In this document: one piece after another, positions 1 through 32,275 of the stretch
How positions within the stretch are numbered: the stretch's first letter is position 1
Layout of the letters: each line of letters opens with the position of its first letter
Assembly (NCBI GenBank): GCA_913051705.1
Contig: CAJXCW010000026.1
Span: 1-32,275, forward strand
Reading direction: 5' to 3'
From: an uncultured bacterium
GTDB lineage: Bacteria; JAAXHH01
DNA length: 32,275 bases
Notes under the pieces: generated by a model
Told to the model about the DNA's origin: nothing
The model's database searches: none
What the model saw: only the letters and a program-made list of their open reading frames with translations
Made by a program: the position numbers and the translations under genes

Positions 1-1
1 A

Positions 2-472
2 CTAGAGCGCATAAAACTGCGGCGCCGGCTGAATGCCGAAGATGAGGGCTGGCTCGCACCATTGGTCCGCACGAACCCGAGATCCGAGATCAAGTCGCTG
101 CACAGTCCGATCTGGGCTTCGCGTCCACGCGCAAGGCCCGCTGTCGACGTCGATGGGATGACTCCGGAGGACTCGCGCGTTTTTCTGGATCAGCTCGAGG
201 CACACGTCCTGCAACCCCAGTTCCGGTACGACCACCCGCACGTGCCCGGAGACGTGACCCTGTGGGACAACTATATGACCCTGCACAACTCTCCGCCGAT
301 CAAATCGAATATCAGCTCGATCGACGACGCCCGACTGCTTTACCGCTTGAGCTGTAAGGGTGAGCCGGCCCTGTCGCTGCCGCGGCGGGACGAAGGGGAG
401 TGGCTTGCAGCCCATATCGCCGGCAGCTACTCGACGCCTCAGGAGATAATCGACATCCAGGCAGCCTGGTAG
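2..472 (+). CDS. TauD/TfdA-family dioxygenase, C-terminal part (5' end outside window)
   Basis: The reading frame is open from base 2 with no start inside the window, so this is the last ~156 codons of a gene entering from the left. It looks like the C-terminal half of an Fe(II)/2-oxoglutarate-dependent dioxygenase of the TauD/TfdA family. The stretch RTNPRSEIKSL resembles the family's R-T-H-P-x-T-G-R-x-x-L segment. HVPGDVTLWDNYMTLH resembles the G-D-(x)3-W-D-N-(x)3-H block whose last His is the distal iron ligand. The first His and the Asp ligand would lie upstream. Such enzymes hydroxylate small substrates using 2-oxoglutarate and O2; the substrate cannot be read here. The family call is fairly firm, a specific function is not. 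Confidence 0.7.
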   Translation, partial: LERIKLRRRLNAEDEGWLAPLVRTNPRSEIKSLHSPIWASRPRARPAVDVDGMTPEDSRVFLDQLEAHVLQPQFRYDHPHVPGDVTLWDNYMTLHNSPPIKSNISSIDDARLLYRLSCKGEPALSLPRRDEGEWLAAHIAGSYSTPQEIIDIQAAW

Positions 473-568
473 GTTGCCATTCAGGGCCGAGACCGATATA
501 TCAGGGTCTCCGTTACAAAGTTGAAGCTCAATTTCGAATCTTGGAAACCAGTAAATTGCGAGTGAAAT

Positions 569-2122
569 GTGAAGGCCGCCCTGGAATTAAAACTGAGTTT
601 GGATCAGGCTGAAGATCCTTCAATACAACGCAAACTGCTGGCAGAACAATTGAACATCTCCCCCCAACTCATTACGGCAGTGAAGTTGATTCGGCGATCG
701 ATAGACGCCCGAAAAAAAGCAATTCGGGTGCATCTGAAATTCGACGTATTCTGGGATGAACCGGCCCCCTCTGAAATACCCATCACCAAAAAGTATGCCC
801 AAATTTCTTCGATGCGTAAGGCCGTGATCGTTGGAAGCGGCCCTGCCGGTATGTTTGCGGCGTTGACGTTGATCGAACGTGGTATAAAACCTATTATCGT
901 CGAACGTGGTAAAAAGGTCAGACCACGTCGCAGGGACCTCGCGGCGATCCAGCGTAAAGGCCTGGTGAATCCTGATAGCAATTATTGTTTTGGCGAAGGG
1001 GGCGCCGGCACGTTTTCGGATGGGAAACTATACACGCGCGCCACCAAACGCGGAAATGTGGAAGCCGTCTTACGCACCTTGATCGCACACGGCGCGCATC
1101 CCGACATTCTGGTTGACACTCATCCGCATATCGGTTCAAACAAATTGCCCGAGGTGGTCGTAGCTATGCGGGAAAGTATTCTTGACGCGGGTGGAGAAAT
1201 ATGGTTTGAAAATCGTGTCACTGATTTGATTGTGGACCGGCAACGACGCATTAAAGGGGTAGTATCGGCGACTGGAAACCGATTTGAAGGAGAAGCTGTT
1301 ATTCTGGCTTCCGGGCATTCGGCTCGGGATGTTTTCGAATTGTTGCAGCGCTATGGCATTGACATGGAGGCTAAATCCTTTGCCATGGGCCTGCGTATTG
1401 AGCATCCCCAGCCCTTGATTGATCGCATTCAATACCATATGACGAAACGGGATCCCCGGTTGCCCGCAGCCAGTTATAGATTGACAGAAACGGTGCAGGG
1501 ACGCGGTGTGTTCTCCTTTTGTATGTGTCCCGGTGGATTTATTATTCCGGCAGCAACCGACTCTGACGAAGTGGTGGTCAACGGCATGAGCCTGTCGCGT
1601 CGCGATTCCCCTTATGCCAATTCGGGCATCGTGGTCTCCGTGGAGCCTGCCGATCTCGCGCCTTATCAGGAGCACGGCGCCTTAGCAGGCGTAGTTTTTC
1701 AAAAAGAGTTAGAGCATATGGCGTTTCAAGCTGGCGGTGGTCAGCAGCGGGCGCCGGCTCAGCGCGTCACCGATTTCCTGGAAGGACGCCTATCCTCGGA
1801 TTTGCCTCCTTGCAGCTATCACCCTGGACTGACCTCAGTGCGCCTGCACCAACTGTTGCCGGATTCGCTTGTAAAACGATTGCAGGAAGGGGTCCGAAAA
1901 TTTGAACATAAAATGCGGGGGTATGTGACGAAGGAAGCGGTGGTCGTTGGGGTCGAATCCCGCACCAGTACGCCTACTCGAATTCCCCGAGATCCTCATA
2001 CCCTTGAACACCCTGTAATTCCAGGATTGTACCCCTGTGGCGAAGGCGCGGGATATGCCGGAGGCATTGTCTCCGCCGCCATGGACGGAATACGGGTTGC
2101 GGAAGCCTATAGCAGGTCCTGA
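569..2122 (+). CDS. FAD-dependent dehydrogenase (COG2509-like)
   Basis: 517 residues. An N-terminal ~80-residue lead (helical, lysine-rich, then HLKFDVFW) precedes a Rossmann FAD-binding motif VIVGSGPAGMFAAL at about residues 87-100 and the ribose-binding acidic residue in IIVERG. The FGEGGAGTFSDGKL segment (~residues 141-154) and the C-terminal YPCGEGAGYAGGIVSAAMDG block (~490-510) are typical of the uncharacterised NAD(P)/FAD-dependent oxidoreductases of COG2509. Length and domain order fit that family, whose physiological substrate is unknown. GTG at 569 is chosen because it keeps the family's N-terminal lead; the preceding in-frame ATG option is closed at once by a stop. It stands alone: 96 bp separate it from the dioxygenase, and only relics follow. 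Confidence 0.85.
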   Translation: MKAALELKLSLDQAEDPSIQRKLLAEQLNISPQLITAVKLIRRSIDARKKAIRVHLKFDVFWDEPAPSEIPITKKYAQISSMRKAVIVGSGPAGMFAALTLIERGIKPIIVERGKKVRPRRRDLAAIQRKGLVNPDSNYCFGEGGAGTFSDGKLYTRATKRGNVEAVLRTLIAHGAHPDILVDTHPHIGSNKLPEVVVAMRESILDAGGEIWFENRVTDLIVDRQRRIKGVVSATGNRFEGEAVILASGHSARDVFELLQRYGIDMEAKSFAMGLRIEHPQPLIDRIQYHMTKRDPRLPAASYRLTETVQGRGVFSFCMCPGGFIIPAATDSDEVVVNGMSLSRRDSPYANSGIVVSVEPADLAPYQEHGALAGVVFQKELEHMAFQAGGGQQRAPAQRVTDFLEGRLSSDLPPCSYHPGLTSVRLHQLLPDSLVKRLQEGVRKFEHKMRGYVTKEAVVVGVESRTSTPTRIPRDPHTLEHPVIPGLYPCGEGAGYAGGIVSAAMDGIRVAEAYSRS

Positions 2123-2139
2123 TGTAGACAATCGATCCG

Positions 2140-2315
2140 CATCTGTAAAATGCATCTATCGGAAATATCTTCAAGGAAATTTCACTGTCCCGCGCCCCGT
2201 CGGTGTGGCGGGTATAGTAGGTCACCAGCACCTCATCATCCTGGAACAGCACGGCGGCGTAGGCGGCATCATGGTCCGGGCGTTGATCAATGTCTTTGAA
2301 AGGTCCCCAGGTATG
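2140..2315 (-). pseudogene. Sialidase/BNR-type hydrolase, C-terminal relic
   Basis: Read on the minus strand from 2315, the frame gives HTWGPFKDIDQRPDHDAAYA, then DDEVLVTYYTRHTDGARDSE and LKIFPIDAF. This pattern (D-H-D-A-A-Y, D-E-V-L-V-T-Y-Y-T, R-D-S-E-I) resembles the last strands of sialidase-like six-bladed propeller proteins. There is no start, and upstream it joins directly to sequence of a different gene (permease-like) in another frame, so this is a fragment. The family assignment is by eye and moderate. Confidence 0.45.
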
Positions 2316-2500
2316 GACGTGAGCGGCGTAATGCGTAGCGCCTGCAGCGTGCCCCCACTCTTCTCCAGAAGCACAAGCGAGGCGCCGATCATATAAGTCG
2401 TGCTGCCAAGGCCCCCCAGATAGAAAACGGCCAACAGCCTACCGGCGTAGTCGGGGTGGACGAAGAAACGCCCCGCCAATGCCGACCAGAACACCTGTCG
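2316..2500 (-). pseudogene. ABC-2 type permease relic
   Basis: The minus strand reads FYLGGLGSTTYMIGASLVLL followed by EKSGGTLQALRITPL. The E-K-x-x-G-T-L-x-A-L-x-x-T-P-L signature is the cytoplasmic loop after the second membrane helix of ABC-2 (drug or polysaccharide export) permeases. Only about 60 residues are recognisable. The downstream end runs straight into the sialidase-like fragment near 2316, so a deletion or recombination joint is likely there. No nucleotide-binding partner gene is nearby. Confidence 0.45.
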
Positions 2501-2728
2501 AATGAAATTCTTAGGTCGCTTTCGACAACGAAGGAAGCGAGAGGAGATCAACAGTGCACGGTGCAGGTCACCAGAGCAAAGTGAGAAGGAGGACGGCCAT
2601 GAAGCCCTCCGGCGCAAGGGGAGCATAGGGTACGTCAGGACTGTGTATAAGAGCCCGTCTTTTTATACGAGTCTGAATACGTATGGTTTCAGGAAATAAT
2701 ACATCCCTGTTTACTGCCTCCGGTGCCG

Positions 2729-2791
2729 GCGCAAATCTTCTACAAGGAATACCCCAGGAATCCGATCTGGCTGTTCACCAACCAAGGGTTG
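2729..2791 (+). pseudogene. Relic of an LVIVD-repeat lipoprotein gene (second copy of the 10513 gene)
   Basis: Bases 2756-2791 match 12163-12198, near the 3' end of the intact LVIVD gene, at 32 of 36 positions by eye. The frame here reads IFYKEYPRNPIWLFTNQG, against VYMEYDRNLIWLFTNHG in the intact protein. Nothing else of the gene is left on either side, so this is the scar of a lost paralogue. Confidence 0.65.
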
Positions 2792-3198
2792 ACAAAGGCA
2801 TGCGAAAATCGTATCTTTCCATTTACGGAATGTCTCCTTTTAATGGATAATCACTATCGTACCCATCAACGTAGTAAACACGGCCTTTAACGGGACGCTT
2901 TGAAGACGTTTTAAATAATGCTTATCACCGTCTTTGGTGTGCACAACCGCATCCAGTTCAGAGACTTGCTCTGGACTGAGGAAGAGAGATATCACTGATA
3001 TCCAGAACGACCTGGAGATTAAACACTTCTATAACGAAAGGGGGACAAAGTTAGTATTTATTTTGCCAACCAAGTTTATTCGCTATCAAAGGCGTGTTTT
3101 CGATCTTACTAGGAAAAACTTGATGGCTTGGAGGTAATGGTTCGATGAACTATTACACATGTGAACGGCGATGAAAAATCGCGTGGTCCAATGTCAAT
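2792..3198. other. Gene-poor stretch without a recognisable gene
   Basis: I see no supported gene here. On the minus strand an open stretch ending at 2840 contains SELDAVVHTKDGDKHYLKRL, which looks protein-like but has no start and no family that I recognise; it may be another relic. A 67-codon plus-strand frame (2934-3137) has no ribosome binding site and no recognisable content. Confidence 0.4.
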
Positions 3199-3227
3199 GT
3201 TGATATCAGGGACAACAGGATATCAAC
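3199..3227. repeat. Perfect 9-bp inverted repeat upstream of the small lipoprotein gene
   Basis: GTTGATATC (3199-3207) and GATATCAAC (3219-3227) are exact reverse complements with an 11-base loop. The repeat ends 23 bases before the lipoprotein ATG, so it could be an operator or a leader hairpin. No promoter is clear around it. Confidence 0.5.
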
Positions 3228-3250
3228 CGCCATTTTAAAAGGGAGATACA

Positions 3251-3469
3251 ATGGACAAGCTATTAGCAAGATATCTCGGTATATTCGTTTTGGCCCTGTG
3301 CCTGGGCTTTGCCGCGTGCAACGGCAGCGAACCTGCAGTGGAGGAGCAAGCGGAACCGACCGAGAATGTCGCTACTGAAGCGGTAGCCGATAGTGCAGCT
3401 GCAGTTTCAGAAGGTGACACCGCGGAAACCGTTGAGTCAGAGGCGGAGACCCCGCCAGAAGGTGAATAG
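3251..3469 (+). CDS. Small acidic lipoprotein
   Basis: 72 residues. A short positively charged N-terminus and a hydrophobic core (YLGIFVLALCLGFAAC) end in a lipobox-like F-A-A-C with Cys at about residue 23. The rest (roughly 49 residues) is an unstructured tail of Glu, Ala, Thr, Val and Ser with almost no basic residue. This fits a lipid-anchored, acidic periplasmic or surface peptide of unknown role. The start is supported by an AGGGAGA ribosome binding site 4-10 bases upstream. It is monocistronic: an inverted repeat precedes it and a hairpin terminator follows 8 bases after the stop. I do not recognise a named family. Confidence 0.75.
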   Translation: MDKLLARYLGIFVLALCLGFAACNGSEPAVEEQAEPTENVATEAVADSAAAVSEGDTAETVESEAETPPEGE

Positions 3470-3477
3470 GTAAAAAC

Positions 3478-3525
3478 GCAGGTCGTGGCTCCCAATACCA
3501 CGACCTGCTGATTTCATCTTTTGTT
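3478..3525 (+). terminator. Hairpin terminator after the small lipoprotein gene
   Basis: GCAGGTCGTGG (3478-3488) pairs perfectly with CCACGACCTGC (3498-3508) around a 9-base loop. The stem is followed after a few bases by a T-rich run (ATTTCATCTTTTGTT). The run of T is imperfect, so termination efficiency is uncertain. Confidence 0.7.
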
Positions 3526-3639
3526 ATAACCTGCATCTTATTCGTAAAGTCAGAAGTAGAGAGCTTGATGCGTAGGCTGTTGCAGATGGTGTTACGGGCC
3601 CTCCTTTAGGGCCGCTGATAAGATCGTGTTTCCAGCTAT

Positions 3640-3941
3640 TCCAACACCCCCTCCGATCATATCGTATGAGAGCAATGCCTCCAAATCGTCTACCCAATGG
3701 CTCCTGATCTCCTCTTTCTACCCTGACCGCAAAACATCGGCGTGTGCCATCTTCTTCCAATAGAGCATTCTCATCTGTGACACCATATAGGCCAGATTCT
3801 TTTTTCGCCTTTTGCCTTATGTAAACGGGGGAATGAGTGCTTCTTCTACATACGTATCCCATCTATAAAATCCAATCTATCAAGATGGATATTTGAGAGC
3901 AATGGACTGATGATTTCGCCTACCACGTGACATCCACGGTG
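3640..3941 (-). pseudogene. Group II intron reverse transcriptase/maturase relic
   Basis: On the minus strand one frame (3941 to 3846) gives EIISPLLSNIHLDRLD, the RT block normally written G-G-x-I-S-P-L-L-x-N-I-x-L-x-x-L-D in group II intron proteins. After a one-base frame change the next frame (from 3855 down) gives YVEEALIPPFT, a stop, then GKRRKKNLAY, which matches the conserved segment that follows that block in LtrA-type proteins, normally ending I-P-x-Y-T-x-G-K-R-R. A further stop follows. The catalytic Y-A-D-D block, the X/maturase domain and intron RNA domain V are not found. This is a dead remnant of a retroelement. Confidence 0.65.
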
Positions 3942-4173
3942 GGATCGAAATCCGCGTGCATTATTGGTGAATGGTGGTTCATGTCATGCTTCCAGGATGG
4001 AACACATGACCTCTTGAATCATTTTGTCAGACCAGGTAGGAATTCGTGCAGTTGTTGCTAAGTCTCAAAGAAATGGGGGTTGCCATTGAGACGGTCATCC
4101 TAGGGGCTTCACCTCGGGTGCTTCCCATCAGGAATTCCACGTTAAATTGTCGAAAGTACGTGATATATGGTAG

Positions 4174-4521
4174 CTATGCGCTGTCTTCACCGTCACCGTC
4201 ACCACCAAGGCCAGTCATGGAAGCCACGCATCTTATCACAACGACAACAGCAGCGGCGTTAACTAATGCGCTGACATTGCCAAGAATAGAGTTAACATAA
4301 CCACCCAGCACCGGAATTGCATCGATTCCGCCGCTTACAGCTGCCAACCCTAACGCAAATACAAGAAAACCAGTGGTGTCGTCTTTACCTACAGCCAAGA
4401 TTCCTACTACGACTCCCAAAACCGCCAATATAATAGCTGAAGCCGGTATGGGCACACCAACTCCACCAATAATTGCGACCACTAAACCTAACCAAATAGC
4501 AATTCGTTCAACTAATTGCAT
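4174..4521 (-). CDS. Small integral membrane protein, four predicted helices
   Basis: 115 residues with about four hydrophobic segments: near residues 6-24, 27-44, 50-72 and 80-103. A short polar turn holds KDDTTGF, and a C-terminal GGDGDGED tail follows the last helix. The layout (two short helices, a K/N-D-T-T-x-F turn, two more helices) resembles small conserved hypothetical membrane proteins found in archaea and some bacteria; no function is known to me. The start at 4521 is preferred over an upstream ATG because a strong purine-rich ribosome binding site (AAGGGGG) lies 7 bases before it. A minus-strand TTGACA at 4654-4649 with TATAGT at 4628-4623 could be its promoter, but the 20-base spacing is too wide. 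Confidence 0.7.
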   Translation of the reverse strand: MQLVERIAIWLGLVVAIIGGVGVPIPASAIILAVLGVVVGILAVGKDDTTGFLVFALGLAAVSGGIDAIPVLGGYVNSILGNVSALVNAAAVVVVIRCVASMTGLGGDGDGEDSA

Positions 4522-5048
4522 TTCAAACCCCCTTCGAAATGCTCGGTTCAATGAAAAAAGCTATTGGGAATTATGATGACAGGGAGCACCGTCGAGGCGA
4601 TCACCCTTTTTAAAGGAATATCACTATAGAATACCTTTGGGTGACTAATGTCAAGTAATATCCGGAATTGATTTCTATCCTGTTCGATATTTCAACCGAT
4701 CCAACCTACGAAAAGTCTGTCTTTCATAGGTTGGACATTACCCTTTGGAGGAATCAAGAAGGCGGACAATCAGGCTGTTTATTCCCCTTGTACGGATCGT
4801 CACGGCGCGTAACGATCCCCTTTCCGGATCATCAGACACCATCTGGATTTTGTCAGATGCACTATTCACGGAACCAACAGTCACGGAATTGGAAACCGTT
4901 GAGGCAGAGTGGGCTTCGCACGGCGTAAATACATACGTCCGAACTTTGCTCGTGGAAAACGCCACAGGCGCCGCCCCTCGCTCTTTCGACAACGCAGGAT
5001 AGAAGGATGGAAGGTTTACCTCAACCCCCTCCACTTTACATCCTGTTT
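4522..5048. other. Intergenic stretch with no confident gene
   Basis: It holds the hairpin at 4701-4734 and two overlapping open frames on opposite strands: plus 4745-5002, with a TTG start and no family recognised, and minus 5034-4738. Neither has a convincing ribosome binding site or known motifs. The plus frame (85 codons, containing SDTIWILSDALF) looks the more protein-like of the two but I cannot support it as a gene. Confidence 0.4.
4701..4734. repeat. Hairpin-forming inverted repeat
   Basis: CCAACCTACGAAA (4701-4713) and TTTCATAGGTTGG (4722-4734) pair at 12 of 13 positions around an 8-base loop. There is no T-run on either side, so it is not a clear intrinsic terminator. It may be a leftover of a small repeat element. 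Confidence 0.5.
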
Positions 5049-6077
5049 TTACAGCGGGAGTGAAAAAGTTTTCTCCTCCACCATACTGCGGTTGACGGCT
5101 TCGGTGAATTCCATGTATTTCAGCCCTATATCGAACGGTGTGTATGTGACCTTCTCTACGCCTATGATGGCGTTGATAAATTCCTGCTCAACCCGCCAGC
5201 CGCCTCGGTCTTCATCCCGGATCTCGATCTCCTGCAGGGCCTCGTCACCCCGTTTAGCGCCAAATAGTTTTTTATTGGCCATTTTTATGGTGCCTTCGCT
5301 GCCGTAGATCATTGCTCCGTTTTCATCGGCCAGACCCTGCACAGAGGAGATTTTCATGTACCCCTGGGCCCCGCAGGCCAGCTCCATGATAACATCGATG
5401 TGGTCCGGCACCCGCACGGCACATGCCATACCGGTTTCAGGGTCTGTGCGCGTCTTCACGAAGGTCTTACCCTTCGCAAAGACACTGACGGCATCGCCCA
5501 TCCATCCTATCATGGATTCGTACCAGATCCCTGCAGTCATAATGTTCATGCCGCTCAGGTCATAGTCTTGTCGCCAGTGCATCGGGCTGTCTTTGTCGAG
5601 AAAGGTCCCTGCGGATCGGACTTCTACGCTAAGGATATCGCCAACGTAGCCTTCTGCGATGAGCCGCTGAATGGTCTTATCCGCCCACAGCGTCATGGGT
5701 GCGGGGACGACCTGGGCGATCAGATCGGGATTTTCATGGGCGGCATCCCGCATGAGATGCGCTTCTTCGGCGTTCATGGCCATGCGGGCCTCGACCAGAA
5801 TATGTTTGCCTGCAGAGATCGCTGCCAGCGTGGTAGCACAGTGAAGATACGGCCAGGTGCCGACTACGATCGCATCCGTATCATCCGCCGCGATCAACTC
5901 ATTCCAGTTTTCGTAAATGCTCGGGATGCCGAACTGCGTGGCCACACGTTCCGACGAGGCCCGGCTCCGGTTACACACGCTGACGATTTCCACCCCATCG
6001 ATCGCCTGCAACAATGGGATGTGACTGCTGACGGTATTTTGGCCCGCCCCGACGATACCTATACGAATCTTGTCCAT
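5049..6077 (-). CDS. Gfo/Idh/MocA-family oxidoreductase
   Basis: 342 residues. The N-terminal Rossmann domain has IRIGIVGAGQNTVSSH (residues 4-19), then DDTDAIVVGTWPYLH. The C-terminal alpha/beta dimer domain follows (WRQDYDLSGMNIMTAGIW region). Family members use NAD(P) to oxidise or reduce sugars, inositols and related polyols in the cytoplasm. The usual E-K-P motif, whose Lys takes part in catalysis, reads E-A-R here (residues 96-98, HILVEARMAMN), so either the chemistry is changed or catalysis uses another residue. GGAG lies 9 bases before ATG 6077. It is the last gene of the minus-strand cluster, 62 bp after the SGNH hydrolase. Confidence 0.88.
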   Translation of the reverse strand: MDKIRIGIVGAGQNTVSSHIPLLQAIDGVEIVSVCNRSRASSERVATQFGIPSIYENWNELIAADDTDAIVVGTWPYLHCATTLAAISAGKHILVEARMAMNAEEAHLMRDAAHENPDLIAQVVPAPMTLWADKTIQRLIAEGYVGDILSVEVRSAGTFLDKDSPMHWRQDYDLSGMNIMTAGIWYESMIGWMGDAVSVFAKGKTFVKTRTDPETGMACAVRVPDHIDVIMELACGAQGYMKISSVQGLADENGAMIYGSEGTIKMANKKLFGAKRGDEALQEIEIRDEDRGGWRVEQEFINAIIGVEKVTYTPFDIGLKYMEFTEAVNRSMVEEKTFSLPL

Positions 6078-6139
6078 GGATTAGACTCCTTGATGATCTG
6101 TGATGAATAGTGCCATTCCAGTTTGAAAGATAGGCGTTT

Positions 6140-7141
6140 TCAACCCATGTGGCCTTTCATGAGAAACGACAGATTTCGGGCCATCTGTTCAAAACCTGTT
6201 GGAGAAGGATGCACCAGATCGGTAGTCAGACCGGTCACGGAAGTCAAGATGTCCTTGCCCGATACATGCACCAATCTGGGCATATCCAGACGCTGCACCT
6301 GCTCTTTCACGATAGCACGGAAAGCCTCCGCCTTTTCATTGCCTAAAAAATCATGGCGGCAGAGAAAAATATCGATACAGAATATCCATTTATCCGGGTG
6401 TTTCTCCGCGATGGTGGTGATGAAATAATCGATCTTTTCTCTAAACTCTTCTACTTCAAAACGAGGAATGACATTGATCCCCATCTCGAGCGTGGCCACG
6501 TCCCAATCGGTTCGTTCGGCAAGAAAATCGGCCATCTCCGCTTCCATATGGGCGCCGCCGCCGAAACCCATGTTAAACAGATCGGCGCCGAGTAACTGAG
6601 CGGTGCGGAAGGCGTACGTGCCGGTTGGACGAATGGTAGTATTCCCATGCGTTATCGACGAGCCGTAAGCAAGATATTTGAGCGACGGGCTCTGATTCGC
6701 TCGGGGGAGAGCAGTATCCCCTTCGATAGAAATCAGCTTAACAGGCGGACGCCAGGGAAGCACCACTCGCGTGAGGGCCGTGTCGAACAACGCCTCCTCC
6801 TTTACCGTAACCTGATGGAGCAAATCCATATGTTCCGGTCTCTCGATCACCACCTCGGTGGGCGTTGCGGTGATCGCATGCACGGACTTCAGGAAATCCC
6901 CCTGATACACCTCGGCAATCGATGGTTGATCAGGATTGGTATTTAACAGCGTAATCACAACCCGCTCCCCGACCATGTTAAATCGTATTTCACTGCCGGT
7001 CGCCTGCAACGCATTATTTTTGGCCGAATCGTTCAACATCAAACGCAGGTTATTCGGTATCCGGCAGAAGATCTTACCCTTGCCAGTCTCATCATCCAGT
7101 AATTCGTGCATGTTATGCAATGCTACATTTTTATAAATCAT
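6140..7141 (-). CDS. SGNH/GDSL-family hydrolase with N-terminal beta domain
   Basis: 333 residues. The N-terminal ~150 residues are beta-rich without a recognisable motif. The C-terminal SGNH domain carries block I YGSSITHG (nucleophile Ser162), block II GFGGGAHME (from Gly192), block III EMGIN (Asn223) and block V DLVHP (Asp308, His311). All four catalytic elements are therefore present, and the two-domain order resembles carbohydrate esterases such as CE2 and CE3 relatives. It probably removes acyl groups from a carbohydrate or similar ester; no signal peptide is visible, so action is cytoplasmic. ATG 7141 has GGAG 6 bases upstream. It sits 16 bp after the amidohydrolase gene in the same transcription unit. 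Confidence 0.82.
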   Translation of the reverse strand: MIYKNVALHNMHELLDDETGKGKIFCRIPNNLRLMLNDSAKNNALQATGSEIRFNMVGERVVITLLNTNPDQPSIAEVYQGDFLKSVHAITATPTEVVIERPEHMDLLHQVTVKEEALFDTALTRVVLPWRPPVKLISIEGDTALPRANQSPSLKYLAYGSSITHGNTTIRPTGTYAFRTAQLLGADLFNMGFGGGAHMEAEMADFLAERTDWDVATLEMGINVIPRFEVEEFREKIDYFITTIAEKHPDKWIFCIDIFLCRHDFLGNEKAEAFRAIVKEQVQRLDMPRLVHVSGKDILTSVTGLTTDLVHPSPTGFEQMARNLSFLMKGHMG

Positions 7142-7157
7142 GGTTAACTCCGTGGTT

Positions 7158-7907
7158 TCAAATCCCTAATAGCCGTTCCGCATTACCACCCAGAGCCAGT
7201 CGCTTGGCCTCGTCGGAAATACGAGCGGTGATAATTTTACCGATCTGTGGTCGTGGGTCCATCAGCGGTACGTCGGAACCGAACAGCACACGATCCTTCC
7301 CGCCTTTTTCGACCAGTTCCTCGATAACGCCGGGCATCCGATAGGTTGAGCAGGTTTCCAGATAGATGTTTGGGTATTTCTGCACCGCTGCGATGGCTTC
7401 CGCACGCGCTTCAGGCACGTTACCGGAATGACCGGCGACGAAGTTCGCGTCGGGATACATCGGTGCGATGTCCTCGAGATACCGGGGCCTGTTGTTTTCA
7501 AGATGGTCCGTGTGAAAGATAATCGTCAGTCCACGTTCGTCGGCGAATGTATAGATTGGATGCCAGGGCGTCTGGTTAAACGGCCAGGACGTATACGGCG
7601 GATACAATTTGATGGCACGAAAATGCAACTCGTCGATCGCCCGTTCCAACTCCGGCAGCATAAGCTCCGGCATGGTAGGCGATACATAGGCGAACCCTAC
7701 AAACCGGTCCGGATGCTGCGCGATAAACTTCGCTGCCAGATCGTTGCCTGTCGTCCCATCCGGATGAAAAATGTGGAACAGGCAGGACACGTCGATGCCG
7801 ACGGCATCCATGGCATGGAGCATCAGCTTCGGATTATCATTCATCCCGAACCGCTCCCACCGACCTACATGGCCATGGAAATCAATCACGCGTATGCCGT
7901 CTATCAT
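7158..7907 (-). CDS. Amidohydrolase_2-family TIM-barrel metal hydrolase
   Basis: 249 residues. The metal-site motifs of the COG2159 amidohydrolase group are all visible: DFHGHVG (His11, His13), FHTDH (His132), VAGHSGN (His160) and FGSDVP (Asp212). The family hydrolyses or decarboxylates small ring or carboxylate substrates in the cytoplasm; the substrate is unknown here. A longer frame upstream is open to 8051, but the true start is ATG 7907: GGAG lies 9 bases before it, and the longer version would overlap the next gene and add a non-family N-terminus. It is 19 bp downstream of a related gene (7927-8676), which suggests an old tandem duplication. Confidence 0.85.
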   Translation of the reverse strand: MIDGIRVIDFHGHVGRWERFGMNDNPKLMLHAMDAVGIDVSCLFHIFHPDGTTGNDLAAKFIAQHPDRFVGFAYVSPTMPELMLPELERAIDELHFRAIKLYPPYTSWPFNQTPWHPIYTFADERGLTIIFHTDHLENNRPRYLEDIAPMYPDANFVAGHSGNVPEARAEAIAAVQKYPNIYLETCSTYRMPGVIEELVEKGGKDRVLFGSDVPLMDPRPQIGKIITARISDEAKRLALGGNAERLLGI

Positions 7908-7926
7908 GGGTGTTATCTCCGATGGG

Positions 7927-8676
7927 TCAAATTCCCAATATTCTTTCCACATTACCTGCACAGACCATACGCAACTCATCCTCGTTAAGATCGGTGTGGT
8001 GCAGGTAGAACAGGATGGGCCCCATAGCATAACGCGGATACCACGACCCATAGATCAAACGGCTGGCGCCAAATTGCCGCTTCAGGGATTCCACCTCGCC
8101 GATGGGCTCATAGCGACTGAGTTCGAGCGATGCATTGGCGAGTGAATCAAGCATCGGGCGTACGACAAGCGCGTGGGTATAATGGGCGCCTAACAGCACC
8201 GTTTTTAAATCAGGATAGGCCTGTAGCGTCGTAATCAAGTCATGGGGATCGACATCCGTCAAGGGAATCCATAACGGAATACCGGCTTCACTGAGCCAGG
8301 ACAGCAAGTTATCGTAACCCCACGAGCGGAACGGCAGCCCGGCGGATTGGGCATTATGCAGCCGGACGGACCGCACGCGGTCTTCGTGATGCATCGCTTG
8401 AATCTGCGTCAGGGAGTCGGTCGTTGGGGTCACCGACCATTGCGGAATCAGCCTTCCTCCCTCATCCAGCCAGTCGTCCAGCAGACGATTGCCGTCCGTC
8501 GGGCTTATCTCTTCGGTCTGCGCGTGATAGATCACAGCCCGGTCGATGCCGTGGTAGCCCATTTCATCGATCAACTGCGCCTGGCTCTGGCAGGGCGACG
8601 GCTCGGTATAATGGTTGCCTACACACACGTTGGCGTCGATAACGGGTATGCGGGGGGAGAAAGAGAGAGAGGACAT
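7927..8676 (-). CDS. Amidohydrolase_2-like protein lacking the metal-binding residues
   Basis: 249 residues, the same length as its downstream neighbour and with the same ending (GNVERILGI against GNAERLLGI). The fold markers of the family remain, but the metal ligands do not. The N-terminal D-x-H-x-H is DANVCVG (residues 14-20). The F-G-S-D-x-P block is YGSWYP (209-214), so the Asp is Trp. LGAHYTHAL replaces the central H-x-G block. It is therefore probably not a metal hydrolase in the usual sense. It may be a partner of the neighbour or a binding protein. The ribosome binding site GAGG lies inside the last codons of the racemase fragment upstream, so the two are translationally linked. Start ATG 8676. 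Confidence 0.78.
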   Translation of the reverse strand: MSSLSFSPRIPVIDANVCVGNHYTEPSPCQSQAQLIDEMGYHGIDRAVIYHAQTEEISPTDGNRLLDDWLDEGGRLIPQWSVTPTTDSLTQIQAMHHEDRVRSVRLHNAQSAGLPFRSWGYDNLLSWLSEAGIPLWIPLTDVDPHDLITTLQAYPDLKTVLLGAHYTHALVVRPMLDSLANASLELSRYEPIGEVESLKRQFGASRLIYGSWYPRYAMGPILFYLHHTDLNEDELRMVCAGNVERILGI

Positions 8677-8680
8677 GGTC

Positions 8681-8914
8681 TTACCTCAGCGCCATAGTAA
8701 CCACTGCTTCCGCATGAATAGCGGTGGTATCGAATAAGGGGATATCCGTGTGTTCTTGCTGGATCAGCATGACAATCTCGGTGCAGCGCTCGATGATGCC
8801 TTCTGCACCCGCTTCCTGCATATGCGCCATGATTCTTAAATATTCATGTCTGGACGCCTCTTTGACCTGGCCAAGGCAAAGCTCTTCGTAGATGACACGA
8901 TGCTCATTTGTCAT
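8681..8914 (-). pseudogene. Aspartate/glutamate racemase family, C-terminal fragment only
   Basis: 77 codons from ATG 8914. VIYEELCLGQVKEASRHEYL, then GAEGIIERCTEIVMLIQQ and IPLFDTTAIHAEAV, are the C-terminal third of Asp/Glu/hydantoin racemases. The second catalytic Cys is kept in the block, but the usual G-C-T-E is changed to R-C-T-E. The N-terminal domain with the first catalytic Cys (about 150 residues) is missing, so no racemase activity is expected. The ATG lies 1 base after the stop of the aminotransferase gene, and the stop is 4 bases before the next gene. This is what an in-place internal deletion would leave. It could still be translated. Confidence 0.75.
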
Positions 8915-8915
8915 A

Positions 8916-10247
8916 TTACGAACTCGGCAATCCGTTTTTAGCGATATGCTCCATGATATCACAGAAAACGTCCAGTTCTTCCAGCGTCGTATAAAGGCTC
9001 GGCGTAATACGCAGGCCGTTGATGCCCATGCGCGTCACGGCAGAGGTAAGTATCTGATGCTTATCCCATAAATACGTGCCCAGGGCGCGGGCATTTACGC
9101 CGCCGATGCCCACCGTCGCAATGGCGCATCCCATCTCAGAATCCAGTGAAGAGTAAAAAGTGATCTTAGGCAGGGCACCAAGTCGATCCGCCCAGTAATG
9201 TTTAAGATACCTCAAGCGTTCTTCCTTGCGTTTTGGTCCGATGCCGTTATGAAAAGCGACGGCCTCGCCGATGCCGAGAAACGGACCGTATGCCCGGGTG
9301 CCGATACTTTCGAACTTACGGATATTGTTGTCCATCCTGTTTGAGGCGTACAGCAGCGGCCAGACTTTGTTGATCTTGTCACGACGGACATACAGCATGC
9401 CCGTGCCTTTGGGGGCGAACAGCCATTTATGCAGACTGGTGGCGTAATAATCGCAGTCAAGATCCTGATGCTTGAAATCAAGATGCGCAAACGAATGGGC
9501 GCCGTCGACAGCAACCTCGATGCCTCTCCTGTGGGCCAGGTCGCAGATTCGTTTAACAGGAAAAAACTGGCCGGTGAAATTAACCGGATGGGAAACCAGG
9601 ATCAACCGCGTATGGTCAGTTATCCCACGCTCAAAAGCCGCCACGAGTTCATCCATGGATTTGGGTGGGACAGGCACCTCGATTTTCTTAACGACAATAT
9701 CATCCCGCGCTTCCCGGCGGTCCAACGCGCCGACCAGCGAAAAATAGTCGTGCCCGGTCGTCAGCACCTCATCGCCCGGTTTGAAGTCCAGCCCCAGAAG
9801 CACCGTCTGCATCGCTTCTGTGGTATTGCGCATGATCGCAATCTCTTCAGGGTCCGCGCCGAACAATTGGGCCAGTGCGTTCCGGACTGTTTCCATCCGG
9901 GCGCCAAGAATACGTCTCTGAAACGGCGGCGCGTCCTCCTGCTGCCACAGGTAACGTATCATGCTTTCTGTTACCACCTCCGGGGAGGAACCGACGGCGC
10001 CGTTATTCAAATTGATCAGCCCGCGGCTGACGGTAAACGCCTGCTGAATTTCACGCCAGAAGGCTTCGTTCTGCGCCACGTCTTTGGGGTCAAGCCCCGC
10101 AGTTTTTTCTGTGGCCGCTTCGACGCGCTTCATGAGGTCCGGTCCGAACAAAATAGAAGCCATCCCCAGACTACTTGCACCGCCCATGACCTTCAGAAAA
10201 TGGCGTCGTTCCAGTTCGTCACGTCCAGGAAATTCAAGTTCAAACAT
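8916..10247 (-). CDS. Tat-exported class V aminotransferase-fold PLP enzyme (isopenicillin N epimerase-like)
   Basis: 443 residues. A Tat signal opens the protein: ERRHFLK at residues 13-19, followed by a hydrophobic stretch to about residue 33. The PLP fold follows, with AVDGAHSFAHLD (Asp248 contacts the pyridine nitrogen) and SLHKWLFAPKGTG (Lys274 forms the Schiff base). The LINLNNGAVG opening and the overall order match the isopenicillin N epimerase/cysteine desulfurase-like branch of class V. Export of a PLP enzyme is unusual but recurs in environmental bacteria. The reaction is unknown: epimerisation, desulfuration and transamination are all possible. GAAGG lies 7 bases before ATG 10247. 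It is the first gene of the minus-strand cluster that continues to 5049. Confidence 0.85.
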   Translation of the reverse strand: MFELEFPGRDELERRHFLKVMGGASSLGMASILFGPDLMKRVEAATEKTAGLDPKDVAQNEAFWREIQQAFTVSRGLINLNNGAVGSSPEVVTESMIRYLWQQEDAPPFQRRILGARMETVRNALAQLFGADPEEIAIMRNTTEAMQTVLLGLDFKPGDEVLTTGHDYFSLVGALDRREARDDIVVKKIEVPVPPKSMDELVAAFERGITDHTRLILVSHPVNFTGQFFPVKRICDLAHRRGIEVAVDGAHSFAHLDFKHQDLDCDYYATSLHKWLFAPKGTGMLYVRRDKINKVWPLLYASNRMDNNIRKFESIGTRAYGPFLGIGEAVAFHNGIGPKRKEERLRYLKHYWADRLGALPKITFYSSLDSEMGCAIATVGIGGVNARALGTYLWDKHQILTSAVTRMGINGLRITPSLYTTLEELDVFCDIMEHIAKNGLPSS

Positions 10248-10512
10248 GGAGAGACCTTCTTCATTTTGAGATTATTAAAGATATGAAATTTGCGCTTTGC
10301 CCTATTTATCATCGTTCATTTGGGAGATTATGTAATATATACGAGTGGTCTCACGATTTCCAGTTGATTCTGTACTGTGCAGACAGATGACGGTGTGCAC
10401 TGCCGGAGCTGTACAGTAGCCATCCGTCCAATATCCTTGACTTCTATCCTCGCACCATTTCTTTTGGTATATCTCGGTCAATAATAAAACCACAAAATAT
10501 AGAGAGGTGTTT

Positions 10513-12270
10513 ATGCGACGATGGACCATTTCCTCCCATCGGTTATATGGGGGGTCGCGTTGTTCGGTCATGCTGCCTATCCTATGCATCATCATGAGTT
10601 GCGGTGAAACCCCGCAGAGCGAATCGCAACAAGCCGCTATCCCGGATGAATATGTTCGCCTGACCGATGCGCTGAACCCGGATCGCACGCCGCCTGAACC
10701 CGATCCGGCCAGCTACGGCATGGACCCGGCGACCGGCCGGTTCATCTATCCCAAGGCGACGCCCGAACAGCATGACGACAAACCCTTCGAGGGCCAGTTG
10801 GACTACTGGGATACCAACGAATATACCCACAACATGACGGTGGAAGCGTATTACCCCATCCTGGTAGAGCCATTTCATACCTGGCAGAACATCGTGGATT
10901 TCGATGGCCGCCGGTATATGTATCAGTATGTCCGGGGCGATGTGAAGATTTACGACATTACCAACCCCAAAGACTTGAAGGTCCTCCTCGAAAAGGGCAG
11001 CGTATGGACCGGTGAGGGGTCAAATGAAGTCATCGATCCGTACCCCGAAGGCGAGATGTTCGGCGCGGCCTCTGTTCAGTGGAATAAGGAGCTCGAAAAG
11101 TATATCATGGTGCAGGCGTACGAGATTCGCCGCTTCGGCCTGCTTCACGACAAACGCACCGAACCCGAGAATGTAGAACAGATTCGTCATGCCAATCATC
11201 TGAAGGGGTTTAAGGTATACGAGATGAACGGTCCGTTTCCGGACGACTGGAAACTACTGGCCGAGATCACAACGGACTATGAACACCCTGATGCCCCGGT
11301 CGGTCAGCAGGAGGGTTCGGGCGTGCGCGACATTCCCGCCTATTTCGGCGGCAAATACATGTTCGTGGCCGCAGCACCCAGCGCCGGCCATTCGCTTACC
11401 GAATATCCGAATGATCTGTATTCCGCAGGGTATCAGGCATGGGATATGTCCGATCCTACGAGTCCGAAATTTCTGGATCAGTTCAATGTGCTTGGTCAGA
11501 TACTGGGCGATCCGGAGGATGAGGAAGCCTTCAAGAAGAATCCGCGCGCCGGTAATCGCACCTCCTGGTTCGGCGCACGCATGTCGATCTTCATGCCGAA
11601 GCCAGCGGAAGAAGGCGGTAAATACGGCTACGCGGCCATGGCCGGCCTGGGGTTTTACGTCCTGGACATCTCCGACCCGACCGACATCAAAGAGGTGAGC
11701 CATCTCGCGTTCGAACCCAGCGTCGCCGGCACCGAAGGCGACTACATTAATATCTCCCAGGTCGAGAAGACCGGCATCGTCTATTACAGCGGCTATCCGC
11801 TCAATTCTGATGGCTGGGAGCCGTATAAAGACATTTATATGATTGATGTAAATGATCCGGCTGCCCCGAAGCTCATCGGCACGCTACCACGTCCTGTACC
11901 GCCCTCCGAGGCGGCATTCACCGATTATGTGCAGCGCCGTGGCAGCTTCGGGCCGAAGCGTAGCGGCTACTACACCCAGCCGGGCACACCCAAAGACAAC
12001 ATCCTGCCGTACGCCTTCTACAACGCCGGTGTACAAATTTTCGATGTGTCGGATCTGAACAATCCGGAGATCACCGCCTATTTCGTTCCGAAGTTCGACC
12101 CCAGCTCCGTTCCGAGCTACGCTCTCGGCAACCTGGCGCACGCCGTTTACATGGAATACGACCGGAATCTGATCTGGCTGTTCACCAACCACGGGTTCTA
12201 TTGTCTATCCACGCCGGCTCTTGGGAAACCGGATTTCAGTCCACCCAGGACGCCCTGGCCGAAGCGGTAG
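10513..12270 (+). CDS. LVIVD-repeat beta-propeller lipoprotein
   Basis: 585 residues from ATG 10513, which has AGAGAGG about 6 bases upstream; a GTG two codons earlier lacks that spacing. The N-terminus is a lipoprotein signal ending in I-M-S-C. The body holds repeated blades with the LVIVD pattern: VKIYDITNPKDLKVL, QAWDMSDPTSPKFL, FYVLDISDPTDIKEV, YMIDVNDPAAPKLIG and QIFDVSDLNNPEITAY. Such proteins are extracytoplasmic and of unknown function, probably binding or scaffold proteins of the outer membrane. It is divergent from the aminotransferase cluster across 265 bp. A relic of a second copy lies at 2729-2791. The stop codon falls inside the first unit of a heptamer array. Confidence 0.85.
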   Translation: MRRWTISSHRLYGGSRCSVMLPILCIIMSCGETPQSESQQAAIPDEYVRLTDALNPDRTPPEPDPASYGMDPATGRFIYPKATPEQHDDKPFEGQLDYWDTNEYTHNMTVEAYYPILVEPFHTWQNIVDFDGRRYMYQYVRGDVKIYDITNPKDLKVLLEKGSVWTGEGSNEVIDPYPEGEMFGAASVQWNKELEKYIMVQAYEIRRFGLLHDKRTEPENVEQIRHANHLKGFKVYEMNGPFPDDWKLLAEITTDYEHPDAPVGQQEGSGVRDIPAYFGGKYMFVAAAPSAGHSLTEYPNDLYSAGYQAWDMSDPTSPKFLDQFNVLGQILGDPEDEEAFKKNPRAGNRTSWFGARMSIFMPKPAEEGGKYGYAAMAGLGFYVLDISDPTDIKEVSHLAFEPSVAGTEGDYINISQVEKTGIVYYSGYPLNSDGWEPYKDIYMIDVNDPAAPKLIGTLPRPVPPSEAAFTDYVQRRGSFGPKRSGYYTQPGTPKDNILPYAFYNAGVQIFDVSDLNNPEITAYFVPKFDPSSVPSYALGNLAHAVYMEYDRNLIWLFTNHGFYCLSTPALGKPDFSPPRTPWPKR

Positions 12271-12291
12271 GCGGTAAGCAGTAGGCGGTAG
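12264..12291. repeat. Heptamer array, four units
   Basis: GCGGTAG, GCGGTAA, GCAGTAG, GCGGTAG follow one another without gaps. The first unit contains the last codons and the stop of the LVIVD gene. Looser G-rich sequence with similar spelling continues towards the DUF72 start at 12379. Confidence 0.75.
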
Positions 12292-12378
12292 TTCGGTACT
12301 TTAGTGCTGGGTAAGCATTGGGTAAAAGACAGCAGGATGGAAATGGTAGGTTGGGAGGATGGAAGAGGCAGGGAATCC

Positions 12379-13251
12379 ATGAATACGCTGAAAGGTTATT
12401 ATCTTGGCTGTCCGATCTGGGGTAATAAGGATTGGGTGGGAGAACTCTTTACAAGGGATGCAAAACCTAAAGACTTCCTGGCGCAGTATACTTCGGTGTT
12501 CAACACGGTGGAAGGTAACACGACCTTCTACGGCTTGCCTTCGGAAGCGACGATTGCCCGATGGCGTCAGGACACGCCGGAAGGGTTCCGGTTCGCATTC
12601 AAATTTTCACAAGCCATCAGCCACGACAAACGACTCTCAAACGCCGAGCCCGAAACCGTGCTGTTTCTGGAGATGCTGGACACCCTGAGCAAGCGAACCG
12701 GACCGGCTTTTCTGCAACTGCCCGCGTCATTCGGTCCAAGCGACCTGCCGACGCTCGACGGCTATCTGGCCGCCTTACCCGAAACGCACGCCTATGCTGT
12801 AGAAGTCCGTCACGATATCTTCTACACCCAGGCTGAAGCCGCATTGGATATCGTATTACGAAAGCACAGCGTAGATCGTGTCGTCTTCGACACCCGTGGT
12901 CTCCACGCTGCCCATACCGGTACGCCAAGAGAGCGGGAAGCCCAGCGCAAAAAACCTAACGTGCCGGTACGCTTTACAGCTACGGGCCAACACCCTTTCG
13001 TCCGTTTCATCGGACACCCCGAGGTTGAGGAAAATCTCCCCCTCCTCGCAGAATGGGCACAGGTCGTCGCCGGATGGATGCGAGAGGGCCGCACGCCCTA
13101 CTTCTTTCTCCACGCCCCTGACGACTTCTACGCCCCGCATCTTGCGAGGCATTTTCATGCCCTGTTGTCGGAACATATCGACGCCGGCCAACTGCCTCCC
13201 TGGCCCATCGAGCAGCAAGATCCCGAACCGGAACAGATGAGTTTATTTTGA
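12379..13251 (+). CDS. DUF72-family protein (YecE-like)
   Basis: 290 residues. The DUF72 hallmarks are present: YLGCPIWGNKDWVGELF near the start, FNTVEGNTTFYGLPS (residues ~46-60), FRFAFKFSQAISHDKRL (~74-90), FLQLPASFGPSDL and AVEVRHDIFY. The family forms a TIM-barrel-like fold of unknown biochemical role. ATG 12379 is chosen because the family begins just there; an upstream frame to 12304 runs through the G-rich repeat zone and adds nothing conserved. The upstream purine run (AGGGAATCC) is a weak ribosome binding site. It converges with the small antitoxin-like gene, with 31 bp between the stops. Confidence 0.88.
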   Translation: MNTLKGYYLGCPIWGNKDWVGELFTRDAKPKDFLAQYTSVFNTVEGNTTFYGLPSEATIARWRQDTPEGFRFAFKFSQAISHDKRLSNAEPETVLFLEMLDTLSKRTGPAFLQLPASFGPSDLPTLDGYLAALPETHAYAVEVRHDIFYTQAEAALDIVLRKHSVDRVVFDTRGLHAAHTGTPREREAQRKKPNVPVRFTATGQHPFVRFIGHPEVEENLPLLAEWAQVVAGWMREGRTPYFFLHAPDDFYAPHLARHFHALLSEHIDAGQLPPWPIEQQDPEPEQMSLF

Positions 13252-13282
13252 TACATCTGCGTAATCCGAGGTCCATAACACT

Positions 13283-13486
13283 TCAAATTTTCTGATGTTT
13301 GGCAATAAGCGCTCGAACAAGCGGGACCAACTTATTCGGGATGGTCGTCACCGTCTGACCATCCGCGTCCCACATTGCTTCATCCTCTGCAATAGCCTCT
13401 TCTTCCGTCTGTTCCCCATACACTTGCAGGATGCGTTGAACCCGTTTCCCACCCCACCCAGGCGGAAATTCAGATTGTGACTTCGT
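13283..13486 (-). pseudogene. Small antitoxin-like protein gene with ACG in place of the start codon
   Basis: 67 codons on the minus strand: KSQSEFPPGWGGKRVQRIL, then EQTEEEAIAEDEAMW and PNKLVPLVRALIAK. This pattern (P-P-G-W-D-x-x-R-V-x-x-(V/I)-L, Q-T-E-E-E-A-x-A-E-D-E-A, V-P-x-(E/K)-L-V-P-x-V-R-x-L-I-A) is a common small protein often found beside toxin genes. AAGGAG lies 6-7 bases before ACG 13486, exactly where ATG is expected, so a T-to-C change may have removed the start. CTG just before it is an alternative but is too close to the ribosome binding site. A 24-bp palindrome lies 15 bases upstream. No toxin gene is adjacent. It may be silent, or expressed weakly from ACG or CTG. Confidence 0.6.
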
Positions 13487-13501
13487 CAGATTCTCCTTTG
13501 A

Positions 13502-13525
13502 ATATCCATATCATGACATGGATAT
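13502..13525. promoter_or_regulatory. 24-bp palindrome, probable operator of the antitoxin-like gene
   Basis: ATATCCAT (13502-13509) and ATGGATAT (13518-13525) are exact inverted copies, and the centre TCATGA is itself palindromic, so 22 of 24 bases are symmetrical. The position just upstream of the ribosome binding site of the small minus-strand gene fits an autoregulatory operator, as is usual for antitoxins. Confidence 0.55.
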
Positions 13526-13638
13526 ATTAATCCAAAATGCCATCGGTTTCACAGATCAACCCTTGACAATCCTCTTTTTTTTATTACTGATGCTATAGTG
13601 AACTATGACTTGCCCACATAGGCCACCTGGGATCACCT

Positions 13639-13660
13639 CAATCACCAATCACTCAATCAC
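13639..13660. repeat. Heptamer array in the leader of sthA
   Basis: CAATCAC, CAATCAC, T, CAATCAC, then CAATTTAC. It ends 14 bases before the sthA ATG, where no Shine-Dalgarno site is present. The spelling is the same as in the uvrA leader at 19976-20010. An extended -10 like TGCTATAGT lies at 13591-13599. Confidence 0.7.
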
Positions 13661-13674
13661 CAATTTACTCTTCC

Positions 13675-15045
13675 ATGTCCTACGACTATGATATCCTGGT
13701 AATCGGCAGCGGCCCCGGCGGTGAAGGGGCGGCCATGAAGTCCATCAAAGAAGGCAAGCACGTGGTCATGATCGAGAATACGCCGCCGGTCGGAGGCAGT
13801 TGTACGCACCGCACGACTATCCCCAGTAAGACGCTTCGGCATGTGGTACAGCAAAAGATCGAGACCCGCCAGGCCAATACGACGGCTTATCAGGATTTAT
13901 TGAAATCAGCAGCATCCGTTATTGAAAACCAGACCACCCTTCGCCGGAGTTATTACGATCGCAATAATATAGATCTTATATTTGGAGAAGCCCGATTTGT
14001 CGATCCGCATACCGTAGAGGTTACATCGCCGGATGGCGTCGTGAACCGCCATACCGCCGCAGGTTTTATCATCGCGACCGGTTCACGACCGTATCATCCA
14101 CCGGATATCGATTTCTCTCATCCGCGGATCCTGGATAGCGACACGGTGCTCCAACTGGAACATCATCCCCGGTCGATCAGTATCTACGGCGCCGGTGTCA
14201 TCGGATGTGAGTATGCTTCTATTTTTCGGGGCCTTCGCATTAAAACCAATCTGATCAACACCCGCGATAAGCTGTTGTCGTTTCTTGACGACGAAATTAT
14301 CGACGCCTTGAGCTATCACCTGCGGGAACAGGGTACACTCATCCGGTTCAGTGAAGAATATGCAAGCGTCGAGCCGGATGATCATGGCGTACGCTTACAT
14401 CTCAAGTCGAACAAACAGATATACAGCGATTACTTTCTCTGGGCCAACGGACGTACCGGTAATTCCGATGGGATGGGATTGGAAGATATAGAGATCGAAG
14501 CGGATAGCCGCGGTTCGATCAAGATCAATGAAGACTATCAAACCACCCAGTCACATATTTATGCTGTAGGGGACGTGGTCGGTTATCCAAGTCTGGCCAG
14601 CGCGGCCTACGATCAGGGCCGTTTTGCCGCCACGCATCTTATCTTCGGAGCATGCGAGCACCACCTGGTGGAAGATATTCCGACCGGCATCTATACCATT
14701 CCGGAGATCAGTTCCGTCGGCGCGACGGAGCAGGACCTGACGGCAGATAGAGTGCCCTATGAGATGGGCCATGCCTTCTTCCGGCATCTCGCTCGCGCGC
14801 AGATAACCGGCTATCGGACCGGCATGCTGAAAATCTTGTTCCACCGGGAGACGCTACAAATCCTGGGCATCCATTGCTTCGGCGTACAGGCTTCAGAGAT
14901 CATCCACATCGGGCAGGCCATCATGGCCCAGAAAGGCGAAGCCAATACGCTGATGTATTTCATCAACACCACCTTCAATTACCCTACCATGGCCGAAGCC
15001 TACCGCGTCGCCGCCCTGAACGGCCTGAACAGAATACAGCAGTAA
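13675..15045 (+). CDS. sthA: Soluble pyridine nucleotide transhydrogenase (Si-specific)
   Basis: 456 residues. This flavoprotein passes hydride between NADPH and NAD in the cytosol. The FAD motif is [13 protein letters not shown] (residues 9-21) and the NAD motif YGAGVIG (171-177). The region that is a C-x4-C redox disulfide in lipoamide dehydrogenase reads [13 protein letters not shown], so the second Cys is Thr48, as in SthA. The C-terminus [19 protein letters not shown] is almost the SthA signature, with Asn in place of the lipoamide dehydrogenase His. Length agrees with SthA (~465). ATG 13675 has no ribosome binding site; a heptamer array sits there instead. It converges with the MFS gene. 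Confidence 0.93.
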
Positions 15046-15047
15046 TG

Positions 15048-15068
15048 TGAATTATGAATTATGATTGG
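15048..15068. repeat. Short heptamer array between convergent genes
   Basis: TGAATTA, TGAATTA, TGATTGG directly after the sthA stop. No hairpin terminator is visible between the convergent sthA and MFS genes. Confidence 0.5.
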
Positions 15069-15094
15069 AAACCGTTCGTCCTTTTGCCCTTCCC

Positions 15095-16312
15095 TCACCT
15101 CTTCCCCGAAGCCATTTGCGCCGCCTCTGGCAACCCCCTCAACCGCAGCATGCTGATAACACCGAATACAGGTCCTATGGCCAGGACGATGAATCCGCCT
15201 TCCCAGCCGACCCAATCGACAAGGGGCGGAATCATGCGGATGGTCAATAGCGTCAGCAAAAACCCCATGCTGGTCTGCAGGGTCAGCGCGGTCCCTACAT
15301 AGCGGCTGTCCGTCAGTTCGGTCACGGCGGTGCTGAACTGAGCGCTGTCTGCAACGACCGCTATCCCCCAGATCAGACATAGGGCCGTCAGAAGGCCGGG
15401 ATGGTCGAAGAAGAGACCTACAACAAGGGCGCAACCGCCCGATATACCCAGACTCCAGCTTGTGATTACGGTTCTTCCCATCCGGTCTGCCAGCAAGCCG
15501 GCCACGATACTCCCGACCATGCCGATGCCCACCACGCCGAAACCTGCCAGCCGGGCGCCCTGTGTCGACCATCCGGCCGCTTCATAGCTGGCCAGAAGCA
15601 GAAACGGTGTCCATGCCCACATGGCGTATAACTCCCACATATGGCCGAGATATCCGAAATTGGCCAGCCGGGTCGGTCGATGAGATAATGTACGACCGAT
15701 AAATCGCCAGTCAAAAGGAGCGGTCTTGCTGAGATGCGGCCCGGCCTGGACAAAAATTCCGACCAGAAGTGTGGATAAAAATGCCATGCCGGATGTCGTG
15801 AGCAGCACCGTTTTCCAGGCCGGTATCCCCTGATCTCCGAACAGGGGGACCGCATTCAGCAAATGCGGCATAGCGGACCCGAGCGTGATGGCGCCGACCA
15901 GAATGCCGATGCCCAGCCCCCGGTCTTCCTTGCACCAGGTGGCGACCAGTTTCATACCAGGTGGATACACACCGGCGAGCATGAAGCCGGTACCGAATCG
16001 CAGCGCCAGCGTCAGGTCGAGCCCGGCGTCGAAGACCGGCACCGCGCCGTTCAGCAGCGCACCGATGGAGGCACTTACGGCGATCAGATATCTGTTGGAG
16101 ATTCTGTCCGCAATATTAAGGAGCGCGCTGAATAACGCCCCGACTACAAATCCGAGCTGGACGCTCATCGTCATCCACGATTGCTGCGCGCTGCTCAAGT
16201 CCCACGCCGCCGTTAACTGCGGAATCACAGCAGATGCTGAAAACCAGAGCGCCAGCGCCAGCAACTCCGCTAGTGCCAACACCATCAAATTAAGCCATTT
16301 AGTCTTTATCAT
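15095..16312 (-). CDS. MFS transporter
   Basis: 405 residues with about 12 hydrophobic segments and the MFS loop signatures, for example LADRMGRTVIT in the second half. It is an inner-membrane secondary transporter; the substrate is not evident, though the general look is of the NNP/cyanate-like branch. ATG 16312 is chosen because it lies inside the end of the methyltransferase gene (14-base overlap) with GAGAAG upstream; a longer frame to 16360 would lie wholly in the methyltransferase. The overlap implies cotranslation with the methyltransferase. It ends convergent to sthA, 49 bp away. Confidence 0.87.
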   Translation of the reverse strand: MIKTKWLNLMVLALAELLALALWFSASAVIPQLTAAWDLSSAQQSWMTMSVQLGFVVGALFSALLNIADRISNRYLIAVSASIGALLNGAVPVFDAGLDLTLALRFGTGFMLAGVYPPGMKLVATWCKEDRGLGIGILVGAITLGSAMPHLLNAVPLFGDQGIPAWKTVLLTTSGMAFLSTLLVGIFVQAGPHLSKTAPFDWRFIGRTLSHRPTRLANFGYLGHMWELYAMWAWTPFLLLASYEAAGWSTQGARLAGFGVVGIGMVGSIVAGLLADRMGRTVITSWSLGISGGCALVVGLFFDHPGLLTALCLIWGIAVVADSAQFSTAVTELTDSRYVGTALTLQTSMGFLLTLLTIRMIPPLVDWVGWEGGFIVLAIGPVFGVISMLRLRGLPEAAQMASGKR

Positions 16313-17033
16313 AATCCATCTTCTCAGCCACGATGACCAGCTGATTCGTATCCCAATCAAACGGACGCAAGTCCAGCCCCCCGTATATTTCGGAAATGGA
16401 CAAATCGACGGCAGCCAGCAACAGGTCCAGTTCTGTTACGGTATACAGTCGAATGACGGACTCATATTGTCGCCGGGTAGAACCTTCCATCACCGTTGTC
16501 TGCGTGTGGACGCGGTTGTCTATCGGATTGAATGTACGCTCTTCCAGTATGATAAGCTCGTCCTGGTGATGAATCTCCTGCGGCGTAAACTGACGAATCA
16601 GATAATCCCTGTTGACCAACTGGCATATAAATCGCCCTCCGGGACGGAGTACCTCCGATATGGCTCTGAATACCTGGAAATTCTCCGCTTCATCTTCAAA
16701 ATAACCGATTGTGGTAAACAGGCTGAGGACGGCATCGAAAGAAGGGTGAAACGGCAGGGCCTGCATATCACCACGTACCCGAGGAACCCGGTGATTCTGA
16801 TCACGAGCATGCTTCAGCAGGGCGGCAGACAGATCATAGCCAATGACATGATAGCCGAGCGCTGTGAGCGGCATACTGTGGCGACCATATCCGCAGCCGA
16901 GGTCGAGTATCGTCTTTTGATCAGGATCACCCAGAAGCTGTTCCAATCCTGCGACTTCAAGATCGGTGTCTTCATGATGGTCGAAACGATAATAGTCATC
17001 GCCGAAATAATCGATGTACCAGGGATTTTTCAT
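16299..17033 (-). CDS. Class I SAM-dependent methyltransferase
   Basis: 244 residues. Motif I is TILDLGCGYGRHS (residues 41-53), with the acidic ribose contact in VIGYDLS, motif II/III in GDMQALPF and FDAVLSLFTTIGYF, then EVLRPGGRF. The N-terminal WYIDYFGDDYYRFD is found in a subset of UbiE-like small-molecule methyltransferases. The substrate is unknown. The start has no Shine-Dalgarno site; an octamer array lies 19 bases upstream. It overlaps the MFS gene by 14 bases, so the pair is an operon. Confidence 0.88.
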   Translation of the reverse strand: MKNPWYIDYFGDDYYRFDHHEDTDLEVAGLEQLLGDPDQKTILDLGCGYGRHSMPLTALGYHVIGYDLSAALLKHARDQNHRVPRVRGDMQALPFHPSFDAVLSLFTTIGYFEDEAENFQVFRAISEVLRPGGRFICQLVNRDYLIRQFTPQEIHHQDELIILEERTFNPIDNRVHTQTTVMEGSTRRQYESVIRLYTVTELDLLLAAVDLSISEIYGGLDLRPFDWDTNQLVIVAEKMDYDKD

Positions 17034-17052
17034 ACAGAATGTACAGATAGTG

Positions 17053-17076
17053 GGTGGCGAGGTGGCGAGGTGGCGG
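17053..17076. repeat. Octamer array upstream of the methyltransferase gene
   Basis: GGTGGCGA, GGTGGCGA, GGTGGCGG on the plus strand, followed by looser G-rich sequence. Seen from the methyltransferase it is a C-rich leader ending 19 bases before its ATG. The next ~180 bp hold only a short inverted repeat (CTGCC-AGACA-GGCAG at about 17220) and a minus-strand C-terminal-looking stretch, PWDQFMRDVQDQVPHLS, ending at 17139 with no start. Confidence 0.65.
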
Positions 17077-17257
17077 GAGGCAGGTAGTCGGTTATATTAT
17101 CATGCTGTTTGTTGTAGTGGATATCCTGAAGAAAGATCTCACGCAGACAAGTGCGGAACCTGATCCTGCACGTCCCGCATAAACTGATCCCACGGAAACC
17201 CATCGCCTGGGCCTACCTTCCTGCCAGACAGGCAGATCGCAGTACGATGGATTTGTC

Positions 17258-17527
17258 TTATAGTTTGTTTTCACCAACGAATATGGGTACAGGACCAGAA
17301 ATCCCTGCATTCCCCAGTGCACTTTTCAAATCTTCAGAATTCAAAAACTCTTAAATTTTTCCTAACGCACCTTCGCCAACAACCGTAACATAATTTGGGT
17401 CATCAGCCGCCTGTAGAACAAAGCGGTCCGTAATTCCAAATTTCTCTGTAATGGCAATATTAGAGTCGAACACACTTTTCCAAACTTCGAAATCATTAAC
17501 TTTATGAGAAACAACGTAAACAGCCAT
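17258..17527 (-). pseudogene. Small ABM/cyclase-like ferredoxin-fold protein gene with an internal TAA
   Basis: 89 codons from ATG 17527. The first 58 read MAVYVVSHKVNDFEVWKSVF, then RFVLQAADDPNYVTVVGEG and ALGKI. A TAA at 17353-17351 follows, and the same frame goes on with EFLNSEDLKSALGNAGISG and PVPIFVGENKL to a second stop. Homologues of this small antibiotic-monooxygenase-like family run through that point with a Lys (K-I-K-E-F), so one base change AAA to TAA explains the break. The split product would lack the last two elements of the fold. AGAG lies upstream of the ATG with an AT-rich run further out. Confidence 0.72.
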
Positions 17528-17852
17528 TTTACATCTCTTATTTATTAAAAATATATATATAATGGTGAACCTGCTGTATCGCTGTTAGGTTATTCTACAA
17601 CATCGTGTATGCAGAGTCAAGTTACATCAATTTTAGTCGTCAGGTCGTCGACGTTTCCCACTCGCCACCTGCTACCCGCCGCATAAATCTTGCCACCTGC
17701 ATCCTATAACTTGTATCTAAATCAATGAAACACGGAACCGCCGTTAATCGTTAAATGTGTCTATAGCCACAACTGAAGTTACGCAAAGACCGTGTAAAGT
17801 ACTATGTCCTTTTTTAAAACATCTGCTGAATGATAATCAGGAACCTGAAGCC
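17528..17852. other. Intergenic region between the ABM-like and TPR genes
   Basis: It has an AT-rich block (about 17535-17565, alternating AT) that could be the promoter of the minus-strand ABM-like gene, and a C-rich heptamer array at 17658-17685. No gene is seen. Confidence 0.45.
17658..17685. repeat. Degenerate heptamer array
   Basis: CCACTCG, CCACCTG, CTACCCG, CCGCATA in phase; another CCACCTG lies ~8 bases further on. The same spelling recurs at 29596-29616. Confidence 0.55.
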
Positions 17853-19069
17853 ATGCGGCCTCTGAAATTGATCGTGATCGGTTTGCTCATGTTAACCGCC
17901 GCCTGTTCATGGCCGCATCAATTCGATATGCACCCTGGGGAGGCGGAGCGGCATTATCAACGCGGGCTGGCCTTCTACAATAAAAAAGAATATCACCGGG
18001 CGCTTGACGAGTATCTGCAGGCCACGAATGTGCGTCATAATTATCCGGAAGCCTGGCTGGGCTCCGGCCTTTGTTACGCTCGTATACAAAACCCGGTCGG
18101 TGCGGAGGATGCGTTTAAACAGGTGCTGAATTATAGCCCTGAGTATCCAGAAGCCATATATAATCTGGGTATTTTATACTTTGAGCAGAAAAAGGCTGAT
18201 CTGGCCATCGCCCATTTAAAACGGGCCATAGAAGCTTCCGATGCCTATCCCAGAGCCTATTACGCCTTTGGCGTGGTGCATGAGCGCCGAAATCAGGAAG
18301 AAGAAGCGGAAGCGGCTTATCGAAAGGCGCTGGCGCTCAATCCGGATTTATCAGAAGCTCATCTTAACCTGGGACGACTTTTACAAAAGCAGCAACAACG
18401 TAACGAGGCCATCGGGCATTATAAAGACGCGATCCGCATTAATCCGGATGCGTTACTGGCCTATCACAACCTGGGCATCGCCTATAAAGATCAGGGCCTT
18501 GACAGCCTGGCTATTGAAACCTTTGAAGCCGGGCTGGTGCGGCAGCCAGATAACGCACAATGGCACAATAATCTCGGGGTCCTTTATCAGAAGAATACAC
18601 GCTTTGATGAGGCGTTGGGCGCGTATCATAAATCCATTGAAGCGGATTCCACCTTACTTAAGCCCATTTTAATCTCGCGGTGTTGCATGATCACCAGGGC
18701 CGCTATCCACAGGCGATCAAGCGATACAAGCAGGTCATAGATCGGGACAGCACCTACAAAGAAGCCTATTTCAACCTCGGTGTATTGTATAAAGAAGCAG
18801 GGGATCTGGATGGCGCCGTATAGGCCTATCGACATCTGACCGCTCTCGACAGCACCTACGCCAATGCCTACTTTAACATGGGGATCATCCTCCAGGAGAT
18901 CGAGCAGTATCCGGATGCCTTATCTGCGTTCAACCAGTTTGTTTACTACAGTTCTGATGCCCAGCTGATTGGTCAGGTCAGACAGGTCATCACCTGGCTG
19001 GAACAGGTAGTCCCCTGGCAGGAGGAACAGGGAAAGATCGGGTGGAAGGATGGGAGTAAAACCCAATAG
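17853..19069 (+). pseudogene. TPR-repeat lipoprotein gene with one frameshift and one nonsense codon
   Basis: Starts at ATG 17853, with AGGA about 10 bases upstream, and a lipoprotein signal ending LTAAC. It continues as about ten tetratricopeptide repeats of 34 residues, for example EAIYNLGILYFEQKKADLAI and EAHLNLGRLLQKQQQRNEAI. The frame leaves the repeat pattern after DSTLL near 18662, where one missing base would restore HFNLAVLHDHQGRYPQAIK. In the restored frame a TAG at 18821-18823 stands where the repeats suggest a Gln (GAV-x-AYRHL), and the repeats then run on to a stop at 19069. The intact protein would have ~405 residues, a periplasmic scaffold protein. As it stands a 295-residue truncated form is encoded (stop at 18740). 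Confidence 0.8.
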
Positions 19070-19128
19070 TATATCGCACCGGAAGTTTTAGCCAATAGTC
19101 CAGTGACTTTCCAATGATAATATAAAAA

Positions 19129-19160
19129 GCCGCATTCCATTAACTCGGAATGCGGCTTTT
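19129..19160. terminator. Strong bidirectional intrinsic terminator
   Basis: GCCGCATTCC (19129-19138) pairs perfectly with GGAATGCGGC (19147-19156) around an 8-base loop, with AAAAA before and TTTT after. It lies between the converging TPR gene and TonB-like gene and can serve both. Confidence 0.88.
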
Positions 19161-19196
19161 GCATACGCTTTAAGCTCATACATTTTGTTCACACGT

Positions 19197-19772
19197 TTAC
19201 TTACAGACCGGACCGTCTGTGCCGCCGGTACCAAAACTGGGGCTACCAATGCCAACACCGCCCGGTAAAAACCCAGGGCCTGTTCCAAACCCGTTATCTG
19301 ATCGGGCGGTTGCCAGTAGAATCTGATCTGCTGAGCCCTTGGAAGAGAGGATGAATAGGGATTCATCGAAATCTATAGCATCGGTATGTTTCAGGATGGT
19401 GTTCGACTGCATCCCTGCTTTCAGCATAGCCAGTTGAATCGGCGCTTGATCGCCGAAATCTGCATTCGCCTCACCAATCTCATCACGTCTGCCAGGAGCG
19501 GTGGCCGCCGGTTTGTTCGACGCCACGTTTGCCAGATCCACCTTGATGATCGGCTTGATTAATTTCAGTTTCTGCTCGACGATTACCTTCTCAGCCGGTA
19601 TATCCGGTTCTATCAGGTCTATCATTACATATTCGGTATTTGAACTTCCACCACCTAACGTTTGCATGCCGATAACGGCAAAAACGATGCCATGCAATAC
19701 AAAAGAAGCGGCCACTGTAGCGGCGATAGGATGTTGCTTGATCCATACGCGAGTATATTGAAGAACCGGCAT
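19197..19772 (-). CDS. TonB-like single-pass envelope protein
   Basis: 191 residues. A short basic N-terminus is followed by one membrane helix (about residues 17-38, AATVAASFVLHGIVFAVIG), then a periplasmic region with acidic and proline-containing stretches (DLIEPDIPAEKVIVEQKLKL) and a Gly-rich C-terminus (GTGPGFLPGGVGIGSPSFG). This topology is that of TonB/TolA-like energy transducers, but the folded TonB C-terminal domain is not recognisable and the protein is short. It may only share the anchor. GGAGG lies 7 bases before ATG 19772, an ideal start. An inverted repeat at 19825-19848 lies in its upstream region. No exbB or exbD is nearby. Confidence 0.65.
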   Translation of the reverse strand: MPVLQYTRVWIKQHPIAATVAASFVLHGIVFAVIGMQTLGGGSSNTEYVMIDLIEPDIPAEKVIVEQKLKLIKPIIKVDLANVASNKPAATAPGRRDEIGEANADFGDQAPIQLAMLKAGMQSNTILKHTDAIDFDESLFILSSKGSADQILLATARSDNGFGTGPGFLPGGVGIGSPSFGTGGTDGPVCK

Positions 19773-19824
19773 AATACTGCCTCCATTGTAAACTGATTTC
19801 GGCCGCTTTTAATAATCAGTTTGT

Positions 19825-19848
19825 GATGATATTTAAAACTATATCATC
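19825..19848. promoter_or_regulatory. 8-bp inverted repeat upstream of the TonB-like gene
   Basis: GATGATAT (19825-19832) and ATATCATC (19841-19848) are exact inverted copies 8 bases apart, 53 bases before the start of the minus-strand gene in an AT-rich promoter region. Operator-like by position only. Confidence 0.45.
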
Positions 19849-19909
19849 GAGACGATATTATATGTATAAATAGTTCCCTGAAAAAGTACAAATTTTTATT
19901 TTACAATCC

Positions 19910-19938
19910 TTGATTTCTAAACAAATGTAGAGTATAAT
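19910..19938 (+). promoter_or_regulatory. Sigma-70 type promoter of uvrA
   Basis: TTGATT (-35) at 19910-19915, exactly 17 bases, then a perfect TATAAT (-10) at 19933-19938. Transcription would start near 19945, giving a leader of about 70 bases. No LexA-like box is evident. Confidence 0.7.
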
Positions 19939-19939
19939 A

Positions 19940-20010
19940 ATTGGTAATTGGTGATTTAGTGATTTGAAAATCATTCACCATTTACCAATCACCATTTACC
20001 AATCACCAAT
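19940..20010 (+). repeat. Repeat-built leader of uvrA with alternative hairpins
   Basis: The tandem unit CACCATTTACCAAT occurs at 19976-19989 and 19990-20003, then half a unit CACCAAT at 20004-20010, six bases before the ATG. The upstream arm ATTGGTAATTGGTGATT (19940-19956) pairs with AATCACCATTTACCAAT (19987-20003) at 16 of 17 positions and, less well, with 19973-19989. No Shine-Dalgarno site precedes the ATG. Confidence 0.65.
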
Positions 20011-20016
20011 CCCTCA

Positions 20017-23000
20017 ATGCCCAAACCATCCATCACGATCAAAGGCGCCCGGGTCCACAATCTGAAAAACGTGAGTCTGGAGTTGCCTAAAAATGCGCTG
20101 ATCTGTTTTACCGGCGTATCCGGCTCCGGGAAATCGTCTCTGGCTTTCGACACCTTATATGCGGAAGGACAACGACGCTACGTGGAGTCGCTCTCTGCGT
20201 ATGCCCGCCAATTTCTTGGTCAGATGCAGAAACCGGATGTCGATCAGATCACCGGCCTGTCCCCCGCTATTTCCATTGAACAGAAAGCGTCCGGATTTAA
20301 TCCCCGTTCCACGGTTGGCACCATTACCGAGATCTATGATTTTCTGCGCGTCTTATATGCACGGATCGGAACACCCCATTGTACCCAATGCGGTAAAGAA
20401 ATCGGCGCTCAGACCCGGGAGCAGATCGTCAGTCGTATCCTGACGCTGCCCGAAGGATCGCGCCTTCATATGCTGGCGCCCGTCATCCAGGGCCGTCGCG
20501 GGGAATACAAAGATCTATTCGAAGACTTACTCAAACAGGGTTATCTCAGGGCGCGTGTCAACGGCGACATCGTCAATCTGTCCGATAATCCGGGGCTTGA
20601 CCGCAACATGCGGCATACGATAGAAGTGGTGACCGACAGGTTGGTCATACGTGATGGGATCAAAACCCGGGTCCTTGACGCCGTCGAAGGGGCGTTGCAC
20701 CTGAGCAACGGGGTCGTGATGGTCAACGTGGAGGATAGCGAAGGTAACAGGTCGGATCTGCTTTTCAGCACACAATATGCCTGTACCCAATGCGGATTGA
20801 GTTACGAAGAACCCACGCCGCAATTGTTTTCCTTCAACAGTCCGCAGGGCATGTGCCCGACCTGTCACGGGCTGGGTACAATGATGCGTTTTGAACCCGA
20901 ATTGGTCATTCCTGATCCGAAAAAATCTATTAATGAAGGGGCTATAAAGCCGATTGGCCGTATTCCCAATCTCTGGAAAAGGCACTTTCTGGAAGGCGCG
21001 GCTGATCACATGGGATTTACGCTGGATACCCCCTGGGAAAAATTAACCGGGAAACAGAAAGAAGCCTTACTGCATGGGTTGGGCTATAAGCGTCTTACGT
21101 TCACCTTCCGTAACGGGCGGGGAGGCGAGTGGAGCCACAAAGACCGATTCAGAGGCGTAATTACGGATCTGGAGAAGCGATACCATAGCCTGAAATCCAA
21201 ACGTCATAAGGCGGATCTTGAACAGTATATGGCCATCGGCCTGTGTGACGGATGCCAGGGCGACCGGCTCAAGCCGGAAGCCCTGGCCGTGACATTGAAT
21301 CGCCTGTCTATAACCGATCTATGCCATCTTTCGGTGGAAGAAGTTCATCATTTCTTTCAATCTCTTACGCTGACCGAGGCGCAGCAATATATTGCCGAGG
21401 AAGCACTCAAGGAAATACGGGCACGATTGGATTTTTTGCTGAACGTGGGGCTCAATTATCTCAATCTGGAGCGAACGGCGCCGACCCTGTCCGGCGGGGA
21501 AGCACAGCGTATTCGTCTGGCCAGCCAGATCGGACGTGGCTTGGTCGGCGTGTTGTATGTCCTCGATGAGCCGAGCATCGGGCTGCATCCCCGCGATAAT
21601 GGCCGTCTGCTGGACACCCTGCGTCTGCTCCGCGATCAGGGTAATACCGTCATTATCGTAGAACATGATGAAGAAACCATGTGGGCCGCAGATCATCTGG
21701 TGGATTTCGGTCCGGGAGCCGGTATCAAAGGCGGCGAGATTGTAGCCGAAGGCCTGCCGAAAAACGTCGCTGCCAATAAAAAATCATTGACCGGCCAGTA
21801 TCTCAGCGGAAAAAAAACGATCCCCATCCCTGCCATAAGGCGTCCGGTGAACGATAGATGGGTGGAAATCATCGGCGCCACGCAAAACAATCTGAAGAAT
21901 GTCCACGCCCATCTGCCTGTCGGGGTGTTTACCTGTGTAACAGGGGTATCAGGGTCCGGCAAAAGTTCATTAATTAACGACATTCTGTACGCCGTGCTGG
22001 CAAGGGAACTCAACAGAGCCCGGATAGAACCGGGCGCGTATCAAAAAATCAAAGGGAGCGAGCACCTGGACAAGGTGATCGACATCGATCAGACGCCCAT
22101 TGGCCGGACACCGCGGTCCAATCCGGCCACCTATACCAAAGTGTTCGACAACATCCGATCGTTGTTTGCAGATACGCCGGAGGCGAAAGTCCGTGGATAT
22201 AAACCGGGCCGGTTCAGCTTCAACGTAAAAGGCGGCCGGTGCGAGGCCTGCCAGGGCAACGGCGCCACGTGCGTGGAGATGGACTTTCTGGCCGATGTCT
22301 GGATCACCTGCCCGGTCTGTGATGGCAAAAGGTTCGACCGGGAGACGCTGGAAATAAAGTATAAGGGCCATGCTATTGCTGATGTTCTGGGTATGGATGT
22401 GCAGGAAGCCCTCGATCTATTCAAGCCCATCCCGTCTATCGCACGTATCCTGAAGACGCTGCACGATGTCGGTCTGGATTATATCAAACTCGGACAACCG
22501 GCGCCGACGCTGTCCGGCGGGGAAGCGCAGCGGATCAAACTGGCCAAAGAGCTTTGCAAACGCAGCACAGGACGCACGCTGTACGTACTCGATGAACCGA
22601 CAACCGGGCTCCATTTTGAGGATATCACGCATCTTCTCAATGTATTGCATGCCTTTGTGGATGCCGGGAATACGGTTATCGTGATCGAACATAATACAGA
22701 AGTCATCAAAACAGCGGACTGGATCATCGATCTGGGACCGGAGGGCGGTGAAGGCGGTGGCCGTATCATCGCCGAAGGGACCCCTGAAGAGGTGGCGGCG
22801 GTAGCTGAATCGTATACCGGTCAAATCTTGAGCCAGGTGCTGTCTGGCCAGAGGTTGCAGATCGACCAACCGGCCAGAAAAAACAATATTTCGGCGGCTA
22901 AAGACGGACACATCCGGGAAATCACCGTACGGGGGGCACGAGAACACAATCTCCGGGATCTGCAGGTGACAATACCCCGTGACCGAATGACTGTTTTTAC

Positions 23001-25770
23001 AGGGGTGTCGGGCTCCGGTAAGACGTCTCTTGCCCTTGATACGATCTACGCTGAAGGCCAGCGGCGGTATGTGGAGTCTCTTTCCGCCTATGCAAGGCAG
23101 TTTCTGCAGCAGATGCAAAAGCCGAAGGTGGACCACATTACGGGGCTCTCGCCGGCCATTTCCATTGAACAAAAAGCCGCCGGCAGGAATCCAAGGTCTA
23201 CCGTCGGCACCATCACGGAAATATATGAGTACCTCCGTGCCCTCTATGCCCTGATCGGCTTACCACACTGTCCCCAATGCCGCATTCCCATCGGCGTCCA
23301 GACGGCCAGTCAGATTGTGGATCGTATTCTGGCCTTGCCGGAACAGACACGGACGACTTTGCATGCGCCAATGGAACCCGATGGAGCAGAGGGCTATGAC
23401 GCCCTGCTGGACCGCGCCCGCCGCAACGGCTTTGTCCGAATACGCATCGATGGTGAACTGCATCGGTTGGATGAAGACATTCTGATCGATAAACGCCGAA
23501 AACACGAAGTATGCGTTGTGGTGGACCGCATTGTTATCCGGAAAGGGACGCAACAGCGGCTGGCAGATTCGGTTGAGACGGCCCTGGAACTATCGGGAGG
23601 ATGGGTGATTGCCGAGATCCAGGAGCGGGATGCCGATCAGAGTCGTGATGTCCGTTTCAGCCAGCATTACTCCTGCCCATCATGCGGCGCAAGTTATGAA
23701 GAAGTGTCTCCACAAAGCTTTTCGTTCAACCATCAGACCGGCATGTGTCAGGAATGCGAAGGCCTCGGCATGCAGCCCGGTATTGATCTCAACCTGCTGA
23801 TCCCCGATCGGTCGAAATCCATCCGTCAGGGAGCCCTGACGGTCTGGTGGGACCGCCCCATAGCATCGCATCCGATACTCGATATGCTCGAACTTGTAGG
23901 CAAAGAATACGGCTTTTCACTCGATACTCCCATCGAATCAATGACCCAGGAACAGCTTCAGGTGATCCTGCATGGTAGTGGCCTGTGGATCGGGGTGGGG
24001 AATAAAGCGAAAGGAAGAAAAAAGATGGGGCAACCTTCCTCTCTTCCTCTCCTACAATCATCCTCTCTTTCTTTCCAATTCCGTGGTATATTTCCCACCG
24101 TTGAACTCGTCGCCAGGTACGCCAATCAGTTTTCCGAATTAGGGCGTATGCTTCAGCCTGTATCCTGTTCAGCCTGCGGCGGCGGACGTCTGCGGCCGGA
24201 GAGCCTGGCGGTGACGATCAATGATTTGTCCATCGCTGATCTGTGTACCCTGGCAGTAGATAAGGCCCTGATATTTGTTAACCGGATTACGCTGTCTGCT
24301 GAACAGGAAAAACTGGTCGGCGAGGTCCTGATGGAGATACGAAACCGACTTCGGTTTCTGGCTGATGTGGGGTTGGAATACCTGGCCCTGGACCGTCGGG
24401 CCCCGACCCTGTCCGGCGGTGAGGCGCAACGTATTCGATTGGCCAGCCAGATCGGTTCCGGGTTGACCGGTGTGCTGTATGTGCTCGACGAGCCGACCAT
24501 CGGACTGCATCCCCGTGACAATCGCCGACTCATTCAGGCGCTGCTCAATCTGCGCGACCTGGGAAACACACTCATCATGGTGGAACATGATCGGGATACG
24601 CTCGAACAGGCTGACTATCTGGTCGATTTCGGCCCGGGCGCCGGGACCCATGGCGGACGCATCGTGAGCGAGGGAACGCCCAAAGCGGTCCGTCGGAATA
24701 AAGACTCTCTGACCGGCCGTTATCTCAGCGGTCGATTACAGATCGAAATACCGGAAACACGCCGTAAACCGGGGCGCAAGAAGCTACGCATTCTAGGGGC
24801 ACGGCAGAATAATCTTAAGAATATTGATGTAGCCCTGCCACTCGGCCTGTTCATCGGTATCACCGGCGTATCCGGCTCCGGCAAGAGTTCGCTGATCAAT
24901 GATATTCTGTATCCGGCACTGGCTTCCAAGCTGCATCGATCCCAACTGAATCCCGGTCCCCACGATGAAATCGAAGGGCTGCAATACCTGGATAAAGTGA
25001 TCAATATCACCCAGGCGCCCATCGGCTATTCACCGAGGTCCGACCCGGCCACCTATGTCGGCGTCTTTGATCAGGTCCGTGCTCTGTTCGCCCAGACGCC
25101 GGAAGCGCGCGTACGCGGCTATAAATCACGGCGGTTCAGCTTCAACGTGCCGGCCGGCCGGTGCGAAGCCTGTCAGGGACTCGGCGTACGTAAAATCGAA
25201 ATGCACTTTCTCGCGGACGTGTGGGTAACGTGCGAGGAATGTCGGGGCAAGCGGTACATGCAGGAAACACTCGAAGTTACCTACAAAGGAAAGACCATCG
25301 CCGATACACTCGAAATGACCGTAGCCGAAGCGCTGGCGCATTTCGAAAATGTGCCCAAATTAAAACGCATGCTGCAAACGCTCTACGACGTCGGCCTGGA
25401 CTATATCCACCTCGGCCAGTCCGCCATCACCCTGTCGGGCGGCGAGGCACAGCGTGTCAAACTCTCTAAGGAACTATCGCGCCCCGGCACCGGCAAAACG
25501 ATCTATCTCCTTGATGAACCCACAACGGGGTTACATTTCGATGACATCCGCAAGCTTCTGGTTGTCCTCAACCGGCTGGTAGACAAGGGCAATACGGTGA
25601 TCGTTATTGAACACAACATGGATGTGATCAAAACCACGGACTGGATTATTGATCTCGGCCCGGAGGGCGGCGACCAGGGCGGTCATATTTCAGCCACCGG
25701 GCCGCCTGAAGAGGTGGCCGCCTCCCTTTCTCATACCGGACGTATTCTGGCGGAAGAACTGGCCCGGTAG
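20017..25770 (+). CDS. uvrA: Excinuclease ABC subunit A, tandem fusion of two UvrA copies
   Basis: 1917 residues, about twice a normal UvrA (~940). UvrA finds DNA damage and loads UvrB in nucleotide excision repair. Copy 1 covers residues ~1-950 and copy 2 ~966-1917. Four ATPase P-loops G-V-S-G-S-G-K occur near residues 33, 643, 996 and 1617. Four L-S-G-G-E-A-Q-R signatures and four V/L-L-D-E-P Walker B blocks are intact. The zinc modules are present in both copies, for example CEACQGNGATCVEMDF and CEACQGLGVRKIEMHF. So neither copy is obviously dead. Copy 2 has a low-complexity stretch (residues ~1327-1355) where copy 1 has the segment after HGLGYKRLTF. Fused double UvrA is known from Chlamydiae. 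A good promoter precedes it. Confidence 0.95.
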   Translation: MPKPSITIKGARVHNLKNVSLELPKNALICFTGVSGSGKSSLAFDTLYAEGQRRYVESLSAYARQFLGQMQKPDVDQITGLSPAISIEQKASGFNPRSTVGTITEIYDFLRVLYARIGTPHCTQCGKEIGAQTREQIVSRILTLPEGSRLHMLAPVIQGRRGEYKDLFEDLLKQGYLRARVNGDIVNLSDNPGLDRNMRHTIEVVTDRLVIRDGIKTRVLDAVEGALHLSNGVVMVNVEDSEGNRSDLLFSTQYACTQCGLSYEEPTPQLFSFNSPQGMCPTCHGLGTMMRFEPELVIPDPKKSINEGAIKPIGRIPNLWKRHFLEGAADHMGFTLDTPWEKLTGKQKEALLHGLGYKRLTFTFRNGRGGEWSHKDRFRGVITDLEKRYHSLKSKRHKADLEQYMAIGLCDGCQGDRLKPEALAVTLNRLSITDLCHLSVEEVHHFFQSLTLTEAQQYIAEEALKEIRARLDFLLNVGLNYLNLERTAPTLSGGEAQRIRLASQIGRGLVGVLYVLDEPSIGLHPRDNGRLLDTLRLLRDQGNTVIIVEHDEETMWAADHLVDFGPGAGIKGGEIVAEGLPKNVAANKKSLTGQYLSGKKTIPIPAIRRPVNDRWVEIIGATQNNLKNVHAHLPVGVFTCVTGVSGSGKSSLINDILYAVLARELNRARIEPGAYQKIKGSEHLDKVIDIDQTPIGRTPRSNPATYTKVFDNIRSLFADTPEAKVRGYKPGRFSFNVKGGRCEACQGNGATCVEMDFLADVWITCPVCDGKRFDRETLEIKYKGHAIADVLGMDVQEALDLFKPIPSIARILKTLHDVGLDYIKLGQPAPTLSGGEAQRIKLAKELCKRSTGRTLYVLDEPTTGLHFEDITHLLNVLHAFVDAGNTVIVIEHNTEVIKTADWIIDLGPEGGEGGGRIIAEGTPEEVAAVAESYTGQILSQVLSGQRLQIDQPARKNNISAAKDGHIREITVRGAREHNLRDLQVTIPRDRMTVFTGVSGSGKTSLALDTIYAEGQRRYVESLSAYARQFLQQMQKPKVDHITGLSPAISIEQKAAGRNPRSTVGTITEIYEYLRALYALIGLPHCPQCRIPIGVQTASQIVDRILALPEQTRTTLHAPMEPDGAEGYDALLDRARRNGFVRIRIDGELHRLDEDILIDKRRKHEVCVVVDRIVIRKGTQQRLADSVETALELSGGWVIAEIQERDADQSRDVRFSQHYSCPSCGASYEEVSPQSFSFNHQTGMCQECEGLGMQPGIDLNLLIPDRSKSIRQGALTVWWDRPIASHPILDMLELVGKEYGFSLDTPIESMTQEQLQVILHGSGLWIGVGNKAKGRKKMGQPSSLPLLQSSSLSFQFRGIFPTVELVARYANQFSELGRMLQPVSCSACGGGRLRPESLAVTINDLSIADLCTLAVDKALIFVNRITLSAEQEKLVGEVLMEIRNRLRFLADVGLEYLALDRRAPTLSGGEAQRIRLASQIGSGLTGVLYVLDEPTIGLHPRDNRRLIQALLNLRDLGNTLIMVEHDRDTLEQADYLVDFGPGAGTHGGRIVSEGTPKAVRRNKDSLTGRYLSGRLQIEIPETRRKPGRKKLRILGARQNNLKNIDVALPLGLFIGITGVSGSGKSSLINDILYPALASKLHRSQLNPGPHDEIEGLQYLDKVINITQAPIGYSPRSDPATYVGVFDQVRALFAQTPEARVRGYKSRRFSFNVPAGRCEACQGLGVRKIEMHFLADVWVTCEECRGKRYMQETLEVTYKGKTIADTLEMTVAEALAHFENVPKLKRMLQTLYDVGLDYIHLGQSAITLSGGEAQRVKLSKELSRPGTGKTIYLLDEPTTGLHFDDIRKLLVVLNRLVDKGNTVIVIEHNMDVIKTTDWIIDLGPEGGDQGGHISATGPPEEVAASLSHTGRILAEELAR
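24035..24074. repeat. Octamer array inside the second UvrA copy
   Basis: CTTCCTCT, CTTCCTCT, CCTACAAT, CATCCTCT, CTTTCTTT in phase, preceded by a purine-rich run (from about 24008) that could partly pair with it. It encodes a Ser/Leu-rich linker (PSSLPLLQSSSLS) absent from the first copy. The frame is kept. Confidence 0.6.
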
Positions 25771-25897
25771 GAGGAAATAGGATCGGACAAGTTCGGGCCC
25801 GCAGGCTTCACGAGTCATCCATACTATCCCCGCTTAATTTTGCGGACGTCCATGGTACGCTAACAGAACCCAGCATGTTTAACCTTGTTTTATAGTA

Positions 25898-25926
25898 TTG
25901 ACAGGCACTTTTTAATATGGTAGACT
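25898..25926 (+). promoter_or_regulatory. Sigma-70 type promoter upstream of the redoxin gene
   Basis: Perfect TTGACA at 25898-25903, a 17-base spacer, and TAGACT at 25921-25926 (4 of 6 to the -10 consensus). It lies 56 bases before the ATG at 25983. The 212 bp between uvrA and this gene hold nothing else recognisable. Confidence 0.6.
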
Positions 25927-25982
25927 TACTCAAAATCCGATACCCGCAAGGCGAATACTTAAACCTGTGAAAGAAACTTTTC

Positions 25983-26580
25983 ATGCTAAAGCAACATGCA
26001 ACGCTATTCGGAGGATGGTTGTCTGCATTCATAGCGATGGTCGCGCTGTTCATCGTCGCACCGAATGCAGGCGCTGCTGATTGGGGGGGCCGAAGTCGGC
26101 ACAGAAGCACCGGGATTTAATCTGAAAGATCAAAACGATCAGGATGTTTCTCCGGATGATCTTATCAGAACAGGCCCGGTTGCGATCATATTCTTCCGCT
26201 CGGCTTCCTGGTGACCTTTTTGTAAAAAGCAGTTGGGGCAACTGCAAACAGATCTCAAACAGTTCGAAGATGCGGGCCTTCAGATCGTCGGCATCAGCTA
26301 TGATTCGGTAGAAACACTTAAGCAATACACAGATAAAAACAAGGTCGGCTATCTTCTGCTTTCCGACGCAGAGAGCAAGACCATCGATGCCTACGGCATT
26401 CGCAATACAGAGTTGAAATCGGGTTCGCGGATGGACGGTATTCCACATCCCGGGACGTTTCTAATTGACCGGGAAGGCATTGTCCGCGCGAAACTATCTG
26501 AAGCAGGATATAAGATCCGGCATACTACGGTGCGCTTCTTGAAGCATTGCATCGGCTATCACAAAAAAAGTGAATCTTGA
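25983..26580 (+). CDS. Secreted redoxin (AhpC/TSA, thioredoxin fold), probable selenoprotein with U-x-x-C; frame break in a G7 run
   Basis: ATG 25983 opens a signal peptide (LSAFIAMVALFIVAPNAGAA). In a run of seven G (26083-26089) the frame changes; with six G it would read straight into EVGTEAPGFNLKDQ, the usual redoxin start. Then comes AIIFFRSASW, an in-frame TGA (26212-26214), PFCKKQLGQLQ, VGISYDS and the cis-Pro block GIPHPGTFLIDREG. Relatives have R-S-A-x-W-C-P-x-C, so the TGA sits at the first redox Cys and would give U-P-F-C. A hairpin fitting bacterial SECIS rules follows. Alternatively ATG 26065 starts the mature frame without a signal. It probably reduces peroxides or disulfides in the periplasm. 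If the TGA is a plain stop, this is a pseudogene. The upstream promoter and intact rest of the frame argue for a live gene. Confidence 0.7.
26212..26245 (+). promoter_or_regulatory. Candidate bacterial SECIS element
   Basis: After the TGA (26212-26214), GCAGTTG (26229-26235) pairs perfectly with CAACTGC (26239-26245) around a GGG loop. The loop begins 21 bases after the TGA and has G at its first positions. The published bacterial SECIS pattern, as I recall it, asks for a 4-16 bp upper stem, a G among the first two loop bases, and about 16-37 bases between UGA and loop. All are met. Confidence 0.65.
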
Positions 26581-26614
26581 TATCCTGATATTACACTGAC
26601 CATAGGAAAAGGCT

Positions 26615-27394
26615 ATGTCCATTTTATTTTCGGAAATGACGCGTGACGAGATTACAGCGGCCGCACCGCAGGCCGTGGCTGTGTTACCCACGGCGGCCAC
26701 GGAGCAGCACGGTCCGCATATGGCCGTGGGAACGGATATCATCCTCTGTGAAAACGTCGCTCGCCGCGCCGCAGAACGCGCCGCAGAACGTACACCCGTC
26801 ATCGTCGCCCCGATCCTGCCCTTCGGCAGTTCCTGGCATCACTATCCCTTCGGCGGCACGATATCCCTTACCAGCCGGACCTTTATCATCGCCGTACAGG
26901 AAGCGCTCGAGGGGCTGGTACGCTGCGGTTTTCGAAAGATTGTCGTGCTCAACGGCCATGGCGGTAATTCAGATCATGTCGGCGTAGTCGGCCAGGATCT
27001 GGTCAACCGACTCGATCATCCGGTGACCGTTGCTACAGGCAACTACTGGGATATCGCCCGGCCCGCGCTGCTCGAGAAAAATCTGCTGGATTCATCTCTT
27101 ATTCCCGGTCACGCCGGTCGCTTCGAAACGTCCATTATGATGGCCCTGCGCCCGGACATGGTTCGGGAAGAAGGCTTAAAACGGGTGCACGATGTATCCG
27201 AGGACGATTCAGGCCTCGATGTCGACCTGACCGGCGCCGTCGTACAGGTCCATGGCACCTGGGCGAAGGGACCGGGGCATACGGACAATCCCGCCGCCGC
27301 CGATGCCGAATTGGGCAGGGCGATGTTCGAGGTCATCGCCGATGCCGTCGCCGATTTCTACTCAAACTTTGCCGGATTGCCAGCAATTCCGTAG
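26615..27394 (+). CDS. Creatininase-family amidohydrolase
   Basis: 259 residues, normal for the family. The metal-site motifs are PTAATEQHGPHMAVGTD (Glu30, His32, Asp41), VLNGHGGNSDH (from residue 111) and GHAGRFETS (Glu171). Members cleave cyclic or linear amides: creatinine, or formamides and lactams in cofactor pathways such as those of MftE and ArfB. The substrate here is unknown. AGGAAAAGG lies upstream of ATG 26615. It follows the redoxin by 34 bp on the same strand and could be cotranscribed. Confidence 0.88.
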   Translation: MSILFSEMTRDEITAAAPQAVAVLPTAATEQHGPHMAVGTDIILCENVARRAAERAAERTPVIVAPILPFGSSWHHYPFGGTISLTSRTFIIAVQEALEGLVRCGFRKIVVLNGHGGNSDHVGVVGQDLVNRLDHPVTVATGNYWDIARPALLEKNLLDSSLIPGHAGRFETSIMMALRPDMVREEGLKRVHDVSEDDSGLDVDLTGAVVQVHGTWAKGPGHTDNPAAADAELGRAMFEVIADAVADFYSNFAGLPAIP

Positions 27395-27461
27395 TTTATG
27401 AAGAACGCTGAGGACGACTTTACTGCCATTGATATATCCGTCACGTGAAGGAGCCTTACTT

Positions 27462-27638
27462 ATGCGTTTTGCCACAATTTCTGTGGTGATCATCATCCTT
27501 GCCATTGCTGCCGCTGGCATTTATCAGTTTACCGCCGATGATGTTCAGCAGGAAACGTTCGTCGGCATCCTCTTTGGGGTCTATCCCGCAATACAGGCGG
27601 CTCGGCTCGATCCCATTACAGCCCTGCGGGCCGAGTGA
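27462..27638 (+). pseudogene. Deletion scar: MacA-like N-terminus joined to MacB-like C-terminus
   Basis: 58 codons. The first part, MRFATISVVIIILAIAAAG then IYQFTADD, is a membrane anchor like that of periplasmic adaptor (MacA/HlyD) proteins. The end, GILFGVYPAIQAARLDPITA followed by LRAE, is the highly conserved C-terminus of MacB/FtsX-type ABC permeases. In normal operons macA precedes macB on the same strand, so one internal deletion of several kb would join the two in this order. GGAG lies before ATG 27462. It may still be translated as a small membrane peptide. Confidence 0.6.
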
Positions 27639-27644
27639 ACACGC

Positions 27645-28472
27645 TCATTCCTCGTCAGGGAGTGACTTGCGATACATCCAGATAATCCCCGCCATAAAAA
27701 CTAATAAGACGATAATCACCCAGCCGAATTTCCGACGTGTATTCACTTCGTCTCTGACCGCCGTAATATCCTTATTAATCTCATCAAAATCCATCTGCAA
27801 GAACTTCACCTGGGGTTTAATCGTACTGAAGGTAAACACATGAGATACCTGTGATGAGTACGTATTTTTTGCAAGTTCAACTTGCGCCTGAATAAAATCA
27901 ACCGAAACGCCGGTTGGTCGAAGGGTTTCTACCTCCTGCCTGGCATCCGAAATCGGTACCAGAGCCTGGGTCACCAGGCCTATGAATTCTTCCAGGGTGC
28001 TATCCTCGTGACAATTGTTGCATTTATCCGGAATCGCGATCCGCGTCACCTGTGGGTGAACGATTTCATGGTCGTTGTGGCAATCCACACAGTTCGGCGA
28101 GAAAGAGCCGGCAATCCCATGTGGACTGGATACATAATTCTCACGCTGTTGTTGATGGCATGTGCCGCAGACCTCAGGCACCACGGTCGAATCAAGGACG
28201 CCTAGGTACCCCGCATCGGGATTGTGCGCGTTTTCTTTTACCATTGAATTCGGTAATCCGCCATGGCAGTCCTGACATGAGACACCCTCCGAACGGTGAA
28301 CACTCCGACGCCACGTCGAGACAGGGGTCGCCATCTCGTCATCATCCAGGCTGTTATGACAAAGAATACAGGCATTCATATCTGTCCGGCTGGACGTAGT
28401 CTCTTGACTGATCGCCCGAATGGGGAGAGCGACCAGACTGAGCAGGCAGATGAGATACCATCTGCGCGTCAT
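27645..28472 (-). CDS. Membrane-anchored pentaheme c-type cytochrome
   Basis: 275 residues. A signal peptide (residues 1-22) is followed by five C-x-x-C-H heme sites: CILCH (35-39), CQDCH (66-70), CGTCH (102-106), CVDCH (128-132) and CNNCH (151-155). After these a helical region without hemes leads to a C-terminal membrane helix (about 250-267, GWVIIVLLVFMAGIIWMY). The protein would sit in the periplasm, held to the inner membrane, and pass electrons. Heme count and layout resemble the multiheme cytochromes that replace or accompany cytochrome c1 in bc-like complexes. A very strong GGAGG lies before ATG 28472, overlapping the end of the 41-residue ORF. It is in one operon with the Rieske gene. 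Confidence 0.9.
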   Translation of the reverse strand: MTRRWYLICLLSLVALPIRAISQETTSSRTDMNACILCHNSLDDDEMATPVSTWRRSVHRSEGVSCQDCHGGLPNSMVKENAHNPDAGYLGVLDSTVVPEVCGTCHQQQRENYVSSPHGIAGSFSPNCVDCHNDHEIVHPQVTRIAIPDKCNNCHEDSTLEEFIGLVTQALVPISDARQEVETLRPTGVSVDFIQAQVELAKNTYSSQVSHVFTFSTIKPQVKFLQMDFDEINKDITAVRDEVNTRRKFGWVIIVLLVFMAGIIWMYRKSLPDEE

Positions 28473-28594
28473 TCTCCCACCTCCTTATTCTCATCAGTCA
28501 GCGGGGGCGTACCATCAATCAACCACCCGGATCCGGCGAGTGCCATCTGGCCTTCCAGCCAACGACCAACACGGACGAACATACGGTTCAGCAT
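28469..28594 (-). CDS. 41-residue ORF between the Rieske and cytochrome c genes, possibly a cytochrome b remnant
   Basis: From ATG 28594: MLNRMFVRVGRWLEG, then QMALAGSGWLIDGTPPLTDE to a TGA that overlaps the cytochrome c ATG by 3 bases. The position is where a cytochrome b gene is expected in a Rieske/cytochrome operon. R-x-G-R-W-L-E resembles the very start of cytochrome b/b6 proteins (W-L-E/D-x-R), but there are no membrane helices. An AGGA lies ~13 bases upstream, rather far. It could be a deletion scar or a small leader; a true gene is uncertain. Confidence 0.4.
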   Translation of the reverse strand: MLNRMFVRVGRWLEGQMALAGSGWLIDGTPPLTDENKEVGE

Positions 28595-28670
28595 ATATCT
28601 AACCAGATCCTTATCAATACGCGATGTTAACGTTCATATCCGCACCGGTTCGTCACAACAATCACGCATT

Positions 28671-29186
28671 CTATGCGCCTACAAGTATTTTGTTGCCAAC
28701 CTCTTGAACCTTGATAGCGGTCAGTGGTCCCGGCACCGGCCCTCCGAGCTTTTGCCCCTTTATATCGAATCTTCCTCCGTGACATGGGCAGCGGAATTCC
28801 TCATCCGATTCGGCCCATTTGACCACACATCCGAGATGAGGACAAACGGCGCTATAGGCGATAAATCCATCCGGGCCATGGACGACCAAGGTCGGCCGTC
28901 CACGATATATCACCATCGTGGACGTTCCTGTCGGGAGTTCTGCGCTATCGATCTCGATTCGATTCGGCCCTTCGGTTTCAGGCGGAGGCTCAATATACCG
29001 AAGCACAGGATACGACATACATAGAAAGCCGATCCCGCCGCATGCAGCAAGACACTTTTCCAGAAAACTTCGACGAGGCTGCCTTCTATAAGATGATGGT
29101 TTAGAATGCGCAGACGGGGTGTTAGACGGCTTTGAATCGGCCGCTGTCTGATCTGAACTATCGGATAATTTGTTTTCTCTATTCAT
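28671..29186 (-). CDS. Rieske [2Fe-2S] protein (QcrA/PetC-like)
   Basis: 171 residues. The N-terminus is polar (~30 residues), then a Tat-type motif RRSFLEKC (38-45) with one membrane helix, then the soluble Rieske domain with cluster ligands in CPHLGC (115-120) and CPCHGG (133-138). The two extra Cys that form the stabilising disulfide (Cys120 and Cys135) are present, as in bc1/b6f-type Rieske proteins. It accepts electrons from quinol at a cytochrome b subunit and passes them to cytochrome c. No full cytochrome b gene is in the operon. ATG 29186 overlaps the stop of the GAF-like gene by 8 bases, so translation is coupled. Confidence 0.92.
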   Translation of the reverse strand: MNRENKLSDSSDQTAADSKPSNTPSAHSKPSSYRRQPRRSFLEKCLAACGGIGFLCMSYPVLRYIEPPPETEGPNRIEIDSAELPTGTSTMVIYRGRPTLVVHGPDGFIAYSAVCPHLGCVVKWAESDEEFRCPCHGGRFDIKGQKLGGPVPGPLTAIKVQEVGNKILVGA

Positions 29187-29457
29187 GATGGTCAGGTTCC
29201 TGGATTATCGCATAGGCGCCCGTCTTTTTTCCACGCAAGCCGCTCGTGGCCTGTACCGTCATATGGTCCTGCTCGCGATCGTATAACATCAACCCGCCCT
29301 TCGATATGGTCAGGACACCCAGAACGAGACGCAACAGCGATCTCAGTTTTACTGAAAAATCTCCGGATGAGGTGAGGGTCTCCCCGATATCACTGACAGA
29401 CGAGAGGCTGAACAAAAGGCGATCGATACGGTCCTGCGGAGAGGATAGATCAGACAT
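29179..29457 (-). CDS. Truncated GAF-domain protein
   Basis: 92 residues from ATG 29457. RLLFSLSSVSDIGETLTSSG, then LLRLVLGVLTISKGGLMLYD and VQATSGLRGKK, are the first half of a GAF sensor domain as found before SpoIIE-type phosphatases or histidine kinases. The second half of the domain and any output domain are absent. ATG 29457 is preferred to a GTG at 29565 because a promoter (29523-29550) lies between them. The gene overlaps the Rieske start by 8 bases, so it leads that operon. It may act as a small redox-operon regulator or be a remnant. Confidence 0.55.
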   Translation of the reverse strand: MSDLSSPQDRIDRLLFSLSSVSDIGETLTSSGDFSVKLRSLLRLVLGVLTISKGGLMLYDREQDHMTVQATSGLRGKKTGAYAIIQEPDHHE

Positions 29458-29522
29458 GGTGATGTAGGGCCTCGGATCGTGGTCCTTCGATGTAACTTTA
29501 CGTTTCTTATGAGGTTGAGATA

Positions 29523-29550
29523 AAGATACGAGACCTGATACCGGTGTCAA
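29523..29550 (-). promoter_or_regulatory. Candidate promoter of the GAF-Rieske-cytochrome operon
   Basis: On the minus strand TTGACA (29550-29545), a 16-base spacer and TATCTT (29528-29523). It would start transcription about 60 bases before ATG 29457. Confidence 0.5.
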
Positions 29551-29595
29551 CAGTTCTTTATTCACCCGCGGGGATACATAAACATTAATGTCGAG

Positions 29596-29616
29596 CTACC
29601 TACCACCTGCCACCCA
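29596..29616. repeat. Degenerate heptamer array
   Basis: CTACCTA, CCACCTG, CCACCCA in phase, with the same spelling as the array at 17658-17685. It lies in the intergenic space between the divergent GAF operon and PIN fragment. Confidence 0.5.
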
Positions 29617-29645
29617 CACTGACGCTTATACTTGCCAAAAGTATA

Positions 29646-29665
29646 CATATACGCTATCGTATATG
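29646..29665. promoter_or_regulatory. 8-bp palindrome just before the PIN-domain fragment
   Basis: CATATACG (29646-29653) and CGTATATG (29658-29665) are exact inverted copies around CTAT, ending 4 bases before ATG 29670. Toxin-antitoxin operators often look like this and lie here. No antitoxin gene is visible. Confidence 0.5.
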
Positions 29666-29669
29666 CAAC

Positions 29670-29786
29670 ATGATCGTAACAATTGATACCAATGTTCTGT
29701 TCTCAGCACCTCACAGTCGATTCGGGGTTTCGCATGCCATTTCACGTCTGATTATAGACGAGAAAATCCATATTGAGAAAACATAA
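29670..29786 (+). pseudogene. PIN-domain (VapC-like) toxin, N-terminal fragment
   Basis: 38 codons: MIVTIDTNVLFSAPHSRFGV, then SHAISRLIIDEKI, then a stop. TIDTNVL carries the first catalytic Asp of PIN-domain ribonucleases, and the spacing to G-x-S-H is that of the family. Three of the four acidic active-site residues, about 100 residues, are missing. The sequence after 29780 belongs to an opposite-strand relic, so the gene was cut there. Confidence 0.65.
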
Positions 29787-30033
29787 TGGCTGAAAATACG
29801 GTTGTAATTGCTGTACCACGACCGTCTGATCATACTCAGCCATGATACCGCCCGCATAGTCATTCACCGCCGCCATCAGTCGGTCGGCCAGCACCTGTGC
29901 CGAACTCACCGGCTAAGGCGCCCAATGTATCCGCCATCCGCTCAAAACCGTACTGCTCGGCGGCCTCGCTTTTGGCCTCATATAACCCATCGCTGTACAG
30001 CACCACACTATCTCCCAGCGACAGCGTTGGAGA
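29787..30033 (-). pseudogene. SpoIIE-type PP2C phosphatase, C-terminal relic with a frameshift
   Basis: From 30033 down: SPTLSLGDSVVLYSDGLYEA, then EQYGFERMADTLGAL. The G-D-x-(V/L)-x-L-Y-(S/T)-D-G-(L/V)-x-E-A block is the metal-binding core of SpoIIE/RsbU phosphatases. Near 29900 a one-base shift is needed to go on into VLADRLMAAVNDY and EYDQTVVVQQLQ, the end of the domain. There is no N-terminal part. The half GAF domain at 29179 is of a type often joined to such phosphatases, so both may come from related genes. Confidence 0.65.
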
Positions 30034-30188
30034 AAGGCCACAACGTCGAGTGGCTGCTCAACTACCGGGGCGGTTCGTTCGTCCTGCCCGCAAAAAAAGA
30101 GGTCATCCGGGCGATCCGGCTGGGCGCCGTATGTTACAAACCCTTGAATGAGGCGGAGCTCTTCCAGATCTATGCTGGGTCTCGATAG
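30024..30188 (+). pseudogene. C-terminal fragment of an unrecognised protein
   Basis: The plus frame reads ALEKGHNVEWLLNYRGGSFV, then LPAKKEVIRAIRLGAV and LNEAELFQIYAGSR to a stop. It looks like real protein sequence but begins abruptly at the joint with the opposite-strand phosphatase relic and has no start. I do not recognise the family. Confidence 0.4.
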
Positions 30189-30281
30189 GAAGGCACGATG
30201 AGACGGAAGTGTTTGTCTCCGCGCTGAAAGAAGTTCTTTCTTGAGCATTTAGCCCGTACTTATGGACATCAGGAGGTATTT

Positions 30282-31145
30282 ATGATGAGGCGCTGTCGGT
30301 GTTGTCGACGCTATGGAACGTCAATAAGTATCATCTGTTTGACGTTTATATTCTGGCATCAGAATGCTGAGCCAAGTCATGCGAGCGCCGGATTTTTCCC
30401 GCTTGATTCAGCTCAGACCTCCTCCGGTATGAATGAGTCGGATGATGACCGGGATACCCGGTCCATTGTCACCCGTCTGAACGAAAAATACGGACGACAA
30501 TGGAGTTTCAAGATTCTGTCCCATGACATCGATGAAAATGTGGCTATCGTCCTGGGGGAAATAACGGCCTCCGGGATGACAAAACAACAATTCGGAACCG
30601 CGACCTTGTATCATGCCGAAGGGGAAGCGCTTAAAGCCGCCACATCTACCGCGTTTATAAAAACAGCTGCGCTCTTCGGCATCCATACAGCCAAACGGCA
30701 AGTTGATACGCCCCCGATCCGCGAATCGGTTCCGGTACCGTCCTCTGCACCGGTAAAAGACCCACCGGCCGCACCACCTGAAACAGAACAGGTTATCATC
30801 AGTCCCGAGCAGCAGGTGACCAATACCGTCATCGCCTGGTCGCAGGCCTGGTCGCAACAGGATGCCGATACCTATCTATCGTTCTATGCCCCTGAGTTTC
30901 AGACGCCGTCCAATGTACCGCGCCGGGATTGGGAAACGGCAAGGCGTCAACGGCTGAGCAAGCCCGGGTTCATAGAAGTCATGGTGAGCGACATGAAGGT
31001 ATTACCGATTAACAGTACGATGGTTTACGTTCGGTTCACGCAATCCTATCGGTCGGATACGTTGCAGTCCGTTGTAGATAAAGAATTCAAGCTCAAACAG
31101 GAAAATGATCGGTGGAAAATCGTGAGGGAACGAGTCATTAGATAA
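30282..31145 (+). CDS. Exported protein with Rad52-like and NTF2-like (Cds6-type) domains
   Basis: 287 residues. A basic N-terminus and hydrophobic segment (residues ~12-25, GTSISIICLTFIFW) suggest export or a membrane anchor. Residues ~56-137 (VTRLNEKYGRQW, AIVLGEITASG, GEALKAATSTAFIKTAALFG) resemble the Rad52/Rad22 single-strand annealing fold, notably the A-L-K-x-A-x-(T/S)-x-A-x-(I/L)-K-x-A-x-x-(F/L)-G-I block. A proline-rich linker (~140-170) leads to an NTF2-like domain (~175-287: WSQAWSQQDADTYLSFYAPE, FTQSYRSDTLQSVVDKEFKL), as at the end of Cds6-type L,D-transpeptidases. A DNA-repair role is unlikely outside the cytoplasm, so the first domain may be a sequence look-alike. GGAGG lies 5 bases before ATG 30282. 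It precedes the dead aminotransferase by 11 bp. Confidence 0.65.
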   Translation: MMRRCRCCRRYGTSISIICLTFIFWHQNAEPSHASAGFFPLDSAQTSSGMNESDDDRDTRSIVTRLNEKYGRQWSFKILSHDIDENVAIVLGEITASGMTKQQFGTATLYHAEGEALKAATSTAFIKTAALFGIHTAKRQVDTPPIRESVPVPSSAPVKDPPAAPPETEQVIISPEQQVTNTVIAWSQAWSQQDADTYLSFYAPEFQTPSNVPRRDWETARRQRLSKPGFIEVMVSDMKVLPINSTMVYVRFTQSYRSDTLQSVVDKEFKLKQENDRWKIVRERVIR

Positions 31146-31156
31146 AGGAGACTAAA

Positions 31157-31785
31157 ATGAGTACGGATCATCAGAATAAACCCCCTATCTCCGGACGAGG
31201 TTTCCTTTAAAGGAGCGCTGCTCAGTGCCGGTACCCTGATGTTGGCGGACAGCCCGGCGATGTCCCAGCAGACGACGGGCAGGCGAAATCTTACCGCGAA
31301 AGATCTTCACGGATGGGGCGCCGAGCCGGGCGATGTCGATATCAACAATAATGAAAATCCGATGGGCCCCTCGCCGCGAGCAATGGAAGCTGTCTCAGAT
31401 TATATACACGGTGTGAACCGGTATGCCTGGTCTGCTTCTGGTGATCTGGTCAGAAAATTGGTCGGAATCCATCGGCTGCCGTGTCGAGAACGTATGAATG
31501 ACAACCTGCTGTTTGAAGGTGGTTCCGGCCAATTGCTGTATTACGCCGCCCTGCTCATATGGTGATATGACCAAGGTCTTCACGCGCCGCAGGGACGCGG
31601 GTTACGATACCAACGCGATCCGGGTGCCGTTGACAGATGATTACGTCATGACCTGGATGCCATGCTGGCCGCTATCACGCCGAATACCACTGTGATCAGC
31701 ATCACCAACCCGGAATTTGTACTCGGTAAACCGATATGACGCCTATGGGGTGGAGACCCAACTGATCGAAAAATTTCACCAATGA
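31157..31785 (+). pseudogene. HisC-like aminotransferase gene, decayed
   Basis: ATG 31157 with GGAG upstream. The reading runs MSTDHQNKPPISGRGFL to a TAA (31208-31210); removing one T restores KGALLSAGTLMLAD, a Tat-like signal whose twin Arg has become Gly-Arg. INNNENPMGPSPRAMEAV and LLFEGGSGQLLYYAALL follow, as in histidinol-phosphate aminotransferase relatives. One-base breaks near 31554 and 31645 separate YGDMTKVFTRRRDAGYD and HDLDAMLAAITPNTTVISIT. After T-N-P the sequence jumps to a possible C-terminus (GVETQLIEKFHQ), with most of the PLP domain, including the Lys, gone. Clearly dead. A related gene follows. Confidence 0.75.
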
Positions 31786-31818
31786 CAACCTTCGGATTTT
31801 TGTGTACTATGCAATTGC

Positions 31819-31824
31819 TATAAT
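31819..31824 (+). promoter_or_regulatory. Perfect -10 hexamer before the second HisC-like gene
   Basis: TATAAT, 53 bases before ATG 31878. No good -35 lies 16-18 bases upstream, so the call is tentative. Confidence 0.35.
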
Positions 31825-31877
31825 ATCCTTCAACTTCCTCATAGGGTCCTCTCTTCTCATCTCAGGAGACGTATAAC

Positions 31878-32275
31878 ATGGATGATAACAAACCCGTCCT
31901 CTCCCGCCGCAATTTCCTCATGAACGCCATCGCAGCGGCCGGTGTCCTCACATTAGCAGACCGCCTGGCCCTGGCCGAGCAGATGGCGTCGGGGAAAGCA
32001 CTCACCATAAATGATATCCACAGCGCGGGGTTACCGCCCGGTATCATTCGCATGTCGAGCAATGAAAATCCCCTTGGTCCGTCTCCCAAAGCGATGGAGG
32101 CCGTCGAGAAGTATAAGTGGAACAGCAATCGTTATAGTTGGTATGAGCAGGACGAGAAAGGAATACCGAAAAGCCTGAGCACACGCACCACCTTAAACGA
32201 CGCGCTGGCAAAGGTAAACGGTATCACGCTACCTGCGCCGTCTAAGAGTGAAAGCAGTTACGATAGACAAGACAA
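31878..32275 (+). CDS. Tat-exported HisC-like PLP aminotransferase, N-terminal part (3' end outside window)
   Basis: The frame is open to the right edge (132 codons seen). A Tat signal SRRNFLMNAIAAAGVLTLA is followed by GIIRMSSNENPLGPSPKAME, the N-terminal N-E-N-P-x-G-P-S block of class I/II aminotransferases related to histidinol-phosphate aminotransferase, then NRYSWYEQDEKG and TLNDALAKVNGI. The catalytic Lys would lie beyond the window. AGGAG lies 9 bases before ATG 31878. It is the intact neighbour of the dead copy at 31157. Like the class V enzyme at 8916 it is a PLP enzyme with a Tat signal, so periplasmic amino-acid or amine chemistry is suggested. Confidence 0.75.
   Translation, partial: MDDNKPVLSRRNFLMNAIAAAGVLTLADRLALAEQMASGKALTINDIHSAGLPPGIIRMSSNENPLGPSPKAMEAVEKYKWNSNRYSWYEQDEKGIPKSLSTRTTLNDALAKVNGITLPAPSKSESSYDRQD

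Follow-up and report, generated by a model that had tools for sequence, protein, structure and literature searches.

The window examined here, meaning the whole analysed stretch of 32,275 nucleotides, is the entire contig C26 of a 5.45 Mb genome that was assembled in 405 contigs and is 97.2% complete and 5.7% contaminated. One open reading frame of the window is 76% identical over 570 amino acids to a same-family genome, so the contig was taken to belong to that lineage. The gene of interest lies on the plus strand at 25983-26580 and encodes a redoxin with an in-frame TGA codon, preceded by a signal-peptide coding stretch and followed by a C-terminal helix. Two further features of the window were recorded. 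A 1917-amino-acid open frame at 20017-25770 (plus strand) contains the UvrA interaction domain and the UvrA DNA-binding domain twice each, along with repeated ABC ATPase signatures, as in a tandem-duplicated UvrA joined in one chain. The region at 2122-5049, nearly 3 kb in length and flanked by the gene for an FAD-dependent protein and a run of minus-strand genes, gave no Pfam match in six frames with stops masked and contained no long coding-like frame.

The reading frames of the redoxin gene were then resolved. The first-pass annotation had presented 25983-26580 as an otherwise complete redoxin, a description that did not hold: the span is 598 bases, which is not a multiple of three, and it contains two frame breaks that had gone unreported. 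The frame opened by the ATG at 25983 encodes a signal peptide (MLKQHATLFGGWLSAFIAMVALFIVAPNAGAADWGG; coding stretch 25983-26089) with a hydrophobic core and a cleavage-like AGA-A site, and reaches a TAA a few codons past a G7 tract at 26083-26089. The redoxin domain lies in the +1 frame relative to this ATG, where the sole upstream ATG is found at 26065, with no clear Shine-Dalgarno sequence before it. If the UGA at 26212 is read as selenocysteine (Sec), 171 codons are open from 26065 to the TGA at 26578-26580, and no other stop occurs across the domain within this frame. Past 26527-26529, a homologous C-terminal helix (ALLEALHRLSQKK) is again in the ATG 25983 frame, ending at a stop at 26571-26573; the segment at 26529-26573, comprising the helix GALLEALHRLSQKK and its stop, is homologous to the helix of the cysteine-containing homologues. 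In those homologues, which come from Sphingomonadales, a single frame runs from the signal peptide through the domain to the C-terminal helix (AVLAAVDALGQ and a stop in one example). Compared with these relatives, the gene as assembled thus has two one-base frame breaks and, apart from the UGA, is not an intact full-length frame. This comparison implies probable one-base indels near 26083-26089, between the signal-peptide and redoxin frames, and near 26527-26534, between the redoxin frame and that of ATG 25983.

An AhpC/TSA redoxin domain (PF00578) was matched at 26095-26490 (residues 5-136 of translation P0001) with E=6.1e-33 and 113.8 bits against a cut-off of 26, and the match continues across the TGA at 26212-26214. 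As the first-pass annotation had described, this codon occupies the place of the first cysteine in a W-C-P-F-C motif (...VAIIFFRSASW-U-PFCKKQLGQLQ...), with the partner cysteine of the predicted U-x-x-C pair encoded by the TGT at 26221-26223. The domain retains 25 of the 29 residues that are invariant in 10 homologues. The nearest solved structures by sequence were the Bcp-type thiol peroxidase 2cx3, the AhpE protein Rv2238c, and the ResA structure 3c71. Every NCBIfam model scored the redoxin subgroup below its cut-off, and no relatives were found in viral contigs.

The hairpin described in the first-pass annotation was also recovered. The sequence GCAGTTG-GGG-CAACTGC at 26229-26245 forms seven perfect pairs closed by a GGG loop and starts 14 bases 3' of the UGA. 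The bacterial SECIS element has been characterized as a hairpin directly 3' of the UGA with a G in a small apical loop (PMC1088965), and the window hairpin has this form. Its folding energy alone is ordinary (z of 0.2 and -0.9) and so is not diagnostic, and the hairpin geometry was instead counted on real in-frame TGAs with open sequence on either side, requiring 7 bp or more in the stem and a GGN loop of three bases. Among the 4165 such contexts in the 22% of the window genome that was scanned, only two (approximately 0.05%) showed this geometry, namely the redoxin gene and one site that looks non-coding. The same geometry was found at none of 6738 in-frame TGAs in 1.2 Mb of the same-family relative G005. 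With the stem threshold lowered, the scan recovered the G005 UGSC selenoprotein (GDUGSCSACSMHD), which lies on L204 at about 7562-7987 and whose UGA is followed 13 bases later by a 6-bp hairpin closed by the loop GCA. UGSC-family selenoproteins with one in-frame TGA occur in 12 same-family genomes (G001-G012) and in the order-level relative G014, and are absent from the window genome. No further credible selenoproteins emerged from the ab initio scan, which covered 22% of the window genome.

We assessed whether the host genome encodes the machinery for Sec insertion, which the first-pass annotation had named as a check on its proposal, and found all four components. The genome contains matches to selA (506 bits) and selD (285 bits), together with a tRNA-Sec (69.6 bits, anticodon TCA) on contig C222. 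The N-terminal part of selB runs to the end of contig C156 (L001) and the C-terminal part lies at the end of C222 (L007), just upstream of the tRNA-Sec on the same strand; the two parts are probably a single gene interrupted where the contigs end. A selB match was found in all 14 same-family genomes (the G006 match falling below the family cut-off) and a tRNA-Sec in 12 of the 14, indicating that the machinery is native to the lineage and unlikely to reflect contamination. In the order-level relative G014, whose assembly is 85% complete, neither selB nor tRNA-Sec was matched, a point that weighs against the Sec reading, although G014 does carry UGSC as a second family of UGA selenoproteins. These data also bear on whether UGA encodes an ordinary amino acid throughout the genome. 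The first-pass annotation had argued against such a recoded genetic code, and we agree, regarding its probability as negligible: open frames in the window terminate at UGA, the tRNA-Sec and its associated machinery are present, and the conserved genes tested (selA, selD, and FdhA) gave matches with no internal TGA. Formate dehydrogenase was separately considered as a second Sec client and was rejected, as its frame in the window genome is without a stop.

We further characterized the relatives of the redoxin. The order-level genome G014 encodes a redoxin (L058) that is 42% identical to that of the window and carries UGA at the same codon (RSASW-UGA-GFCK), and the identical sequence is present in GenBank JABIQT010000200.1 from Candidatus Latescibacterota SI072_bin148. 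The hairpin of L058, GCAGCT-GGTTG-AGCTGC, starts at the same offset as that of the window but has a 6-bp stem and a 5-nt loop. L058 also differs in its U-G-F-C motif and in a C-terminal fusion to DsbD_N (PF11412, E=6.5e-9; gene at 1393-2424), and the tree did not join the two redoxins with support. Same-family genomes encode paralogous redoxins of only about 30% identity (GYW-UGA-PLC; loci L030, L033, L041, L043, L045, L048, L050, and L055), which share with the window gene the PF00578 domain, the UGA codon, the hairpin offset of 14 bases, the stem length, and the GGN loop, as seen in GCAACTG-GGG-CAGTTGC and GCAACTC-GGA-GAGTTGC. No paralogue of this U-PLC type was found in the window genome, and no close orthologue of the window redoxin was detected in the same-family genomes at a 1e-15 cut-off. 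More distant homologues from Sphingomonadales carry cysteine at the UGA site (RSASWC(P)(F/Y)C); the homologue scan of contigs used a pattern requiring TGC or TGT at this codon and hence found mainly cysteine forms.

The hairpins of these genes covary. In an ungapped alignment 97.6% of cells pair, with two-sided changes in three of the seven pairs, and sliding the hairpin partner by one to three columns lowers the pairing to 7-52%. The set consists of six distinct hairpins, three of which hardly differ from one another, and given this small size the covariation was read as supporting evidence, short of a formal test. The motif encoded by the hairpin, QLGQLQ, is kept in the Sec forms, whereas the cysteine forms differ (QLIAMN, QLKDVR), a pattern that would be expected if the RNA structure constrains the motif.

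It was also considered that the gene could be an ordinary cysteine redoxin in which a nonsense mutation changed the cysteine codon to a stop, with the hairpin present by chance. The frameshifts show that broken genes exist in this genome, and the folding energy of the hairpin is unexceptional, both of which would be compatible with such an origin. However, both G014 and the paralogues carry the UGA and hairpin at this place, with compensatory changes, the full Sec machinery is present in the genome, and the hairpin geometry follows so small a fraction of its in-frame TGAs. The nonsense mutation is consequently very unlikely and was considered largely refuted, and Sec coding at 26212-26214 is well supported.

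The state of the assembled copy was assessed against the frameshift background, for which the window genome was compared with 1.2 Mb of the same-family genome G005. Most of the apparently broken genes in a first count were shadow ORFs, and once these were removed the approximately 154 orthologous placements came to roughly 120-130. Only one confirmed frameshift was found among these sampled genes of the window genome, which lies in a Gfo/Idh/MocA-like oxidoreductase gene (L094, 1355-2598 on contig C9; 78% identical to G005) at ...GKHV/SETAS. At about one frameshift per 120-130 genes, a uniform error rate fails to explain two within a single 0.6-kb gene. A local assembly error and recent decay are both possible.

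That the gene is a live selenoprotein gene in which both frameshifts stem from local errors of assembly or consensus was given close to an even chance. One of the breaks sits in the G7 tract, which is the only run of at least seven G or C in the window, the two breaks offset each other so that the expected full-length protein is regained, and the genome consists of 405 contigs with some contamination; against this, the frameshift background is low in the sampled genes and the second break lies outside any homopolymer. Alternatively, a former selenoprotein gene may be decaying, having inherited its UGA and SECIS element before the copy was inactivated by two real one-base indels, which was considered plausible at somewhat below an even chance. 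Decay is favored by the occurrence of both breaks in a single small gene where the background is low, by the severing of the signal peptide from the domain, and by the lack of a close orthologue in same-family genomes, which suggests a sporadically kept gene. The domain between the breaks nevertheless shows no other stop over 171 codons and keeps its conserved residues and a perfect hairpin, and the Sec machinery has been retained although no other U-redoxin was found in the genome. It is highly improbable that the G7 tract acts as a slippage switch, by phase variation or transcriptional slippage, between an exported selenoredoxin and a cytosolic form started at ATG 26065. The first-pass annotation had concluded that the gene is a live selenoprotein. 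Its identity as a selenoprotein gene is well supported by the machinery, the relatives, and the hairpin, while the two frameshifts leave the word "live" without the same footing; they lower its standing as a working full-length member and not its origin as a selenoprotein.

Taken as a whole, the gene very probably encodes a Sec-containing, ancestrally exported Prx-like thiol:disulfide oxidoreductase of the AhpC/TSA fold with a U-x-x-C motif, in a copy with two frame breaks. In bacterial Sec insertion, SelB carrying Sec-tRNA binds a hairpin in the message and the UGA is decoded. At this locus, SelB with Sec-tRNA(Sec) would bind the hairpin just 3' of the UGA at 26212. The two breaks, which either arose in assembly or mark the beginning of gene loss, would place the signal peptide and the last approximately 14 residues out of frame; the stretch between them, with the domain, UGA, and hairpin, is open and could still be translated from ATG 26065, giving a product that lacks the export signal.

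By analogy with the CxxC homologues and the known chemistry of Sec, the UxxC motif would act as a thioredoxin-type selenolate/thiol pair, with Sec as the attacking selenolate and the cysteine at 26221 as its partner. The fold class is common to the Bcp/PrxQ peroxiredoxins and ResA. Unlike the thioredoxin-type UPFC pair of the window redoxin, the Bcp of the same genome has TPGC at this position, so that Sec replaces the peroxiredoxin threonine, and this alignment makes a role in disulfide exchange more likely than classic peroxidase activity. A location at the cell envelope is suggested by the signal peptide, together with the fusion of the G014 homologue to DsbD_N.

Selenoproteins of this kind have been described, both as Prx-like thiol:disulfide oxidoreductases with PF00578 and UxxC or UxxU (Table 1, PMC13188914) and as "Prx-like 1", a pfam00578 UxxC group with 225 Sec and 2740 Cys sequences in GOS (Table 2, PMC2398784). 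The window gene resembles these selenoproteins, whose type sequence is WP_010940744.1, in its Pfam domain, in having Sec as the first residue of UxxC, in the bacterial SECIS element right after the UGA, and in its many cysteine homologues. The gene is accordingly a member of the established PF00578 UxxC selenoprotein family, and it differs from the known kind in that its subgroup lacks an NCBIfam model and its assembled copy is frame-broken.

As the mechanism is already known, the surprise is modest. Genes of this kind would be truncated at the UGA by standard annotation, and the present locus adds a Sec-encoding Prx-like subgroup, for which there is no curated model, from a poorly known bacterial lineage. 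It also shows two redoxins that belong to one bacterial family but are only distantly related keeping the same geometry from UGA to hairpin, with compensatory changes in their stems.
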